Of a stretch of 64,000 bases of DNA, positions 1-64,000 are shown one piece after another. The notes under the pieces are model-generated. The model had not been told where the DNA came from. It made no database searches and saw nothing but the letters and a program-made list of their open reading frames with translations. Made by a program: the position numbers and the translations under genes. This stretch comes from Spirochaetae bacterium HGW-Spirochaetae-1 (GTDB taxonomy: Bacteria > Spirochaetota > UBA4802 > UBA5550): positions 372,001 through 436,000 of the forward strand of contig PGXY01000007.1 in the NCBI GenBank assembly GCA_002839375.1. The letters run 5' to 3'. The stretch's first letter is position 1; each line of letters opens with the position of its first letter.

Positions 1-91
1 ACAATACAGGACTTTTATCCTGCCTTGTCATAATTTTCCTGATTTATCCGGTTAAGCCGTCACTAATTCCAGTCCCCTCCTCAAACATCAC

Positions 92-120
92 TTGACATTA
101 TTTCTGTCATAAATTACATT
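92..120 (+). promoter_or_regulatory. Candidate sigma-70 promoter for the PilZ gene
   Basis: A perfect -35 hexamer TTGACA at 92-97 is followed after 17 bases by TACATT at 115-120, about 90 bases before the PilZ start codon. The -10 is only a partial match. No gene was seen in the 206 bases before the PilZ gene. Confidence 0.4.
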
Positions 121-206
121 TTCTACACTGCGCTTCCCCCAGGATAGCGCCGGTTCTGACTGCAACAGTGCCTTTGCACAACGAGAAGCTTCTGAGTGAG
201 GATAAA

Positions 207-584
207 ATGGCTGAAAAAAGGAAATACCAGCGGTATGCCTGCAAGCTGAAAGCAAAATACGACTATTATGAAGGCAATCCCGATGATATGGACATTGCAA
301 CAATCACTCCCATAAAAGGGGATGGATATATTCTTGATATAAGCCAGGGCGGGCTTTTTATTATTACAAATGAGCGGGTCGCCATAGGCATGCCCATACG
401 AATTAACTTCAAGACTAAAAAAGAAGACCATAGCATAATGGGCAAAATCATCCGGACGGGCCTTTTAAAAAACAACCCGTCGGAAGTAGCGCTGAAATTC
501 GCCCGTTTTTCCGCCAAGGGAGATGCCTATATCGCCATCGAGTTCGATGAAACCATTCCCGAAATCTCGGACAAGGACATATGA
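207..584 (+). CDS. PilZ domain protein
   Basis: A 125-residue cytoplasmic protein that is essentially one PilZ domain, the family that binds cyclic di-GMP. The two binding signatures are visible: RxxxR at residues 5-9 (RKYQR) and D-x-S-x-x-G at residues 44-49 (DISQGG). The ATG at 207 is preferred over an upstream in-frame ATG at 168 because GTGAGGA lies just before it and the RxxxR motif then sits at the N terminus. Its stop overlaps the next start as ATGA, so the two genes are translationally coupled. It probably reports cyclic di-GMP levels to a partner, perhaps the coupled protein. The family call is secure; the target is unknown. Confidence 0.85.
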   Translation: MAEKRKYQRYACKLKAKYDYYEGNPDDMDIATITPIKGDGYILDISQGGLFIITNERVAIGMPIRINFKTKKEDHSIMGKIIRTGLLKNNPSEVALKFARFSAKGDAYIAIEFDETIPEISDKDI

Positions 585-1438
585 AGCACAAGATTATCCG
601 GATAGACAGCATTGCTGAAATCGATACATCAAAAATCAACGTGTATGACCTCAATAACCGCTATATCGATCCCCGGGGAAACATATACGGACTTAAATAT
701 GACCGCCTCAGGAAAAAAATTGAGATAATCCGTCTTGTCAGAACCCTTACCGATGAAGCACCGGTCATGCAGCATAAAATCATCCAGAAAAAAATCGATG
801 ATACCCGTAATATAGTCGAGGAAGAGGACTATGAGGAGGAGCTTGACGGGGATATGTCCGTGGAAGAAGAACGTATCTTTGATCCTCTCACCCTTGTCAA
901 CGAAACGCTGCGCATGATGGACTCACACCGGGAACGGCTCAAGGGCATCATGATGAACATAAAGAATTCCAATGTATTCCCCAAGGAGAACAAATCGGAA
1001 AGCATCGAGCTGGAAAACATCTTCCGAAACATGGAAATAGACGGCATCCAGCATTTTGAAAAAGTTGACAACTATGAACGCGAACTGACCAGTTATCCCC
1101 GGTCCATCACCTATTACCAGGCGAAAGTGGATACCCACGGCCGGCAGGTAATCGAGATGCTGGGCGGCAACAATGAACGCATCCTCCGTTTCATCCACTT
1201 TTACGAGATGTACAATTCCATCACCGCCCTGTACAGAAACCTGCGGAAAATCCTAACAACCCTGATAGAATTCGTGGCTGTCAAGGACGTGGAAAACATG
1301 AAAACACTTACAGCCTTTGAACGGCAGAGCTTTGAGGATGCCACGGTTTCCATCGATAATACTATGCGTGAGATTGACCGTATTCTCGACAGCATGGTAC
1401 CCATGGGCGAATACCTGCAGGATCCCGAAAACTTCTGA
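581..1438 (+). CDS. Hypothetical protein coupled to PilZ gene
   Basis: A 285-residue soluble protein I do not recognise. It has no signal peptide or membrane segment. The N-terminal 75 residues are mixed and basic, a strongly acidic patch follows at about residues 80-97, and the rest looks mostly helical with long charged stretches, possibly coiled coil. Its ATG overlaps the PilZ stop (ATGA), so a role with the cyclic di-GMP receptor is a reasonable inference, for example as its output partner. The stop TGA at 1436-1438 abuts the stop of the convergent barrel gene; together they form the palindrome TGATCA with no spacer. Confidence 0.75.
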   Translation: MKHKIIRIDSIAEIDTSKINVYDLNNRYIDPRGNIYGLKYDRLRKKIEIIRLVRTLTDEAPVMQHKIIQKKIDDTRNIVEEEDYEEELDGDMSVEEERIFDPLTLVNETLRMMDSHRERLKGIMMNIKNSNVFPKENKSESIELENIFRNMEIDGIQHFEKVDNYERELTSYPRSITYYQAKVDTHGRQVIEMLGGNNERILRFIHFYEMYNSITALYRNLRKILTTLIEFVAVKDVENMKTLTAFERQSFEDATVSIDNTMREIDRILDSMVPMGEYLQDPENF

Positions 1439-2857
1439 TCAGAAGCTGCCCGATACGGCAAAGTACACCCCACCGTGGCTGGGATTTTTCGTTATGTCCC
1501 AGGCATACATGAGGTTCAGGATGACACGGCTGTACAGGGCCGTTAACCGCAAACCGGTCCCTCCTTTATAGTCCCATTCCCGCGTTTCCTGCCGGAACAG
1601 GCTGCCGTCGATGAAGGGGCCCATAAAAAGATAATTTTTGGAAACTTCGAATTCCAGATCCAGCCCTGCAGTGTTGATAATCTGTGCCGCAGTATAATCG
1701 CCGAAAAAACCCAGAAGGTGTTCGTTATATACATAGGCAAGGTGCATTCGATCCGCCGATGACGTGAAAAACCCGTAGTATCCGGGAACAAGCCGGAGCC
1801 ATGTCACGGGAAAAACCGGGTACTCCGCAGTGACAACGGCGTCGGCGTAAAAAATATCGTTGTATGTCTCATATCCGCCGCCGCCCTTCAGCCTGACATG
1901 CCAGGTGTCACGCCGCTTTCCCGACTCCTCACCGTTGCCCAGGGACGCTTCGCCGTTCAGCCGTATATCGGAATAAAGACGCCTTGTCTCGCCGCGGTAA
2001 TCCTTTATCCATACCGGGGCTCCGCTGAGAGAAACACTGCACTGCAGCATCTCCATGGTAAAACGATATCCCAGCGAGGGAACCACGGTGATGGTACTGT
2101 ACTCCTGCTGCTGCCGTGTTTCCCAGGCATCGATCTTCATGCCGGAATAGAGTTCCATGAACAGGGCGCTGCTATGATCACTGCCGAAATAGTAGAAGAT
2201 AAAATCGCCGTCGGCCTTCCTGAGCTCACCGCTTCCGATACCGACACCGGCACGGACATCCAAAGCCGACGCATCAAAGGCGTAATAGTATCCGGCAAAA
2301 GGGTTTATTCCATAAAACAGGTCCGACCCTATTCCCCCGTAAAACCTGCCCCTCGCCTTCACGGCATCGACGACAAGAAATACATTGCCCGAATCGGTTA
2401 TTTCGATGCCGGCCCTGACATCGTCCAGCGCAAACCGGTCCCTGGCCTTCGCCAGCCTTTTGCTGAGAATATTCCGGTTATAGCTTTCTTCAGATTCCGG
2501 CATGAGCATTCTCTCCACTTCCTTCGCCGTCGCTTCGGGAATGCCACGGACCACGGCCCCCTCCAGAAGGGGCTCGTGGATATAGACAACCATGACGGCA
2601 TCATCGTGAACCTCTATCCTCCCAACCACGGCCAGGGAATAGCCGTGACGCCGGTATTCATTTTCGATAAGCGTTCCCAGGCGCCGCATGTCATCATCGG
2701 ACAACTCGCCGTGGAACTGCCGCAGAATATGATCAATGCTGAATGAAGAGACCCGCCCCTCAACCTTCACGGAACGGACCTCGCGTCCGTAAACCGTCAG
2801 GGTGCATAAAAACAGGAGTGCGCATGCAAGACTCATGATTCCATTTCGTATATTCAT
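1439..2857 (-). CDS. Outer-membrane POTRA plus beta-barrel protein (ShlB/BamA-like)
   Basis: A 472-residue Omp85/TpsB-like protein. The ATG at 2857 is chosen because AAGGA precedes it and a clean signal peptide begins there (residues 1 to about 24); the open frame extends about 50 residues upstream without such features. Residues of about 25-100 look like a POTRA domain, with the typical segment ending in RRHGYSLAVV. A second weak POTRA-like stretch follows. From about residue 180 on, alternating aromatic and glycine-rich strands form a barrel that ends in Phe (VSGSF), as expected for BAM-dependent insertion. It is shorter than BamA. No secreted TpsA partner is adjacent, so the substrate is unknown. 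Confidence 0.7.
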   Translation of the reverse strand: MNIRNGIMSLACALLFLCTLTVYGREVRSVKVEGRVSSFSIDHILRQFHGELSDDDMRRLGTLIENEYRRHGYSLAVVGRIEVHDDAVMVVYIHEPLLEGAVVRGIPEATAKEVERMLMPESEESYNRNILSKRLAKARDRFALDDVRAGIEITDSGNVFLVVDAVKARGRFYGGIGSDLFYGINPFAGYYYAFDASALDVRAGVGIGSGELRKADGDFIFYYFGSDHSSALFMELYSGMKIDAWETRQQQEYSTITVVPSLGYRFTMEMLQCSVSLSGAPVWIKDYRGETRRLYSDIRLNGEASLGNGEESGKRRDTWHVRLKGGGGYETYNDIFYADAVVTAEYPVFPVTWLRLVPGYYGFFTSSADRMHLAYVYNEHLLGFFGDYTAAQIINTAGLDLEFEVSKNYLFMGPFIDGSLFRQETREWDYKGGTGLRLTALYSRVILNLMYAWDITKNPSHGGVYFAVSGSF

Positions 2858-3033
2858 AACCACATTTCCTTCATTATCCATGATTGCGCATTCGTAACAC
2901 ACATCACACAAACTGTCCATTTTTTTTCGTGTCGTTTCTATAAATAACCACTCATCCCTGTGGTGCTCTTTATAATTATTACTGAAATAAAAACCATGCC
3001 CCATCATAGAGTTTAATATTTTGCATTAATCTC

Positions 3034-3062
3034 TTGACCTCATTTATGCTGAAATTTATTAT
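3034..3062 (+). promoter_or_regulatory. Sigma-70 promoter for MBL-fold hydrolase gene
   Basis: TTGACC at 3034-3039, a 17-base spacer and TATTAT at 3057-3062 lie about 80 bases before the ATG at 3139. The match and spacing are good. The rest of the 281-base divergent gap with the barrel gene shows no other clear signal. Confidence 0.6.
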
Positions 3063-3138
3063 ACACAGATAGATTGCATACCGCAGGTTCCGGACATCAT
3101 GTCCCGCTTTCCTGCGCTTCATATACAGGGAGGACGTA

Positions 3139-4161
3139 ATGACAGCGCTGTATATTCTATCCGGCATAGCCGGTATCATCATATTGATCATACTCCTCAA
3201 ATTTGCCCAGCTCTTCGTCGGCAACCGCCGTACAGAACGGGAGCGGTGTGAGCTTCGTGATAAAAATATTTCTTCCATGGGTGCCGTGGAAAAATTGTCC
3301 ATTCTCCCCCTGGTCGATTTTTTTACCGACGATGAAAACCTCAGAACCGAAGCAGGCGTCTCTTACCTCATACGGGCCGATGAAACAAAAATACTTCTCG
3401 ACACGGGATTCAACAGAAACGGCGAACATCCATCTCCCCTGCTCCACAATATGACGGCGCTGAACATTGACCCGGAAAAAATCGATATGATATTCATAAG
3501 CCACCTGCATCTTGACCATGTGGGCGGACTCAGGGACAGCAGAAAAAAAACCTTCAGTATTTCACAGGGATTTGTTCCCCTGAGAAAAATTCCCGTCTAT
3601 GCTCCGGGAGAAGTAGCAGCATCGCAGTGGAACCCCGGCCCCCGCGTCATCGAAGTGACTGAACCCGAGGTTTTGCAGAAAGGAATCGCAACCCTGGGGG
3701 TCATCCCGCGGAATCTTTTTCTCATGGGCCCCGTTTACGAGCAAAGCCTTGTCATCAACCTTAAGAAAAAGGGCCTTGTCGTCATCATAGGCTGCGGGCA
3801 TCAGACCATAGAGCGCATACTGGACCGCGTTGCGTCAGTTTTCGATGAAAAGGTATATGCCATCATCGGCGGGCTGCACCTTCCCGTAAACGGCGGTAGA
3901 ATTAAACTGGGTCCCCTCGATATACAAAATATGGTAGGCTCCGACCGGGTTCCCTGGAAGGGCGTCACGGAAGACGATGTAGCCGGCGCCATCAGGGCCG
4001 TTGAAAAAGCCGCTCCTTCATTCATATCTCTCTCTCCCCATGACAGTTCCGACTGGGCCATTGAACAGTTCAGAAAGGCCTTCGGCGACAGGTATCACGA
4101 CCTGAAAGTGGGGACGAAACTGAAACCCGGCTCCCGTGTTAAAGAAAAGACCCGAATCTGA
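3139..4161 (+). CDS. MBL-fold metal-dependent hydrolase, membrane-anchored
   Basis: A 340-residue metallo-beta-lactamase-fold protein. Residues 4-22 form one hydrophobic segment, either an anchor or an uncleaved signal. The metal site motif HLHLDH is at residues 122-127, with later conserved histidines in GCGHQ and GGLHL. The arrangement resembles the dihydropteroate-synthase-associated MBL hydrolases, a group with poorly known substrates. The gene stands alone behind its own promoter, with mfd 83 bases downstream in the same direction. The fold and metal binding are clear; the substrate cannot be inferred. Confidence 0.8.
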   Translation: MTALYILSGIAGIIILIILLKFAQLFVGNRRTERERCELRDKNISSMGAVEKLSILPLVDFFTDDENLRTEAGVSYLIRADETKILLDTGFNRNGEHPSPLLHNMTALNIDPEKIDMIFISHLHLDHVGGLRDSRKKTFSISQGFVPLRKIPVYAPGEVAASQWNPGPRVIEVTEPEVLQKGIATLGVIPRNLFLMGPVYEQSLVINLKKKGLVVIIGCGHQTIERILDRVASVFDEKVYAIIGGLHLPVNGGRIKLGPLDIQNMVGSDRVPWKGVTEDDVAGAIRAVEKAAPSFISLSPHDSSDWAIEQFRKAFGDRYHDLKVGTKLKPGSRVKEKTRI

Positions 4162-4244
4162 TATAAACCGTTTATTCACTTGAAAAAAAAAGGCCTATTG
4201 TCATAAATGCCAGTAATACTGGCCCATGATGTCAGTTGTAAAAA

Positions 4245-7200
4245 ATGATCCTGAAACCGCTGTCAGACAAGTTCATACACTCGGAAGAATTCCGCAGCAT
4301 GAATATCTCAGCAGCCCCCTTCTCAATCGAGGGGATTGCCCCGTCGTCCTATCCCCTGATCATAGCCTCCCTGTTCCACTCTGTGCCCGGACAGTACCTG
4401 GTAGTCGCCGATACCACCCAGAAAATGCATGATCTCTTCCTGGACCTGGGCTGTTTCATCCCGGAACAGTCGCTATACCAGCTGCCGCCCTGGGAAACGC
4501 TCCCCTATGAATTTGTTTCCCCGCCGGAAAAAGTGGAACGGGACCGGATAACAGCCCTGTACCGCATGATAGGAGGCAAACCTTCTGTTTTTGTCACCAC
4601 CATGGAATCCCTTTTAAGGAGAATCCCCCACCGTGACTTCTTCATTAAAAAGGGGCTGTCCCTGAGCATTAACGAAGAGTATCCCTTTGACGACCTGGTA
4701 GAAACCCTTGTCTCCTATGGATACACGCGCGAGCCCAGGGTCGAATCATTCGGCCAGTTCTCCATAAAGGGCGGCATCATTGACATCTTTCTTCCTGCCT
4801 TCGATAATCCCGTAAGGCTCGATTTTTTCGATGATGCCCTGGAGTCCATCCGGGAATTCGACGCCGTTTCACAGATTTCCAGCGGCAGGCTGGAAAGCAT
4901 CACCCTCTATCCCCGCAGGGAACTTGTCCTGTTCAGCAGGGAAAAGGAAAAGCTCCTGGCCCGTCTGAAAAAAGCCGGAGATGAAGGATATGAGCTCACC
5001 GACGAGATCAGGTCACAGGTTGAGCAGGGAAGCATCGACAGAATAAGCGGTATTGAAGACCTGTTCCCCCTGGCCCTGGAGAGCGATGTGCTGCTGTCAT
5101 ACCTCAACGACAGCGCCCGGATAATCTTTCTCGACACGGCCGAACTCGCGGCAAAACGGAACCTCCTGGAAAGGACCTTCAACGAACTCTATGCGAAAAG
5201 ACGGGAAAAATTTTTCTGCCTCCCGCCCGTGGAACTTATCAGCGTCAGCGCCTACGAGGAAGCTGCGGCGCGGGCCATCACCCTCCAGACCTTCACGGCC
5301 ACGCCGGGAGCCCTGAACTGGAGGCTCCGGAGCATTCCCAATTTTCACGGCAAGATAAAATTGCTCCGCGAAGAACTGGACCGCCGTATTGAAGACGGCT
5401 GGGACATTATCATCACCACGGGCTTCGAGGGACAGGCCCGCAGGCTCCATGATCTTCTCGCATCCTACGGTCCCGATGATGATTTTGACAGCGTCTCGGA
5501 AAATCACGCCATGAATATAATCATATCCCCCTGTCACGAGGGGATAGAGGTTCCGGGAATAAAAACGCTTCTGCTCTCGGACCACGACGTTTTCGGGAAA
5601 AGCTACCGCAAGAAAAAGCAATTCAAGAAAAAAAGTTCCCGCCCCATTGAATCATTCCTGGACCTCAGGGAAGAAGACTACGTGGTCCACATCAATCACG
5701 GCATCGGTATTTTTCGGGGAATCGAGCGGATGGCCGCCGGCGGCGTTGAAAGGGATTTCCTCCTCATTGAATACGCCGACGGCGACAAACTGTATGTTTC
5801 CCTGGACCAGATAACCATGGTGCAGAAGTACATCGGTTTTGAGGGGCGCAGGCCGCGCATTGACGCCCTGGGGAAAAAGTCCGCCTGGAACCGGATCAAG
5901 GACAAGGTCCGGGAATCCGTGGCGGAAATCGCCAGGGAACTCATTGAAATTTATTCCCAGAGAAGCGCCCTCAAGGGATTTCAATACCCGCCCGATACCC
6001 TGTGGCAGGAAGAATTCGAATCGCTCTTCGAATACGAGGAGACCCCGGACCAGATAACGGCCATTGAAGATGTCAAGGATGACATGGAGAGTGCACGGCC
6101 CATGGACCGTCTCATATGCGGCGATGTGGGTTTCGGTAAAACCGAAGTGGCCATCAGGGCATCCTTTAAAGCCGTCATGGCTGGACGGCAGGTGGCAATA
6201 CTGGTGCCGACCACGGTTCTGGCCATGCAGCATTTCAATACCTTCAAACGCCGCTTTGCCGACTACCCCATATCAATCGACATGGTCTCCCGGTTCAGGT
6301 CACGAACACAGATTCTCCAGAGCAAAGACCGCCTGGCCCGCGGCGAGATAGACATCATCATCGGCACCCACGCCCTGGTCACGGGCCACATAAACTTTAA
6401 AAACCTGGGACTTCTCATCATCGACGAAGAACAGAAGTTCGGCGTGCGCCACAAGGAGCAGCTTAAAAAAATGCGCGCCATGGTGGACGTACTCACGCTC
6501 TCTGCAACGCCCATTCCCCGCACACTCCACATGTCACTGGCGGGAATCCGCGACTTGTCAACCATCGCCACCCCGCCGGAAAACCGGCAGGCCATTGAAA
6601 CCTATGTCATGGAGGACAATCCCGACATACTGAGAATGGCCATACTGAACGAAGTGGAACGCGACGGCCAGGTCTTCTATGTGCATAACAGGGTGCAGAC
6701 TATTGACGGCCAGGCGGAGATGCTCCAGAAAATTGTCCCGGGCGTTTCCATCGGCGTGGCCCATGGCCAGATGCATGAACACGAGCTGGAAGAAATCATG
6801 ATCGATTTCCTTAACAAGAAATACGACGTCCTGGTAAGCACCACCATCATAGAATCGGGCCTGGACATGCCCAACGTAAACACCATCATCATAAACCGCG
6901 CCGATACCCTGGGACTCTCGCAGCTGTACCAGCTCAAGGGCCGCGTAGGCCGGTCCATCCGGCAATCCTACGCGTACCTGTTCTATCCCCGCCATTTCAC
7001 CCTCACCGAAGAGGCCCAGAAACGACTGCAGGTTATCGCCGAATATTCCGAACTGGGAAGCGGTCTGAAGATAGCCATGAAGGACCTGGAAATCCGCGGC
7101 GCGGGGAACATCCTGGGAAGAGAACAGTCGGGCAGTATCATGGAAGTGGGCTTTGAGCTCTACTGCCAGATGCTTGATGATGCGGTACGGCGCCTGAAGG

Positions 7201-7658
7201 GCGAAAAGCCCTCAACGATATATCGCACGCCGGTCTTCATTAAGACGGACTTTTTCATACCCGACACCTATATGGCCGACCAGCGCCAGAAAATCGAATT
7301 TTACAAACGATTCGAATCCTGCGAAAACATGGATGAGGTGGAACAGCTGAAAAATGAACTCACGGACCGTTTTGGCCCCCCTCCCCCGGAGGTCAATATC
7401 CTCATTGAACTGGAGGAAATCAGAACGCTGGCGTCGCAGTTGTTCATTGACGAGATACTGGAGCATTCCCATGCGATAAAAATAAGGATATCGGGCCAGT
7501 CCGCCATAAACATGGAAAAGCTGGTCCGGCAGATAGCCGAGGATGACCGGCTTTCCATGGACCCCCGTGACAATGTTACCCTTGTCTTTGTTCCCCATGC
7601 CATGGAGACAGAAAAAAAGCTTTCAGAGCTAAAAAAATGGTTGCAACAAATATCTTAA
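4245..7658 (+). CDS. mfd: Transcription-repair coupling factor Mfd
   Basis: A full-length 1137-residue Mfd, the translocase that removes RNA polymerase stalled at DNA lesions and recruits UvrA. In order: a UvrB-like N-terminal half; the RNA polymerase interaction domain at about residue 475 (DYVVHINHGIGIFRG); the RecG-like motor with Walker A GDVGFGKT at about residue 627 and the DEEQ box (IIDEEQKFG) at about residue 726; motif VI region with QLYQLKGRVGR; and the TRCF C-terminal domain that contacts UvrA. The ATG at 4245 follows an in-frame stop closely and has no strong ribosome site. Its partner uvrA is 30 kb away in this window. Confidence 0.97.
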   Translation: MILKPLSDKFIHSEEFRSMNISAAPFSIEGIAPSSYPLIIASLFHSVPGQYLVVADTTQKMHDLFLDLGCFIPEQSLYQLPPWETLPYEFVSPPEKVERDRITALYRMIGGKPSVFVTTMESLLRRIPHRDFFIKKGLSLSINEEYPFDDLVETLVSYGYTREPRVESFGQFSIKGGIIDIFLPAFDNPVRLDFFDDALESIREFDAVSQISSGRLESITLYPRRELVLFSREKEKLLARLKKAGDEGYELTDEIRSQVEQGSIDRISGIEDLFPLALESDVLLSYLNDSARIIFLDTAELAAKRNLLERTFNELYAKRREKFFCLPPVELISVSAYEEAAARAITLQTFTATPGALNWRLRSIPNFHGKIKLLREELDRRIEDGWDIIITTGFEGQARRLHDLLASYGPDDDFDSVSENHAMNIIISPCHEGIEVPGIKTLLLSDHDVFGKSYRKKKQFKKKSSRPIESFLDLREEDYVVHINHGIGIFRGIERMAAGGVERDFLLIEYADGDKLYVSLDQITMVQKYIGFEGRRPRIDALGKKSAWNRIKDKVRESVAEIARELIEIYSQRSALKGFQYPPDTLWQEEFESLFEYEETPDQITAIEDVKDDMESARPMDRLICGDVGFGKTEVAIRASFKAVMAGRQVAILVPTTVLAMQHFNTFKRRFADYPISIDMVSRFRSRTQILQSKDRLARGEIDIIIGTHALVTGHINFKNLGLLIIDEEQKFGVRHKEQLKKMRAMVDVLTLSATPIPRTLHMSLAGIRDLSTIATPPENRQAIETYVMEDNPDILRMAILNEVERDGQVFYVHNRVQTIDGQAEMLQKIVPGVSIGVAHGQMHEHELEEIMIDFLNKKYDVLVSTTIIESGLDMPNVNTIIINRADTLGLSQLYQLKGRVGRSIRQSYAYLFYPRHFTLTEEAQKRLQVIAEYSELGSGLKIAMKDLEIRGAGNILGREQSGSIMEVGFELYCQMLDDAVRRLKGEKPSTIYRTPVFIKTDFFIPDTYMADQRQKIEFYKRFESCENMDEVEQLKNELTDRFGPPPPEVNILIELEEIRTLASQLFIDEILEHSHAIKIRISGQSAINMEKLVRQIAEDDRLSMDPRDNVTLVFVPHAMETEKKLSELKKWLQQIS

Positions 7659-7797
7659 CCTGTAGTGTCTTGCTCAGTTTCGTGAAAGTCATGAGAATAC
7701 GGCATTCCATCCTCTGACTTCTTCTTGAATAACAACATAAACAACAAAATCAACAACATACTGTTGCATAAACTCTATACAGGAAAGGAATTATTGT

Positions 7798-8475
7798 ATG
7801 AAATCAAAAAAAATCTATCTTCTGTCAATTTTTCTTATGGCTGTTACGGCATTCTCATGCAGTCAATTCGGGTCTAAAAACTGGGCGGTAAAAATAGACG
7901 ATGACACTATCTCCATGGAGGAATTTGAACGTTTTTACTATACACAGAACAAGCTTCTCCTCAATATCGATAAAAATGAAGAAATTGATAAACTGGCCGC
8001 AGATCCGTCTCTCCTCAATCCGCAGCTCCAACAGTATATCATAAAGGCTAACTTTCTTGACCATCTTGTAGCACAGCGCCTGCTGTATAAAAAAGCCCTT
8101 TCCGACAAATCGGTGAGCCAAAAAGAACTGGAAACTATCCAGGAAATTGCGAAAATGCAGGCTGTCGCCACCTACTATCTCGGCACCCAGCTGAAAGACT
8201 CCATTACTGTTACTGACGAGGAAGTGGATAAATTCTACCGGGAGAACATTCAACTCTTTAAGGGCGTTCCCATGAATGATTCGGTCATAAGCAGGATCAA
8301 GCAACAGATCTTCATGCAAAAATCGAGCGCGCTGTCCAACCAGTATATAATGAACCTCCTGGCCGAGAGCAAGGTCAACAAGGAAGGTTTTAAAAACTAT
8401 ATGAAGGAACAGGAAGCTAAAAAAGGCAAGGACGAAGCATCCAAGTCCACTGAGGGAGAAACCGCTCCCAAATAA
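7798..8475 (+). CDS. Lipoprotein with SurA-N-like chaperone domain
   Basis: A 225-residue lipoprotein: signal peptide with lipobox AFSC placing the lipidated Cys at residue 21, then the SurA/PrsA N-terminal-like pattern (VKIDDDTISMEEF, with later helices QYIIKANFLDHLVAQRLLY). The region that would hold a PpiC-type prolyl isomerase domain is absent; the chain ends in a Lys/Glu-rich tail. It is therefore likely a periplasmic holdase-type chaperone rather than an isomerase. AGGAAAGGAA precedes the ATG. A strong terminator follows at 8550-8580. Confidence 0.7.
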   Translation: MKSKKIYLLSIFLMAVTAFSCSQFGSKNWAVKIDDDTISMEEFERFYYTQNKLLLNIDKNEEIDKLAADPSLLNPQLQQYIIKANFLDHLVAQRLLYKKALSDKSVSQKELETIQEIAKMQAVATYYLGTQLKDSITVTDEEVDKFYRENIQLFKGVPMNDSVISRIKQQIFMQKSSALSNQYIMNLLAESKVNKEGFKNYMKEQEAKKGKDEASKSTEGETAPK

Positions 8476-8549
8476 ACATTCCTTCTATTAAACCGGCGCA
8501 ACAGCATGTGTCAAGCCATGCATTATTGCCGGTGGCATAATGATCCCAG

Positions 8550-8580
8550 AGCTGCAATTCCCGGAATTGCAGCTTTTTTT
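8550..8580 (+). terminator. Rho-independent terminator after SurA-N-like gene
   Basis: A 12-bp perfect stem (8550-8561 with 8563-8574) around a very tight turn is followed by seven T residues, 74 bases after the stop codon. Confidence 0.9.
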
Positions 8581-8920
8581 ATATTTGACATTATTAAATA
8601 TCTATTATTATCATATATTATCATAACAAGGGAACATGGATAAATCATTATATGCATTTCCTCTTGTGGGCGCCCATATTTGAAAAATCAGTTTTTTGAA
8701 AAAAGCCTGATTTTAAAAGTGCCGTGATGAAGCGCAGAGAAAGTGATGCGGGCATATTTTCACCCGTCAGTTTAACCGGATTAAGGGAAAACAGATGTTT
8801 ATAAAATACGGTTAAACTCTGCCGGAATTTTGATGAAATTTTATTTTATACTGGTCCATGCCGTCGGATTTGTCGATGCAAAGAACAGTATGATACTTTA
8901 CTAAAGTACGAGGTATAAAC
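8581..8920. other. Intergenic stretch holding repeat copy A
   Basis: No gene is seen. It holds AT-rich sequence with a TTGACA at 8585-8590 but no well-spaced -10, the dispersed repeat copy at 8628-8724, and an unassigned leader before the lipoprotein gene that starts at 8921. Confidence 0.6.
8628..8724 (+). repeat. Dispersed palindromic element, copy A
   Basis: The most diverged of three related intergenic elements (others at 23487-23601 and 39474-39586). It opens with AAGGGAAC and closes the first 38-nt module with TTTCCTCTT; then TGTGGGC; then an AAATCAG...CTGATTTTAAAAGTGCC arm pair. The 38-base spacing of the first module is identical in all three copies. Confidence 0.65.
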
Positions 8921-9508
8921 ATGTCACAGGCAAAGAATAAGAACCACCTGATTTTCGCACTAACAGCATGTTTTCTTATATTCGCCCTTTCCTGTTCTTC
9001 TACAAAAAAGGCCGTAAAATTCAATAAAAAAAGCATGCCGGTCAATTCCAGTATCGCCGTGGTTATTGACAGCAAAAGCAACCTGAAAAACGTTGTCCTG
9101 GTGAAATTCCTCGCCAAAGGCTTTAATGTAAAGGCTTTCAATGCCACCGACATGTATCAAATGAGTGATATATACGATATCAAGGACCTGAAAAAACTTT
9201 CCTACAGCTCTTCGGCCGATGAGGCAAGCAGCCTGCTTTCCATGCAGAAATCCTACAGCAACCTGTACAAGCTTCATTTTTACAACTATGAAATAAACAA
9301 GGCCGAGCTCCTTACGGAAATAAAAGGCAAGTGGGGAGTGGATTATCTCATTGTTCTCGACCTGAAGGACTGGGAGGAAGTAAGCTGGGGAAGAGCCATT
9401 GATCTCCGGACCTATGACATTGTCTGGCTTGAAAATTATCCCAACCAGTATGGCGACAACATTGAAACAATCATGGATCACTTTATCGAGAGCATGATCG
9501 GCAAGTAG
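8921..9508 (+). CDS. Lipoprotein, related to the following gene
   Basis: A 195-residue lipoprotein with lipobox ALSC at about residues 22-25. I do not recognise a named family. The C-terminal part (DYLIVLDLKDWEEVSWGRA, then IDLRTYDIVW) matches the pattern at the C terminus of the next protein and is reminiscent of CsgG/LpoB-like periplasmic proteins in which an Ile-Asp-Leu strand is followed by a D-x-V-W strand. The next ATG follows the stop codon directly, so the two form an operon and are probably partners in the envelope. Confidence 0.7.
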   Translation: MSQAKNKNHLIFALTACFLIFALSCSSTKKAVKFNKKSMPVNSSIAVVIDSKSNLKNVVLVKFLAKGFNVKAFNATDMYQMSDIYDIKDLKKLSYSSSADEASSLLSMQKSYSNLYKLHFYNYEINKAELLTEIKGKWGVDYLIVLDLKDWEEVSWGRAIDLRTYDIVWLENYPNQYGDNIETIMDHFIESMIGK

Positions 9509-10573
9509 ATGAAAAGAATCGTCTTATTGACAATCTTGTCTATCTGCCTCATGGGGCTCATGGCACCTATCGCCCATGCTCGTCCCACCATGGCTTTTGG
9601 TTACCTGGCGAATAACTCCAACGATGACAACTTTGACTACCTGGAAACCATTTTCCCCAATTCATTCGCCAATTCGCTGAAGAACATTTTTGACATCAAT
9701 GCCATAAAACCACATAGCCTCAACGAAGAGTTGAAAAAATACAAGCAGGAGCTGAAAAAATACTATCAGGCTTATGAACTGCCCGAGCTGGTGGAAAAAA
9801 TCGATTCTGATCTTTTTATTTACGGTAACTTCACACCACTCCCCAACAACCAGATAAAAATCGTGCTGCACCTCTACGCTGAAGACTCAAAAAGGATTTT
9901 TACCTTTACCAACGTGGGAAAAATGGAGACGGAAATATTCCGACTCGTGGATCGAATCACCATGATACTCCTCAATTTCATGGATAAAGACAACCTTTTC
10001 ATCACAAAGATCATCGCCCCCAGTGCCCGGCTTGCCTTTTTCACGAATCTTGAAGGTGATGAGCTCAACCAGTTCTATTTCCCCTTCATGCAGACGGGCT
10101 ACGGTGTTTCATACTTCCAGGGCAACGAGCTCTACAATAAACTTACCGTGGATGACATGCAGGCCTTTTCCAATGTAGCTACAAGGGAGAACAGCTACGA
10201 TATCATTACGGACATGAGAAAAGTCCGCTTCCTCTATGGAACCTGGAGTGGGAATTACCACGATGAAAGGACCAGAGAATTACGGGAAAGCTTTACCGCC
10301 AATGATCTGAATTACCTGAAATCAAAAGAAGCCATTCTGGAAACCATCAATAAAACCTATAATGGTTCCATCGATTATCTGATAATTGCCGGATTCGATA
10401 CATCAAGAAGCAGAGCCTGGGTTCGCTGCATTGATCTGAAAGAAAAAGACCTGGTATGGATGCAGACCGATATCAAGGGAGGATCTATTAAGGAAATCGG
10501 GGAAAACATGATCAAACGCATGAACACCAAAATAGAAGATCCTTTTAAAGAACAAATCGAAAAAAATAAATAA
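9509..10573 (+). CDS. Secreted protein, CsgG/LpoB-like C-terminal motif
   Basis: A 354-residue exported protein with a Sec signal peptide cleaved near AHA-R at residue 25. After it comes MAFGYLANNSNDDNF, resembling the opening strand of proteins that assemble from a predicted alpha/beta fold such as CsgG or TolB-N. The C terminus carries DYLIIAGFDTSRSRAWVRC and IDLKEKDLVW, parallel to the upstream lipoprotein. The gene begins immediately after the upstream stop (TAGATG), so both are made together. The exact function is unknown; an envelope complex with the lipoprotein is the likeliest reading. Confidence 0.65.
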   Translation: MKRIVLLTILSICLMGLMAPIAHARPTMAFGYLANNSNDDNFDYLETIFPNSFANSLKNIFDINAIKPHSLNEELKKYKQELKKYYQAYELPELVEKIDSDLFIYGNFTPLPNNQIKIVLHLYAEDSKRIFTFTNVGKMETEIFRLVDRITMILLNFMDKDNLFITKIIAPSARLAFFTNLEGDELNQFYFPFMQTGYGVSYFQGNELYNKLTVDDMQAFSNVATRENSYDIITDMRKVRFLYGTWSGNYHDERTRELRESFTANDLNYLKSKEAILETINKTYNGSIDYLIIAGFDTSRSRAWVRCIDLKEKDLVWMQTDIKGGSIKEIGENMIKRMNTKIEDPFKEQIEKNK

Positions 10574-10591
10574 CGAGACATTCCCCCGATA

Positions 10592-11320
10592 TTATCGCAT
10601 TCTTCTTTTAATGGTAAGCTCTGCGGCCTTTTCATACTGACCGGTCTTCCGGTACACATCGATAAGCGCTTTGTTAATCTGAGGATCCTGGTCGCTGACC
10701 TTTTTCGCCTCTTCCAGAAAGGAAATCGCCTCCTTCACATTCCCCATATTATCGCTGGTCACACCAAGATAGTACAGGAGATCGACATCATCCATTCCCC
10801 GTTCGCGGGCCATGATCAGTTCCTTATAGGCTTCACGGTAATTTTTTATTTTATAAAGGGCTTTCCCATACACGAAGTGGAGGCCCGCATCATTTCTGCC
10901 CAGACCCATGTTCCGCATTCCCGCGATCTCCCCGTAATATCCCTGCTGCATCAGTTCCGCCAGGACCTTTTCCAGTTCCTCGCGGGTGATATCAGCCCCT
11001 TCAAGCGATGCCACGATAAGATCCGCCCCTTCACTCTTCTTCCCCATTCTCATATAGCACTGCCCGGCAATACGAATAATATCCAGGTCATGGGGAAAAA
11101 CGATGATTATATCCCTCAGGTAGCCTTCCAACTGCTCATAGTTTTTCTCCTCCAGGAGTTCACTGCTTTTCCTTTTTACGTCCTCCAGGGTAGTGTGGCG
11201 ATATTTTTTATAATAGGTCGTAATATAAAAGCGGTATACATCCATGCTGTAGAAGTACGAAGCGGCAAAAAGGCCGATTATTGAAAAAAAGACCAGGGTT
11301 TTAAATATGCGTCGTATCAT
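10592..11320 (-). CDS. Membrane-anchored TPR protein
   Basis: A 242-residue protein with an N-terminal hydrophobic anchor (residues 7-26) followed by tetratricopeptide-like repeats, clearest at the C terminus (VDLLYYLGVTSDNMGNVKEA and the following GQYEKAAELTI). It probably scaffolds a periplasmic complex. It converges on the secreted protein gene with an 18-base gap that shows no terminator. The 220-base divergent gap to the LolA-like gene has only weak promoter candidates, for example TTGACG at 11400-11405. Confidence 0.75.
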   Translation of the reverse strand: MIRRIFKTLVFFSIIGLFAASYFYSMDVYRFYITTYYKKYRHTTLEDVKRKSSELLEEKNYEQLEGYLRDIIIVFPHDLDIIRIAGQCYMRMGKKSEGADLIVASLEGADITREELEKVLAELMQQGYYGEIAGMRNMGLGRNDAGLHFVYGKALYKIKNYREAYKELIMARERGMDDVDLLYYLGVTSDNMGNVKEAISFLEEAKKVSDQDPQINKALIDVYRKTGQYEKAAELTIKRRMR

Positions 11321-11541
11321 GGTTATCCTTATTCCGGGACATTCACTTGTCTTATTCAGAATAATTCCATCACGGAATAATGCAACAAAATAAATTCAAT
11401 TGACGGTAATTTAATTCTTGTCATATGAGACTTCAGTGCAATAGTATGCTAACAGGCTTATTCTGGTGTTATTTCTTATAACTAGTCATATCAGCGAAAG
11501 AAATCAAACATTATATCTTAACTTTTGCGAGTATTTTGTTT

Positions 11542-12147
11542 ATGAAATTTAGAACTTTTTTCATCACCATTACACTGCTCCTTGTATCGGCAGCATCTCT
11601 CATGGCTATCACCGGCACAGAGGCCGTGGAAAAATTCCGGAGCAGGATGTTCGGCATACCCCAGCTGACAGGTATCATCTCCTGGTCCACGGACAATGGT
11701 ACACCCTACACGGGTAGCTTTAAATATATGAGCCCCGGCAAAATCTATGTAAAATTCACCAATCCCGCTGGAAAGGTGGTTGTTTCCAACGGCAAAAAAT
11801 TGTGGATATATGATCCCGGCAGCAACGTATGCGGCGTCCAGGAGCTGGCTCCTGGCCAGTCAGGAGGAATCGCCGGTCTCATCAACGGCTACACGGGAAT
11901 CGTGACCTCACAGGGTACTGGCTACACGCTGAAACTGAAAAACAGCGAACGCAGCTACCCGGAGATAACCCTCATTCTGGATTCCACCTTCTTCCTGAAA
12001 AAGGCCATCCTGAGAAATAAAGAAGGTGACAACCTGCGGTTTTCATTGAGCAATATCGACACATCGGCGACCATAATGCGCGGGATTTTCGATTTTAACG
12101 TGCCGGCCAATGCCCAGGTCGTAAAAAATCCATTGCAGATAAAATAG
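11542..12147 (+). CDS. lolA: Outer-membrane lipoprotein carrier protein LolA-like
   Basis: A 201-residue periplasmic protein with a signal peptide (residues 1 to about 21) and the LolA/LolB-like fold pattern: SWSTDNGTPYTGSFKYMSPG, then VVVSNGKKLWIYDPGSNVCGV, then a late strand with IFDFNVPANAQVV. LolA carries lipoproteins across the periplasm from LolCDE to the outer membrane, which fits the many lipoproteins nearby. An in-frame TTG two codons upstream is possible, but ATG at 11542 starts a cleaner signal peptide. A small barrel protein follows after 8 bases, probably co-transcribed. Confidence 0.8.
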   Translation: MKFRTFFITITLLLVSAASLMAITGTEAVEKFRSRMFGIPQLTGIISWSTDNGTPYTGSFKYMSPGKIYVKFTNPAGKVVVSNGKKLWIYDPGSNVCGVQELAPGQSGGIAGLINGYTGIVTSQGTGYTLKLKNSERSYPEITLILDSTFFLKKAILRNKEGDNLRFSLSNIDTSATIMRGIFDFNVPANAQVVKNPLQIK

Positions 12148-12155
12148 ACGAAACT

Positions 12156-12779
12156 GTGAGAAGAGCATCTATCATCACGATATTTTTATTCCTGACACTC
12201 ATCCTGTCCGGTGCAGCGGCACGTTCCGAGGAAAAGGAATTGCGAAAGGTTCTTTTCTATACTTATGTCGGGCCCGTCATGGGTTTTGGATACAATCACA
12301 TCAAATACAAGGAGTGGAATCAGGCAACCAGCCTGTATGGAACGGAATATGTCAGCGGCCCCCATTTCAACGGAGGATGCGCCTTTAATCTCCACGCTGA
12401 AAACTTCATCGGCGACTTCCGCATCGAGTATATGTACAATTTGAATGACGGCAACCATGTCATCACTCATTTTTTCTACTCCATTTTCGGGAAATATCGG
12501 TGGCCTATAAACGAAATGTTCGGGATCACATCGGGCCTGGGAATTTATTTTGAAACACCGCCGTCCAATACCAATTACAATGGCTGCGCCGGCCTCCAGG
12601 TTCCTGTTGGGGTCATGGTCAAAACATCCTTTGACACCAGGCTCTTCGCCGATTTCGTCACGCGTTTCGGATACTACGGCTACGATGACAACAACGCCAA
12701 GATCAAACTCAGCGACAGCTCCTACAAGGTATCCTACGGTCTGCAGATAGGGTTCCTCTTTAAAGTCGGCCGATTATAA
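12156..12779 (+). CDS. Small outer-membrane beta-barrel protein
   Basis: A 207-residue exported protein that starts at GTG. It has a signal peptide to about residue 23 (SGAAARS), then alternating amphipathic strands rich in Tyr, Phe and Gly typical of an 8-stranded OMP (for example FIGDFRIEYMYNL and IFGKYRWPIN). It lies 8 bases behind the lolA-like gene, so its own delivery to the outer membrane is plausible context. No family name is evident. The 158 bases before comEC show no terminator. Confidence 0.65.
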   Translation: MRRASIITIFLFLTLILSGAAARSEEKELRKVLFYTYVGPVMGFGYNHIKYKEWNQATSLYGTEYVSGPHFNGGCAFNLHAENFIGDFRIEYMYNLNDGNHVITHFFYSIFGKYRWPINEMFGITSGLGIYFETPPSNTNYNGCAGLQVPVGVMVKTSFDTRLFADFVTRFGYYGYDDNNAKIKLSDSSYKVSYGLQIGFLFKVGRL

Positions 12780-12937
12780 ATTCACTTCCGTAAATCCCCT
12801 TTTACCCCAATTTTTTCAAGAAAGCAGCCGGTTAATTCCCTGTCAGCAAATATCCTGTTCAATCAATCCACACTTCCTTCGTTTTATAGTATATACCCAT
12901 TTAATTGCGGTAACATTGTACGTTCGGGGATATATGC

Positions 12938-15073
12938 ATGAGCAAAAAAATATTCGTTCCATCACTCTTTTTATTAACAATTCTTGCCGCTGCAATTCTC
13001 CTCAGCCACGGCTTCTACCTGCAGCAAAAAAATCTTCTCCTGACAGGAGCCGCCTTCTCCGTGGCCTCAGCAGCATTTCTTGCTATAACGGCAATATACA
13101 CACTGCCCCGGGGACATTTTTTATATCTGCTTTTCATCGCCGCCATCCTTCTCTCGGGTGCATTTCTCCGGATACGGAATACCTGCCTTGACAGGGAATT
13201 GGTCGTCCTGAAGACACCGTACAACGCCATCATTGTGAATGTCAGTGAATATCGATACCACAGCGAGATATTATTGCGTATACAGACATCCGCAGGAAAG
13301 AAACTTAAACCGGAGATTATGGCCCTGGGATATTCCGATTCCACCGTTTCATTTGATATTTCCAATAAACTCATCATACGTGAACCATTAAAAAAAATTA
13401 ATCCGGCGTCTCCCTCGTTCCATGAATTGAATCTCCTCCGAAAGGGCATCAAATATACGGTCCGGCTCACTGAAAACAATTATGAGACAGAGAGCCGTGA
13501 AAGACTACCGCTCAAAAAAAAGATGCGGGCCTATATAGTACGCATGCTTGAATCATGCTATTCGCGGGAACAGTCTGATTTACTCAAGTCTCTCTGGTTC
13601 GGCAACAAGCGTTTTATCAGGAAGTCGGTGCTGCATCAATATAAGCAGGCAGGCGTCATCCATGTTCTTGCCGCCAGCGGCCTCCACGTGGGGATAGTGG
13701 CGGCCCTTCCACTAATGTTACTGGGACTCCTGAGGATCAAAAAGAACGCCGGTTATTTCACTGCCACGGTTCTCGTTGCAGGATATTTGTACCTGACCGA
13801 TACACCCGTTTCCCTTATGCGCGCCTGCATTATGTTCGCGCTCTTTGCCCTGCAGCACGGTTTCAGCCGGGACAAAAACGCCTTCAACCTTCTTTTTATC
13901 GCGGCAATTGTAATCCTGTCAGCCCTCCCTCATGAACTTTACAGTCCCGGTTTTCAATTGAGTTTTGGCGCCACAGCGGGAATACTAATCTTTTTCCAGC
14001 GCTACAGACCCGTATTCATGAGCCGCCCTTCGGTCCTTTCCAACTCGCTTGCCCTTACCATTTCGGCCCAGATTCTGACCATTCCACTGATTCTGATCCA
14101 CTTTGGGGAAATTAATTTTATGGGCATAGTGTCCAACTGCGTTGTCATTCCCCTGGTATCCCTGATCCTGACGGCTTCCATCCCCCTATGCCTGTTATTC
14201 CCTGTCTGGCCCTCCGCTGCAGTGGCTGCCGGTTCCATAATGGAATGGCCCTTCAGATTTCTCCAATGGAGCGTATCACTCCTGGCAGGAAGGGCCTCAC
14301 ACTTCAGCGTCGGGGGAAACCTGGTCTTCCCTGCCCTGGCGGTACCTTGCCTGTTTCTGATTCCCCTGTTTTTTACCGGCAAAAAAAAGAGGATAGCTGC
14401 CGCTGCATCGTGTGTACTGTATGTATTTCTGTGGATTTTTTTCATCGGGAAGGCAGGGACGGCTCAGGGAGAAATCACTATGGTGAGGCATGGCAGGGGT
14501 ATCTGCCTTTTTATGCGGGAAAAAGAGAAAGGATGCATCATCGGTGATATTCCCGATAGCGCCACGGCCGAAAGCCTGAAACAGTGCATCAATGAATCAT
14601 CAGTAATTGACCTGTCCCTGTATATTAACAGGCCCGATTTCTTAAATATGAAATACTACGCAGGGATTACGAGACAGTTACCGGTCAGTACCTGCACTTT
14701 GGACAGTTCATTCCGGCTTTCCAGGCAGATGAACTATTTCCTGAGGTTGATTGAAAAGGATGATATTATATTTAAAATAGCCAATCTGCAGGCAAATGAA
14801 AGGTGTATTATAGAGGATTACAAAAAAACAATCTCATCACCAATTAATATTGACTCGGAGAAGATGATCATATATATATACTCAACATATAAGAAGCGGC
14901 AAAGGGAAGATGCGGAAATAATGGCAGTATTCCCGATTCCGCTCAAAATAATTAAAATCAAGAATGAGAAACCACGGCAGCCTGCGGGCGGCCAATTAAA
15001 TAAGGGTAATGACAATACAGCAAAAAACATCCCAGGCCAGAAAGAACATGGTGAGCACATCGAACCTGACTGA
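12938..15073 (+). CDS. comEC: ComEC/Rec2-family DNA uptake channel
   Basis: A 711-residue polytopic membrane protein. GGGGA precedes the ATG at 12938. After several N-terminal membrane segments there is a DUF4131/OB-like region (residues of about 85-165), then the ComEC competence core with the hallmark HVLAASGLHVGIVAALP, TDTPVSLMRACIM and SPGFQLSFGATAGILIFF. ComEC moves single-stranded DNA into the cytoplasm during transformation. The C-terminal region lacks the HxHxDH motif of the MBL nuclease domain found in many ComEC proteins, so it is degenerate. The end overlaps the next gene. Confidence 0.9.
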   Translation: MSKKIFVPSLFLLTILAAAILLSHGFYLQQKNLLLTGAAFSVASAAFLAITAIYTLPRGHFLYLLFIAAILLSGAFLRIRNTCLDRELVVLKTPYNAIIVNVSEYRYHSEILLRIQTSAGKKLKPEIMALGYSDSTVSFDISNKLIIREPLKKINPASPSFHELNLLRKGIKYTVRLTENNYETESRERLPLKKKMRAYIVRMLESCYSREQSDLLKSLWFGNKRFIRKSVLHQYKQAGVIHVLAASGLHVGIVAALPLMLLGLLRIKKNAGYFTATVLVAGYLYLTDTPVSLMRACIMFALFALQHGFSRDKNAFNLLFIAAIVILSALPHELYSPGFQLSFGATAGILIFFQRYRPVFMSRPSVLSNSLALTISAQILTIPLILIHFGEINFMGIVSNCVVIPLVSLILTASIPLCLLFPVWPSAAVAAGSIMEWPFRFLQWSVSLLAGRASHFSVGGNLVFPALAVPCLFLIPLFFTGKKKRIAAAASCVLYVFLWIFFIGKAGTAQGEITMVRHGRGICLFMREKEKGCIIGDIPDSATAESLKQCINESSVIDLSLYINRPDFLNMKYYAGITRQLPVSTCTLDSSFRLSRQMNYFLRLIEKDDIIFKIANLQANERCIIEDYKKTISSPINIDSEKMIIYIYSTYKKRQREDAEIMAVFPIPLKIIKIKNEKPRQPAGGQLNKGNDNTAKNIPGQKEHGEHIEPD

Positions 15074-16523
15074 AAAAATTCAGAGAGGGGAAGAAGTGTC
15101 CATTCGTTTCCGGTATCCCACCGACGATATATTGACCAGAGTCAATTCTCTAATGGCTAAAATACTCTCCAAACTCGATCTCGTTTTTCTCCTCGATACC
15201 ATAATCACTATCCTGCGTGAGATTATACTCAATGCCGTCAAAGCAAATGCCAAGAGGCTTTTTTTCGAAAAACTCGAACTGGATATCACTGATCAAAAAG
15301 TATATACCAACGGCATGAAGATATTCAAGGATACCGTCATCAATGACCTCGAAAGTATCAGCGAAGACATGAACAACAGTAAATACAGCATCACCATGCG
15401 TATTAAAAAACTGGAATCCGGCGTCCGCATATCCATTACGAATAATATAAAAATCCTCCCCGATGAACTGGATCGCATAAATTTTCGTATTGAAAAAGCC
15501 ATGGAAAGCCAGGACTTTACCGAAGCCTATGAAACCGTGTATGATCCATCAGAAGGTGCGGGCCTGGGCATTATCCTCACCATTCTTCTTCTTAAAAACG
15601 CCGGCATCAATCCGGAATTTTACAGCATTACACAGGAAGAGGGAACCATTACCACATCACTGCTGATCCCCTACATTCTAAGACCCATGGAGACCATCAC
15701 CTCCATAAAAAAACAAATACTGGAACAGGTGGATGCCCTCCCCACATTTCCGGAAAATATCCTCGAGCTGCAGGCCCTGTGCAATAATTCCGAGGCCTCC
15801 ATCGATGAAATAGCATCGCGCATCATCGTGGACCCGTCACTGACCGCCGATGTTCTGAAGATATCCAACTCGGCCGGATTCATCACGGGGAAACGGATTA
15901 AAAGCGTCAATGAGTCCATCATGATAATCGGGCTGCGCAACCTCAACTCGATCCTCACTGTTGCGGCGGCACGGAAGATATTGGATAAACGCTATAAAAA
16001 ATTCGAACAGATATGGAGCCACTGTAATAAAACGGCATTTTATGCCCGCACCCTGGCAGTGGAGCTGGGCATGAACAATATCGTCGACCAGGTATTCATA
16101 TCCGGACTCCTCCACGATATAGGCAAGATCGTGCTCCTGTCCACGGACCAGAACCTTATCAACCAGGTCTCGGATCTGGTTGAAAACCGGAAAATCCGGT
16201 CATCGACCATTCTCGAGGAAATAGCCATCGGCATCAGCCATTCATCCATCGGCGCCCTCATCAGCAACAAGTGGAACTTCCCGGACTATCTCATCGAGGC
16301 CATCAATTTTCATCACTCGCCCCTGGATGCCGATGCGGAATACGACAAAATCGTCAGCGTGGTATACCTGGCCAACATGTTTGCCGGCATAGAAATACAA
16401 AAGTATGGTTACAGCTTCATAGAGAATGAAATCCTGGAAAGACTCAACCTCACGCTGGGCGACCTGAAAAAAATCAGCCTGCGTCTCAAAACAAAATTTG
16501 AAAAGCACACCTCCCTGATGTAG
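15048..16523 (+). CDS. HDOD regulator with N-terminal histidine-kinase-like ATPase region
   Basis: A 491-residue cytoplasmic protein. The N-terminal 200 residues resemble a histidine-kinase-type ATPase fold (EGAGLGIILTILLLKNAGI is like a G box), but no phosphoacceptor His box is evident. The C-terminal half, from about residue 215, is an HDOD domain with the FPENILELQALCNN opening and GLLHDIGKIVLLS; HDOD proteins are regulators related to HD hydrolases. An upstream in-frame ATG at 15009 exists, but its AAGGG is only 2 bases away, so ATG 15048 is preferred. It overlaps comEC by 26 bases and precedes the DUF115 gene by 7 bases. Confidence 0.75.
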   Translation: MVSTSNLTEKIQRGEEVSIRFRYPTDDILTRVNSLMAKILSKLDLVFLLDTIITILREIILNAVKANAKRLFFEKLELDITDQKVYTNGMKIFKDTVINDLESISEDMNNSKYSITMRIKKLESGVRISITNNIKILPDELDRINFRIEKAMESQDFTEAYETVYDPSEGAGLGIILTILLLKNAGINPEFYSITQEEGTITTSLLIPYILRPMETITSIKKQILEQVDALPTFPENILELQALCNNSEASIDEIASRIIVDPSLTADVLKISNSAGFITGKRIKSVNESIMIIGLRNLNSILTVAAARKILDKRYKKFEQIWSHCNKTAFYARTLAVELGMNNIVDQVFISGLLHDIGKIVLLSTDQNLINQVSDLVENRKIRSSTILEEIAIGISHSSIGALISNKWNFPDYLIEAINFHHSPLDADAEYDKIVSVVYLANMFAGIEIQKYGYSFIENEILERLNLTLGDLKKISLRLKTKFEKHTSLM

Positions 16524-16530
16524 GATCTCC

Positions 16531-18234
16531 ATGAGCGATTATCATCTGCAGGAAACCGGTAAGGGTACTTACACGCTGATATACAGGGCTGGGAATGAAA
16601 TACGGCTTCATTCGGCCTATGATCCCCTTGTTGAATCGGAGCGGGCCGTTTCACAATTTAAAAAAGGGCGCGCGTCCCATATCGTTGTGTCAGGCGTAGC
16701 CCTGGGATACCATATTGCCGAACTGAAAAAGAGATTTCCCGACTGCCATGTACTGGCCGTTGAACACGACCGGGAGGTGGTAGACCTGGCCCGGAAAGCA
16801 TGTTCCTCCAATCTTGAATCGGTAACGGTGTTTTCCGACCGTGCCGGGCTTCTGGCTTACTTCGACACCTTCGATATGAGCAGTTTTAAGGGAATAGCCC
16901 ATTATATTCACCGCCCCTCATACATGCTGTACCGTAAATTTTATGACGGCATGGTCTCGGAGGTCAAGCAACAGATAGCTTCGCGGGTCAGCGATATCCT
17001 GACCCGCTTTGAATTCGAGGAGAGATGGATATCCAACATCTTTCGCAACATCCCCCATCTTCAGGAGGCCGTGCCGGTACATGAGCTGTTCGGCAGGTTT
17101 AAAGGCTATCCGGGCATCATAGTCTCGGCGGGCCCTTCCCTGCGGCGCAACATGGACCTGCTGGAAAAATTTCATGACAGGGCCCTCATCGTCTGCGTGG
17201 ACACGGCCTACAAGGTCCTGGGCAGAAAAAAAATCATACCGCACATTGTCATGACCCTGGACGCTCAGAAATACAGCGTCAAACACTTCCTGGGCGTCCC
17301 TCCTTCATCGACGGTACTCCTGGCCGATGTGGTAAGCTATCCGGGAATTCTCCGTTCCTGCACCGGGGAGAAAATCCTCAGCACCACATCGAAATATTTT
17401 TCTGACGGCAGGGGAAACACATTCAGAGAGACCACGCCGGTCATGGACTGGCTTGACAATTACATGCCCCCCCTGGGAGATATTCAATCCGGCGGTTCAG
17501 TGGCCACCAGTGCCTTCGATTTTCTGTTAAACCTGGGGTGTGACCCCATCATACTTACGGGCCAGGACCTGGCCTATACGGGCCGCGAAATCCACAGCAG
17601 CGGCACCTATCATAATGATGACTGGCTCCCCCTCTGCTCCCGAATCCAGAATCTCGACACCATCAACCAGAAGGTCATAAGAAAACGCAGCATAAAATAT
17701 GTCCCCTCCTATGGGGGAGCGGGCACTGTTATTACCGATTTTGTCCTGGATCTCTACCGCGGCTGGTTCGAGGACTCGGCGGAAAAAGTCGGCATAACGG
17801 TCATCAATGCCACGGAGGGTGGTGTGAGGATACGGCACACCGTGGAAAAAACCCTGGAAGAGTGCCTCCGGGAATATCCACGGCAAAACACGGCGCCCTC
17901 GGCGATTCTGGGGGATATACTAAGAGATTTCCGCGGCCGTGAAACCAGGCAGCTTCACCAGGGCCTTTTAAAGGCAGTGAAAGCCCTGGAAGATATAAGC
18001 GCTTTTATAAACAACGAAAAAACAAACCGTGATTTCCAGCAGCGCCTTAACACTCTGATTGATAAACACCAATTAACACAGCTGATACACCCTTTCCTGA
18101 GAAAGAGTGAAATGTATATATCCCGGCATGACATGGATGAAGAAAAGGCCGGTGAAATCATCACCAGGGACATACTTACGGCAGTACAAAAACTGATTCC
18201 CATGATCGGGAAATGCGCCGGTGAATTTACCTGA
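16531..18234 (+). CDS. DUF115/Maf-like motility-associated glycosyltransferase-type protein
   Basis: A 567-residue cytoplasmic protein of the DUF115 (MptE-like, motility accessory factor) family. The core is recognisable: IIVSAGPSLRRNMDLLEKF from about residue 194, an Asp-containing VCVDTAYKVLGRK, then GGSVATSAFDFLLNLGCDPI and LTGQDLAYTGREIHSSGTY. Relatives transfer nonulosonic acids to flagellins in several bacteria and also occur widely in spirochaetes. It starts 7 bases after the HDOD gene. Sugar-transfer activity on flagellin or another surface protein is inferred from family, not shown here. Confidence 0.85.
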   Translation: MSDYHLQETGKGTYTLIYRAGNEIRLHSAYDPLVESERAVSQFKKGRASHIVVSGVALGYHIAELKKRFPDCHVLAVEHDREVVDLARKACSSNLESVTVFSDRAGLLAYFDTFDMSSFKGIAHYIHRPSYMLYRKFYDGMVSEVKQQIASRVSDILTRFEFEERWISNIFRNIPHLQEAVPVHELFGRFKGYPGIIVSAGPSLRRNMDLLEKFHDRALIVCVDTAYKVLGRKKIIPHIVMTLDAQKYSVKHFLGVPPSSTVLLADVVSYPGILRSCTGEKILSTTSKYFSDGRGNTFRETTPVMDWLDNYMPPLGDIQSGGSVATSAFDFLLNLGCDPIILTGQDLAYTGREIHSSGTYHNDDWLPLCSRIQNLDTINQKVIRKRSIKYVPSYGGAGTVITDFVLDLYRGWFEDSAEKVGITVINATEGGVRIRHTVEKTLEECLREYPRQNTAPSAILGDILRDFRGRETRQLHQGLLKAVKALEDISAFINNEKTNRDFQQRLNTLIDKHQLTQLIHPFLRKSEMYISRHDMDEEKAGEIITRDILTAVQKLIPMIGKCAGEFT

Positions 18235-18258
18235 TGGCGGTGTAAGGAAGAAAACTGA

Positions 18259-18286
18259 TACAAATTCCCTCCTTTTTTTCCGATAA
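18259..18286 (+). promoter_or_regulatory. Weak sigma-28-like promoter candidate
   Basis: TACAAATT at 18259-18266, a 12-base spacer and TCCGATAA at 18279-18286 resemble the FliA pattern TAAAGTTT-N11-GCCGATAA. The spacing equals that of the better match at 60753-60780. It lies about 55 bases before the LPP20/FlgT-like gene. Confidence 0.35.
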
Positions 18287-18341
18287 TTAATGAGAAACCG
18301 TGTTTAAGCACGGAAATATCAATAATATAGACCATCAGAAA

Positions 18342-19178
18342 ATGAATAGCATGAAAAAAATCCTGACTGCCATACTCTTCTTTCTGCTCATTCCCCTGAG
18401 CGCCGGTGAAAAAACAGGTTCCGTGATCGACTGGCAGCGGGGAATTATTACAGCCTACGGCATAGCCTCGGTGCGGATAAATGACGAGGGAAAACCCATC
18501 AGTGCCATTGATAACGAGCCCATTTCCCTCAACCTGGAGAGAAATAACGCTTATGAACGGGCCAGGGAAATAGCCCTGGAAAACCTGATAAGCGCCATTA
18601 AATCAATACAGGTGGAGGAAACCCTGTATATGGCGGATATGCTGAAAAAATACGAATATACCAGGGAACGTCTCGACAGGAATATCAATTCCCTCCCGGT
18701 TAATCACTATCCCGTGGACTTCTATCGTTCGGGATGCAAAATCCAACTCACGATCGGAGATCTGATCTCGGTATTCCCCTACTCTTATCCCCGGGAAGAC
18801 TTTCCCCGGTGTGCAAGCAATCCCATTCAGACTGAATACACGGGGCTCATTATCGATACAAGGGGCCTGGATATCGAACCTATGATTTTTCCCGTAATTT
18901 TCAATTCAGAAGGCCTTGAAATCTATAATCGGTATTATATTAATATCAGCAACGCTGTCAGATATGGGATGGTTTCCTATGTCCATTCCGAAGATGAGGC
19001 GTTGAAAAACAAGAGAATCGGAGATAGACCCTATTATACCGTGGCCCTGAAAAAAAACCGGGGCTGTCCTGTTCTTTCAGAAAAGGATGTGAGAAAAATA
19101 TTCAGCAGTGAAAAAACCATTGTCGAATTGCAGAAATGCAAGGTAATATTCATTATAGACAGGGATAAAACGAAATGA
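18342..19178 (+). CDS. Secreted LPP20/FlgT-N-like protein
   Basis: A 278-residue exported protein with a signal peptide beginning MNSMKKIL and ending near SAGE. The start is chosen at ATG 18342; a GTG frame opening at 18300 gives no better signal. The region IDWQRGIITAYGIASVRIN followed by a long helix (RAREIALENLISAIKSI) is the arrangement seen in LPP20 lipoproteins and the FlgT N-terminal domain, which decorate flagellar basal structures or the envelope. Its stop overlaps the next start (ATGA), the first link of a three-gene operon. A weak sigma-28-like site lies upstream. Confidence 0.6.
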   Translation: MNSMKKILTAILFFLLIPLSAGEKTGSVIDWQRGIITAYGIASVRINDEGKPISAIDNEPISLNLERNNAYERAREIALENLISAIKSIQVEETLYMADMLKKYEYTRERLDRNINSLPVNHYPVDFYRSGCKIQLTIGDLISVFPYSYPREDFPRCASNPIQTEYTGLIIDTRGLDIEPMIFPVIFNSEGLEIYNRYYINISNAVRYGMVSYVHSEDEALKNKRIGDRPYYTVALKKNRGCPVLSEKDVRKIFSSEKTIVELQKCKVIFIIDRDKTK

Positions 19179-19849
19179 ATCCTGTACAGAAAATTTTTGG
19201 CCAGCTATTCGGCACGATTGGCAGCCTCATCAACGGCATGAATTCACGGACCGTCAAGTCCGTGCAGCAGGCTTTCTACTTTTTTATATTTATGCTGGCC
19301 ATGGTAGGAATTATCCTGGGTTACATGAAGGGCCAGAATGCGGCCAGGATACAAAGCCCTCCCCTTGCCTCCACGGTCAACGAGACCTTCGAATACGATA
19401 TCAGCAGAGAAAAAAACGACGGCGATTTCACCGGTACACTGGAATCTTCACTTATCAGCGAATCAAAATACTCGGAGCCCGATAAAGTCAAATTCCCCAC
19501 ACAGGAAAAGCTTGAGCCTGAATACCGTGAGGAAATATTAGAAAACCGTCATGGCAGAATGTCCGGCATGCCGCAGATCAATCCTCTTGAAGGCGATTAT
19601 CGGCCCTCTCCTGACGATATCAGTGATGTGAGAATGCTTGACAAAACGGAAAATTCCGTGGATAAGGAGAAGGCCCAGACCGTGGACCTTAAACCACTGG
19701 AGCGTGAAGACGGGAAAATAAAGGAAAAGGAAAAATCCACGGTGAGGATAATAAGGGACCGGGCAGGCACCAGGTCGGCAGACGGTTCCGGAAAAGATTC
19801 CACGGCTCCGGCACCCATGGAAAAAACATCGGATATATTTGAAAAATAA
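19175..19849 (+). CDS. Single-pass membrane protein with charged periplasmic tail
   Basis: A 224-residue protein with one membrane segment at about residues 32-50 (QAFYFFIFMLAMVGIILGY) and a long charged, Pro/Glu/Lys-rich tail lacking any domain I recognise. The layout (short cytoplasmic part, one helix, disordered tail) resembles linker proteins of envelope complexes. It starts within the upstream stop and ends TAATG into the downstream gene, so stoichiometric production with both neighbours is likely. Function is unknown. Confidence 0.65.
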   Translation: MNPVQKIFGQLFGTIGSLINGMNSRTVKSVQQAFYFFIFMLAMVGIILGYMKGQNAARIQSPPLASTVNETFEYDISREKNDGDFTGTLESSLISESKYSEPDKVKFPTQEKLEPEYREEILENRHGRMSGMPQINPLEGDYRPSPDDISDVRMLDKTENSVDKEKAQTVDLKPLEREDGKIKEKEKSTVRIIRDRAGTRSADGSGKDSTAPAPMEKTSDIFEK

Positions 19850-20742
19850 TGAAAAAACATATAACAGCCATTCTGGCATTATCCCTGTTCATTTTCACAA
19901 TCCCTGCTATAGCCCGGGATTACAAGGAAACGGAAGATATTATTAATAGAATCCTGAAGAAATCGGACCAGCAGGTTCCTGTTGATAAAAACAGCGTGGT
20001 AAAGGACGAGGAAAACACCGAAGGGGAAACTACCGAAGAGCCCTCGGAGAAAACACCACAGGGGAAAGACAGGGACCAGTTCAAGACCTCCGGCGTCCCC
20101 GGTGCTGACGCGGTCATGCTGAAAACAGGAATCGAATTTTTCAACAGCGGCCACCTGGCCAGTTCCCTCAAGTCCTTCGATGATCTGCTGAGCAAATACC
20201 CCCAGAGTCCTTATGCCGACAGTTCCAGAATATGGAAGGGGAAAATATTCATAAAGAAATACCAGTACGATAAGGCCATACAGGAATTCAGCACCATTAA
20301 AGATGATTCCGGAGAATACCCGGCCGCCCTGTTTAACACCGCCGAATGCCTCATGGCTAAGGGACAGCTTGAACCGGCACTCGAAAACTATCAAAAAATA
20401 TCCCTGCTTTTCCCTGAACATGAGCTGGCCGATAATGCCCTGCTCCAGACGGGCAGACTTTTCATGAGCGCCAAAAACGGCAACCAGGCAATGAGTGCAC
20501 TGATCCGCATTATACAGGAATACAGAGACCGCGAAACGATCGATGATGCTTACTACTTCCTGGCAAAATTATACGAAGGGGACCCCGTCCTCCGCGACGT
20601 TGAAACCGCGCGGAAACTCTATAAGCTTTTTCTTGCAAAATGTGACAGGGGAGAAGAACATTTTAAAAACTCGCCTCTGAAAGAGCGGGTACAGAACGAC
20701 CTGAAACATCTGGAAAAAGTTTATTTCAGACTGGAACAATAA
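19849..20742 (+). CDS. Periplasmic TPR protein (YbgF/CpoB- or BamD-like)
   Basis: A 297-residue exported protein: signal peptide ending near AIARD, an acidic linker (about residues 40-85), then tandem TPRs from about residue 88 (GIEFFNSGHLASSLKSFDDL, followed by YPQSPYADSS). The repeat spacing and Pro-x-Ser-x-Tyr pattern resemble CpoB/YbgF and BamD. The start codon overlaps the preceding stop (TAATG), so it belongs to the trio 18342-20742. A role as a scaffold for that trio is inferred. Confidence 0.75.
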   Translation: MKKHITAILALSLFIFTIPAIARDYKETEDIINRILKKSDQQVPVDKNSVVKDEENTEGETTEEPSEKTPQGKDRDQFKTSGVPGADAVMLKTGIEFFNSGHLASSLKSFDDLLSKYPQSPYADSSRIWKGKIFIKKYQYDKAIQEFSTIKDDSGEYPAALFNTAECLMAKGQLEPALENYQKISLLFPEHELADNALLQTGRLFMSAKNGNQAMSALIRIIQEYRDRETIDDAYYFLAKLYEGDPVLRDVETARKLYKLFLAKCDRGEEHFKNSPLKERVQNDLKHLEKVYFRLEQ

Positions 20743-20782
20743 CCTGGCCTTCCATAAAAGCACATGACCTTCCTTATTTTAA

Positions 20783-20811
20783 TTGACAATATTAGAGTCA
20801 TCTAATATTTT
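20783..20811 (+). promoter_or_regulatory. Promoter of the DtxR-family gene
   Basis: Perfect -35 TTGACA at 20783-20788, 17-base spacer, TATTTT at 20806-20811, about 30 bases before the ATG at 20841. The spacer is filled by the operator-like palindrome. Confidence 0.65.
20788..20809. promoter_or_regulatory. Operator-like palindrome, likely DtxR-family binding site
   Basis: A perfect inverted repeat, AATATTAGA and TCTAATATT, separated by GTCA (22 bp in all). It runs from the end of the -35 into the -10, so bound protein would block RNA polymerase. Size and symmetry fit metal-dependent DtxR/MntR dimers. Autoregulation by the gene just downstream is the likely reading. Confidence 0.7.
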
Positions 20812-20840
20812 TACTCCATTCAAATTAAAAGGATGCAACA

Positions 20841-21311
20841 ATGAATCAATTTTCCCATATAGATCTTGAACTATTGTATAAGGACACGGGCCTTTCCTCT
20901 CACATGGAAGATTATATGGAGGCCATTGTTATCCTCACATCGGACAACCGTGTGGTGCGCGTAAAGGATATTGCCAAAAAGCTTAATATCAAGATGCCCA
21001 GTGTCACTGCGGCGCTGAACAAATTAAAGGAACTGCATCTTATCGAATATGAAAAATACGGTTTCATAGAACTCACCAATGACGGCAGGATCATTGCCGA
21101 TCGCGTGTACAATAAACATGCATGCCTTTCGGGCTTTTTTAAGAAAGTCCTGACTCTGAATCCAGAAAATGCTGACAGTGAAGCCTGCAAGGTGGAACAT
21201 GTACTTTCAACTGAAACATGTATCCGGCTGCACAAATTTATGGATTTCATCGGCGAGGAAGAGGAAAATAAAGAGGGCTGGATCGACAGGCTTCACGATA
21301 GATTGAAATGA
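20841..21311 (+). CDS. DtxR/MntR-family metal-dependent transcriptional regulator
   Basis: A 156-residue winged-helix regulator. The N-terminal half has the DtxR-family signature: SSHMEDYMEAIVIL, VRVKDIAKKLNIKMPSVTAA as recognition helix region, and the wing up to about residue 78. The C-terminal dimerisation/metal-binding half follows, with CKVEHVLSTETCIRLHKFM where the family has metal ligands (Cys, Glu and His). There is no SH3 domain, so it is MntR-like in length. The regulated metal is unknown; Mn or Fe is typical. No metal transporter is adjacent. Preceded by AAAGGATG and followed by a strong terminator. Confidence 0.88.
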   Translation: MNQFSHIDLELLYKDTGLSSHMEDYMEAIVILTSDNRVVRVKDIAKKLNIKMPSVTAALNKLKELHLIEYEKYGFIELTNDGRIIADRVYNKHACLSGFFKKVLTLNPENADSEACKVEHVLSTETCIRLHKFMDFIGEEEENKEGWIDRLHDRLK

Positions 21312-21318
21312 ACTGAAA

Positions 21319-21363
21319 ACAGTAAAACAAAAGGCCCCGTTAAAGGGCCTTTTGTTTTACTGT
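21319..21363. terminator. Strong bidirectional terminator between dtxR-like gene and fusA
   Basis: A 19-bp perfect stem (21319-21337 with 21345-21363) around a 7-base loop; the stem carries AAAACAAAA on one side and TTTTGTTTT on the other, so it can serve both convergent genes. Confidence 0.9.
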
Positions 21364-21382
21364 ATATTGAAAAATATAGAAT

Positions 21383-23461
21383 TTACGACAGTTTCTGCTT
21401 TTTCTTTTCCTGTAATTCCTTGAGTACCTTCTCCTGCAGGTCCTTGTTGATGGGGACGTACTTGAAGAATTCCATGGAATAGTTGGCCCGTCCGCTACTG
21501 AGACTTCGCAGTGTCGTCGCGTAGCCGAACATTTCCATGAGGGGAACGAAACCGTTGAGTTTCTGCGCTCCCTTGCGATATCTTCGCATTGACTCCACCC
21601 TTCCCCGTCTTCTGTTCAGGTCGCCGACTACATCACCGATATAATCATCGGGTGTATTAATCTCTATCTTCATCATAGGCTCAAGAAGAATGGGATTTGC
21701 CTTCATGAAAGCGCTCTTGAAGCATATGGCGGCGCAGGTCCGGAAGGCCATATCGGAGGAGTCAACCTCGTGATAAGAACCGTCGAGCAGGACGACCTTT
21801 ACGTCAACAACGGGGAAGCCTGCAATGATTCCTTCATCCAGTGTTTTCACTATTCCCTTCTGTACAGACGGGATATATTCGTTGGGGATAACACCACCCT
21901 TTATATGATCAATGAATTCAAATCCTTTGTCAGGATTTGGTTCAACACGCATGACCGTATGAGCATACTGGCCCTTTCCACCGGTCTGCTTTGAGTGTTT
22001 GTAATTCTCTTCAACTTCCATGGTGATAGTTTCCCTGAAGGCAACGGCCGGTTCGCCCACATTGGCTTCAACACCGAATTCTTCCTTCAGACGGTCAACA
22101 ATGATCTCCAGGTGAAGCTCTCCCATACCGGAGATAATCGTTTCATTCGTCTCCTCATCATGACGAACGTTAAAAGAAGGATCTTCCATGGACAGTTTTC
22201 TCAGCGCCGCACCAAGCTTTTCCTCTTCTTTTTTAGTGGGGGCGGCAACTTTCAACTCAATAACCGTAGGCGGAATAAAAATCGATTCCAGGTGAAGGGG
22301 ATTTTTTTCATCGCAGAGCGTATCACCGGTCTTGGTGAATTTCATTCCGATGAGTGCGACGATATCACCGGGTCCTGCAACGCTTACCTCTTCCCTTTCC
22401 TTGGCGTGAATTTTCATTATCCGTCCGATTCTTTCAGGCTTGTCCTTTGTCGAGTTGAGGACCTGCATGCCGCTTCTCAGCTCCCCGGAATACACGCGGA
22501 TAAATGTCTGCTGCCCGACATAGGGGTCATGGATCAACTTGAATGCCAGGGCTGCAAAAGGGTCTTTTGCCGACGGGTGGCGGGAATGCGATTTCTCAGG
22601 ATCGTCCACATCCGTACCGATTATGGCTCCCACATCAACGGGAGAGGGAAGATAATCAAGAACAGCATCAAGAAGAAGCTGGACGCCCTTGTTTTTATAC
22701 GCGGACCCACAGAGTACGGGAGTAATGAGCAGTTTCAAAGTCGCGTCACGTACTGCCTTCTTTAAAAGTGGCGCAGGCACGTCCTTCTCATCGAGAAAAA
22801 GTCCCATTATCTCTTCATCAAAATCAGCGACTTTTTCTACCAGTTTATTCCTGGCCTCTTCAGCTCTTTCTTTATATTCTTCCGGAATTTCTTCTTCGGA
22901 ACGCTCCATGCCGTGAAACACAAAGGCCTTTCTTTCTATTAAATCAATAAGACCGAGAAAGTCCTCTTCCACGCCAATGGGATACTGAATGGGAATGGGA
23001 TTTGCGTCGAGGTACTTATCCATCTGCGAAACAGCTTCATTGAAATCAGCTCCGATCCGGTCCATCTTGTTGACATAGGCAATACGGGGGACCTTGTACC
23101 TGTCGGCCTGGTTCCATACTGTTTCACTCTGAGGCTCAACGCCGGCCACAGCACAGAACAGGGCAACCATACCGTCTATAACGCGGAGGGAACGCTCAAC
23201 TTCAACGGTAAAATCGACGTGTCCCGGAGTATCAATAATATTGACCTGATAATCTTTCCATTCACAGGTGATGGCAGCTGAGGCAATGGTGATACCCCGT
23301 TCCTGCTCCTGTTTCATGAAGTCCATGGTTGCCTGGCCATCATGCACTTCACCCATTTTTCTTGTCGTACCGGTATAAAACAACATCCTTTCCGTAACCG
23401 TTGTCTTTCCGGCGTCGATATGAGCCGCAATACCGATATTCCTCAATTTCTGCAATGACAT
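21383..23461 (-). CDS. fusA: Translation elongation factor G
   Basis: A full-length 692-residue EF-G, the GTPase driving ribosomal translocation. G1 is AHIDAGKTT near the N terminus, with switch [10 protein letters not shown] and the NKMD box ([10 protein letters not shown]). Domains II to V follow, ending with the basic tail typical of EF-G. GGGGAAG precedes the ATG. It is not in a str operon: neighbours are a regulator and a TPR gene, and it has its own terminator. Spirochaetes often carry two EF-G types (spdEFG1 and spdEFG2), so this may be either; which one cannot be decided here. Confidence 0.95.
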
Positions 23462-23806
23462 AATAATACTTCCCCTAAATTAGTATAAGGGAACCTCTAT
23501 AAATTTAATTTTGGAAGTTCCCTTGTGGGCACAAACATTTGTAAAATCAGGTTTTATCATTGCGTCGATAATGAAAAACCTGTTTTTTTAGAGGTGCCCA
23601 TAAGATTCTCTCATGTTAAGATTCATAATAACAGTTGTTATCTTGTAATATACTGTACACATAAAAAAAAGACCACTTTCACTTGCGGGATTAAACTGAA
23701 ATTTTCATTGGATAGCTGTGCTCAGTGGTTTATTGTTGTATATTCAGTAAAAACAGCGAACAGAGAGGCATCTTCATTATATGGATATTGTGTGTCAATG
23801 TTTTTT
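23462..23806. other. Intergenic stretch upstream of fusA holding repeat copy B
   Basis: No gene is seen. It contains the dispersed element at 23487-23601, which begins only 25 bases upstream of the fusA start and so is part of the fusA promoter or leader region, plus a short palindrome ATAACA-GT-TGTTAT at 23628-23641. Confidence 0.6.
23487..23601 (+). repeat. Dispersed palindromic element, copy B
   Basis: The clearest copy: AAGGGAAC, 22 bases, GTTCCCTT (38 nt), directly followed by a second palindromic module in which TGGGCAC and GTGCCCA form the outer pair and AAATCAGGTTTT and AAAACCTGTTTT the inner pair. Compare 8628-8724 and 39474-39586. Confidence 0.8.
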
Positions 23807-24301
23807 TCACTTTTCAGCCAATATTTTCAACAGGTCTAACTGTTTTTGGGCCTGATAGGCATATCCCGATTCAGGATGATCCTGAATGATCTGATTAAAG
23901 ACCCGCTGGGCATTGGCGTCATAGCCCATTTTTTTATAACAAATCCCCATCCTAAAATAGGCTTCAACCCCCTCCTCGGTATTGCTGAACTCCTCATGAA
24001 GCCCCTTTAGAACATCCACAGCTTTCTGAAAATCAAAGCGCTGGTAATAAATCTCTGCCAGTTCCCTGAATGCCTCATGCCGATGGATACCGTCATTATA
24101 TATTTCCAGATATTCCTGGAGCTCTTCAATGGCCTTGTCCTGAAGTTTCAGCCTGATGAACAGTAAGCCGTTCTGAAATTTCAGATCATCGGCAATCTTT
24201 GCAAGATTGGGTTCTTCAACTTTATCCTGCTTTTCCTGTGCAATAGCAACTGTGCAAACAAAACAGATCACCATGATCATGCATATATATAATTTTTTCA
24301 T
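23807..24301 (-). CDS. Secreted TPR protein
   Basis: A 164-residue exported protein. ATG 24301 is preceded by AGGAGTG and opens a signal peptide (MKKLYICMIMVICFV to about residue 21); the frame runs 23 codons further upstream without a signal. After a short acidic stretch there are about three TPRs, with EAYFRMGICYKKMGYDANAQ and GYAYQAQKQLDLL at the end. It is likely a small periplasmic scaffold. It lies upstream of fusA on the same strand but is separated from it by repeat copy B. Confidence 0.75.
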   Translation of the reverse strand: MKKLYICMIMVICFVCTVAIAQEKQDKVEEPNLAKIADDLKFQNGLLFIRLKLQDKAIEELQEYLEIYNDGIHRHEAFRELAEIYYQRFDFQKAVDVLKGLHEEFSNTEEGVEAYFRMGICYKKMGYDANAQRVFNQIIQDHPESGYAYQAQKQLDLLKILAEK

Positions 24302-24445
24302 TTTCAGACACTCCTGAAATATTATGTCTCTTAAAGAGAATATCGGCAGGTTATTATGAAGATTGAGCACTTTTTTTTACTTTGCATCTGGAGTATTCTT
24401 TTAAACTCCGACGAGGGGGCAGAGCATGGCACGCTATTAAGGGGT

Positions 24446-24458
24446 GGGCTCTGACCCC
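24446..24458 (+). repeat. Dispersed motif GGGCTCTGACCCC
   Basis: One of four intergenic copies of this 12-14 base motif (others 33977-33990, 41889-41900, 49692-49705 on the minus strand). It sits in the divergent gap between the TPR gene and the MBL gene. Confidence 0.6.
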
Positions 24459-24577
24459 GGAGACACCGGGAACACAGGAACAAGTCATATGACACAAGAC
24501 CGGGCACTGTCAAAATGCAATTGACATAAATCCTCGGGGATAACAAGGCTGTGACATCACTGCATAAAGGAAAAAAC

Positions 24578-25483
24578 ATGAAAACATATGCCAGCGGAAC
24601 CATAACCCCGAAGATAGCAGCGGCGGGAAATCCCATGTATCCCGCCTATATTGTGATGGGAAAGGAAAAAAATCTAATGATCGATGCAGGGATCAATCTC
24701 CTGGGCCCCCTCTACCTTACTTCCATCGAGACCCTGACTGGAGGCCGTGAAAACCTTCATTACCTTACGGTAACCCATTCCCACTATGATCACCTGGGAG
24801 CCCTTCCCTACCTGAAACGAATGATACCCACGCTGAAAACAGGCGGACACAAATCCATACCGTCCCTGTTAAAAAAACAATCCGTACTGGACAGGATGAA
24901 CCGTTTCAGCGAACTCCAGAGGGAGTTTTTCAAGGGTATAACCGGCGACGAGGATGTGCGCCTGGACCCCGTGGAACTGGACATGCTTCTGGGTGAAGGA
25001 GATATTCTGGATCTGGGAGGAATCACCTGCCAGGTACTGGAAACACCGGGACATACCAGGGACAGCCTCTCCTTTTATATTCCGGAACTAAAGGCCCTGT
25101 TCCCGGGAGAAATCATAGGTGTTCCCGACTGGGAAAAAGGCGATGAAGTGCAGGTGGAATTTCTTTCTTCATATGAGGACTACCTTGCATCACTGAAGCG
25201 CCTCATGGAGCTCGATATTGATTTTATCGGCATGGCCCACGGCTGGTACTTTACCGGTGATGATGCCCGCTCATACCTGGGAAAATCCCTCGAGGCCACG
25301 ATATCATACAGGATGCTTATAGAGGAATTCCTTTTAAACGCCGGGGGTGATGAGGAAAAGGCAATAGCCATGATCGCCGCCAGGGAGTACGACGAAAAGG
25401 GAACAATCTTCCAGGAGCGGAACGCCTACATGGCAAACCTGACAGCCCAGGTCAGGCATATAGCCGCAATTACGGCAAACTGA
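24578..25483 (+). CDS. MBL-fold hydrolase (glyoxalase II-like group)
   Basis: A 301-residue soluble metallo-beta-lactamase-fold enzyme. Metal ligands are visible as HSHYDH at residues 67-72, a later His in ETPGHTRDS, and the Asp/His environment toward LFPGEIIGVPDW and MAHGWYF. It belongs to the glyoxalase II-like MBL branch, whose members cleave thioesters or related bonds; the substrate is not evident. ATG 24578 is chosen because AAAGGA precedes it. An in-frame GTG at 24551 is less likely. It converges on the hemolysin III gene. Confidence 0.82.
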   Translation: MKTYASGTITPKIAAAGNPMYPAYIVMGKEKNLMIDAGINLLGPLYLTSIETLTGGRENLHYLTVTHSHYDHLGALPYLKRMIPTLKTGGHKSIPSLLKKQSVLDRMNRFSELQREFFKGITGDEDVRLDPVELDMLLGEGDILDLGGITCQVLETPGHTRDSLSFYIPELKALFPGEIIGVPDWEKGDEVQVEFLSSYEDYLASLKRLMELDIDFIGMAHGWYFTGDDARSYLGKSLEATISYRMLIEEFLLNAGGDEEKAIAMIAAREYDEKGTIFQERNAYMANLTAQVRHIAAITAN

Positions 25484-25507
25484 CGCGGACCGCTGTTGCG
25501 CCCTTCC

Positions 25508-26170
25508 TTATTTCATAACCAGGGCGATGGTGTTGTTGACCGCGTCAAGAACCATTAAATAATGGAATAACCCTCCCATCAGTATAAAGACATGGAAGAT
25601 GCCGTGAAACCCGACCCGTTCAGGAAGGGGATTGGGGCGTTTCATCATGTATATTATGGCGCCTGCGGTAAAACTGAGTGCCCCGGCGATGAGGTATGTT
25701 ATCTGCTCCGGCGTCATGACTGAAAATATCTTTCCCATGATAAGTACGGCCATCCATCCCATGGCCAGGTATATTCCGGCTGATATATAGCGCGGCGAAC
25801 GGAGAAAGAAAAATTTGAACAGGGCCCCCAGGACAACCAGAGACCACTGGGCGATTATTATCCCCCATCGCCATTTTCCTTCAAGAAAAATAAAACTGAT
25901 GGGCGTATAGGTTCCGGCGATCATGATGAAGATGGCCAAATGATCCATTTTTCTCCATATTGAATTTTCATCCTCGGAGCGTTTCTTGGCATGGTACAAT
26001 GCGCTCGCTGAAAAAAGCATCGTAATGGATATGCCGTACACTATGGACAGCATCATCAAAACGGAAGACTTGCTTGTGATCACGATGAGGATAATGGTCC
26101 CGATCATGGATGCCAGAGCCCCCAGTGAATGGGAATAGAACGAGAAACGTTCGTCTTTCCGTATCTGCAT
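25508..26170 (-). CDS. Hemolysin III family integral membrane protein
   Basis: A 220-residue seven-helix membrane protein of the hemolysin III/PAQR-like family (YqfA, TrhA). Signatures: FSFYSHSLGALASMIGTI at the N terminus, SASALYHAKKR in helix 2-3, KMDHLAIFIMIAGTYTPIS, and FHGIFHVFILMGGLFHYLM at the end, which bring together the family's conserved Ser, Asp and His residues, probably a zinc site. Despite the name, members appear to tune membrane properties rather than act as secreted toxins. Only 24 bases separate its end from the MBL gene. Confidence 0.9.
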   Translation of the reverse strand: MQIRKDERFSFYSHSLGALASMIGTIILIVITSKSSVLMMLSIVYGISITMLFSASALYHAKKRSEDENSIWRKMDHLAIFIMIAGTYTPISFIFLEGKWRWGIIIAQWSLVVLGALFKFFFLRSPRYISAGIYLAMGWMAVLIMGKIFSVMTPEQITYLIAGALSFTAGAIIYMMKRPNPLPERVGFHGIFHVFILMGGLFHYLMVLDAVNNTIALVMK

Positions 26171-26301
26171 AAAAACCCCAATTGGAATATAAATAAATTA
26201 ACGGCCGGTTTACATATACTGAGGCTGTTGTATATTCTTGACATGCGACATCGGTGTGCGGTTGCAAATTTATTGCGTGGTGCCGTCTTTTTGATAAACT
26301 G

Positions 26302-28362
26302 TTACAGGTGAACCAAACACTCTTCGATAATTTCCTGCGCCTTTTGACTGATGGTTGCCGCTCCGGCATCTTTCTTTTTCAATATCAACTCCACACCGTC
26401 CAGTATATCATAGAAAAGGGACCACCCGGCTTCCTCCCGTTCAAACCTGGTCTTCAGTATTGCCTCTTCCTCTCCCGCAACAAGCGGATAAAGGCGTTCC
26501 ACACCGAGCTTCAGCAGCCTTGCACCGTCACTGCTTCCTTCATGGAATAATTCCATAGTCCTCAAGGCGAGACGCAGAAACACCACGGTCACCGGTATTC
26601 TGGAAATGAAACAGCCGGTAAATGGGTCAAGGGCTTCCTTGATATCCTTGCTTTCCCAGGGCAACAAAGCGGCATATCGTGAAAAAATGAGAATTCTCAC
26701 ATAGTCTCCGATTATCTTTCCCAGCCGTGCCGTTTTAATAGCATCCCCGGCGAATGATTCCTTGTCATGACGCATGATCAATCCATCCTTGTGAACATAC
26801 CGAAGAAAGCCGCTGTCGCGGTACCGGAACAGCACCGACATGAGGTAAGCCTGATCCTCGGCCCTGCCGACAAAGGAGGGAGTAAAAGGACGATACTTCC
26901 GGAGGCTCCCGATCAATATACCGTTAGTCCCGCCCGTTACATGCACGCGTTGTACGACACTTGAAACACCGTCATAGGCAAAGCCTTCGCCATATCTGGC
27001 CGTCATCTCGGCCTCGGTAGAAAGCGCCTGGGGAAGCCGACTGTTGAACACAAGGGCCTCTCCGGCATCACGGGGCATCTCAAACGTCACATCGGCTGTA
27101 TATACCGACATACCGATATCCCTGTCATTCACCAGGGCGCCTGCCATCATGCCGAGGTGTACCATGTTTCCCCTGCCATCCGTACCGTCAGCTCCCCAGA
27201 GGGGAGTCATGAAATGGCCGAAGGCAGAATCCCCGGTCTCCGCTACCAGCTCTCTCTGGGGAAAGGCCTGGTCCAGATCAATTTTGAATGTCGCCAGCAT
27301 ATTCTCATCTATGAAGACCTGCCAGAACGCCGATATCGCCTTGAGAAAAGTATAATGCCTTCCGTATTCTCCATCGACGCCGAATATTTCAAAAAGCAGG
27401 TCGGCCCCGGCCCTGATACCCAGTAGTTTTGCCGAGGGCAGAATAATATCATTCAAAATTTTTTCACAATCTTTTTCGGTTAATACAAAAAGCCTGATAT
27501 TTTTCAACCTGCAGTTGTTTTTCAGTTCATGAGTGAGATACTCCCGGGAAATATCATGCATTCCTTCATGGGTTACGGAAACAGAAAGTACGCAGGTGAT
27601 AAAATCGGACCAGTCCATTCGGCCCGTCTGCTTCTCGAAGGTCAGGGCCTCATCAAGCCGGCCGAGGCCATAGATGACTTCATTGCTCTCCGGCGCGACT
27701 CCCATGGGGATAGGATGGTCATACCAGTATATCTGATCCTTCTCTACTATCTCACGAAGAGATTCCTTCACCGGGAAGGGGAGATCAAGTTCATCAATAT
27801 TTTTATTTACCGGCGGGACCGTCAGCAGAACATTGGATGTAAAAATAATCTGGCGTGCCGGTTCAGTAATATGGTCCTTGTTAAGATGTGTTATGGCAAC
27901 CCTGCGTTTTTCCCGCAGGGACCGTACTGCTTCACCGGTATCATCAATATTAAAATTGCCTTCGGGGAAGAATAAATTTCGTACTTTAAGAGCCAGCTCA
28001 TGATGTGACGCACTGTTTAAAGAGCCGTAAAGATCATCCAGTTCCCTTTCGAATGTATGATCAGCTGCGCACCGCTCTTCCAGTTCATGCATGATATGCT
28101 CTGTCCCTTTGAGGAAAAAACGCGCCATAGCGGACCGGGTATCACTGTTCAGAGATTCACGCAGATATGCAGCAGCTTTACCGCGGTCTTTACACGCCGA
28201 AAGCGACAGGAGAAAGGCGGCATTCACATTCCTGGCCGCCGCGTCATCATCGGTTTCACCGGGACGAAACTGATCCTCCGCTGCATATCCCGAGAGAGCC
28301 GGAAAGTCACTGGAGCAGACCAATCTTTCCATAATAGCAGAAAATTTTTCAGAAGCTGACAA
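26302..28362 (-). CDS. Large protein of unknown function
   Basis: A 686-residue soluble protein that starts at TTG; AAGGAGAG five bases upstream makes this start convincing. I do not recognise a named family. It has no signal peptide or repeats. The middle (residues of about 440-540) holds GGTNGILIGSLRKYRPFTP then GRAEDQAYLMSVLF, and slightly earlier YTADVTFEM, a pattern that might reflect a GT-A-like glycosyltransferase fold with an Asp-containing metal site; this is speculative. The rest is mostly helical. It is transcribed alone and divergently from the HEAT-repeat gene. Confidence 0.6.
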   Translation of the reverse strand: MSASEKFSAIMERLVCSSDFPALSGYAAEDQFRPGETDDDAAARNVNAAFLLSLSACKDRGKAAAYLRESLNSDTRSAMARFFLKGTEHIMHELEERCAADHTFERELDDLYGSLNSASHHELALKVRNLFFPEGNFNIDDTGEAVRSLREKRRVAITHLNKDHITEPARQIIFTSNVLLTVPPVNKNIDELDLPFPVKESLREIVEKDQIYWYDHPIPMGVAPESNEVIYGLGRLDEALTFEKQTGRMDWSDFITCVLSVSVTHEGMHDISREYLTHELKNNCRLKNIRLFVLTEKDCEKILNDIILPSAKLLGIRAGADLLFEIFGVDGEYGRHYTFLKAISAFWQVFIDENMLATFKIDLDQAFPQRELVAETGDSAFGHFMTPLWGADGTDGRGNMVHLGMMAGALVNDRDIGMSVYTADVTFEMPRDAGEALVFNSRLPQALSTEAEMTARYGEGFAYDGVSSVVQRVHVTGGTNGILIGSLRKYRPFTPSFVGRAEDQAYLMSVLFRYRDSGFLRYVHKDGLIMRHDKESFAGDAIKTARLGKIIGDYVRILIFSRYAALLPWESKDIKEALDPFTGCFISRIPVTVVFLRLALRTMELFHEGSSDGARLLKLGVERLYPLVAGEEEAILKTRFEREEAGWSLFYDILDGVELILKKKDAGAATISQKAQEIIEECLVHL

Positions 28363-28530
28363 TACACTCTCCTTTTGGCGGAAATATCCTACTGAATCAG
28401 TTAATCAGAATTTTCCTTCATGGTCAATTGAATTTTTCCATTCTCAATTATCACCCCGTTCTATCCTTTACTTACCGGTGCAATGATCCGATACTATATT
28501 AGGGACTTTGTGCCCGCGAGGAGTGTAAAC

Positions 28531-29817
28531 ATGGAAACGGAAAATAGTATCTTTAATAATCATAAAGGCGCCGTAAGGGTCATAACGGGGGTCCTGCTTA
28601 CGGCATTCTTCACGGTTTTTATCTCTCTTCAGCCCGCTCCAGCCCAGACTGAAAAAGTAAAAAAAACCGCTGCGGACAAAAACACAGGCACGGCAGTAAC
28701 CGTGCCGAAACCGGCGGTTAAGGACACTAAAACCAAGGCCGCACCGGATACCACAGCAAAGGCGGCAAAGCCCCAGGAAAAAAAAGCTCCTCCGACAAAG
28801 GAAGAAATTGAAAAAAAGGAAAAAGAAGCGCAAATCGAGCACGATAAAAAAATGCAGAAATGGATTCGTGACACACTGGCCTTCGGTGTCCATAAGGACC
28901 GGAAGGAAGCCATAGTCCAGATCCTGACCATCAAGGACCAGGGCCTGAAAGAAGAACTGGTCAATGATCTGGTCGAACTGCTCAAAACTGAATATGACAG
29001 TGATGTAAAGGTTAAGGCCCTGACCACAATGGGAGAAATCAAAGTACAGAAGGGCCTGCCTGAAATAACGGCCCTGCTGGACGATGTTTCCATCGATGTA
29101 AGAATTGCCGCTGTTTATGCCCTGAAAAACCTGAAGGCCGATTCGGCAAAGGGCATACTCATTGAGAAGTTAAAAAAAGAGAAAATGCACACCGACTCCC
29201 AGTTTATCGAGGCCCTCATTATTACCCTGGGAGAATTCAACGCCACGGAGCTTATCCCCTTTGCCAGGGAGACCATAGAAAAAAATGACTCGGCAGGGAC
29301 CATCCGTGAACGGTTCGTATTGTTCCTGGGTAATATTAAATCCACTGAATCGAAAGATTTTCTTCTGAACTTATTTAAAAACGAGGAGGAGGATGTGACC
29401 CTGCGCGCTTATGCTGTCAATTCCCTGGCTAAATTGGGAATAAAGGAGGTCACCCCCGATATCAAGACAGTACTCAGTACCATTGATACCTATCCCATGG
29501 ATAAAAAAAAGAGGTATTATTCACTCTCTATCTATTCCATTGCCGCCCTGGTCAAACTGGGCGATACGGACGCCACGCCCCGCCTCATAAATTCCCTGAA
29601 AAGCGACAGTGCCGGGGTCAGGCTTAAGGCCATCGAGCTCTTAAAAGAATTGAAGGATAAAAGAACAATTGACATTTTGCAATATAAAATGAAACATGAT
29701 CCCAACAATAGGGTACGAAAAGCGGCGACTGAAGCCCTGAAGGAAATGGGTGTTGCCGTGGAAGAAAGCACGACAGATAAAAACAACACCGACCAGCCCC
29801 AGAATGAAGAGGAATAG
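28531..29817 (+). CDS. Secreted HEAT-repeat protein
   Basis: A 428-residue exported protein. ATG 28531 has GAGGAG seven bases upstream and is preferred over ATG 28483. A signal or anchor segment (VITGVLLTAFFTVFISLQ) is followed by a Lys/Ala/Thr-rich low-complexity linker, then an array of HEAT-like repeats (for example LPEITALLDDVSIDVRIAAV, followed by YALKNLK) to a short acidic tail. The array is a binding scaffold in the periplasm or at the cell surface. The next gene starts 9 bases after the stop, so it heads a possible three-gene operon. Confidence 0.75.
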   Translation: METENSIFNNHKGAVRVITGVLLTAFFTVFISLQPAPAQTEKVKKTAADKNTGTAVTVPKPAVKDTKTKAAPDTTAKAAKPQEKKAPPTKEEIEKKEKEAQIEHDKKMQKWIRDTLAFGVHKDRKEAIVQILTIKDQGLKEELVNDLVELLKTEYDSDVKVKALTTMGEIKVQKGLPEITALLDDVSIDVRIAAVYALKNLKADSAKGILIEKLKKEKMHTDSQFIEALIITLGEFNATELIPFARETIEKNDSAGTIRERFVLFLGNIKSTESKDFLLNLFKNEEEDVTLRAYAVNSLAKLGIKEVTPDIKTVLSTIDTYPMDKKKRYYSLSIYSIAALVKLGDTDATPRLINSLKSDSAGVRLKAIELLKELKDKRTIDILQYKMKHDPNNRVRKAATEALKEMGVAVEESTTDKNNTDQPQNEEE

Positions 29818-29826
29818 ACGGCGACC

Positions 29827-30243
29827 ATGTATAAAAATTCACTTTATGAAAAACGCAGCATCCCTGACCGGGTAAAGGAACTGGCCGTTCTGGCTCTTTT
29901 CACCGTACTCATTGCACTGGTGTCTCTCATCGTCATGGATATCATTATCTATCCTCTCTCATACTTCGCTGTGACCCGGAAAGACACTTTCAATTTCATC
30001 ATAAAAGATATGTCAATATTCATCATATTGATTATAATGATATTTTTTTTCGTCAGGAAGTTATACTCCCTTCGCAGGGACGGCCTCTCAAAACGGGAGA
30101 TTGCCATATTTATTCTGAAAAGACCGCTGTATTATTCCGCCATCGGCCTTACACTGCTGGGCCTGACCATATTTATAACGGCCTTTATTTATTTTATTCT
30201 CATGGTGAATAATGATCTTCTCATCAGATTGACGAATGGTTGA
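29827..30243 (+). CDS. Small integral membrane protein
   Basis: A 138-residue protein with three predicted membrane helices at about residues 22-46, 56-74 and 99-123. No family is recognised. It sits between the HEAT-repeat gene and the AXE1-like gene, with gaps of 9 and about 7 bases, so all three are probably one transcript. Confidence 0.65.
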   Translation: MYKNSLYEKRSIPDRVKELAVLALFTVLIALVSLIVMDIIIYPLSYFAVTRKDTFNFIIKDMSIFIILIIMIFFFVRKLYSLRRDGLSKREIAIFILKRPLYYSAIGLTLLGLTIFITAFIYFILMVNNDLLIRLTNG

Positions 30244-30250
30244 GGCCGCC

Positions 30251-31186
30251 ATGGCACTTACGGATTTTGACCGATATTTCCAGAACCTCCCCGACTTCGA
30301 CCGTGAAAAGGACTTTATGAATTTCTGGCAGAAGGCTATGACGGACCTGAAAAAAATTCCCCTGGAACCGGAAGTAACAAAAAACAGCAAAAAAAGTGAC
30401 GGGAGCTTTTCTGTCTTTGACGTCACCTTCCGGAGCTTTATGAAGACCCAGGTCTCGGGGTATCTTCTGAAACCAAAAAAAGTTGAAAAACCGCCGGTAA
30501 TCATATATGTACATGATTACAACAGAGTGCATGAGATCAATACGGCCCTGCTGAGGCACGATACAGCTTATTTTTTTCCCACACTTCGGGGACACAACTT
30601 CATGCCCGCACCGGAAAAAACCGAGCAGACAAGCCCGGGCTACCTTATAGAGAACATCCTGGACAAGGAAACATATTACATCAAGGCCGTCTACCTTGAC
30701 ATCCTGCGATCCATCGACACCTTGAGACTCATCAAGGATATCAACTGCGGACGGATCGGCATCATTGGAAAGGGACTGGGGGCTGCCGTTGCCCTCTTTG
30801 CCTCGGCCTTTTCGGACCGCATCGTGTCCCTGGTGCTGGATACACCGTCGTTCTGCAACCTGACCCTGAGCCAGAATATATCCACCAGCGAAGCTGCCCG
30901 GGAAATCAATGACTTCATAACACTGACCAGGGGAAAGAAAAAACAGATAAAAACAACCCTCACCTATTTCGACGCCCTGAATTTCGCGGATCTTGTACAG
31001 TGCCCGGTACTGACCACCGTGGGCTTCAGGGACACGCAGTCTCCGCCGGATTGCATATTCGGTCTCTTCAACAACCTTCTCTGTGACAAAACCATCGAGG
31101 TCTATCCCGATGAGGGCAACAGTGCCGGAGGGGAAAAGCAGTTCACAAAATCACTGGACTGGCTTATGGAAAAAATCAACTCATGA
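30251..31186 (+). CDS. AXE1-like alpha/beta-hydrolase fold, probable pseudoenzyme
   Basis: A 311-residue protein with the acetyl-xylan-esterase (AXE1) layout: an N-terminal segment FMNFWQKAMTDLKKIPLEP, SGYLLKPKK and a Rossmann-like core. Where AXE1 has the nucleophile Gly-x-Ser-x-Gly, this protein reads GKGLG, and the late His position is YPDEGNS, although GFRDTQSPPD keeps the acid region. It therefore probably lacks esterase activity and binds a ligand or partner. ATG 30251 with TGAGG upstream is preferred over ATG 30236, which overlaps the previous gene. The tail overlaps the convergent pcm gene by 11 bases. Confidence 0.7.
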   Translation: MALTDFDRYFQNLPDFDREKDFMNFWQKAMTDLKKIPLEPEVTKNSKKSDGSFSVFDVTFRSFMKTQVSGYLLKPKKVEKPPVIIYVHDYNRVHEINTALLRHDTAYFFPTLRGHNFMPAPEKTEQTSPGYLIENILDKETYYIKAVYLDILRSIDTLRLIKDINCGRIGIIGKGLGAAVALFASAFSDRIVSLVLDTPSFCNLTLSQNISTSEAAREINDFITLTRGKKKQIKTTLTYFDALNFADLVQCPVLTTVGFRDTQSPPDCIFGLFNNLLCDKTIEVYPDEGNSAGGEKQFTKSLDWLMEKINS

Positions 31187-31790
31187 CAAGAGGGACAAAA
31201 GTAGCCTGACCGATATGTTCCTCGGCGAATGAACCGTCATTACGCCTGATATACTTCATTATGCGATGGCCGGAACCGTTTCCCACGGGGATGATTACAC
31301 GCCCGCCCTCATGCACCTTGGCAAGAATGTCATGGGGAAAAAGATCGGCGCCTGCCGCGACAATCACCGCATCGAAGGTCCCTTCGGCTTCGTTGAAATC
31401 ATCGGAATGGAGAAAGCTCACGTTGCGGCAGTCCATGCCGGACAGAACCGTCCTGGCGCGCATGGACAATTCCCGTATTCTCTCGAGAGTTATCACGGAC
31501 CCGGCAAGGCGTGAAAGAACAGCGGTCTGATATCCCGAACCGGTCCCCACTTCCAGGACCCTCTCGATCCCGGTCAGGGAGAGGGACTGCACCATGAGTC
31601 CGATGACCGATGGTTTAGATATGGTCTGGCCGAATCCAATAGGCAGAGATGAATCGTTATAGGCGCTGTATCTCAGGGCCTCGGAGACGAAAAGATGCCG
31701 GGGAACCTGGTACATGGCCTCAAGGACATTGCTGGAAATGATACCCTTCCTGTTCAGGGACTCCACCATCTCCTTTCTTATATAATGCAT
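31176..31790 (-). CDS. pcm: Protein-L-isoaspartate O-methyltransferase
   Basis: A 204-residue PIMT that methylates isoaspartyl residues with S-adenosylmethionine, beginning repair of aged proteins. The expected order is present: VLEAMYQVPRHLFVSEALR, IGFGQTISKPSVIGLM, the SAM loop LEVGTGSGYQTAVLS, and ILAKVHEGGRVIIPVG. ATG 31790 lies 4 bases after the stop of the upstream VWA gene and is preferred over an overlapping TTG at 31811. The two genes are probably co-transcribed. It converges with the AXE1-like gene. Confidence 0.93.
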   Translation of the reverse strand: MHYIRKEMVESLNRKGIISSNVLEAMYQVPRHLFVSEALRYSAYNDSSLPIGFGQTISKPSVIGLMVQSLSLTGIERVLEVGTGSGYQTAVLSRLAGSVITLERIRELSMRARTVLSGMDCRNVSFLHSDDFNEAEGTFDAVIVAAGADLFPHDILAKVHEGGRVIIPVGNGSGHRIMKYIRRNDGSFAEEHIGQATFVPLVMS

Positions 31791-31794
31791 ACCG

Positions 31795-33843
31795 TCAGCG
31801 CTCTGGTACAAAATATCCTCCGTATTCCACGCCTTTTATTCCCTTGTAATCCACCTCTAATTTCACATCGGACCACCAGCCCCGGAATGACGGCATCTTA
31901 AAAGTGGAATAAATGAGAACATAGCGGTATTCCTCGGATTGCTTCACCTCATCATAGAGGCGGCGCAGCGTATCCATTTGGGCAGGCCTGATAACAGCTC
32001 CGCCCGTATCGCGGGCGATCATGGCCAGGGACTGGTCGGGTTCCTTGACTGAAATGATATAGATTGGTATGAAGTGCGACCTGGCGTACTGGATTACGGT
32101 TCGAACCGAATACTGGGTAAATGAATTCTCTGCAACTGTACCGTCGGTGATCATGATAACGGCCCGGCGGTTCAAACGGGGTATGAGGTCGGTAACGGCG
32201 TTGTACAGGGCTGATCCCATGTTTTTACCCTTATCGTATTCACCTTCTTTGACAGCTTTCAGGGTCCTTCTTCTGCTCCAGTCGAAGGGGCTGCCTTCCC
32301 AATAAGTGTTGTTGAAGTTCATCACCCTGATCGAATCGTTCTTCCTCATCTTTTTGAGATAAAAATCGGCCAGCCAGGCAAGCTCGTTCCGGTTACCCCG
32401 ATTCTCCTCGGACCTGTCCACACAGAGAACCGTGGAGACTGAAACCGCCTTCTTCTTCAGATAATTTGTCTGAATCTGCGTGATGGGAGCATTATCCTCC
32501 ACAATGGTAAAATTGCTCCTGTCCAGGGCGTAGAGAGGATTTCCTGATCGGTCCCTCACATTGATATAAAAAGCAACAATGGGAAACCGGCTCACATCGA
32601 CAGACACTATTTCCACATCGAGATTGGCATATTTTTTCTGTACCGGTGAGAAGACATCAACGGCCTGACGGTCGAAATCGAGACAATACAAAAGGCCGTC
32701 CCGGTCCACAACGGAGGACATGAGACGTGCGAATTTATTGTTATCCCTGCTCCCGTTATTTTCGCTCTCCCAGGAGTAAAACCAGTTTATTTCACCCGAT
32801 ACGGTATTATACTGAAGAAGTCCCTTTTTCTCATCGGCAATGAGCAGAATGTCTCCCGCCGAACTGATCCCACGGGGAACCTCAAGCTGATCCGTGAGGA
32901 TATTCTCGATGAAATTGCCGGAATCATCAAAACAGGCAATACGGTGATTATTGGTATCGGTTACATAGACCCTGTTACCGAGACACACCATATCGTTGGG
33001 ATTATCCAGCTCCCCCTCATAGGTCCCCTTGGTGCCGAAGGAATAGAGGAAGGAGTTTTGGCTGTCAAATTTCTGGACGCGGTGATTTCCCGAATCGGCT
33101 ACATAGAGATGACCCTCAGGGCTGAAGCATACTCCTTCGGGACCGTGAAACTCCCCGCCGTTATTCCCGCTCTTTCCTATCTTGCTCTCGATGGTGCCTT
33201 TCGTGTTGTAAAGGAATATCATGTCATTTTTGAAATCAGCTACGGCTAACTTTCCGTTACGGTAATCAAGGCCGTAGAGGCGGCCGTCCAGGGAAGGCGT
33301 CCTGGTAAACTCTCCCTGACCGTTGGCGTTTATTTTCACCAGCTTCCCGCCGGGGAAGGATGTTATATAGATATTTTTCTCATTATCCACGGCGAGATCA
33401 ACGGGCTGGGCAAAATTGAAACGCTTCATGCGATAGGAATGCAGGGTGTTATTATATACCAGCGTAGCCAGGCTTCCCTGCTCTTCCATGAGGCTGTCCC
33501 TGAATTGCAGGCTCTCAAGCCTCGAGGCTGCCAGCACATTGTCGGGAAACATGTCATTGAGCACTTTCAATTCCAGCATGGCCGGATCGACAAATCCTGA
33601 AAGCTTATATGACCGTACCAGGTAATCACGGGCTGAAAAGTAGTCGGGATAGATGGCAATAGCTTTTCGAAAAAATTCCACGGCCGCCAGGTAATGCATC
33701 TTGTTATAGTGCTCCATCCCCTTCCGGAACTGGACCTTGGCAGTCTCGAACTTCACGAAATCCCTGGACTGCGAAAAAAGATTTTCCGCGGCGATGCCCA
33801 GGAACACAAATAGTATAAGTGCCGTTATTTTTCTTTTTCCCAT
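31795..33843 (-). CDS. Secreted TPR-NHL-VWA protein
   Basis: A 682-residue exported multidomain protein: signal peptide to about residue 25, one or two TPRs (residues 30-90), a six-bladed NHL-type propeller from about residue 140 to 400 (repeats such as EGVCFSPEGHLYVADSGNHR), and a von Willebrand A-like domain to the end (STVLCVDRSEENRGNR, then AVIMITDGTV). The VWA MIDAS DxSxS is altered to DRSEE, so metal-dependent adhesion is uncertain. It probably mediates protein contacts in the envelope or on the surface. pcm follows after 4 bases. Confidence 0.8.
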   Translation of the reverse strand: MGKRKITALILFVFLGIAAENLFSQSRDFVKFETAKVQFRKGMEHYNKMHYLAAVEFFRKAIAIYPDYFSARDYLVRSYKLSGFVDPAMLELKVLNDMFPDNVLAASRLESLQFRDSLMEEQGSLATLVYNNTLHSYRMKRFNFAQPVDLAVDNEKNIYITSFPGGKLVKINANGQGEFTRTPSLDGRLYGLDYRNGKLAVADFKNDMIFLYNTKGTIESKIGKSGNNGGEFHGPEGVCFSPEGHLYVADSGNHRVQKFDSQNSFLYSFGTKGTYEGELDNPNDMVCLGNRVYVTDTNNHRIACFDDSGNFIENILTDQLEVPRGISSAGDILLIADEKKGLLQYNTVSGEINWFYSWESENNGSRDNNKFARLMSSVVDRDGLLYCLDFDRQAVDVFSPVQKKYANLDVEIVSVDVSRFPIVAFYINVRDRSGNPLYALDRSNFTIVEDNAPITQIQTNYLKKKAVSVSTVLCVDRSEENRGNRNELAWLADFYLKKMRKNDSIRVMNFNNTYWEGSPFDWSRRRTLKAVKEGEYDKGKNMGSALYNAVTDLIPRLNRRAVIMITDGTVAENSFTQYSVRTVIQYARSHFIPIYIISVKEPDQSLAMIARDTGGAVIRPAQMDTLRRLYDEVKQSEEYRYVLIYSTFKMPSFRGWWSDVKLEVDYKGIKGVEYGGYFVPER

Positions 33844-33976
33844 GTTCTGTGAAATCCGGAGTTATTTCATTCTGCTCTGAAAAAATGCGCACCAATGATA
33901 ATATCTTTTAACATTATCGGACCGTATTATGTCTTTTTAAAAGGACTTTTTAAAAGATGCAAGCTTTATTTGCAAT

Positions 33977-33990
33977 GAGGCTCTGACCCC
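33977..33990 (+). repeat. Dispersed motif GAGGCTCTGACCCC
   Basis: Intergenic copy followed by a run of T residues; see 24446-24458. It lies in the divergent gap upstream of the VWA protein gene. Confidence 0.6.
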
Positions 33991-34056
33991 TTTTTTTCGT
34001 CAAATTTGTTTATATAATTTTGCATTTCATAAATTTAAAAAAATTAAGAAATTTCA

Positions 34057-34085
34057 TTGACTCCGTATATGCTCAGGCCTATCTG
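34057..34085 (+). promoter_or_regulatory. Candidate promoter for the small unknown gene
   Basis: TTGACT at 34057-34062, 17 bases, TATCTG at 34080-34085. The TTG at 34057 is better explained as this -35 than as a start codon. The start at 34123 is then about 37 bases after the -10. Confidence 0.45.
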
Positions 34086-34122
34086 TCCTTCATTTATTGT
34101 ATATATTATATTCATAGTGATA

Positions 34123-34602
34123 ATGGCCATGGAACACACAATATACACAAGGGACTCTGATGAAACGCTCTTCGGGCTCCTATCCTCGTATAAATTCAAT
34201 AACACCTATGTGAGAGTACTGGAATCTCCTTCAGACAACTGCATTTCGGTACAGGTCACGGATAATCCCAGGAAATGGAGTTATATTCAGGACCGGAAAT
34301 ACACCAATTTCCGGGAGCTGCGCCGCCTGGAAATAGGCTGCGACCGCCTCTGCCTCAAATATATCAATCACAACCAGCTCCTCATGGCCCGTGGGCCGCT
34401 GCTTGGGATAAAGATACCTTCAAAAAATGCTGCTGTTGTCAACAAACTGGAAAACCTGGATGTACATATCTTTGAGACCACCATGGAATTCAGGGAGAAG
34501 ATACTGAAGGGTGTGAAAAATCTGCTGAACCTGAGCCCTCAGAAAAAGATGGAAATAATAGAGAAATGCATCAACCAGTGTCTCCGGGACCAGGAGGACT
34601 GA
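34123..34602 (+). CDS. Hypothetical protein
   Basis: A 159-residue soluble protein I do not recognise. An ATG at 34123 or 34129 (MAMEHTIYTRDSDET) is likely the start. The first part looks like mixed alpha/beta (FNNTYVRVLESPSDNCISVQ) with a helical C terminus (NLLNLSPQKKMEIIEKC). It ends only 3 bases before the stop of uvrA on the other strand. No role can be inferred. Confidence 0.6.
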   Translation: MAMEHTIYTRDSDETLFGLLSSYKFNNTYVRVLESPSDNCISVQVTDNPRKWSYIQDRKYTNFRELRRLEIGCDRLCLKYINHNQLLMARGPLLGIKIPSKNAAVVNKLENLDVHIFETTMEFREKILKGVKNLLNLSPQKKMEIIEKCINQCLRDQED

Positions 34603-34605
34603 TCC

Positions 34606-37425
34606 TCAGCGCCTGCTGAATATCCGCTTGAGAAACTGTCCCGTGTAGGATTCCTTCATCCTGGCTATTTCCTCGGGCGTTCCCGCACCCACGATGGTAC
34701 CGCCGCCGTCACCGCCTTCGGGGCCCAGATCGATGATCCAGTCAGCCGTTTTAATGACATCGAGGTTATGTTCTATGACAATGAGCGTGTTGCCCTTGTC
34801 CACCAGGGAATTGAGCACATCAATAAGCTTCTGTATGTCGGCGAAATGCAGTCCCGTTGTGGGCTCATCGAGAATATACACGGTCCTTCCCGTGGCCCGC
34901 TTTGACAGCTCCGTGGCCAGCTTGACACGCTGTGCCTCACCGCCTGAAAGTGTCGTGGCGGGCTGTCCCAGCTTGATATAACCCAGCCCGACTTTGTTCA
35001 GCGTATCCAGCTTGCTTTTAACGGCTGGAATGCTTTCAAAAAATTCCAGGGCCTCCTCGACGGTCATCTCCAGTATTTCGTATATGTTCTTTCCCTTGTA
35101 GCGGACCTCCAGGGTCTCATGGTTGTACCGCCTTCCCTTGCACACCTCGCAGGTAATGTAGACGTCGGGAAGGAAATGCATTTCTATCTTCTTGACGCCG
35201 TCTCCCTGGCACGTTTCGCACCGGCCCCCGGCAACATTGAAGGAGAAGCGGCCGGCCTTATATCCCCGTACCTTTGACTCGGGAAGCCTGGTAAAAAGAT
35301 CACGAATGGGAGTAAAGAGCCCGGTATAGGTGGCAGGATTGGACCGGGGCGTCCTTCCGATGGGCGACTGGTCTATATCAATGACTTTATCCACTTCCTC
35401 AATGCCCGTTATCTTATCGAAGGCGCCGGGATATTCCCGGGAGCGCATGAGCAGGTTTGAGAGCGCCTTGTACAGAATTTCAATGACCAGGGTGGATTTT
35501 CCCGAACCGGAAACACCGGTAATCGCGGTAAAAACACCCAGGGGAAACCGGGCATCAATTTTTTTCAGATTATTTTCGGCTGCTCCCGTTATTTCTATAT
35601 GCCCCCGGGACTCACGCCGTTCCTGCGGTACCGGAATGGACTTCCTGCCTGCGAGATAATCGCCGGTTATCGAAGCCATGTTTGCCTCGATTTCCGCGGG
35701 AGTTCCCGTGGCCACAACGTAGCCGCCATGAAGCCCCGCCCCGGGTCCCAGGTCCACGACGTAATCGGCCTCGCGAATGGTCTCCTCGTCGTGTTCAACG
35801 ACAATGACCGTGTTGCCCAGGTCCCGCATGTGCTTCAGGGTGGTAAGGAGCTTCTGGTTGTCGCGCTGGTGCAGGCCGATGCTGGGCTCATCCAGTACAT
35901 AGAGTACACCCGTGAGGCTCGAGCCGATCTGTGTGGCCAGGCGTATGCGCTGTGATTCGCCGCCCGAGAGGGTTCCGGCCGCCCGGTCAAGAGTCAGGTA
36001 TTCTATGCCCACGTCGTTGAGAAATTTAAGCCTGGTCCTGATTTCCTTCAGCACCTGGCGGGATATTTTTTCCTCCGTGGGAGAAAGGGCCATGGACCCG
36101 AAAAAGTCATGGGACTGCCTGATAGACATGGCCGTCACCTGGTCGATCGGTCTGCCCGCCACTTTTACTGAAAGACTTTCCTTTTTCAGCCGCTTGCCGT
36201 TACAGCTGTCGCATACCTGGTTGGCCATGTATCCTTCCATCCATTCACGCATTTCATCGGACTTTGTTTCACGATAGCGGCGCTCCAGATTGGGAATGAC
36301 CCCCTCGAAGGAACGGTTGAATTTGAACTCCAGGTTCTCGCGTTTCACATTGAAATTCATGCGCTCACCGCCGGAGCCGTAGAGGATGATCTTTTTTATC
36401 CGTTCGGGCAGCTTCTTCCACGGCATGTGCGCATCAAAATTCAGGCCCCGTTCCAGGGACTTTATCTGTTCAATATACCAGTAGCTCGTGGTCTTCCCCC
36501 ATACATCAAGCACCCCGTCGTAGAGTGATTTGTCGGGATCGGAGACTATTCGTTCGGGATCGAAACGCATGATAAAACCGAGGCCGCTGCACTTTTCGCA
36601 GGCGCCGTAGGGGCTATTGAAGGAAAACATGCGCGGCGAGAGTTCCGGAATGGATATACCGCAATCGGGACAGGAGAGGCTCGTGGAGAAAAGTTTCTCC
36701 TCGTCATCCTTGAGTAAAACAAGTACCAGTCCGTCGGCAATAGACAGGGCCGTCTCAATGGAGTCGGCCAGGCGGGGACGGATACCGTCCTTGATGACGA
36801 TGCGGTCCACGACGATTTCTATTGAATGTTTTTTGTTTTTATCGAGCTTGATAGTCTCTTCCAGGGTGAGAATTTCACCGTTCACCCTGACCCTGACGAA
36901 TCCGTCTTTCCGGGCATGCTCAAACTTATCGGCATGCTCGCCCTTTCTGCCGCGGACCACGGGCGCCAGGACCTGTATCCGCGTTCCCGAACGAAGCGTC
37001 ATGAGGGACTCCACTATCTGGTCCAGGGACTGGGACGATATCTGCTTGCCGCATTCATGACAGTAGGGAACACCGATGCGGGCGTATAATAAACGGAAAT
37101 AATCATATATTTCCGTAACGGTCCCCACGGTTGATCGGGGATTACGGTGCGTGGTCTTCTGTTCGATGGAGATGGCCGGGGAAAGCCCATCGATGAAATC
37201 GACATCGGGCTTTTCCATGAGGCCGAGGAACTGGCGCGCATACGAGGAGAGGGACTCAACATATCGCCTCTGACCCTCGGCGTAGATCGTGTCAAAGGCG
37301 AGGGAGCTTTTTCCGGAACCGGAAAGACCGGTCATTACCACCAGACTATCCCGCGGGATTTCCAGTGATATGTTTTTCAGGTTATGCTCGCGGGCTCCCC
37401 TGATGACAATGGAACGGCTGGTCAT
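34606..37425 (-). CDS. uvrA: Excinuclease ABC subunit A
   Basis: A 939-residue UvrA, the damage-sensing ATPase of nucleotide excision repair. Two ABC modules are present with Walker A GLSGSGKS and GVSGSGKS and signature LSGGESQR and LSGGEAQR. Zinc modules are seen in CEKCSGLG and in CETCQGDG with CEVCKGRRY. The start is ATG 37425, which overlaps the upstream zinc-ribbon stop as ATGA, indicating translational coupling. It works with UvrB and UvrC (not in this window) and receives lesions from Mfd (4245-7658). Confidence 0.97.
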
Positions 37426-37718
37426 ATCTGCTCGATATTGAGAGAACCGCACATGGGACAGATGACGTCGGCTTCATCCACCTCCTCAACATAATCATCC
37501 TTTTTCTTAATTATTATATCATCCCAGCGATAATCACAGTCTTCGCAGGCATAGCTCACATGAATCTTTTTTTCATTTGCTTCGAGATCGTCAGCATCGT
37601 CGTCAACGAGATCATCATCATCCACCAGTTCTTCCTCGTCGTAATGCTCTTCATAATATTCGTCTTCGTATACGTGATCGTCATATTCTTTTTCGTAGCT
37701 TTCGTGTTCGTTCGACAT
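37422..37718 (-). CDS. Acidic protein with C-terminal zinc ribbon, coupled to uvrA
   Basis: A 98-residue protein. The first 60 residues are dominated by Asp, Glu and Tyr (for example [20 protein letters not shown]). The C terminus carries a four-Cys zinc ribbon: CEDC and, about 35 residues later, CPMC. ATG 37718 with AGGGTGAT upstream is preferred over the frame start at 37733. Coupling to uvrA by an ATGA overlap suggests a link with DNA repair or with nucleic-acid-mimic binding, but this is only inference. Confidence 0.7.
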
Positions 37719-38189
37719 GATATCACCCTGCATTTCTAAAGTTTATTTTTCATTGTCCCATTGCCGAATACTGAACCGTCCATTTCAGCTAAATGACCTG
37801 TCCGGGTACCTTTTCCATAAAATGAAACAACCAGCACTCACCTTCAGCCCGTCCTTACCAAAGGTTCACTTTTAATATAATAATAAAAGAAAGATAAGAA
37901 TGAAAAATATTTTTTTAAATAATTGCTACTGAAATCAACTTACAAACATGCTCTTTTTATTGTCAAAAAAATTTTATCCCATTAAAAATATTTTTACAAA
38001 AGTGTCGGATGCTATAACTATTCAAATTTACATAAACACAATAAAGGCTATTCACTTCTACACTTTCACCCGGAAGACCCCGGCGAAAACAGGCCCTTTT
38101 GTTATGTATCCCCTCTCGCCGCCCCTTTAAGGGGCTGGGGAATGATCCCCGGAAACCTCTGAAAAGATATCCCTTATTTCTTAATATGT
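37719..38189. other. Intergenic stretch, AT-rich with a REP-like hairpin
   Basis: No gene found. It is AT-rich with poly-A/poly-T tracts in the middle, then a GC-rich double hairpin at 38116-38148. No clear promoter was recognised. Confidence 0.5.
38116..38148. repeat. REP-like GC-rich double hairpin
   Basis: Begins TCGCCGCCCC and contains CCCCTT-T-AAGGGG, then GGGGA-ATGA-TCCCC. The opening matches the left arm at 45080, so it looks like half of that paired element. Confidence 0.55.
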
Positions 38190-39386
38190 CTACTCCAGAA
38201 TCTTCTCCTTCACCGGCAGTTTCACGGGCTCATGGATCTGCCGGTAATAGTCCGGAGAAAGGGGCAGTTCCCGGGTATCGGTGATGATCATGTCCCAGAT
38301 ACCCCAGGTCCTTTTCATGGGAGACAGCTCTCTGAAGAGAATAGTTATTTCCCCTTCAGCGGACATCTCAAAGGGTATCTCAATCCGCAGAAGTTCGCCC
38401 CCCGCATGTGGAAAGGAACAGGTGCGCATGAGACGGTAGTCGTGACGGCGGCTCCTGATAAAAATTTTTAATGTCGAGGGAAACTGCGCAGAATCAGGAT
38501 TGCGGAAGGACACCAGGTCGAGCCAGAGAATGTACATCCCCGAGGTTCTCAGGTCCTTCACCGTGACATAGGTGCCGTGAAGGGACACAAAAGCGGCCAT
38601 TTTATCCACAACAGGACCCATGTCTTCCTTCATGTAAAGATTCTGGCCCCTGCCCCAGGCATAGATTGCGGCGCCGTCAATCAGGGGCCCCCACGTTGAC
38701 GACCAGGCAGCGGCGTCGGCCGAGCCGGGATTTATAACGATGATCTGCGGCTTCTGCGCCGTCGTGTTATCGGCAACAGCTTCTTCTTTTTTATCAGCGA
38801 CATTTTCCTCTTTTTTCTCCGGTTCTTTATCAGGCGCTTTTTCAACATCCGTTAAAATGTCTTTTTTGGATTCTTTATCCGGTGTCGCTTTTTTTTCAGG
38901 TTTTTCCTCAGTTTTTAACACCGTCGCTTTTTCAGTCTTCGCAGGTTTTTCATCGGGTTTTTTTATCGCAGTCTCCGGGGCTTTATCGGTTTTCACCTTA
39001 TCTTTTTTCGATTTTCCTTTTACAGGAGCGGCGGCCTTTTTATCAGCTTTTTTCGCTGCCGGTTTCGCGGCTTTATTCGTTTTCGGGGCTGTTTTTTTCG
39101 CAGGCGCTTTCACGGATTTGGGGAGCTTTGCATCGGCTTTCTTTGTCGTGGGCTTTGCCGTATCAGCGGTTTTCACATCGGCTTTTTTCTCAGCTTCCAT
39201 TGCAGGCTTCTTGTCTGCCAAATCGGCCTTTTTTTCAGTCGCTTCAGGAATAGCTTTTTTTTCTTCTATAATCTGTTCTTTTTTATCACCTGCGGCAGGT
39301 TCCTTTTCCTGAGCCGCGGCAGAATTCACCGTAAGCAAAAACAGGATCGTGCATAAAACTGCAAAATATTGTCGAAATGTTTTCAT
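38190..39386 (-). CDS. Secreted Lys/Ala/Pro-rich protein with C-terminal beta domain
   Basis: A 398-residue exported protein: signal peptide to about residue 25 (ending SAAAQ), then about 185 residues of Lys, Ala, Pro, Glu and Thr resembling histone-H1 or TonB linkers (for example KAAKPAAKKADKKAAAPVKG), then a C-terminal domain of about 170 residues with beta-rich character (residues of about 225-385). No family was recognised for the domain. The charged linker could span the periplasm or contact peptidoglycan. The ATG at 39386 is about 90 bases from repeat copy C. Confidence 0.65.
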   Translation of the reverse strand: MKTFRQYFAVLCTILFLLTVNSAAAQEKEPAAGDKKEQIIEEKKAIPEATEKKADLADKKPAMEAEKKADVKTADTAKPTTKKADAKLPKSVKAPAKKTAPKTNKAAKPAAKKADKKAAAPVKGKSKKDKVKTDKAPETAIKKPDEKPAKTEKATVLKTEEKPEKKATPDKESKKDILTDVEKAPDKEPEKKEENVADKKEEAVADNTTAQKPQIIVINPGSADAAAWSSTWGPLIDGAAIYAWGRGQNLYMKEDMGPVVDKMAAFVSLHGTYVTVKDLRTSGMYILWLDLVSFRNPDSAQFPSTLKIFIRSRRHDYRLMRTCSFPHAGGELLRIEIPFEMSAEGEITILFRELSPMKRTWGIWDMIITDTRELPLSPDYYRQIHEPVKLPVKEKILE

Positions 39387-39473
39387 TTTCAGATCCGCCA
39401 GTTCTTATAGCATTTTCCGGGAAAAGCATGCCTTATTAAAAATCACCATTCCCGAAACGCGTCAAGCAGGAAT

Positions 39474-39586
39474 AAGAGAAATTTTAAAAATAACAAGTTG
39501 AGAGTTCCCTTGCGGCACCGGGGGTGGTAAAACCAGGTTTTCCACCACGTTGACATGATAAAACCTGATTTTAATAAGTGTACATA
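39474..39586 (+). repeat. Dispersed palindromic element, copy C
   Basis: The first module AAGAGAAA...GTTCCCTT is again exactly 38 nt; then TTGCGGCAC, AAACCAGGTTTT, and AAAACCTGATTTTAA with the closing AAGTGTAC. See 8628 and 23487. Confidence 0.75.
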
Positions 39587-39613
39587 AAATAATTTATCGC
39601 CCAAATTTAATTA

Positions 39614-39643
39614 TTGACTTGGAAAATCGGGACGAGGCATATA
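39614..39643 (+). promoter_or_regulatory. Weak promoter candidate for the 114-residue lipoprotein
   Basis: TTGACT at 39614-39619 and CATATA at 39638-39643, spacer 18. It is the best candidate between repeat copy C and the start at 39702. Confidence 0.3.
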
Positions 39644-39701
39644 TCTTAATTAGTATTAAAACATGATAAAAAATCTTACGAAAATATCGGGAGAATACGC
39701 T

Positions 39702-40046
39702 ATGAAAAAATATGGGATATTACTGGGGATTCTGGTGGGTGTGATGGTGATGGTTGGGTGTGTGGGGGATACTGAGCTTCGATGGAAAAATGTGAGCAGC
39801 AATACGGCAACAGATATTCGCTGGGTGGATTACTCCGGAGATGAAAGCGACGTTGTCTGGAATGAAAATTTGGCTGATACTGATTACAGCAATTTTAAAA
39901 AAGTAAATGCTACCCATGGGTGGGGAGAATGCGACCTTGGAGGGGGAGCTGCTCAAATTGATGTAGATAATGATACTAATCCTGATACTTTATCTTTGAA
40001 TGAGGGCAGTTCAGAAACATATAATATTTATGGTGTGGCAAAATAA
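39702..40046 (+). CDS. Small lipoprotein
   Basis: A 114-residue protein with GGGAG before ATG 39702 and a lipoprotein signal ending MVGC at residues 17-20. The mature part is Asp/Asn-rich with repeated Trp-x-Asp/Glu patterns. No domain was recognised. Neighbouring lipoprotein gene 50 bases downstream is probably co-transcribed. Confidence 0.65.
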   Translation: MKKYGILLGILVGVMVMVGCVGDTELRWKNVSSNTATDIRWVDYSGDESDVVWNENLADTDYSNFKKVNATHGWGECDLGGGAAQIDVDNDTNPDTLSLNEGSSETYNIYGVAK

Positions 40047-40095
40047 ATTATTTAAAATTTTTGATAAAAAAATCAGCGATAAATAGGAGTAGAAT

Positions 40096-40866
40096 CTGAA
40101 CAGATTATTAATAGCACTGGCAATAACGATAAACATGATTAATTGCTCATCTTCAGCAAAGGATGATATAAAGCCACTGAGAATGACTACAATTTCCAAT
40201 GCAGAGGAACAAGCAAAATGGTATCGCATTGCCGGCTACTGGACTGTTCAGGACTCACTCCTTACGGAAAACCGCGGCAGGTCGAGCATCTGGGGCTATC
40301 ATGAATTGATGAACTATAATACCCTGGTTACTGTTGACAGCTATCCCCAATATACAAACTATAGTGCCGATATTAAAATTTTTAATGTAAAGCGCACACC
40401 CGTTGAAATACTTTTTGCTTTTCTTGTCAATAGTCCCCACCTGCATTACTATTACAATTTTTACGCTTTTAAACTTACCGGTTCAGCGGAAAAGATAACC
40501 AGGATAAGCCTTATTCAATCACAGCGTAAAAATGACGCTCTCCCGTTCAATGCCAAGTTCAATTATACAATAAAGGAACTACAGGGTGTTGATTATAGTC
40601 TCAACTATAATGAAAAACATGCAATTAAAATCACCTTTGACGAAAAGAAAGCAACTCTTAACATAAACGGCAAACCCGTAATTTCTTTTGAACTCCCCGT
40701 TGAAAACATGGAGGGACGGTTCGCCATCAGCAACCGAAATGCCAGCATTCAAATTGATAAGATCACCATTAAAAACGGGAAAGAAATTCTTTTTACCGAT
40801 GATTTCAATTATGATTCCATCAAGGTCTTCAAGGTTAAGGCCGTAAAAACAAACAATCCACAGTAA
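40096..40866 (+). CDS. Lipoprotein with concanavalin-like/DUF1080-type fold; CTG start
   Basis: A 256-residue protein if read from CTG 40096. The frame has its first ATG at 40135, in the middle of a hydrophobic signal segment; the only upstream option before an in-frame TAG is CTG with GGAGT five bases before it, giving a complete signal peptide and lipobox-like MINC. The mature part has GYWTVQDSLLTENRGRSS, VTVDSYPQYTNYSADIKIF and FDDFN-like FTDDFNYD, resembling lectin-like domains of the DUF1080/LamG kind. It may bind polysaccharide. The domain assignment is tentative. Confidence 0.6.
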   Translation: MNRLLIALAITINMINCSSSAKDDIKPLRMTTISNAEEQAKWYRIAGYWTVQDSLLTENRGRSSIWGYHELMNYNTLVTVDSYPQYTNYSADIKIFNVKRTPVEILFAFLVNSPHLHYYYNFYAFKLTGSAEKITRISLIQSQRKNDALPFNAKFNYTIKELQGVDYSLNYNEKHAIKITFDEKKATLNINGKPVISFELPVENMEGRFAISNRNASIQIDKITIKNGKEILFTDDFNYDSIKVFKVKAVKTNNPQ

Positions 40867-40890
40867 TCATGCAGCGCCGCACGGACTGAT

Positions 40891-41092
40891 TGACCTCACC
40901 CCCTGCCCCCTCTCCCACAGGGAGATGGGGTATCATTAAAAAATATCCAGCGATAAATATACCTATTCTAATGTATGTAATTATAATAGTTATGAATGAA
41001 TTTATCTGGCAATGCATTAAAATGCATTCAGGCGGGGGTAATCATTTTAGCTCCCCCTCTCCGCTCCGGAGAGGGGGCCGGGGGTGAGGTCA
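40891..41092. repeat. Paired inverted REP-like hairpins
   Basis: The 25-base outer arm at 40891-40915 is repeated in reverse at 41068-41092 (24 of 25 positions), and each arm also begins a local GC-rich hairpin (CCCCCTCTCC with GGAGATGGGG; CCCCCTCTCCG with CGGAGAGGGGG). The right arm supplies the stop codon of the coiled-coil gene. This is the BIME-like arrangement. Confidence 0.7.
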
Positions 41093-41659
41093 GCGTATCA
41101 GCTTCATCACCGCGTCGGGGCTCAGGCGTGAAATGTTTTCCAGGTGGGATGCATCCACGCCGGAAACCACGGTGTTGATGTTGCCCATGAGGTTCTCCAC
41201 CTTCTCGGCGCCGGCAAGGTTGGAGGCCATAATGTTATCCACCTCGACCTGCAGTTTTTTCAGTCGTGAAACATCGCCGCTTATATCGAGGTTGATCTGT
41301 TCTGATTTCTTCGTCAGCGTATCGCCGGTAAAGGGTTCACCAACATAGTCCAGCAGGACTTGCTTTTTATTGAAGGTGACGTCGGCGAGAATGGCCTGCT
41401 GACCGGTGCTGCCGCGGGAAATATCTTTCTGTAACTGATCGATGCCGTCTTTGACAATCTGGTTTTTGGTGAGCGAGTTCTGGATGTCGCGAAGTTCCGT
41501 CTCGATGGAATCGAGGCGGGAGTTTATTCTGGAGCCAATGGTCACAGAATCGGTTTTAATATCTTTTTTCTTTTTGGTGCTGCCCGCATCCTCTTCAACC
41601 TGCCGCTGATTGTTAATCCTCCGTGCCGATCCCAGGATTCCGTCTACTGTTACTTTCAT
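41090..41659 (-). CDS. Coiled-coil protein of unknown function
   Basis: A 189-residue cytoplasmic protein with AAAGGAGGGTG before ATG 41659. It begins MKVTVDGILGSARRIN and is then predominantly helical with heptad-like repeats (residues of about 30-160). The opening resembles flagellar or filament-associated short proteins, but no family is certain. The stop codon TGA falls inside the right arm of the inverted repeat, suggesting insertion of that arm at the gene end. Confidence 0.6.
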   Translation of the reverse strand: MKVTVDGILGSARRINNQRQVEEDAGSTKKKKDIKTDSVTIGSRINSRLDSIETELRDIQNSLTKNQIVKDGIDQLQKDISRGSTGQQAILADVTFNKKQVLLDYVGEPFTGDTLTKKSEQINLDISGDVSRLKKLQVEVDNIMASNLAGAEKVENLMGNINTVVSGVDASHLENISRLSPDAVMKLIR

Positions 41660-41888
41660 TTTACACACCCTCCTTTGTGTTTATAGGGATTTTCAAATAC
41701 ATCCGACGAACTCTGTTTTTATTTCCCTGCGGAAACCGGGGGAAACCATCGGATATATAAGTTCATTTTACACCTATCCAATGTCAATATATCAACTGTC
41801 TATTGGTATGTCAATAACATTACTTAAACATACAGTTAAATATGACTATGATAATAGTAATATATTGATCAAACCAATTGCTCATACC

Positions 41889-41900
41889 GGGCTCTGACCC
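41889..41900 (+). repeat. Dispersed motif GGGCTCTGACCC
   Basis: Intergenic copy, missing the last C; see 24446-24458. It is followed by TTGATTTGGC. Confidence 0.55.
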
Positions 41901-42000
41901 TTGATTTGGCATTTAATTTATATATTATAATTTTTTTATTGAAAATCAAATTCCATCAGCATAGTATTGACTATTACTTTAAGGAAAGGCTTTCGTACTG

Positions 42001-42054
42001 ATAGTGCATAAACAATGATTTTTCATGCTTGCAAAATGATTGTTTATGCACTAT
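42001..42054. promoter_or_regulatory. Imperfect 22-bp-arm palindrome upstream of GGDEF-EAL gene
   Basis: Arms at 42001-42022 and 42033-42054 pair at 21 of 22 positions around a 10-base loop; the outer 16 bases pair perfectly. It ends 43 bases before ATG 42098. It may form a hairpin in the leader or be an operator. Confidence 0.65.
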
Positions 42055-42097
42055 TAATATGTTACTATTAAAAAAGCACTACTATCGGGGCATCAGA

Positions 42098-45028
42098 ATG
42101 AACACACAACCGAATATGTACAAAACCCTTCTACAGTCCCTTCCCGATATCGTTTATGAAATTGACCATAAGGGGAATTTCCTCTATCTCAATGATGCCG
42201 TTGAGAGGCTTGGATATGACAGGGGGGCGCTCCTTGGGTGTCACTTCAGTTCCATCATTCACCCCGATGACCTTCAGGACATTCAGAGAGCCACGGTGCT
42301 TCCGCAATTTGTGGGAAGGGAAACAGGAGCCGATGGCTCTCCCGGACTTTTTGATGAACGGCGTAACGGTAAAAGGATAACAAAAAATCTCCGCCTCAGG
42401 CTGAAAGCGGCCCCTGGCACCAATCCCGAGACATGGAACGGCGAAGTCATTTCCCTGGGCCTGTACAATTTCCATACCACATCTGACAGGGACTTTATCG
42501 GCACCCTGGGCATCATCCGCGACACAACCTGGAAGAAAAAAAGTGAGGAGGCCTTTCTCCGTACGGAAAAATATTACCGGGTCCTCCTCCAGAACTCATC
42601 GGAGCTCATTTCCATCATTGCCAACGACGGAACCATACTATATGCCAGCGATTCATCGGAAAAAGTTCTGCGGTATAATTCCTTCGAGCTCATCGGTGAA
42701 AACATCAATGATTATATTCACAGCGATGATGCCGAAAGTATGAAAAAAATCCTTGAAGAGCGTAAAACACCGGAAGAACCCGACGCGGTCATCACCATCC
42801 GTTTCTGCAACCGCAACAGCGCCTGGCGATTCTTCAAAACAGAGATGAATAAAATCGCCGATGACCTGGATGAAACGATCTGCTTTGTCATGAATTCCAT
42901 CGATGTTACCGACCGCGTCCTGGCCGAAGAGGCCGTGAGGGAAAACGGCGAAAAATTCAGAGCCATCGTCGAACACAGCTCCGAGGCAATCGCCCTTATT
43001 TCACGCACCGGCGAGATCGAATACATGAGCCACCCCATCGAGAGAATCATGGGCTATTCACCGTATGAACTGGCAGGAGAAAATGCCAGCCGGTACCTTC
43101 ATCCCGATGAAATACAGCCTCTCATGGACCGGTGCACGACACGAATCCGGGAAGGGAACATGTTTTTCACGGAAGAATTCAGGATGCGGCACAAGAACGG
43201 CTCATGGCACTATATGGAAGCAAGCATCAGCTGCAGGCTCAATATACCGCCCATTGACGGCATTATCGTAAACCTGAAGGATATCTCCGAAATTAAATCG
43301 GCCCGCACTGCCCTGAAATACAGCGAGGAAAAATACCGCATGCTCTACGACTCAGCGCTGGTGGGGATGGCATCCCTCGAGGCCGACACCGGCACCATAC
43401 TGACGGTAAATAAGATGACCTGCGGCATGTTCGGGTATCAGTTAAAAAACGAATTAATCGGTGAAACTATTTTCAGCCTCATTGCAAACCCTCAAATACT
43501 TGAGCATATAAAAAGACAGGTTTCTTCGAATGGACTTATTGACAACGAAGAGATGATGTTCACACGCCGAGACGGTTCCACATTCTGGGGAGCCCTGACC
43601 GCCAGAACCAATCTCCAGACGGGCGCGGTAAACGTCATCATCAATGATATCACCAGAAGCAAAAACGCCGAGGACCAGCTCTACCGGCTCACTTTTTTCG
43701 ACCCCCTCACCGAGCTGCCCAACAGGGAGATGTTTAAAAACAGGCTTTCCGTCGAGCTCATGCGAATGAAACGGTTCGCCATCATGTGTATAGGCCTTGA
43801 CAACTACAAACAGATGAACAATGTCTTCGGCCCCGTTTTCGGCGACCGTCTTCTCTACACCGTGGCCTCGGAGCTCGATGAGGTTTATTTTAAAAACGAC
43901 ATGGTTTCCCGTCTTGCCGAGGACATATTCATCATTCTTCTCTCCGATATCGGCGGCGGTGACAACACAACAAATATTGAAAACATCGACACCATCGCCC
44001 AGAAAACCAGGGCCATCTTCAGCCGTCCCTTCCTTGTCAACAATCAGAGCATCGACATCGTCACCAGTATCGGCATTGCCATTTTCCCCCACGACGGCAG
44101 CGACGCCGAAGCCCTGATAAAAAACGCCGAGTCGGCCATGTTCGTTGCGCGGGACAGCGGGCACAACAGGTTCCATTATTTCGACAGAGAACTGAATCAG
44201 AAAATGATGACCCGCATGAAACTTGAGAACGAAATAAAGACAGCCATTAAAAAGAAGGATTTTTTCTCACACTATCAGCCCAAGTTCGACGCAAACGGCG
44301 TCATAATTGGCATGGAATCCCTCATGCGATGGCATCATCGCAAAACCGACACACTCATCCCCCCGGCAGAGTTCATTCCCATTGCTGAAAAAAACGGCAT
44401 GATAATCGACCTGGGAATGTTCATCCTGGAAGAGTCATGCATCCAGAACCAGTTGTGGCACGTGGACAATGACCCGCCGCTCAGAGTAGCCGTAAACCTG
44501 TCACCCTTTCAGTTCAGCCATCCGGAGCTGATCCCGGAAATCATCAGGAGACTTGAAAAAACGGGACTTCCCGCTTCACTGCTGGAGCTGGAAATAACGG
44601 AAAGCGGTATCATGGAAAATGAAAAGGACAGCATCGGAAAACTGAGAAAGCTCCACGAAATGGGAATAGCCATTTCCATCGACGATTTCGGCACCGGTTA
44701 TTCCTCGTTGAGTAAACTCAAGGATTACCCCATTGACACGCTGAAGATAGACCGCACCTTCGTAATAGACCTGCCCGGCAATGCCATGGCGGCCACGCTG
44801 GCAACGACCATCATTGACCTGGCACATAACCTGGGATTCAAGGTCGTTGCCGAGGGAGTGGAGACTGCGGAACAGTTTCACTTCCTCCGGGAGCATGGCT
44901 GTGAATACTACCAGGGATATCTCCTCTCCCGCCCCCTCTCATCGGAAGATTTCACGGCGAACCTCGACCGGTTCAGGAAGGGGATACCCCCCCTAAATTT
45001 CCCGGAGGGGAATTTGAATAATCGTTAA
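42098..45028 (+). CDS. Multi-PAS GGDEF-EAL protein, likely cyclic-di-GMP phosphodiesterase
   Basis: A 976-residue cytoplasmic signalling protein. Four PAS domains (residues of about 10-530), then a degenerate GGDEF domain in which the active motif reads AEDIF at about residue 606, and a complete EAL domain with ESL at about residue 739, and the later ITES, DDFGTGYSSL, LKIDRTF, AEGVE and YYQGYLLSRP motifs expected of active phosphodiesterases. Cyclase activity is therefore unlikely; PAS-controlled hydrolysis of cyclic di-GMP is likely. ATG 42098 has a GGGG upstream; the open frame begins earlier. A PilZ effector is present at the other end of this window. Confidence 0.9.
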   Translation: MNTQPNMYKTLLQSLPDIVYEIDHKGNFLYLNDAVERLGYDRGALLGCHFSSIIHPDDLQDIQRATVLPQFVGRETGADGSPGLFDERRNGKRITKNLRLRLKAAPGTNPETWNGEVISLGLYNFHTTSDRDFIGTLGIIRDTTWKKKSEEAFLRTEKYYRVLLQNSSELISIIANDGTILYASDSSEKVLRYNSFELIGENINDYIHSDDAESMKKILEERKTPEEPDAVITIRFCNRNSAWRFFKTEMNKIADDLDETICFVMNSIDVTDRVLAEEAVRENGEKFRAIVEHSSEAIALISRTGEIEYMSHPIERIMGYSPYELAGENASRYLHPDEIQPLMDRCTTRIREGNMFFTEEFRMRHKNGSWHYMEASISCRLNIPPIDGIIVNLKDISEIKSARTALKYSEEKYRMLYDSALVGMASLEADTGTILTVNKMTCGMFGYQLKNELIGETIFSLIANPQILEHIKRQVSSNGLIDNEEMMFTRRDGSTFWGALTARTNLQTGAVNVIINDITRSKNAEDQLYRLTFFDPLTELPNREMFKNRLSVELMRMKRFAIMCIGLDNYKQMNNVFGPVFGDRLLYTVASELDEVYFKNDMVSRLAEDIFIILLSDIGGGDNTTNIENIDTIAQKTRAIFSRPFLVNNQSIDIVTSIGIAIFPHDGSDAEALIKNAESAMFVARDSGHNRFHYFDRELNQKMMTRMKLENEIKTAIKKKDFFSHYQPKFDANGVIIGMESLMRWHHRKTDTLIPPAEFIPIAEKNGMIIDLGMFILEESCIQNQLWHVDNDPPLRVAVNLSPFQFSHPELIPEIIRRLEKTGLPASLLELEITESGIMENEKDSIGKLRKLHEMGIAISIDDFGTGYSSLSKLKDYPIDTLKIDRTFVIDLPGNAMAATLATTIIDLAHNLGFKVVAEGVETAEQFHFLREHGCEYYQGYLLSRPLSSEDFTANLDRFRKGIPPLNFPEGNLNNR

Positions 45029-45079
45029 TATCAATCCCGCCCCCCGGCGAATTAATCTATAGTATACATACAGGCTCTT

Positions 45080-45169
45080 TCGCCGCCCCCGGAGGGGGCT
45101 TTAAACATCAGTAGTAGTTGAGGAGTAAAGAACTGATAATTCTTCGACCCCTCGCAGGGGTGGCGGCGA
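45080..45169. repeat. REP-like paired hairpins
   Basis: TCGCCGCCCCCGGAGGGGGC at the left and the inverse, ending TGGCGGCGA, at 45161-45169. Intervening sequence is about 50 bases. It lies after the GGDEF-EAL gene and is similar to the element at 38116-38148. Confidence 0.6.
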
Positions 45170-45275
45170 TGAATCCGGAAAACAGGAAGGATATCTTCGC
45201 CGGGGTCTTTCTCTCGGCGGATGACAGCATATACATTACAAACGGACAAACACCGTAAACCGGTGCCAGAATTTA

Positions 45276-46478
45276 CTATTCAGGAGTCAGTATTACCGGC
45301 GAGGGCAGCACTCCCGGAGCGGTGACGGTTTCTGTTGCGGATATATATCCATCGAGAGAAAACTCCAGTGTGTGTTCTCCATCGAGAAGTATGCGGTGAA
45401 ACCAGCCGTTCTCATCGGTATGGGTGATGATATCGCCGTCCGTTACTTTTACGGCTACACCGGGCAGGGGATTCCCGCCTCCATCCTCCACATATCCGGA
45501 AACGCCCAGGCCGGCGGCGTCGATATAGGCCAGGAGTGACTCACGGTTATAGGCATAGACTTCGTCTATGCCCTCTTCGGTTTCGGGACTGTAATCGGCG
45601 ATTTCTATGGTAATATCGATGCATCCCTTTTCCACATAGCTCCAGTCCTGAAGCGACCCATATGCGATGTACCAGTCACCACCGTTAATGACGCCGTCAT
45701 CCACATCGGGATCGGCGAGAATGTCGGGATTGGCCAGAAATGTCCCGGCCATGGAATAGATTTTCCCCAGTTCCCACACCAGATCGTTCTCCAGGGGAAT
45801 ATCCCCGCCGGTACTCATACGGGCATAATCGAAGGGAAGATTGACAATGACCGTCCCGGCATGAAACGTCGCCGACAGATGGAAATTTTTGTCCATGGAA
45901 TAATCCCGCAGGGCCGCCGATTCGGGTTCCGAGAATGCAACATCGCCATGGGACCCGCCCGGCACAAAGGCGGTGCTGAAATTCCGGTTCAGGTCGACAT
46001 CATGGTCGTTATACCGTCGCCCGTCCCACATGCCGTCGGGATTCATGACGGGAATGATGACGATGTACCGGGTGTCCACGAGATTCTTGATGTCGGGGTC
46101 CGTGCCGTATCGGCCCGTAAGCTCTTCGATGAGGCGGATAAGTATTTCGCCCGAGATTATTTCATTGCCGTGTATGGTCCCGGTGAGACGGACCCGCGGC
46201 TCCTGTTCATTGAGCTCCGGGTTATCCGATAAAACCAGGGCGATGATTTCCTCGCCGCGCACACTGAAGCCCACAGTTTCCAGGCGGGCAATGTCGGGAT
46301 GCTGCGCCTCCACATTTTCAAAAAATGATCGTACTTCGGAAGGGTCATGATAGTCTACAGGTATAGCGAGTTCAGCGGGGCTTCCGTTCCAGCACGAAAT
46401 GGATACCATAGCAAGAAAAAGCAGTAAAATAGAAAGCCGGTAAGTAAGGGGACTGTTTTCTGGAAGCCTGCTCATCAT
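45276..46478 (-). CDS. M14-family zinc carboxypeptidase lipoprotein
   Basis: A 400-residue lipoprotein (lipobox SISC at about residues 26-29). The M14 metallocarboxypeptidase core shows zinc ligands His and Glu in GTIHGNE, the second His in ATFHAG, the substrate-binding NR in VDLNRNF, and the catalytic Glu region DITIEIADY. A C-terminal regulatory-like beta domain follows (GYVEDGGGNPLPGVAVKVTD) as in CPD/N-type enzymes. It probably trims C-terminal residues of peptides in the envelope. The start lacks a clear ribosome site; ATG 46475 is equally possible. Confidence 0.88.
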   Translation of the reverse strand: MMSRLPENSPLTYRLSILLLFLAMVSISCWNGSPAELAIPVDYHDPSEVRSFFENVEAQHPDIARLETVGFSVRGEEIIALVLSDNPELNEQEPRVRLTGTIHGNEIISGEILIRLIEELTGRYGTDPDIKNLVDTRYIVIIPVMNPDGMWDGRRYNDHDVDLNRNFSTAFVPGGSHGDVAFSEPESAALRDYSMDKNFHLSATFHAGTVIVNLPFDYARMSTGGDIPLENDLVWELGKIYSMAGTFLANPDILADPDVDDGVINGGDWYIAYGSLQDWSYVEKGCIDITIEIADYSPETEEGIDEVYAYNRESLLAYIDAAGLGVSGYVEDGGGNPLPGVAVKVTDGDIITHTDENGWFHRILLDGEHTLEFSLDGYISATETVTAPGVLPSPVILTPE

Positions 46479-46689
46479 ACTTTTTAATATATCAACAGCT
46501 TAAACAACGGGCAATTACATTTTTTAATCACAAATGCTTAAAAACCCGGGAGAGATTATGTATTTTTTCAATTGGGCCATGGATTATCTCACGCAATTTC
46601 CACCCGACTCTCCGTGCCCCTGTGTCTCTGTGGCCACATTATCTTTAGAGATATTGTCTGAAACCTGTTTATTATAACACAACCATTCC

Positions 46690-49437
46690 CTAGTTGGGAT
46701 TGGCCACCTTGTTCATCTGGAGAGACACCACCTTGGAAACCCCGGCCTCTTCCATGGTGACTCCATAGATCGATGCGCCGATACTCATCGTCTTCTTGTT
46801 ATGCGTAACAATGATAAACTGGGTACCCTTGGCGAACTCCCGGAGCATCTTCAGAAATCGCCCGATATTTTCCTCGTCGAGAGGGGCGTCGATCTCGTCA
46901 AGAAAGCAGAACGGCGACGGCTTCACCATATAGGTGGCGAAGAGCAGCGCGATGGCCGTAAGGGCCCGTTCTCCCCCGGAAAGCAGGTTGATATTCTTCG
47001 CCTTTTTACCGGGAGGGCGCACCATGATATCGATGCCGCTGTCGAGAATATTCTCCGGGTCCGTGAGTTCCACCATGGCGTCGCCGCCCTCGAAGAGCTG
47101 ACGAAATATCTGGGAGAAGTTTTTCTGTATTTCCTTGAACGTATCCAGGAACAGGTCAACGGAAGTCTTGTTTATATCCTCAATAACAGAGAGAATGTCC
47201 TCCCGGGCGGACTCAATGTCCTTTTTCTGGCTTATGAAATATTCGAAACGTTTTTTCAGATCCTTGAATTCCTCTATGGCCAGGTTGTTGATGGGGCCCA
47301 GATCGCTGATTTTACCCTTCACGCCCTGAAGCGAAGACTGGATATCATTCAACTGCGATTCATCGAGGACGACCTTGCTGAATTCTTCGACCTTTTTCTC
47401 GTAATCCACCCAGATGTAATCCTCGATGTTGGACTTTTTAAACATGAGCTCCACGGTGGATTTTTCCAGGTTGCCGATGCGATCAACGATTTTCGACAAC
47501 TCCTCTTCATCTTTACGTGAAATATTTTTCCTGTCGTGAATTTTCTGTTCCAGTTCCTGGCGCCGGCTCGTGAACTCCGTGATGTTTTTCATCAGGGCAT
47601 TGCTCTTTTCATTGAATTCGATGAGCCTGTTTTCCCACTCCTGAATCTCATTCTTCAGGTTTTTCATTATCTTCTCGGAGCGCTGCATATCCTCGCGGTG
47701 GTTTTCGATCTGCATATCCATGTCCTTGATCTGGTATCCCAGGGACTGCAGATGCTTTTCGATCCAGGCAATATCATTCTCGAATTTTGACAGGTCTTTT
47801 TCAATGCGGGTGATCATGCCGTTTATATCTTCCAGTTCGGCTTGTTCGTTCTGGATAAATTCATCGAGCATGGAGTTCTGGCTCCGCAGCCCGTCAATGG
47901 CGTCAGTCTCGGCCTTGATTTTTCTGTCCAGTTCTTCCTTCCTGGCATGGATACCCGTCTTATCGAAGAGGATGGACCGGAACCCGTCCTCATAGCTTTC
48001 AAATTTCTGGATATTATTGCGCAGTAGAATTATATCGATCCCGGCAAGGTACCGTACCGCCTCCTCGGCCATCCCGACTTCAAGGCTCTGCCTGGCCTTG
48101 CGCAGAAGTTCATCCATACTGTTAAGCGTCTCGTTAATTATTCCTCGGACCTGCTGGCGTTCATCCTCGGACCCCTGGAGCTCGGCCTTGCGTTTATCAA
48201 TGGCGTCAATAAGCTGTTTTACCACCACCTCCAGGGCCTCGCGAAGCTTCTTCAGGATTTCTTCCTTTTCCTTGATGAGCCTTTTATTTTCTTCGATAGT
48301 GTCGCGCGATTTATGTATGGATTCTATCTTGCGCTTTCTCGACTCGAAGAGGTTGGCGAGCTTGACCTTGTCGCTCTCTACTTTACCGCGGATATCAACC
48401 TCGGACTTTTCAGTTTTAAGTTTTTCCTCAAGAAGGCGCTTGCGGTTTTCAGTCCGCTCCTGGATCTTTTTATCGACACCGGCCCGATGTTCTTCCTGCT
48501 CGGCAATGCTCCGCCGGTTCATATCGGTTTTCTTATCGATATCCTCCACGCGGATCTTGTAGGCGTCGAGGCGCTTGTCCAGCTCCCAGAGCTGATGCTG
48601 GATATCGTTCTTTCTCTTTTCATCCTTCTCGTTTTCCGACGATATGGATGATACGCGGACCGATATTTTTTCCCGCTCCTCTTTCAGGCGGTTGATATCG
48701 TCCTGCACTTTGGTAAGTCGCTTATCAAGATCACGGAATTTCAGAATATTCAGTTTTATGTCCAGGTCCTGCAGTTGATCACGAAGTAAGAGATAATCCT
48801 TGGTTTTATCGGCCTGCTTCGCCTTCAGATCCTTTTCACGCTCTATTTCTTTTATAACATCGTTGAGCCTTTTCAGGTTCTCGCCCGTCTCCTCGAGTTT
48901 CCTGATGGACTCCTTCTTCTGCATTTTGAAGCGCGATATTCCCGCCGCCTCTTCAAAGAGATACCGGCGGTCTTCGGCCCGGGTCGAGAGGATGAGATCC
49001 ATCTTCCCCTGCTCCATGACGGAATAAGCCGACTTGCCGATTCCCGTATCCATGAAAAGCTTTTCAATGTCCTTGAGGCGAACGGGGGATTTGTTAATCA
49101 GGTATTCCGATTCGCCGTCCCTGAAGATACGGCGGCCCACGGTGACGGAATCGGCGTCGAAATCGAGAATGCGTTCGGTGTTGTCAATGGTGACTGAAAC
49201 TTCCGATAGTGAAACGGGTTTGCGGTTATCCGTGCCGGAGAAAATAATATCCTCCATCTTAGAGCCGCGGATATTTTTGGCCTGCTTCTCCCCCAGCGCC
49301 CATTTAATGGCGTCAACGATATTGGATTTCCCGCATCCATTGGGACCCACAATAGCTGTAATTCCCGGCTCGAACTGGACCATGGTCCGGTCAGCAAAGG
49401 ATTTAAATCCAAAAAGTTCCATTGATTTTAAAAACAT
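46690..49437 (-). CDS. smc: SMC chromosome segregation ATPase, short form
   Basis: A 915-residue SMC. Walker A GPNGCGKS is at residues 32-39; the signature LSGGERALT and Walker B with FCFLDEIDAPLDEEN are near the C terminus; between them lie two long coiled coils. Typical bacterial SMCs are about 1180 residues; here the coiled coils are shorter and I do not see the canonical glycine-rich hinge, the middle instead having a region of about 65 residues (RYLAGIDIILLRNNIQKFES). I recall that Leptospira SMC is similarly short, supporting a spirochaete source. ScpA and ScpB are not in the window. Confidence 0.92.
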   Translation of the reverse strand: MFLKSMELFGFKSFADRTMVQFEPGITAIVGPNGCGKSNIVDAIKWALGEKQAKNIRGSKMEDIIFSGTDNRKPVSLSEVSVTIDNTERILDFDADSVTVGRRIFRDGESEYLINKSPVRLKDIEKLFMDTGIGKSAYSVMEQGKMDLILSTRAEDRRYLFEEAAGISRFKMQKKESIRKLEETGENLKRLNDVIKEIEREKDLKAKQADKTKDYLLLRDQLQDLDIKLNILKFRDLDKRLTKVQDDINRLKEEREKISVRVSSISSENEKDEKRKNDIQHQLWELDKRLDAYKIRVEDIDKKTDMNRRSIAEQEEHRAGVDKKIQERTENRKRLLEEKLKTEKSEVDIRGKVESDKVKLANLFESRKRKIESIHKSRDTIEENKRLIKEKEEILKKLREALEVVVKQLIDAIDKRKAELQGSEDERQQVRGIINETLNSMDELLRKARQSLEVGMAEEAVRYLAGIDIILLRNNIQKFESYEDGFRSILFDKTGIHARKEELDRKIKAETDAIDGLRSQNSMLDEFIQNEQAELEDINGMITRIEKDLSKFENDIAWIEKHLQSLGYQIKDMDMQIENHREDMQRSEKIMKNLKNEIQEWENRLIEFNEKSNALMKNITEFTSRRQELEQKIHDRKNISRKDEEELSKIVDRIGNLEKSTVELMFKKSNIEDYIWVDYEKKVEEFSKVVLDESQLNDIQSSLQGVKGKISDLGPINNLAIEEFKDLKKRFEYFISQKKDIESAREDILSVIEDINKTSVDLFLDTFKEIQKNFSQIFRQLFEGGDAMVELTDPENILDSGIDIMVRPPGKKAKNINLLSGGERALTAIALLFATYMVKPSPFCFLDEIDAPLDEENIGRFLKMLREFAKGTQFIIVTHNKKTMSIGASIYGVTMEEAGVSKVVSLQMNKVANPN

Positions 49438-49691
49438 AGAGCAAGCACCATTCCAGGAACCCTATTCCCGTGTCAGATTATATGATTATATAGACATTTT
49501 TGAAATTATACGAATATTATCATCAAAAATGAGAATCATCGTGGCTTTTTGGCATAAGGCCAGACTGTTAATTAAGATTCTATGGCTTCATTAGGCAAGA
49601 AAAATTTACATTTCTCACAAAATTTTTAGATGACGGGACATAAAGATATTGCATCATAATGGAGATTATTTCACAATAGCGTCCATTATCC

Positions 49692-49705
49692 GGGGTCAGA
49701 GCCTC
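49692..49705 (-). repeat. Dispersed motif GAGGCTCTGACCCC, reverse orientation
   Basis: Minus-strand copy of the motif; it ends one base before the ATG at 49707, so it occupies the ribosome-binding region of the lipoprotein gene. Confidence 0.6.
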
Positions 49706-49706
49706 C

Positions 49707-50243
49707 ATGAAAAGCATGCAAATACTCATATCACTACTCGTTTTATCCGTGTTAACAGCCTGCGCCGGTGCAGGGACACGGGGCTCCGGTGACATCATGT
49801 CCACGCTCAACGCCAGTTCCGGGGAACTTTCGCCCTGTCCCGACGCTATAGACAGGGGAAAAACCTACCAGGTTTTCTTCAGGCTTGAGAAAGAGACACG
49901 CTGCATCCGGGTCAGTGTAATCGCACAGTTTCATCCCGATGAATTCACCACAAAGATGAGAGTGGCGAAAACCTATTTCACCGTAGACAGAATGATAGAC
50001 ATATCATCCTTTAATAAAAAGCGGAATTCTCTTTTCACCGAGATGGGCAGAAATTTTACCGGCACCTGGGACCAGCAGAGAGACGCAACGGTCTGCGCAT
50101 CGATAACCGACCCCCTGCAGAAACTGGACAGCCAGTCTACATACAGGATCAGAATAGCCACGTTCGAAAAAGACAACTACCAGTTTCAGGTCATTATTCA
50201 TGCCGATGAGAAAGTCCAGTTAATGAAGGAGCTGATGCAGTAA
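49707..50243 (+). CDS. Lipoprotein of unknown function
   Basis: A 178-residue lipoprotein with lipobox LTAC at residues 16-19. The mature part has Cys residues and mixed strands; I recognise no domain. No good Shine-Dalgarno is present; the region before the ATG is taken up by the dispersed motif, hinting that the leader has been altered. Confidence 0.65.
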   Translation: MKSMQILISLLVLSVLTACAGAGTRGSGDIMSTLNASSGELSPCPDAIDRGKTYQVFFRLEKETRCIRVSVIAQFHPDEFTTKMRVAKTYFTVDRMIDISSFNKKRNSLFTEMGRNFTGTWDQQRDATVCASITDPLQKLDSQSTYRIRIATFEKDNYQFQVIIHADEKVQLMKELMQ

Positions 50244-50380
50244 TTGTATACCGAAAACAGGGAAAGGTTATTAAAAGAGAAATTTTTATGTTGCCATGTT
50301 TCACTTGTTATTGTAGTATTGCACCATATATTAAAATATTAACCATAAACAGAATGAATAAAATTAGGAGGATATGCACA

Positions 50381-51202
50381 ATGAAAATGTTCATCAGGAA
50401 TACCGTTACAACATTTGTTCTTGTATTATTTATTTCCCTGGTTTCGGGAAATGCCTTTGCCGAGGCCTTCAAGAGTCCCAGTTTCGGAGGGACAACGGGA
50501 CTTGTTTCCACACCCACGGCCAATACGGGATGGGAGGACGCCAAGATCGGCCTTGATGTCGGGTATCATTATATCAACAACGATAATGATGACAGCTCTC
50601 ACATACCCAAGGTTACGCTGCAGCTCTTCAACATCTGGGAACTGGGAGTAGCCTTTGATCTCCAGGACCGCGCCGCGCAAGATGAAAACGATATGATCCT
50701 TCACACAAAAATCAATTTTTACAATGCGGGATCATCGGCCCTGGCCATTGGTGGCAACCTGCAATTCATCGACATGGGAAGGGACGATGGCGAACCCAAC
50801 GGAGGCTATGCCGATCATGGAACATATGGACAGCTCTACATGGCCGTGACCTACAGCGGCAACTTCTTTTCCATGCCGGCCGAGACCACCCTGGTTGTGG
50901 GAAAAACCTTTGGAGATAACTACGACAACAGCAACATCGACTTCTCCATGGGCTTTGACCTGAACCTCCTGCCCCAGTATCTTAAAGGATACGTTCACTG
51001 GATCAACGACTTTGCCAACTATTCATATAGTGTTGATGCCATGGGATCAAACAACTGGTACCGGGGCTGCTTCAACACGGGGATCCGGCTTGCCATTCTT
51101 AAGACCAGCCGGTACAAGTTCAACATTGACGTAATCATGACCGACGCACTGGACACGAACCGGGGCTTTGCCCTGGGAACTGCCTTCGGTCTGGCGTTCT
51201 AA
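50381..51202 (+). CDS. YjbH-like outer-membrane protein
   Basis: A 273-residue exported protein with AGGAGG before ATG 50381 and a signal peptide to about residue 27 (NAFAEA). The first mature segment, PSFGGTTGLVSTPTANTGWE, matches the opening of YjbH-like barrel domains; the remaining chain is strand-rich and ends in Phe (GTAFGLAF), as expected for an outer-membrane barrel. YjbH proteins accompany exopolysaccharide export in several bacteria, but no polysaccharide genes are nearby. A strong palindromic terminator follows. Confidence 0.75.
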   Translation: MKMFIRNTVTTFVLVLFISLVSGNAFAEAFKSPSFGGTTGLVSTPTANTGWEDAKIGLDVGYHYINNDNDDSSHIPKVTLQLFNIWELGVAFDLQDRAAQDENDMILHTKINFYNAGSSALAIGGNLQFIDMGRDDGEPNGGYADHGTYGQLYMAVTYSGNFFSMPAETTLVVGKTFGDNYDNSNIDFSMGFDLNLLPQYLKGYVHWINDFANYSYSVDAMGSNNWYRGCFNTGIRLAILKTSRYKFNIDVIMTDALDTNRGFALGTAFGLAF

Positions 51203-51241
51203 GCAGAATTTAGTATAACCACATAAAAAGAAAAATACATA

Positions 51242-51305
51242 GAGGCGCATAAACAAGTAGAGACGCGAGACATCGCGTCTCTACTTGTTTATGCGCCTCA
51301 TTTTT
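51242..51305. terminator. 27-bp perfect palindromic terminator
   Basis: Arms 51242-51268 and 51273-51299 pair perfectly around GACA, and a T run (51301-51305) follows. It lies between the convergent YjbH and rarA genes; the other side has A-rich sequence that can end transcription from the opposite strand. Confidence 0.85.
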
Positions 51306-52595
51306 CTACTCCTCTTTCCCGTACTTGCGGGGCCAGAGCCTCCGAAGCCTTTCGGCCATGGCCTTCTCCGTTCCTTCCTCCGACGGTTCGTAAAACACCA
51401 AGTCTTTTATGGCATCGGGCAGATATGCCTCATCGACAAAATGGCCCGGGAAGTCGTGGGGATAGCGGTAGCCTTTCGAATATCCCATCTTTTTCATCAG
51501 GTCCGTTGGGGCATTACGCAGGTGAAAGGGGATTTCGTGGGGATATGCCGCTGCTGCTTCCTTGGCCTTCCCGATAGCCAGATATGAGGCATTGCTCTTG
51601 GGTGATGATGCAAGAAATACGGCGCACTGGGACAGGATTATCTCAGCCTCGGGCAGGCCGATATTTTTCACTGCCGTAAAGGCAGAGACAGCCAGGGTCA
51701 GAGCCGTGGGCGATGCATTGCCCACGTCTTCCGAGGCGAAGATGACCATGCGCCGTGCAATAAAAAGGGGGTCCTCTCCCGAAAGGATCATGCGCGCCAT
51801 ATAATATACGGCCGCGTCGGGGTCAGAGCCCCGCAGTGATTTAATGAAGGCCGAAATGGTGTCATAATGCTTCTCGCCGGCCCGGTCATAATAGAGCATG
51901 CTGTTTTTCACGGCCTCGGCAAGGTTATCACCGGTAATCATACTGCCGTCGGAAACGGCATGGGCGGTTTCCAGTATATTCAGGAGCCGCCGGGCATCCC
52001 CTCCGGCCAGGTCGATAAGGCGGTCCCTTACCCCGTCCCCGAAGGTCATATCCCCAGAGCTGAAAAGTTCATCCCTGGCCATGACGGAATCAAGAATTAA
52101 GGACAGGTCTTCGTTTGAAAGAGGGTTCAACTTTATAACACGGGTCCTGGAGAGAAGAGGCGAAATCACACTGAAGGAAGGGTTTTCCGTTGTCGCCCCT
52201 ATGAGGATAATATCACCCGATTCCACGGCACCGAGAACGGCATCCTGCTGGGCCTTGTTAAACCGATGGATCTCATCAAGGAATAACAGGGTCTGCATTC
52301 CCTCCTGCCGGTTTTTTCTTCCCGTATCGATTACTTTGCGCACATCGGCAACGCCGGCGGAGATAGCACTGAGAAAATGGGAGTCCATGGAGCAGTATCG
52401 GGCAATAAGCATGGCAAGGGTGGTCTTCCCTGTTCCCGGTTCTCCCCACAGTATAATGGAAAAGGCCTTGCGCGAATCAATGATGGAGTGGATTATTTTC
52501 CCCTTATCCAGCACATGCCTCTGCCCCACAAATTCCTCAAGTGTCCCGGGGCGACATCGCTCAGCCAGCGGCGCCATTGTATTTCGATCTTTCAT
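51306..52595 (-). CDS. rarA: Replication-associated recombination protein RarA (MgsA)
   Basis: A 429-residue AAA+ ATPase that acts at stalled replication forks. Walker A WGEPGTGKTTLAML and the DEIHRFNKAQQDA box are present, followed by the RarA C-terminal region with LRGSDPDAAVYYMARM and a late VFLASSPKSNASYLAIG. The start at 52595 lacks a clear ribosome site; an internal ATG at 52577 is possible. rpsU lies upstream on the same strand with its own terminator. Confidence 0.94.
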   Translation of the reverse strand: MKDRNTMAPLAERCRPGTLEEFVGQRHVLDKGKIIHSIIDSRKAFSIILWGEPGTGKTTLAMLIARYCSMDSHFLSAISAGVADVRKVIDTGRKNRQEGMQTLLFLDEIHRFNKAQQDAVLGAVESGDIILIGATTENPSFSVISPLLSRTRVIKLNPLSNEDLSLILDSVMARDELFSSGDMTFGDGVRDRLIDLAGGDARRLLNILETAHAVSDGSMITGDNLAEAVKNSMLYYDRAGEKHYDTISAFIKSLRGSDPDAAVYYMARMILSGEDPLFIARRMVIFASEDVGNASPTALTLAVSAFTAVKNIGLPEAEIILSQCAVFLASSPKSNASYLAIGKAKEAAAAYPHEIPFHLRNAPTDLMKKMGYSKGYRYPHDFPGHFVDEAYLPDAIKDLVFYEPSEEGTEKAMAERLRRLWPRKYGKEE

Positions 52596-52624
52596 AGCAG
52601 TTATCTTTTAAATGATGGGGATAT

Positions 52625-52654
52625 AAAAAGAAAGCGACATCGTTTGATGTCGCT
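52625..52654 (-). terminator. Terminator after rpsU
   Basis: Read on the minus strand: a 9-bp stem (AGCGACATC and GATGTCGCT) with a 4-base loop, then a T-rich tract. Confidence 0.8.
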
Positions 52655-52713
52655 GACCCTTATTCAAGTAAATTATTTTTTTCGATTACATTTAAACTTC
52701 TCATCAGCAGGTC

Positions 52714-52956
52714 TTACATACCCGGTCCTCTTTGAACCTTTTTAGTCCTGCTTTGCTGAGCCGCCATTCTTCTCATCTTTTTCAGTCTGCGTCTTTCAGC
52801 TTCCTCTTTTTTCCGCTTTTTTTCTACGCTGGGTTTCTCGTAGTATCTTCGCCTTTTGAGTTCTTTGAAAATACCTTCAAAAGCCATCTTCTTTTTAAGA
52901 TTCTTAAAGGCTTTCTCGATATCGCCATTTACCTCAACTTCGAGGGGACTGGTCAT
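52714..52956 (-). CDS. rpsU: 30S ribosomal protein S21
   Basis: An 80-residue S21, the small basic protein near the anti-Shine-Dalgarno end of 16S rRNA. Conserved core: VEVNGDIEKAFKNLKKK, FKELKRRRYYEKPSVEKK, then a basic tail. AAGGATGTGAT precedes the ATG. It has its own terminator and a candidate -35 (TTGACA on the minus strand at 53017-53022). Confidence 0.95.
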   Translation of the reverse strand: MTSPLEVEVNGDIEKAFKNLKKKMAFEGIFKELKRRRYYEKPSVEKKRKKEEAERRRLKKMRRMAAQQSRTKKVQRGPGM

Positions 52957-53016
52957 TGGTAATCACATCCTTTTTTATTAATTTTGTAAGTACAATGGAA
53001 ATTAGAGATAATTTTT

Positions 53017-53022
53017 TGTCAA
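53017..53022 (-). promoter_or_regulatory. Candidate -35 element for rpsU
   Basis: Perfect TTGACA on the minus strand, about 60 bases before the rpsU start; a matching -10 is not obvious. Confidence 0.3.
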
Positions 53023-53069
53023 TGCTAAAACATTAATCCCTCAAATATCTTTATTCCATCAGAATTACT

Positions 53070-55847
53070 TTATTTCCCTACATATTCATCATTCTTAAAG
53101 CGTCCCTTGGCTATCTCATCACCATAGGTGTTATACAGGGTACCCTGCCCGTTGGCCCTGTTATCGCGATATTCGCCCACATATTTCTGGCCATCGGGCC
53201 AGGTGTATGTACCGATTCCGTGCCTCTTCCCATCCTTAAAATCACCCACATATACAGAGCCCGTGGCCCAGGTCAGAGTACCCTTCCCCTCCGGCTTGCC
53301 GTTTTTAAAATCACCGTTGTATTTCTGACCGTTGGGCCAGGAAAAGGAACCGACACCATGAGGCCGACCATCAAGCACATACCCCTCATATTTCCTGTTA
53401 TCAAACCATGTTATGGCTCCTTTGCCGTTGGGGCTCCCCTTCTTAAACTCGCCCACATAACGCTCTCCATCGGGCCATACCTGTACACCCTTTCCCTCGA
53501 TCTCGTTATTTTTAAAATCACCGGAATACTTTTTACCGTCCCGCCAGGTCATAGTCCCGGTTCCATGCATGTTTCCCCGGTCGAAATCCCCTTCATATCG
53601 ACGTCCGTCCTTCCAGGTCATGATCCCTTTTCCGTTGGGTACCCTGTCCTTTAAATCTCCTGAGTATTCCGTACCATCGGGCCAGATAAGAATTCCCGGG
53701 CTGGCCGGCTCCCCATCGACAAAATTGCCCTTGTAGCTTTTACCATCGGACCAGGTGAGCATGCCCTGCCCGTGAGGAACACCGTTTTTGAACGAACCGG
53801 TATAGGATCGGCCGTCCTTCCATTTCATGGTGCCCGTACCGGAGGGTACACCATCCTCAAACACGCCAGTATAGGTCCTTCCATCGGTCCACACAATGGT
53901 CCCCTTTCCCGACGGTTTGCCCTCCTTGAATTCACCGACATACCGGGTGCCATCTTTCCATTTCATGACACCCTCACCATGAGGCTCGCCATTGAGGTAC
54001 TGGCCGGAATAAGTTCTGCCGTCACTCCAACGCATAACACCCTTTCTGTCCGGTTCACCGTTTAAAAAATTTCCCGTATAACTGCGGCCGTCTTTCCAGG
54101 TCATGGTCCCGTTTCCATGGGGAACGCCGTTTTTAAACAACCCGGTGAACCGGCGACCATCCTTCCAGGTCATAGTCCCTTTGCCCTCGGGCAGCCCTTC
54201 CTTGAAATTTCCCGTGTATGTCTTTCCATCCAGCCATGTCATTCTTCCTACACCCTGGGGCTCACCGTTAAAAAATGTGCCGGTATAGGTGCGTCCATCA
54301 CTATAAGTCAGCGTTCCCTTGCCTTCAGGTTTTCCGTTTTTAAATTGTCCGGTATAAACCGTTCCATCGGGTTTCTCCAGGGTTCCCGAACCATGGGGTT
54401 TGCCGTGCATGAACTCACCTGAATATTTCGATTTGTCGGCAAAAATTTTAACTCCCCTGCCATGAGGTTCTCCATTGAGAAAGTCCCCTTCATACCGTGA
54501 TCCATCGGCCGACTCAAGCACGCCTTTCCCGCCGGGCAAACCGTTTTTCACCGCACCGGTATATTTGGAGCCGTCCTTATAGACAAATGTTCCCGTTCCA
54601 TGGGGTTTCCCGTCCTTAAACTGCCCGATATAGCGGGTCCCGTCGGCATAGGTAATGGTGCCGGATCCGTCGGGCTTCCCTTTTTTAAATTCACCCGTAT
54701 AAGCGGTACCGTCTTTATATGTTATAGTCCCCGTTCCTTCGGGAACGCCATTTTTAAAATCGCCTTCATACACGGACCCGTCGGCATGGGTCAGCTTCCC
54801 TTTTCCATCGGGAATATTATCCTTAAAGGTTCCCACATACTGTGATCCATCGGGGCTTATCCGCTCTCCTTTTCCGGTAAGCTTCCCATTGACAAAAGTT
54901 CCGGAGAGCACCGTACCATCGGCAAGAGTGAAAGTTCCTACTCCGTGGGGAAGACCGTTGCGAAATTCGCCCTTATAGGAGTCGCCGTTTTTCCAGGTAA
55001 TTTCACCGGAGCCGTGGGGTTTACCTCTTTCAAGCTCCCCCGTATAGACACTGCCGTCTCTCATTTTTATCGTACCACTGGGCCGCCCGTTATGAAACGT
55101 CCCCTCGTAACTGGAACCGTCGGAATATACCTGTTTGCCCGTTCCATGGGGTTTCCCGTCCTTAAACTGCCCGGTATAGCGGGTCCCGTCGGGTGCTGTC
55201 ATGGTGCCGCTTCCCTGCAACTCCCCGTTTATGAATGTCCCGACCAGAACAGTCCCGTCAGGCATGGTCTTTGTGCCGCTGCCATAGGGAACACCGTTTT
55301 TGAATTCGCCTGTATATTTTGATCCGTCAGGATAGGTGAGCACCCCTCTGCCGTGGGGAACACCATTGATGAAATCCCCCTCGTAAACAGAGCCGTCTTT
55401 TTTTGTCAGGACGCCCTTGCCATAAGGAAGGCCGTCTGCAAATTCACCGGTATAGATGGAACCATCGGGATTATATTGAGTTCCCATGCCATGTGGCCTT
55501 CCATCCCTGAATTCACCTACATATTTTGTGCCGTCGGGCAGTATTCTCGTCCCATGACCATGGGGTTTTCCGTCCTCGAAATCACCCTCATAAACAGTAC
55601 CCACGGGAAGCGTGAGTTTCCCCTTGCCATGAGGTTTCCCATCTTTAAAATTGCCCACATAAACCGACCCGTCGGGCATAATCATTTTACCATATCCATC
55701 GGGTACATCGCCGCGGAGCTGACCCGCGTACTTTGATCCATCGGGGAGAACCTTCATCTTCTCACCGTCCTGGGTCGTTTTACATGACAAGGACAGCAGA
55801 AAAAGTAAACAGACCAGAATAATGATAACCGGTGAATTTTTTTTCAT
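53070..55847 (-). CDS. MORN-repeat lipoprotein
   Basis: A 925-residue lipoprotein with 38 tandem MORN repeats plus one partial. Lipobox LSLSC follows MKKNSPVIIILVCLLFL. Each repeat is 23 residues with the pattern D-G-x-x-Y-x-G-x-F-x-x-G-x-P-x-G-x-G; repeat 10 is 21 residues. MORN repeats form beta-hairpin solenoids that bind membranes or proteins, so this is probably a long rigid rod attached to a membrane. The ATG at 55847 is chosen with AGAGG about 8 bases upstream; 55853 is possible. It stands alone. Confidence 0.88.
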   Translation of the reverse strand: MKKNSPVIIILVCLLFLLSLSCKTTQDGEKMKVLPDGSKYAGQLRGDVPDGYGKMIMPDGSVYVGNFKDGKPHGKGKLTLPVGTVYEGDFEDGKPHGHGTRILPDGTKYVGEFRDGRPHGMGTQYNPDGSIYTGEFADGLPYGKGVLTKKDGSVYEGDFINGVPHGRGVLTYPDGSKYTGEFKNGVPYGSGTKTMPDGTVLVGTFINGELQGSGTMTAPDGTRYTGQFKDGKPHGTGKQVYSDGSSYEGTFHNGRPSGTIKMRDGSVYTGELERGKPHGSGEITWKNGDSYKGEFRNGLPHGVGTFTLADGTVLSGTFVNGKLTGKGERISPDGSQYVGTFKDNIPDGKGKLTHADGSVYEGDFKNGVPEGTGTITYKDGTAYTGEFKKGKPDGSGTITYADGTRYIGQFKDGKPHGTGTFVYKDGSKYTGAVKNGLPGGKGVLESADGSRYEGDFLNGEPHGRGVKIFADKSKYSGEFMHGKPHGSGTLEKPDGTVYTGQFKNGKPEGKGTLTYSDGRTYTGTFFNGEPQGVGRMTWLDGKTYTGNFKEGLPEGKGTMTWKDGRRFTGLFKNGVPHGNGTMTWKDGRSYTGNFLNGEPDRKGVMRWSDGRTYSGQYLNGEPHGEGVMKWKDGTRYVGEFKEGKPSGKGTIVWTDGRTYTGVFEDGVPSGTGTMKWKDGRSYTGSFKNGVPHGQGMLTWSDGKSYKGNFVDGEPASPGILIWPDGTEYSGDLKDRVPNGKGIMTWKDGRRYEGDFDRGNMHGTGTMTWRDGKKYSGDFKNNEIEGKGVQVWPDGERYVGEFKKGSPNGKGAITWFDNRKYEGYVLDGRPHGVGSFSWPNGQKYNGDFKNGKPEGKGTLTWATGSVYVGDFKDGKRHGIGTYTWPDGQKYVGEYRDNRANGQGTLYNTYGDEIAKGRFKNDEYVGK

Positions 55848-56058
55848 TAACATCGACCTCTGTAATTTATGGTTTTTATTGATAATTATCGAAGACACGT
55901 ATTTGCAGATTCCTTCTTGACCTTACCTCTATTAAAATATTTGTCAAGATATATGCTCCAAATTCTCTAATTATTTTTTAATTGACTGGGGTAACAACTT
56001 CATTTACTCTCAGATTATATGCGGCCTGGTATGCAACCGGACTACGCCGGAAGCATTT

Positions 56059-56074
56059 CCGCCCCCTTCGGCGG
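56059..56074. repeat. Short GC hairpin, CCGCCCCCTTCGGCGG
   Basis: A small hairpin with CCGCC/GGCGG arms in the gap between the MORN and YihY genes. It may be a diminished relative of the REP-like hairpins at 38116 and 45080 or a simple structural element. Confidence 0.35.
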
Positions 56075-56143
56075 TAAATATCACCACCGGTTCGCAGCTG
56101 ATCCATAACTTTGACATATCCCCAATTACACCGGAGTAAAATC

Positions 56144-58477
56144 ATGATGAATGCCGAGCAGAAAAACGGGCAGAAAATAACAAAACCAAAAAAAAAGATG
56201 AAACTCAAAGTAAAAATCACAGGATTGAAAAACAGTTTCATCGCCTATTTTTTTGAAGACAGTATTGGAAGCAGGGCATATAATAAATACCTCTCCAGGC
56301 TGATAACCGTCGTAAAGGTTTTCTTCATATCTACTCGCAAATTCCTGGCCGATGAATGTCTCACCAAGGCTTCATCAATAACCTATACTATTATTGTTTC
56401 ATTGGTGCCCACGCTCACGGTGGTACTCACCTTCTATTCGATTTTCTCAGGGGTGGGCGATAAAAAGGAAGATCTTTTTAAAAATATTTCCCTCTTTATG
56501 CTTGAGCACAATATAAAACTTAACATTGACTTCCTTTTCGCAGCCATCTCGGACCTGATCGAGAACGCGGAAGCAATCGGAGGCATCAGCGCCGCCATCA
56601 TGATTTTTTCTGCAACAGCCATGCTCAGATCTCTGGAGAAAAGCCTTAACGACATCTGGAAAATAAAAAAGCAGCGTCCCCTGGTTCTGAAAGTAGTATA
56701 TTACTGGGCGGCCCTGACCCTGGGACCGGTAATGCTCATTGCCGGCACGACCGTTGCCGCCCAGGTTTCCGAACTCTTCTCGGCACCCCACTGCCGTTCA
56801 GCCTCTTTCGACGACGCCGGCAACATCTGGACGACGGGAACAAAGGCAAGAATACAGTACTCGCCGACACAAAAACTACAGCTGACTACAATCACCGATG
56901 ACAAAATAGATTTTGACAACCAGAAGGCCTATCAATTCATCGCCGGTGAGAAAGTATTCAAACAGCAGGAACTGGGAATAGACATACTGGAATACAAAAA
57001 AATCAGGTTCAACGATATCCAGTTCATTGACAACGAGGGATGGATAGTCGGCAGCCAGGGGATTGTCATGCACACGGCGAATGGGGGAAAGACCTGGAGC
57101 CTTCGAAAATGGGGCGTTTTTTCCATTAACGACATACACATGCTGGACATACGCCGCGGCTTCATGGCATCGGATAATGGAATAATACTTGAAACGGAAG
57201 ACGGCGGTAAAACATGGAAGGTCCTGGAGTGGGAAGGCGTTGTTAATAATTTTTCATCAATCAGCTTTTTCAACAACAGGGGAATAATAACGGGGAGCGG
57301 TGGTATCATTCTTTACACGGCCGATGCCGGTAAAAAATGGCAGCTCATGAATATCAAGGAGGCCCGCCGCAAGGACAGGCCCATTAATTTAAACAGCGCG
57401 TTTTTCGTCAATGAAAACGTCATATGGCTCATGGGGAACGAGGGGGTGATGCTGAAAAGCACCGATGGCGGTAAAAGCTGGAAAAACCTGAAGTTCAAGG
57501 AAATAAATTACCATTACTGCTACTTCTTCAATGAAAAAGAGGGGATGGTCGTGGGGACCAAGGGAACCGTGACAACCACCGTCGACGGCGGTGAAAACTG
57601 GGTAGTTAACGAACTGCCCACATACCAGATTAACAAACTGATCCACCGGCAGGGCCTGTTCTGCGCCGTAGGTGACAACGGCATGATAATGCTGTCAAAG
57701 GACCGGGGAAAAACCTGGAACGGCACGGAAGGAAAAAGCATCATTGCGTTCCTCATTAATTTCCTGGCCCCCTTTATCATCATCTGGCTCTTGTTCTTCC
57801 TGTGCTACCTCACCCTTCCCAACACAAAAATACCGGTTAAGGACGCAATGCTCGGGTCAGCCTTCACCGGAGCAGTCTGGGTAATATTCATCCTGTCCTT
57901 CATCGTATATGTCAAGGCATTCGCCCGGGGAACCTTTGCCGTATACGGCGCCCTGGCGTCGATCCCTCTTTTCCTTCTCATGATCTATGCCTCGGCAGTC
58001 ATCATCCTCTACGGTGCCGAGGTGTCATACACGCTCATGCATCCCGAAACATACCGGGATCTGAAACGGGCCTTAAAGGGAAAAGTCGAGACACATGTCT
58101 ATTACGGCATCGCCATTCTGCACCATATATATGAAAAATTCGAAAGCGGCAAGGGGGCGGCGAGTTTCAACGAAATACTGAAGGTATGCTCCAACAACAC
58201 GGAAGAGGTGGATTTATTCCTCGCCATGTTTGTCAGGGACGGCATCATTGTTCAGAAAGACGAAACGGAATATATTCCGGCTAACGCCTCGGAGAATATC
58301 CTGCTTGCCAATATCATCGACAATATACACGACATCAGCCTGCATATCCCTGGAGCAAATAGAAAATCGCCACTCAGGGATTACCTGGAAACCATGTTTA
58401 AAAATATGAAAGATAGCAGAAGCAAGGTTCTTGGAACCACGACACTGAAAGACGTCATTTCGCACAGCAAGGGTTAG
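56144..58477 (+). CDS. YihY-family membrane protein with inserted Ycf48-like propeller
   Basis: A 777-residue inner-membrane protein. YihY/BrkB-family parts are seen on both sides of an insert: N-terminal TKASSITYTIIVSLVPTL and SLEKSLNDIWKIKK, and later CYLTLPNTKIPVKDAMLG, then FAVYGALASIPLFLLMIYAS and ILYGAEVSY. Between residues of about 214 and 528 is an insert with six Asp-box motifs of the type DGGKTW (TANGGKTW, TEDGGKTW, TADAGKKW, TDGGKSW, VDGGENW, DRGKTW), as in BNR/Ycf48 propellers. A winged-helix-like C terminus follows. GGAG precedes ATG 56144. Family function is poorly known; old 'ribonuclease BN' naming for YihY is not supported. Confidence 0.88.
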   Translation: MMNAEQKNGQKITKPKKKMKLKVKITGLKNSFIAYFFEDSIGSRAYNKYLSRLITVVKVFFISTRKFLADECLTKASSITYTIIVSLVPTLTVVLTFYSIFSGVGDKKEDLFKNISLFMLEHNIKLNIDFLFAAISDLIENAEAIGGISAAIMIFSATAMLRSLEKSLNDIWKIKKQRPLVLKVVYYWAALTLGPVMLIAGTTVAAQVSELFSAPHCRSASFDDAGNIWTTGTKARIQYSPTQKLQLTTITDDKIDFDNQKAYQFIAGEKVFKQQELGIDILEYKKIRFNDIQFIDNEGWIVGSQGIVMHTANGGKTWSLRKWGVFSINDIHMLDIRRGFMASDNGIILETEDGGKTWKVLEWEGVVNNFSSISFFNNRGIITGSGGIILYTADAGKKWQLMNIKEARRKDRPINLNSAFFVNENVIWLMGNEGVMLKSTDGGKSWKNLKFKEINYHYCYFFNEKEGMVVGTKGTVTTTVDGGENWVVNELPTYQINKLIHRQGLFCAVGDNGMIMLSKDRGKTWNGTEGKSIIAFLINFLAPFIIIWLLFFLCYLTLPNTKIPVKDAMLGSAFTGAVWVIFILSFIVYVKAFARGTFAVYGALASIPLFLLMIYASAVIILYGAEVSYTLMHPETYRDLKRALKGKVETHVYYGIAILHHIYEKFESGKGAASFNEILKVCSNNTEEVDLFLAMFVRDGIIVQKDETEYIPANASENILLANIIDNIHDISLHIPGANRKSPLRDYLETMFKNMKDSRSKVLGTTTLKDVISHSKG

Positions 58478-58487
58478 AGAGTATCCC

Positions 58488-58518
58488 CCCCGGTATGTGA
58501 CAGCGCTGCCGGGGTTTT
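58488..58518 (+). terminator. Terminator-like hairpin after YihY-family gene
   Basis: CCCCGG at 58488-58493 pairs with CCGGGG at 58509-58514, and TTTT follows. It overlaps the end of convergent panB by one base. Confidence 0.5.
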
Positions 58519-59318
58519 CACTTGAATATGTTTTTCTCATCGGGGAAGAGACGTTCCTTTACTTCCCTGCTGTAGTCATTGACGGCATTGGTTATAGTGA
58601 CGGAAAGATCGGCGTACTTTTTCAGGAATTTAGGATAGAATTCCTGTTCAATGCCGAGCATGTCGTTGACGACCAGGACCTGGCCGTCGCAGTAACGACC
58701 GGCACCGATACCGATTGTGGGGATGGAAATACTCTCCGATATCTCTTTTGCCAGTTCCTCGGGAACCATTTCCAGCACCAGGGAAAAAGCCCCTGCCTCT
58801 TCCAGTATTTTCGCATCTTCAAGGATCATCTTTCTCTTCTCCTCGTCACGTCCCTGGACCGAGTATCCCCCCAGCTTGTGTACCGACTGCGGCGTGAGCC
58901 CCAGGTGTCCCATTACGGGTATGGAGGCCCTCACCAGGGCCTCGACGACGCCACGGAAATCGCTACCCCCCTCAAGCTTGACCGCATTGGCGCCGGTCTT
59001 CTTCATGAGATTCCCGGCATTACGCAGAGAATCCTCTATGGAGACATGATAGCTCATGAAAGGAAGGTCCGATACGAGAAACTTGGATGGAGCGCCTCGC
59101 CTCACTATTTCGGTATGATAAATCATCTGCTCCATGGTCACGGGAATGGTACTGGTGTATCCGGCGACGACATTGCCAAGGGAGTCACCGACAAGAATAA
59201 CGTCCAGGTCGGTTTTTTCCATGATCCGGGCGAAAGCGTAATCGTAACAGGTCAGCATGGATATGGGTGTGCCTTCTTTTTTGAATTTTTTAAAATCATT
59301 TATGTTTTTCAGTGCCAT
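58518..59318 (-). CDS. panB: 3-methyl-2-oxobutanoate hydroxymethyltransferase
   Basis: A 266-residue PanB, first enzyme of pantothenate synthesis; it transfers a hydroxymethyl group from 5,10-methylene-tetrahydrofolate to alpha-ketoisovalerate. Characteristic segments are MLTCYDYAFARIMEKTDLD, LVGDSLGNVVAGY, and GHLGLTPQSVHKLGGY, with IGIGAGRYCDGQVLV late. GAGG precedes the ATG. It overlaps folK by 23 bases, and the operon links folate synthesis with its use. Confidence 0.96.
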   Translation of the reverse strand: MALKNINDFKKFKKEGTPISMLTCYDYAFARIMEKTDLDVILVGDSLGNVVAGYTSTIPVTMEQMIYHTEIVRRGAPSKFLVSDLPFMSYHVSIEDSLRNAGNLMKKTGANAVKLEGGSDFRGVVEALVRASIPVMGHLGLTPQSVHKLGGYSVQGRDEEKRKMILEDAKILEEAGAFSLVLEMVPEELAKEISESISIPTIGIGAGRYCDGQVLVVNDMLGIEQEFYPKFLKKYADLSVTITNAVNDYSREVKERLFPDEKNIFK

Positions 59319-59763
59319 ACCGTACCTCGCTGATTTTTTTCTGTGTCACCGGATCGACAAGCCCGGGATCGAGTTCCAGAAGCTGGTCCATCACAAATAC
59401 TCTCCTTAACATCTCCCCGTGAGGGATGGTAAGGCTCCCCGTCTTCATTACCAGGGACCCGTAAAGAATAATATCAAGATCGATGATTCGGGGCCCTTTG
59501 GGAACGGATTCTTTTCTGCCCATATCCTGCTCAATATTTTTCAATAAGGCAAGCAATTTTTCCGGCTCATAGGCGGTCTCCACCATGACCATCTGGTTAA
59601 GAAAAAAGGGCTGATCAGTATAGTCCACGGGTTCCGTTTCCAGGACCCCGCTCACTACCTTGATCCGCATTCCCCGGTCTTCCCTGATTTTCGAAAGGGC
59701 CGTGGAGAGATTCCGTTCTCGGTCTCCCAGGTTGGTCCCCAGGCCGATATATACGTCCGTCAT
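59296..59763 (-). CDS. folK: 2-amino-4-hydroxy-6-hydroxymethyldihydropteridine pyrophosphokinase
   Basis: A 155-residue HPPK, the folate pathway enzyme that pyrophosphorylates hydroxymethyldihydropterin. YIGLGTNLGDRERNL at the N terminus and the PRIIDLDIILYG and LTIPHGEMLRRVFVM motifs define the family. The ATG follows the upstream dnaC-like stop directly (TAA-ATG), so the genes are in one operon. Confidence 0.95.
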   Translation of the reverse strand: MTDVYIGLGTNLGDRERNLSTALSKIREDRGMRIKVVSGVLETEPVDYTDQPFFLNQMVMVETAYEPEKLLALLKNIEQDMGRKESVPKGPRIIDLDIILYGSLVMKTGSLTIPHGEMLRRVFVMDQLLELDPGLVDPVTQKKISEVRYGTEKHK

Positions 59764-60594
59764 TTACAGGCTGTTCCTGAAATCCTCGCCGCTCAGTTCA
59801 AGGATATGACACATTTCTTTTATGCGGGAAAGAATCCTTCCCTCGGAGAGCTCCTTGAATGCCTTGAGGGGATTGAGATTGGACGTAAACACGGTGAATT
59901 TTTCCGCTTCGTAGCGGGCATCCACCAGGTTGTACAGAGTTTCCTGCTCCCAGGGCGAATCGCGCTGAACGCCGAAATCATCGATGACCAGGATATCGAC
60001 CTCCTGGACTTCCTTCTCGATCTGGCTCGACTGGCCGTAGGTTTCCGACGCCTCATGAAAGGTGGCTTTAAGCCGGTTGAAAAAATTGCGCGATATTTTC
60101 ACAAAACGTCCCTCCACGGCGTGCCTGGCAATGATTTCGGTCAGCATAATGGAGGAAAGCAGGGTTTTTCCCGTACCGGGATTCCCCCAGAGAAATAGTC
60201 CCTTGCGCACATCGGGAAAGTTCCTGACGATCTCATAGGCGGCATTTTTAGCTTCATTCCCCAGCCTGTTCCGGGAGGCATCAAAATCACCGAGAAACTT
60301 CCACTGGAATTTCCTGTCTATGCCGGACCGATTGTATATTTTTTTGATCTTTTCTATGCGCATCCTGGCCTCGCGGCAGGAACAGTCCTGTATCTTTCCA
60401 TTATCAATATAATAATAGGGCTCCTGCCCGCCGCAGCGGCATCCCGGTATGACACAACGGGGACAGGGCAGCAGGGGCTCCTCGCCCAGTTCCAGGTAAT
60501 GGGCATGATGAACAATGCCATTGAATTCACAATAGGAGCATTTTTTAATTTCACCTTTTCCGGTTGCCTGATCAGTATTCATAATTGTATCCAT
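59764..60594 (-). CDS. DnaC/DnaI-like ATP-binding protein with N-terminal Cys cluster
   Basis: A 276-residue AAA+ protein resembling DnaC/DnaI helicase loaders and the IstB group. N-terminal cysteines occur in CSYC, CPRC, CRCGG and CSC, suggesting zinc binding as in DnaI-like proteins. Walker A is GNPGTGKT and Walker B is LVIDDFG. It most likely assists replicative helicase loading. The start may be 60594 or the ATG at 60582, which has GGAT upstream. It is first gene of the folK-panB operon. No IS elements are near, so an IstB role is unlikely. Confidence 0.82.
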   Translation of the reverse strand: MDTIMNTDQATGKGEIKKCSYCEFNGIVHHAHYLELGEEPLLPCPRCVIPGCRCGGQEPYYYIDNGKIQDCSCREARMRIEKIKKIYNRSGIDRKFQWKFLGDFDASRNRLGNEAKNAAYEIVRNFPDVRKGLFLWGNPGTGKTLLSSIMLTEIIARHAVEGRFVKISRNFFNRLKATFHEASETYGQSSQIEKEVQEVDILVIDDFGVQRDSPWEQETLYNLVDARYEAEKFTVFTSNLNPLKAFKELSEGRILSRIKEMCHILELSGEDFRNSL

Positions 60595-60752
60595 ATCCGC
60601 AGGATTTGCAGTAATTTCATATGAATAAACCTGATAAAATTGATGTCAACAAAATAAAAAGGTATTATTATACTTATTAGACAGGGAGACTTGCTTCTCT
60701 CATGAAAACGCTAAAAATTCACCCCGTGAAACCGGGCAAAAGAGAAAATGAA

Positions 60753-60780
60753 TCAATTTTACAAGCCCCTCTGCCGATAA
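60753..60780 (+). promoter_or_regulatory. Sigma-28 (FliA)-like promoter
   Basis: GCCGATAA at 60773-60780 is an exact match to the FliA -10, with TCAATTTT (6 of 8 to TAAAGTTT) at 60753-60760 and a 12-base spacer. It lies 43 bases before the ATG of the FcpA-like gene. Confidence 0.7.
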
Positions 60781-60822
60781 AATATAGTGAACAATACCAC
60801 GTTTTAAATAAAGGGGATACTA

Positions 60823-61677
60823 ATGAAATCAAAAATTAAAAATACAACAGCACTCTTTATTGGCCTTTTTCTCATGCTTTGTACGGTGACGGCCCTGGTG
60901 GCGCAGCAGGCTCCGGCAGGAGACAAAACAGACCCGGCAAAGGAAGGGAAAATTCAGCCCGATGATACGGGATGGAGAATACGCGATTTTCAACCCTATG
61001 TCAAGGCCATCGAGGAGCTGGAAAAGCTCAATAAGGAATATTCGGAAAACCTTTTAAAACTTTCCATTGATGAATATTCAACGGGACTGGACATCCTGGA
61101 AGATATGGAAAATGACCTGGTTAAAATCGTCGAGCAAAATAAGGGCAAAAAGAACCTGAATGAACGATGGTACTGGCAGGAAATCGACAGAAAAAACCAG
61201 GAACAGCGCCAGATTGCCATGAAAAAATATGAAGCGAAAATGAAGTCCGTTACCTATTTCACCAAATCGATTAATTTCCTGGATCAGGTTCAGAATGTGG
61301 AAGTAAAGAAGGACCCGAAATTCATCAATTTCCAGGCGCGCCTTTTCCAGGCCTATGTATCCAGCCAGTACGACCTGGCGAACATGAAGCCCTGCATTCC
61401 CATCCTGGAAAGATACCTTGCTCTATCGGAAAAAAACAAAAAGGACATATGGGCCTATAAATACCTGGCCAGCTGTTATGGGTACATGGAGGCTGTTCTG
61501 GCCAAGTACAAGCACGCAACAGAAGACCAGATCATGGAATACCGCAACAAGAAAAACAAGAGTATGCTCCAGGCCGTTGAGTTGAAATACGGCGTTGATT
61601 CGCCTCATTACAAACATATGCAGGAAGTCGTGCAATCCAACGAGAAAAAAAGTGAGAGAATCAACGACTTTAACTGA
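60823..61677 (+). CDS. FcpA-like secreted helical protein, probably flagellar
   Basis: A 284-residue exported protein with AAGGGGAT before the ATG and a signal peptide to about residue 27. The mature chain is nearly all helical and Lys-rich, with TPR-like pairs, YVKAIEELEKLNKEYSENL and YLASCYGYMEAVLAKY. It resembles in size and character the spirochaete flagellar-coiling protein FcpA, a component of the periplasmic flagellar sheath; this is from memory and not a detailed alignment. The upstream sigma-28-like promoter supports a flagellar role. Alternative: generic TPR periplasmic protein. Confidence 0.6.
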   Translation: MKSKIKNTTALFIGLFLMLCTVTALVAQQAPAGDKTDPAKEGKIQPDDTGWRIRDFQPYVKAIEELEKLNKEYSENLLKLSIDEYSTGLDILEDMENDLVKIVEQNKGKKNLNERWYWQEIDRKNQEQRQIAMKKYEAKMKSVTYFTKSINFLDQVQNVEVKKDPKFINFQARLFQAYVSSQYDLANMKPCIPILERYLALSEKNKKDIWAYKYLASCYGYMEAVLAKYKHATEDQIMEYRNKKNKSMLQAVELKYGVDSPHYKHMQEVVQSNEKKSERINDFN

Positions 61678-61702
61678 TCCGCATATAATTTTTAATTTAA
61701 GC

Positions 61703-61732
61703 AAAAAAGCGGCGCTCAAGGGCCGCTTTTTT
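61703..61732. terminator. Bidirectional terminator after FcpA-like gene
   Basis: AAAAAAGCGGC and GCCGCTTTTTT form an 11-bp perfect stem with an 8-base loop. It has T and A tracts on both sides and serves the convergent genes. Confidence 0.88.
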
Positions 61733-61759
61733 ATTTCCTCTCAATAATACTCCAGACTT

Positions 61760-62872
61760 TTATTCCTTCATGACGCTCTGGCGGAATTGAAACTCCTGTC
61801 CGTCGAATTCCAGGGAAAGCCGTATGATCCTGTTTTCCGGAACAAATATCCTTACCGCCCCGGGCTGATATACATTGTTGGCGCGGTAATATTGTTTTTT
61901 CCATTTATCGAGCTCCCACCGCTCCACCTGGATAACATGGTATTCACCGGCTTCACACATGATTTTGAAGGATTTCACCACATGCTTCAATCCCGTCTCC
62001 GTCCTTCCCTCTTCACTGCCGTCGATAAAAATTTTATAAAAAACCATGGTTTCGGCATCAAGGGGCTTATCTGCGGGATTCACATCCAGGGCATCAAAGA
62101 CAAGATTGTATTCATCGGGCACCTTCAGGCCCGATTCCCGGGAAAACTGATAGAGATTTTTCAGAAGGCGGATATCGACCAGTTCATTGCCGTCATCACC
62201 GCTTATCACGGCCATGCGCTCCCTGTAAACAGTACTTATGCGGAGCGCTCCCCTCATCATGAGGGGCACGGTCCCGCCATTAAAATTAAGACGGAGTGAA
62301 TCACCGGCGTCCTCGATGAGAAGCAGTTTCCCCTGAACGGAACAGGCATCGACAATATTTTCTTTTTGTTCAACCCTGCCTTCATTAAGGCTGAACCGCA
62401 TGAGAACTGACACGGAACTTTCTTCAGTCCCGTAAAGCACATAGGCGGCGTCATCCATAATAAATAATTTTTTTATTAAACATTCGTGTGGATCCAGGGG
62501 AAGCAATTTTTCATACACGGGAACGGTATCACCGCGATTTATGCAGCCTACATACCATGCGGAACTTTCCTCCGTCGGCAACGTCACGGTTTCAGTTTCC
62601 GCATTTTTATCAATTTTTTCTTTGCAGGCGGGCATACCAGCCTTGATATAATACACACGATACGGCGTCTCAAATATCTGCGCTACACGTCCTTTCACAT
62701 CGATAATGGCGGCCCTGGCCGGATACAATCCCAGCAGAGATCCGTCACTTAACTGATAGGAGCTGATTTGCTCATCGGGGGAAGGAGGCATCGCCTCGTC
62801 TCCGGCCAGTACACGGCAAGGAATTGAAAGGAAGAAAATGACAATAAGAATTTCAACCCCGTACCGCCGCAT
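61760..62872 (-). CDS. Secreted protein of unknown function
   Basis: A 370-residue exported protein. ATG 62872 starts a signal peptide (MRRYGVEILIVIFFLSIP, ending near VLAGD) just 4 bases after the stop of the upstream decarboxylase; a TTG at 62890 would overlap it. The mature part is mixed beta strand and has several Cys residues; no domain was recognised. It is likely co-transcribed with the decarboxylase gene. Confidence 0.6.
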   Translation of the reverse strand: MRRYGVEILIVIFFLSIPCRVLAGDEAMPPSPDEQISSYQLSDGSLLGLYPARAAIIDVKGRVAQIFETPYRVYYIKAGMPACKEKIDKNAETETVTLPTEESSAWYVGCINRGDTVPVYEKLLPLDPHECLIKKLFIMDDAAYVLYGTEESSVSVLMRFSLNEGRVEQKENIVDACSVQGKLLLIEDAGDSLRLNFNGGTVPLMMRGALRISTVYRERMAVISGDDGNELVDIRLLKNLYQFSRESGLKVPDEYNLVFDALDVNPADKPLDAETMVFYKIFIDGSEEGRTETGLKHVVKSFKIMCEAGEYHVIQVERWELDKWKKQYYRANNVYQPGAVRIFVPENRIIRLSLEFDGQEFQFRQSVMKE

Positions 62873-62876
62873 AAGA

Positions 62877-64000
62877 TCAAACTTTTTCAAGACGATGATA
62901 GAATTCCGATTTGTAGATTTTTATACCCAGCCTGTCCTGCTGGTCTACGATTTCCTTTAATATCTCCGGTGTTGTGAGCGGGTTGATTGTTATGGCCCGC
63001 AGTATGACGACATTTTGAGACAGATAGTAAGGTGAATCCAGCATTGTCCGCGAGACAAAACTCTCGTCTTCCTCGCGCAGTTCCTTGTGAAGCTCAATAT
63101 TGAGATCGTTGAGAATATTATTTATCTTTCTGACAAGTTCTATCTCATGTCCGGCTTCCCCGTCAGGTTTCCCATTTATCTTCAGCATGAGAGATTCAAG
63201 CCTCTCACGGATCTTTTTCGGCACGAACCGGTAATTGTAAATAAACAGCTCGGGCTGGTTCATGGGCTCAAAATTGCAGTGCCGCTCCACCAGCCCCCTC
63301 AACGCCGAGGTCAGTTCAAAGGCGTGCTCAAAAAGGACTTTGAAGCCGTCCTTCCCGAAAATCTTAATCGTCGTCCAGGGCTTCAAGGCAGAAAAGGGAC
63401 GGGAGCCCTCAATATTGAATCGTCCCAGGTCCACCGAATCGGGCCTGATGATATAGTTAGCAGTATGTTTCAGATTGTTCAGATCATCCTTCTTGCGAAA
63501 CACCACGATACCCATAGCTACCGGTGAATAGAGAAGTTTGTGGGCGTCAACGGCGACTGAGTCGGCTCTTTCAATACCGTGAAAGAGATATCGGAATTCA
63601 TCGACCATGAGAAGCGAACCGCCCCAGGCAGCATCAACATGAAAGTGGGTCTTATATTTCGTAGCTATCTTTCTTATTTCCTTGAGATTGTCAATGTTGC
63701 CCGTCTCCGTTGTCCCGGCAATTCCCACGATGCTGATTATTATAATTTTCTCCCTGCTATTCTCATTGTGTTTACGAATATCCTCACACACCTTTTCCAG
63801 GCTGTTGATGTCCATCTTGTTCCGTGAATCCACGGGAATTTTGATCACATTGTCGTCGCCGAGTCCAATGGTCCGTGCCACCTTATCAATGGAGTAATGT
63901 CCCCGCTTGGAAACAATAATCACGGCCTTGCTCACGCCATAATAGCGGTACGCTTCAGCTATGCCCGCCCTCCTGATACCGGGAAATCTCTCGTCGGCCG
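62877..64000 (-). CDS. PLP-dependent group II decarboxylase family protein (partial)
   Basis: The C-terminal portion of a pyridoxal-5-phosphate enzyme; its reading frame stays open to the window end, so the N terminus is missing. The frame reads ADERFPGIRRAGIAEAYRYY at the border, so the GTG at 63935 is not a real start. Family features: HFHVDAAWGG (cofactor-binding Asp), then SVAVDAHKLLYSPVAMGIVV with the Schiff-base Lys. Substrates of this family include aromatic amino acids, glutamate and aspartate; the substrate here is unknown. A secreted protein gene follows immediately. Confidence 0.88.
   Translation of the reverse strand, partial: ADERFPGIRRAGIAEAYRYYGVSKAVIIVSKRGHYSIDKVARTIGLGDDNVIKIPVDSRNKMDINSLEKVCEDIRKHNENSREKIIIISIVGIAGTTETGNIDNLKEIRKIATKYKTHFHVDAAWGGSLLMVDEFRYLFHGIERADSVAVDAHKLLYSPVAMGIVVFRKKDDLNNLKHTANYIIRPDSVDLGRFNIEGSRPFSALKPWTTIKIFGKDGFKVLFEHAFELTSALRGLVERHCNFEPMNQPELFIYNYRFVPKKIRERLESLMLKINGKPDGEAGHEIELVRKINNILNDLNIELHKELREEDESFVSRTMLDSPYYLSQNVVILRAITINPLTTPEILKEIVDQQDRLGIKIYKSEFYHRLEKV

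Follow-up and report, generated by a model that had tools for sequence, protein, structure and literature searches.

A Ycf48-like propeller inserted into the YihY/BrkB membrane core: a fused architecture of spirochaetes

Background

What does a propeller do in the middle of the membrane core of a YihY/BrkB protein? YihY proteins occur in most bacteria, and their old label of RNase BN is wrong. The question is raised by a gene of Spirochaetae bacterium HGW-Spirochaetae-1, found in a stretch of 64,000 nucleotides (contig PGXY01000007.1, positions 372,001 to 436,000) that we call the window. An original prediction, made from this stretch alone, held that a YihY-type protein is split in frame there by a Ycf48/BNR-like propeller.

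The YihY relative YhjD of E. coli binds core-lipid A and co-purifies with LptB, and its loss leads to a defect in LPS transport (PMC3219608). Ycf48 docks on D1, which is a precedent for propellers as platforms for membrane proteins. A patch of six arginines binds D1 in Ycf48 of Syn6803 (R180, R196, R215, R219, R220, and R237) (PMC10403576). A search of the open literature found no paper joining YihY with Ycf48 or with a propeller. In this work we describe the anatomy of the fused protein, its distribution and origin, and the functions that can be proposed for it.

Results

A YihY-family protein with three modules

The features of the gene are listed in Table 1. A GGAG stands just 5' of its start codon (ATG 56144). 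An alternative start, TTG 56111, would give a protein of 788 aa. In the Pfam scan PF03631 (BrkB/YihY) matches the 777-aa protein in two pieces with a total E-value of 4.9e-42 and a score of 144.8 bits against a cut-off of 33.7. NCBIfam agrees with Pfam: TIGR00765 scores 109.3 against a cut-off of 73.15. PF14870 (PSII_BNR/Ycf48) sits between the two pieces of PF03631, with an E-value of 3.9e-35 in a scan limited to residues 214-528.

By the curated cut-offs, and with both halves of the core matched, the protein is classified by its sequence as a member of the YihY family. The domain searches with the whole protein and with the insert alone thus bear out the in-frame split, and the predicted limits of the insert are right to within one residue. 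The original prediction stands as regards the split core and the propeller. Its counts of membrane helices and of blades have to be amended, and it overlooked the C-terminal domain. The protein is a clade-specific inner-membrane protein of three modules: a YihY core, a propeller, and a winged helix.

Table 1. Features of the fused gene in the window (coordinates are positions in the window; res, residues of the 777-aa protein)
Feature	Position	Strand	Basis
Fused YihY-propeller-Rrf2-like gene	56144..58477	+	777 aa, one uninterrupted frame
YihY/BrkB core, first half (res 51-212)	56294..56779	+	PF03631, TIGR00765; hydropathy, model, homologue alignment
Predicted TM1 (~75-101), TM2 (~144-175), TM3 (~180-212)	first core half	+	hydropathy, model
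Predicted seven-bladed Ycf48/BNR-type propeller, periplasmic (res 213-528)	56780..57727	+	PF14870, model, Foldseek, VIA, topology
D256-x-x-N259-Q260 motif, N-terminal part of propeller, no Asp-box	56909..56923	+	conservation
Six canonical Asp-boxes (res 311, 351, 392, 439, 479, 518)	57074..57718	+	strict motif scan
YihY/BrkB core, second half (res 533-633)	57740..58042	+	PF03631 positions 151-255 at res 527-631; model
Predicted TM4 (~533-557), TM5 (~565-594), TM6 (~599-632)	second core half	+	model
Predicted cytoplasmic Rrf2/IscR/CymR-like winged-helix domain (res 640-777)	58061..58474	+	profile vs PDB, Foldseek, VIA

The insert is a Ycf48-like propeller

Six evenly spaced Asp-boxes, about 40 residues apart in about 315 residues, had been noticed in the insert. 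The strict motif scan recovers all six, with spacings of 40, 41, 47, 40, and 39 residues. In 20,000 shuffles of the insert, by comparison, Asp-boxes number 0.005 on average and one at most. At the N-terminal end there is a seventh blade, whose only box is degenerate and lies near residue 240. The 27 strands of the insert model fit seven blades. The number of blades had been given as six or seven; the model and the structure matches give seven, one of them with the degenerate box.

In the AlphaFold2 model, built from a six-sequence alignment, the pLDDT of the propeller is mostly 75-92. A Foldseek search of the PDB with the propeller model returned Ycf48 in all of the top 12 matches (E-values of 3e-13 to 4e-11). 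VIA-align gave Z-scores of about 26-27 to many propellers over residues 214-524, among them 26.5 to a designed seven-bladed propeller (rmsd 2.6, 265 aligned). The nearest solved proteins by sequence are likewise Ycf48 (2xbg/5ojr, E-value 9e-25). The insert is therefore predicted with good confidence to be a seven-bladed propeller. A structure prediction had been suggested as a check of this reading, and it did not refute it.

The insert shares with Ycf48/HCF136 (PF14870; PDB 2xbg, 5ojr, 8am5) the seven-bladed Asp-box propeller and the extracytoplasmic location, at about 20% identity. However, Ycf48/HCF136 are free or lipid-anchored, whereas this propeller is embedded in a loop of a membrane protein, has neither a lipobox nor a signal peptide of its own, and has no photosystem to serve. 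In the sequence alignment four of the six positions of the Arg patch are not Arg, and only R219 and R220 coincide. The corresponding RR pair (408-409) is basic only within the order of the studied organism and is not kept across the clade. We thus rejected the identification of the insert as Ycf48 proper, given the four differing patch residues and the missing lipobox. The insert belongs to the Ycf48-like propellers, and the likeness is one of fold and sequence family only.

Within the organism's own order the conservation of the propeller is 0.54 versus 0.76-0.79 for the core, with glycines, Asp-box residues, and D256/N259/Q260 as exceptions. D256 is 93% conserved across the whole fused clade, and N259 and Q260 are at least 95% conserved in the own order. 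With conservation thus below that of the core, the propeller shows no fixed catalytic site.

Membrane core and topology

Hydropathy, the model, and the homologue alignment put the insert between TM3 and TM4 of the six-helix core. Plain homologues (from Bacteroidota, Desulfobacterota, and others) have about 15 residues at this place, where the fused protein has about 320. The earlier placement between the fourth and fifth membrane portions does not hold unless the interfacial helix of residues 43-68 is counted.

We compared the fractions of K+R in the loops of 57 fused homologues. They are 0.19 in the N-terminal tail, 0.18 in the TM2-3 loop, 0.16 in the TM4-5 loop, and 0.17 in the C-terminal tail. 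On the other side they are 0.10 in the TM1-2 loop, 0.12 in the insert, and 0.09 in the TM5-6 loop. According to the positive-inside rule, this bias places the insert in the periplasm and the N- and C-terminus in the cytoplasm, in agreement with the claim that the propeller lies in a single extracytoplasmic loop. Hydropathy, the model helices, and the charge bias over the 57 homologues thus predict six membrane helices with the N- and C-terminus inside.

The membrane core is poorly modelled in the whole-protein AlphaFold2 model from the six-sequence alignment (pLDDT about 35-60), and we make no claim on how the propeller is placed relative to it. A sequence search found no solved structure related to the YihY core.

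The fused protein resembles YihY/BrkB proteins (UPF0761; YihY and YhjD of E. coli) in its six-helix core and family motifs, and it scores above the cut-offs of both family models. Unlike the usual members, it has a core interrupted after TM3 by the propeller, which is compatible with the family models as they do not require an uninterrupted core, and it has a long C-terminal winged-helix domain. The architecture is a variant of a known family, without a description found in the searchable literature.

The C-terminal domain is Rrf2-like

No significant Pfam match was found for residues 640-777. A profile built from 20 YihY C-termini and searched against the PDB matched 4cic (E-value 2.9e-10), CymR 2y75 (2.3e-8), and IscR (8e-4) over nearly the whole domain. 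A separate model of the domain (mean pLDDT 70) gave IscR and CymR, of the Rrf2 family, as the top rows of both Foldseek and VIA, with a VIA Z-score of about 12 to the Rrf2 family versus about 8 for the next families. By profile and model, the predicted fold is an Rrf2-type winged helix with a C-terminal dimerisation helix.

The likeness to the Rrf2 regulators IscR and CymR (PDB 4cic, 2y75, 3t8r) extends over the whole domain in both fold and profile, including the C-terminal helix. Unlike these regulators, the domain is tethered to the membrane. The alignment to 4cic shows a shortened loop and no RG..GG wing motif. Since this motif is absent, the sequence makes DNA binding by the domain doubtful.

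A core followed by a C-terminal domain is also the layout of the model PRK04214/NF003256, "ribonuclease BN/unknown domain fusion protein", whose C-terminal part matches in L050 and L059. Nevertheless, the fused protein falls far below the cut-off of this model, which does not include a propeller. YihYs of other phyla that lack the propeller have the winged helix too. The C-termini of five plain YihYs (L035, L036, L037, L038, and L103) are likewise Rrf2/IscR/CymR-like winged helices. The "unknown domain" of long YihYs (NF003256 type) is an Rrf2-like fold that is seemingly unnamed in Pfam and NCBIfam.

A different module stands at the same end in four YihYs from other spirochaetes (L102, L106, L114, and L115; families f24, f43, and f35). 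These proteins end in a cyclic-nucleotide-binding domain, PF00027, with E-values of 6e-20 to 1e-10.

Distribution, single origin, and one loss of the propeller

The whole protein was used as the query in a search of 393 Spirochaetota genomes. Matches to both core and insert came from all seven families that were sampled in the own order and from five others, and were later confirmed by extracting the proteins. The insert is 320-392 residues long in all 39 fused proteins inspected, which come from 12 spirochaete families. Distant fused proteins have fewer Asp-boxes. PF14870 or BNR was found in every fused protein scanned, weakly in family f34. The propeller has stayed intact in the 12 families, even where identity falls to about 21%.

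Among the matches listed from other spirochaete families, the core has no such interruption. Narrow patterns, scanned over 84,980 species genomes with shallow coverage outside Spirochaetota, gave one fused relative, itself a spirochaete. The original prediction had tentatively linked the architecture with spirochaetes, and in this survey of YihY homologues the fusion is typical of them, whereas plain homologues are uninterrupted. The genome of the studied organism also encodes a plain YihY of 322 aa; no other Ycf48-like protein was found in it.

The core tree was built without the insert columns and has 39 fused rows; in it, the fused proteins and one loss make up a single group (SH-aLRT 95). 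The fused/unfused label changes twice in all, versus about 26 times in shuffles. The divergences of core and propeller correlate (Spearman 0.90), as expected from shared descent. The fusion arose once in a large group of spirochaetes and was then retained vertically across at least 12 families.

One fused YihY, L045 (genome G040, coded f11), groups in the core tree with f22, f38, and f41, apart from the other f11 sequences. This placement possibly reflects a transfer or an odd group code.

The single loss is clean. In L059 (G112) seven residues remain between TM3 and TM4, there is no N in the gene, and the genus and the neighbouring genes are the same as in fused relatives. This orthologue shows that the core can persist when the propeller is gone.

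An assembly merge was considered unlikely from the start. We reject it, as the fused form recurs in 39 proteins of 12 families that make up one clade, with a clean loss in a syntenic context. We also looked for homologues split into two genes. The sole candidate, L060 (G180), is an N-filled assembly gap with a local misassembly, so no homologue is truly two genes.

Neighbouring genes

No operon partner conserved across the fused clade was found. In the own order, the conserved downstream genes (TonB-C-like, sugar nucleotidyltransferase, EF-G) are convergent, lying on the opposite strand to the fused gene, and the conserved upstream neighbour, RarA, is also on the other strand. In two LPS-bearing genera of f38 an OstA/LptA-like lipoprotein-type gene lies directly upstream on the same strand (L043:3912-5513 and L047:8052-9695). 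In family f34 (L053, L054, L055, L057, and L080) the fused YihY is preceded by a gene for a predicted membrane-anchored F5/8-type-C protein (discoidin-like, PF25302-like), which touches or overlaps it in L054, L055, and L057. This protein is a possible extracytoplasmic partner.

Two further observations concern the surroundings of the gene. Adjoining it in the window (53070-55898, minus strand) is a gene for a 942-aa protein with a signal-like N-terminus. MORN repeats, matched in 37 stretches, make up nearly all of this protein, whose gene is not a conserved neighbour. The gene at 50288-51202 (plus strand) and L044:5221-5985, which immediately precedes the fused YihY of G048, represent a family of about 255-304 aa, without a Pfam match and with 43% identity. 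Its members are possibly outer-membrane proteins.

The fusion is independent of LPS

No LpxC, LptF/G, or Pfam TamB was found in the own genome, which encodes Omp85 proteins. The organism is apparently a diderm without lipid A. Most members of the own order have the fusion but no LpxC, which is retained in some families of this order. LpxC is present in fusion-bearing relatives of f5, f7, f11, f22, f34, f38, and f41. We rejected a role of the fused YihY in LPS or lipid A handling in the studied organism. As its genome has no LpxC or LptF/G, the substrate here, if it is a lipid, cannot be lipid A.

Discussion

The reading that we favour, tentatively and at somewhat less than even probability, is a lipid-handling core combined with two further parts: a propeller in the periplasm that serves as a platform for docking or recognition, and a regulatory domain in the cytoplasm. 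The six-helix core would handle a membrane lipid or a lipid-linked envelope precursor, by analogy with YhjD only. The propeller, a closed ring joined directly to TM3 at one end and to TM4 at the other, would sit on the periplasmic side of the core and might dock a periplasmic partner or recognise the head group of the substrate. The Rrf2-like domain would most likely be a dimerisation or regulatory module. The suggested link to lipids draws on two neighbouring genes and on a single paper about YhjD, in which the range of assays was narrow.

It was suggested with the original prediction that YihY helps to assemble or monitor something outside the membrane; such an assembly role is possible for the fused form. 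A specific version of this idea, that the propeller aids assembly of a membrane or outer-membrane complex as Ycf48 does and YihY is its anchor, seems unlikely to us. All of the nearest solved relatives are Ycf48, but the Arg patch is mostly replaced and its RR pair is basic in the own order only. Moreover, lipobox, signal peptide, and photosystem are missing, and a full six-TM core would be an odd anchor for a scaffold.

Somewhat less probable is transmembrane signalling, in which a ligand in the periplasm would be sensed by the propeller and the signal relayed through the YihY helices to the Rrf2-like domain, whose target would be DNA or a regulator. An extracytoplasmic propeller and a cytoplasmic transcription-factor fold are indeed joined in one chain, and the PF00027 C-termini of other spirochaete YihYs indicate that regulatory modules recur at that end. 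However, the missing wing motif and shortened loop argue against it. The winged helix of propeller-less YihYs in other phyla also means that it did not arrive jointly with the sensor.

We give a slightly lower chance still to a one-piece envelope regulator. Its propeller would read an envelope component, the core would move or gate a lipid, and the Rrf2-like domain would adjust activity or expression. If so, the lineages with the C-terminal cyclic-nucleotide-binding domain would use a different input.

A neutral insertion, with a functionless propeller tolerated in a permissive loop, is improbable. The clean loss in L059 and the modest conservation of the propeller are consistent with it. Nevertheless, a functionless domain of 320 residues would be expected to decay or vanish often, whereas the propeller is intact in 12 families and carries clade-specific conserved residues. 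Least probable of all is a membrane-attached carbohydrate-active BNR enzyme (sialidase- or GH74-like), which the BNR/Asp-box family, a GH74 among the structural matches, and a weak, below-cut-off NCBIfam match to the F510_1955 glycosylhydrolase would favour, but which is opposed by the fact that, D256 excepted, no acidic or Arg triad is conserved beyond the structural positions, and by the far better matches to non-enzymatic Ycf48 propellers.

That lineages without LPS have retained the fusion argues that the substrate of the YihY family is broader than lipid A. A periplasmic docking-type domain combined with an Rrf2-like or cyclic-nucleotide-binding C-terminus suggests that the YihY core may work as a regulated machine that has a partner beyond the inner membrane. 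The long-kept fusion is a new handle on what YihY does, and the natural loss of the propeller in one species helps to make this testable.

Follow-up and report, generated by a model that had tools for sequence, protein, structure and literature searches.

The window, as we call the whole 64,000-nt stretch of DNA analysed, contains an fcpA orthologue of 284 aa (60823..61677, + strand) with a signal-peptide-like N-terminus and an all-helical predicted fold. Upstream on the same strand lies a predicted sigma-28-type promoter, recognised from its letters and by matrix tests, with a -35 box TCAATTTT (60753..60760) and a -10 box GCCGATAA (60773..60780) separated by a 12-nt spacer. The whole element, TCAATTTT-N12-GCCGATAA, occupies 60753-60780 and leaves 42 nt to the start codon, an ATG at 60823; a Shine-Dalgarno-like AAGGGGA (60811..60817, +), read directly, is placed 5 nt before this ATG. 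Weak sigma-70-like sites with 9/12 matches are located at 60640-60674. The intrinsic terminator-like hairpin with a T-run found 3' of the gene (61703..61732, +; -17 kcal/mol, z -3.8) suggests that fcpA is probably expressed as a single-gene transcript. The opposite strand encodes a divergent DnaC/IstB-like ATPase (59764..60594, -; assigned by Pfam), which is kept upstream of fcpA across lineages, and an adjoining folK-like gene that is conserved with the ATPase (59296..59763, -; named from a reading of the ORF and not from a family scan). Core flagellar genes are absent from the 46 window ORFs, of 50 selected, that were scanned with Pfam, in agreement with the sequence-only reading made earlier for this locus. 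Other products encoded in the window include a membrane protein of the BrkB/YihY type, its domain interrupted by an inserted YCF48/BNR beta-propeller (56111-58474), and a 942-aa protein composed almost entirely of MORN repeats in 37 stretches (53070-55898).

The sequence-only reading had proposed a secreted, helical, Lys-rich protein resembling FcpA, and all of these traits were recovered. The N-terminal signal-peptide-like segment is visible by eye, Lys accounts for 13% of the protein, and the AlphaFold2 model (34 sequences; pLDDT 83, pTM 0.69) is all-helical, with low values at residues 28-45. While the Pfam scan of the protein returned no significant family, the NCBIfam FcpA model NF047448 matched it at 5.3e-62 (209.7 bits), omitting the N-terminal profile positions 1-57, and a phmmer search against PDB retrieved four FcpA sequences (best E 3.1e-54). 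The model of the FcpA-related putative periplasmic flagellar protein, NF047449, gave 2.6e-33 and 115 bits against a cut-off of 200. In the Foldseek search of the structural model all nine matches with E<=0.001 were FcpA of L. biflexa, at ~35-37% identity, and the next match had an E of 0.04. A lack of FcpA homology by profile methods, named beforehand as grounds for abandoning the earlier reading, is thus contradicted by strong homology. The score remains below the Leptospira-tuned NF047448 cut-off of 400, and we therefore describe the protein as an FcpA orthologue in the broad sense, which is how the proposed FcpA likeness stands; it is not filed under the NCBIfam equivalog.

FcpA matches were identified in 86 of the 392 genomes of the phylum, including 43 of the 46 genomes of the window's uncultured order, which bears the GTDB name UBA4802, each with one copy. 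The other 43 matching genomes comprise one doubtful fragment with stops (G318) and members of five further families, which we take for Leptospira relatives. The NF047448 cut-off is passed by 26 of the 86 matching genomes and by none of the 43 from the order. Relatives in a public genome collection (35 loci) all belong to uncultured Spirochaetes/Spirochaetota MAGs. The labels Leptospira-like, Leptonema-like and Turneriella-like are our own, and only the first is supported, by ~80% likeness to PDB FcpA as judged by eye. In a tree of 95 rows (43 from the order, 26 from the Leptospira group, 13 further FcpA and 13 FcpA-related paralogues) all FcpA rows group together, the paralogues, among which branches are long, separate at 100/100, and the FcpA of the order forms one clade (100/99).

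The neighbourhood agrees with the tree. Upstream of fcpA, 21/42 order loci (38 with >=900 nt of upstream sequence) and 16/26 Leptospira-group loci (23 with >=900 nt) carry the gene for the divergent DnaC-like ATPase, and folK is its outer neighbour in 21 and 14 loci, respectively; none of the 13 third-group loci has this arrangement. The arrangement, common to both lineages, supports vertical descent. A gene for a PLP-dependent decarboxylase (62877-63935 in the window) is found near fcpA in 21/42 order loci and 0/26 Leptospira-group loci. By sequence, fold, tree position and shared neighbourhood, the gene at 60823-61677 is an FcpA orthologue.

The letters of the promoter element are as the sequence-only reading gave them, with an exact -10 box, a 6/8 -35 box and a 12-base spacer before the ORF. 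The sigma-28 consensus for the -35 box is TAAAGTTT, to which TCAATTTT has six of eight matches, and GCCGATAA matches the -10 consensus at all eight positions. In E. coli sigma-28 promoters 11 bases separate the two 8-base boxes; the spacer observed here, 12, is one longer and departs from that spacing. Counting GCCGATAA alone as promoter evidence was uninformative and was dropped, the octamer having 8 occurrences in the 64,000-nt window versus 2.3 expected. Because of this over-representation the site is not judged by its rarity, and its support is comparative. The pattern TNRATTT-N14-CCGATA, drawn up only after the site had been seen, has one match with at most one mismatch in the window versus 1.18 expected; genome-wide it has seven exact matches, compared with none for a reversed control. 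Six of these seven have no recognisable flagellar gene downstream, and only the one in the window precedes such a gene.

For the comparative analysis, a Leptospira-group matrix was trained on 24 fcpA upstream regions picked for CCGATA (loci L020 and L022 were excluded for too little upstream sequence) and applied to 43 fcpA upstreams from the order, with 284 upstreams of other ORFs from the same loci as controls. With a spacer of 12, 28 of the 43 exceeded the control 95th percentile, the counts for spacers 9-15 being 10, 13, 5, 28, 19, 8 and 3; the upstream rows are kin, so that these counts are not independent events. Among the 15 upstreams below the percentile are some that are short or whose start codon is doubtful; the first in-frame ATG was taken as the start everywhere, a choice that is probably mistaken at some loci (L061, L075, L080). 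The window site scored 11.86, above all 284 controls. A matrix built from 39 sites of the order, leaving out the window, has the consensus TnAATTTT-N12-GCCGATAn and gave the window site 24.1. In a comparison with 2000 shuffled versions of its own upstream region, the site reached p=0.0005 with the order matrix and p=0.003 with the Leptospira-group matrix. The 12-nt spacing is the one conserved in the window's order and in Leptospira-like genomes. The element is also retained at order loci that lack the divergent DnaC-like neighbour (e.g. L058, L064-L066), and the order matrix detected it in 10 of 13 third-group fcpA upstreams.

Among other flagellar genes, the element was most evident at flaA. 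The first flaA gene gave p 0.004-0.007 with the order matrix in all five order genomes analysed, with spacer 12 scoring best in 5/5 and own-shuffle p of 0.001-0.011, and the second flaA gene reached p<0.05 in one of the five. At the same threshold, the element was seen in 3/19 flagellin upstreams of these five genomes, in 3/22 upstreams of methyl-accepting chemotaxis protein (MCP) genes in the genome that carries the window (the other 8 of the 30 loci stopped short of the start), and in 4/19 order fcpB upstreams, one of them strong; for Leptospira-group flagellins the order matrix gave 2/12. In this lineage the element thus clearly marks fcpA and the flaA operon, and other flagellar genes weakly or not at all. 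A general sigma-28 regulon with this motif in the window's genome was considered but was not seen at the chemoreceptor genes or in six of the seven pattern matches; the MCP (3/22) and order flagellin (3/19) counts likewise show no wide regulon. In a Leptospira-like genome the pattern was found upstream of fcpB and of an MCP gene. Two Leptospira-like loci have secreted or lipoprotein-like ORFs 13-16 nt past the pattern (L263, 1541-2098; L254, 1544-2146), which are possible unrecognised flagellar genes. Upstream of two flagellin genes of the window's genome (L077, L079), short A+T-rich repeats (TATAATC / TATAAAC-like) in steps of ~10-11 bases were noted by eye.

The rest of the genome supplies the flagellar genes that the window lacks. 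FliA, encoded at G000:C11:324420, was detected at 290.7 bits (cut-off 189.6), and it is above the cut-off in 43 of the 46 order genomes. Seven flagellin-domain matches were found, of which the one on contig C4 is partial and the one on C10 (~420 aa) resembles the hook protein FlgL. There are three FlaA-domain matches, two of them from flaA genes in tandem (C9:237097-238436), and FlaA is present in 45/46 order genomes; FliD is also encoded. The same 5.2-Mb genome has 53 chemoreceptor signalling-domain matches.

A positional search around a Leptospira-like flagellin gene did not turn up FcpB; the Leptospira-like FcpB was located via the promoter pattern (1.1e-96 to PDB FcpB; NF047844 match). With an E limit of 0.1, the family model NF047844 gave weak matches among the 392 genomes in 36/46 of the order, including the window's own at 5.3e-5 (G000:C7:245451-246185), and also matched 45 genomes in families f11, f22, f34, f38, f41 and f46, plus 7 others, a split that we counted by hand. 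Nineteen of 20 FcpB-like ORFs fetched from the order constitute one secreted family of ~225-265 aa; locus L296 was dropped, as the ORF taken there is another protein. A profile of these 19 proteins retrieved only FcpB from PDB (4/4 matches, best 2.8e-17), and hhalign aligned the set with Leptospira-like FcpB at 6.1e-19 and with a third-group FcpB-like set at 3.5e-32; the control alignment with FcpA had 18% probability and covered the signal peptide only. Homologues of the FcpA partner proteins FlaB, FlaA and FcpB are thus encoded in the window's genome, the FcpB homologue being divergent. A genome devoid of fliA and flagellar genes, which would have spoken against the sequence-only reading, is not what was found: fliA (290.7 bits), flagellins, FlaA, FliD and the FcpB homologue are all present. 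That reading is supported: the gene is an FcpA orthologue, its promoter is probably of the sigma-28 type, and the genome also encodes the partner sheath and core proteins. The results new beyond it are a promoter with a 12-nt spacer that is conserved in two lineages and common to flaA, a divergent FcpB, and a wide spread outside Leptospira.

The coiled shape of Leptospira flagella is set by FcpA and FcpB, and FcpA of Leptospira is a secreted helical protein coating the FlaB core of the periplasmic flagellum. The orthologue described here would likewise coat the FlaB core. The presence of FlaB flagellins, of two flaA genes in tandem and of an FcpB homologue points to an asymmetric sheath as in Leptospira biflexa, in which FlaA would occupy one side of the filament and FcpA, braced by FcpB, the other, so that the filament bends. 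In published work, FcpA is reported to be able to induce curvature by itself, with FcpB serving as a wedge and FlaA2 enabling the asymmetric placement of FcpA (PMC13144727). Transcription of fcpA most likely starts from the element at 60753-60780 via sigma-28 (FliA), with the 12-nt spacer typical of the lineage. As the element is common to fcpA and the flaA operon, we propose that production of the sheath subunits falls late in flagellar assembly. From the homology, fold, co-occurrence and motif conservation observed we infer sigma-28 use, sheath location and coiling, and we consider it very likely that an FcpA orthologue, FliA-dependent transcription from 60753-60780 and a Leptospira-like asymmetric sheath go together.

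The promoter assignment is open to another view, in which a true FcpA orthologue is transcribed by the housekeeping sigma-70 and 60753-60780 is either bound by a different regulator or a relic. The sigma-70-like sites at 60640-60674 and the lack of the element at the lineage's chemoreceptor genes and most of its flagellin genes would fit; we nevertheless regard this as unlikely, since the element is promoter-shaped with fixed spacing and orientation, persists where order loci lack the divergent DnaC-like gene, is common to flaA operons and, in the Leptospira-like genome, to fcpB and an MCP gene, and occurs in an order that has FliA. The sigma-28 assignment itself, as first proposed, is supported by the cross-lineage matrix test and the presence of FliA; its spacer is 12, where that of E. 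coli is 11.

Doubt may also fall on the role of the protein. An FcpA fold serving elsewhere in the envelope, for example as a periplasmic scaffold, with no part in flagellar coiling, would accord with an identity to FcpA of only ~35-37%, a score below the NCBIfam cut-off and the unmatched profile positions 1-57. Co-occurrence with FlaA, FlaB and FcpB homologues, the promoter element shared with flaA, and orthology by tree and synteny render such a role quite improbable. That both the promoter match and the likeness of the protein to FcpA arose by chance, as the frequency of the octamer in the window (8 versus 2.3) might suggest, is already refuted for practical purposes by E values of ~1e-54 to 1e-62, the FcpA fold and the cross-lineage motif test, and we give it a negligible probability. 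Our best reading would be an ancestral, sigma-28-controlled FcpA sheath.

Orthologues across the uncultured order (43/46) and in the Leptospira-related families indicate that the sheath is an old trait. We think it reasonably probable that the asymmetric FcpA/FcpB/FlaA sheath, together with the 12-nt-spaced sigma-28 promoter, was already in place in the common ancestor that the Leptospira class shares with a distinct uncultured spirochaete lineage of class rank. If so, tightly coiled, one-sidedly sheathed periplasmic flagella are to be expected in spirochaetes known from metagenomes alone, and the sheath machinery would be older and more widespread than Leptospira papers state. FcpA and FcpB are listed as unique to the genus Leptospira in Table 1 of a structure paper (PMC7065911), and FcpA outside Leptospira has no mention in the available portions of PMC5953323, PMC7225975, PMC7912936 and PMC7431986; a listing-level search of the literature outside subscription papers, combining FcpA/FcpB with Turneriella, Leptonema and Spirochaetota, yielded no report of such a distribution. 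The accessible parts of PMC5243855 and the review PMC12655853 give predicted sigma-28 sites at FlaA1, FlaB1, FlaB4 and FliS, and fcpA has no mention among them there. The element thereby offers a testable promoter model for Leptospira, whose promoters are called poorly characterised in PMC5243855. The natural variants, at ~35% identity, could in addition serve to separate the core-binding from the FcpB-binding surfaces of FcpA.

In comparison with leptospiral FcpA (PDB 6nqw, 9ls0, 10lk; NF047448), the window protein shares homology over residues 37-274, the helical fold and secretion, and the genes share divergent DnaC-like/folK neighbours in many genomes and the CCGATA/N12 promoter element; the window protein differs in being ~35-37% identical, shorter, with another N-terminus and below the NCBIfam cut-off. 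FcpA is single in each matching order genome, whereas most Leptospira-like genomes add an FcpA-related paralogue. To this FcpA-related protein (NF047449) homology is detectable, but the window protein scores lower with it than with FcpA and is set apart from it by a long, fully supported branch. With FcpB (PDB 6nqz, 10lk; NF047844) the order genomes have a secreted homologue in common, although their homologues are very divergent, shorter and mostly without the promoter element. Known sigma-28 (FliA) promoters differ from the site described here in their spacer (11 versus 12), and in the window's genome the motif shows no evident association with chemoreceptor genes, whereas the exact GCCGATAA at -10, six of eight matches at -35 and an encoded FliA are shared.
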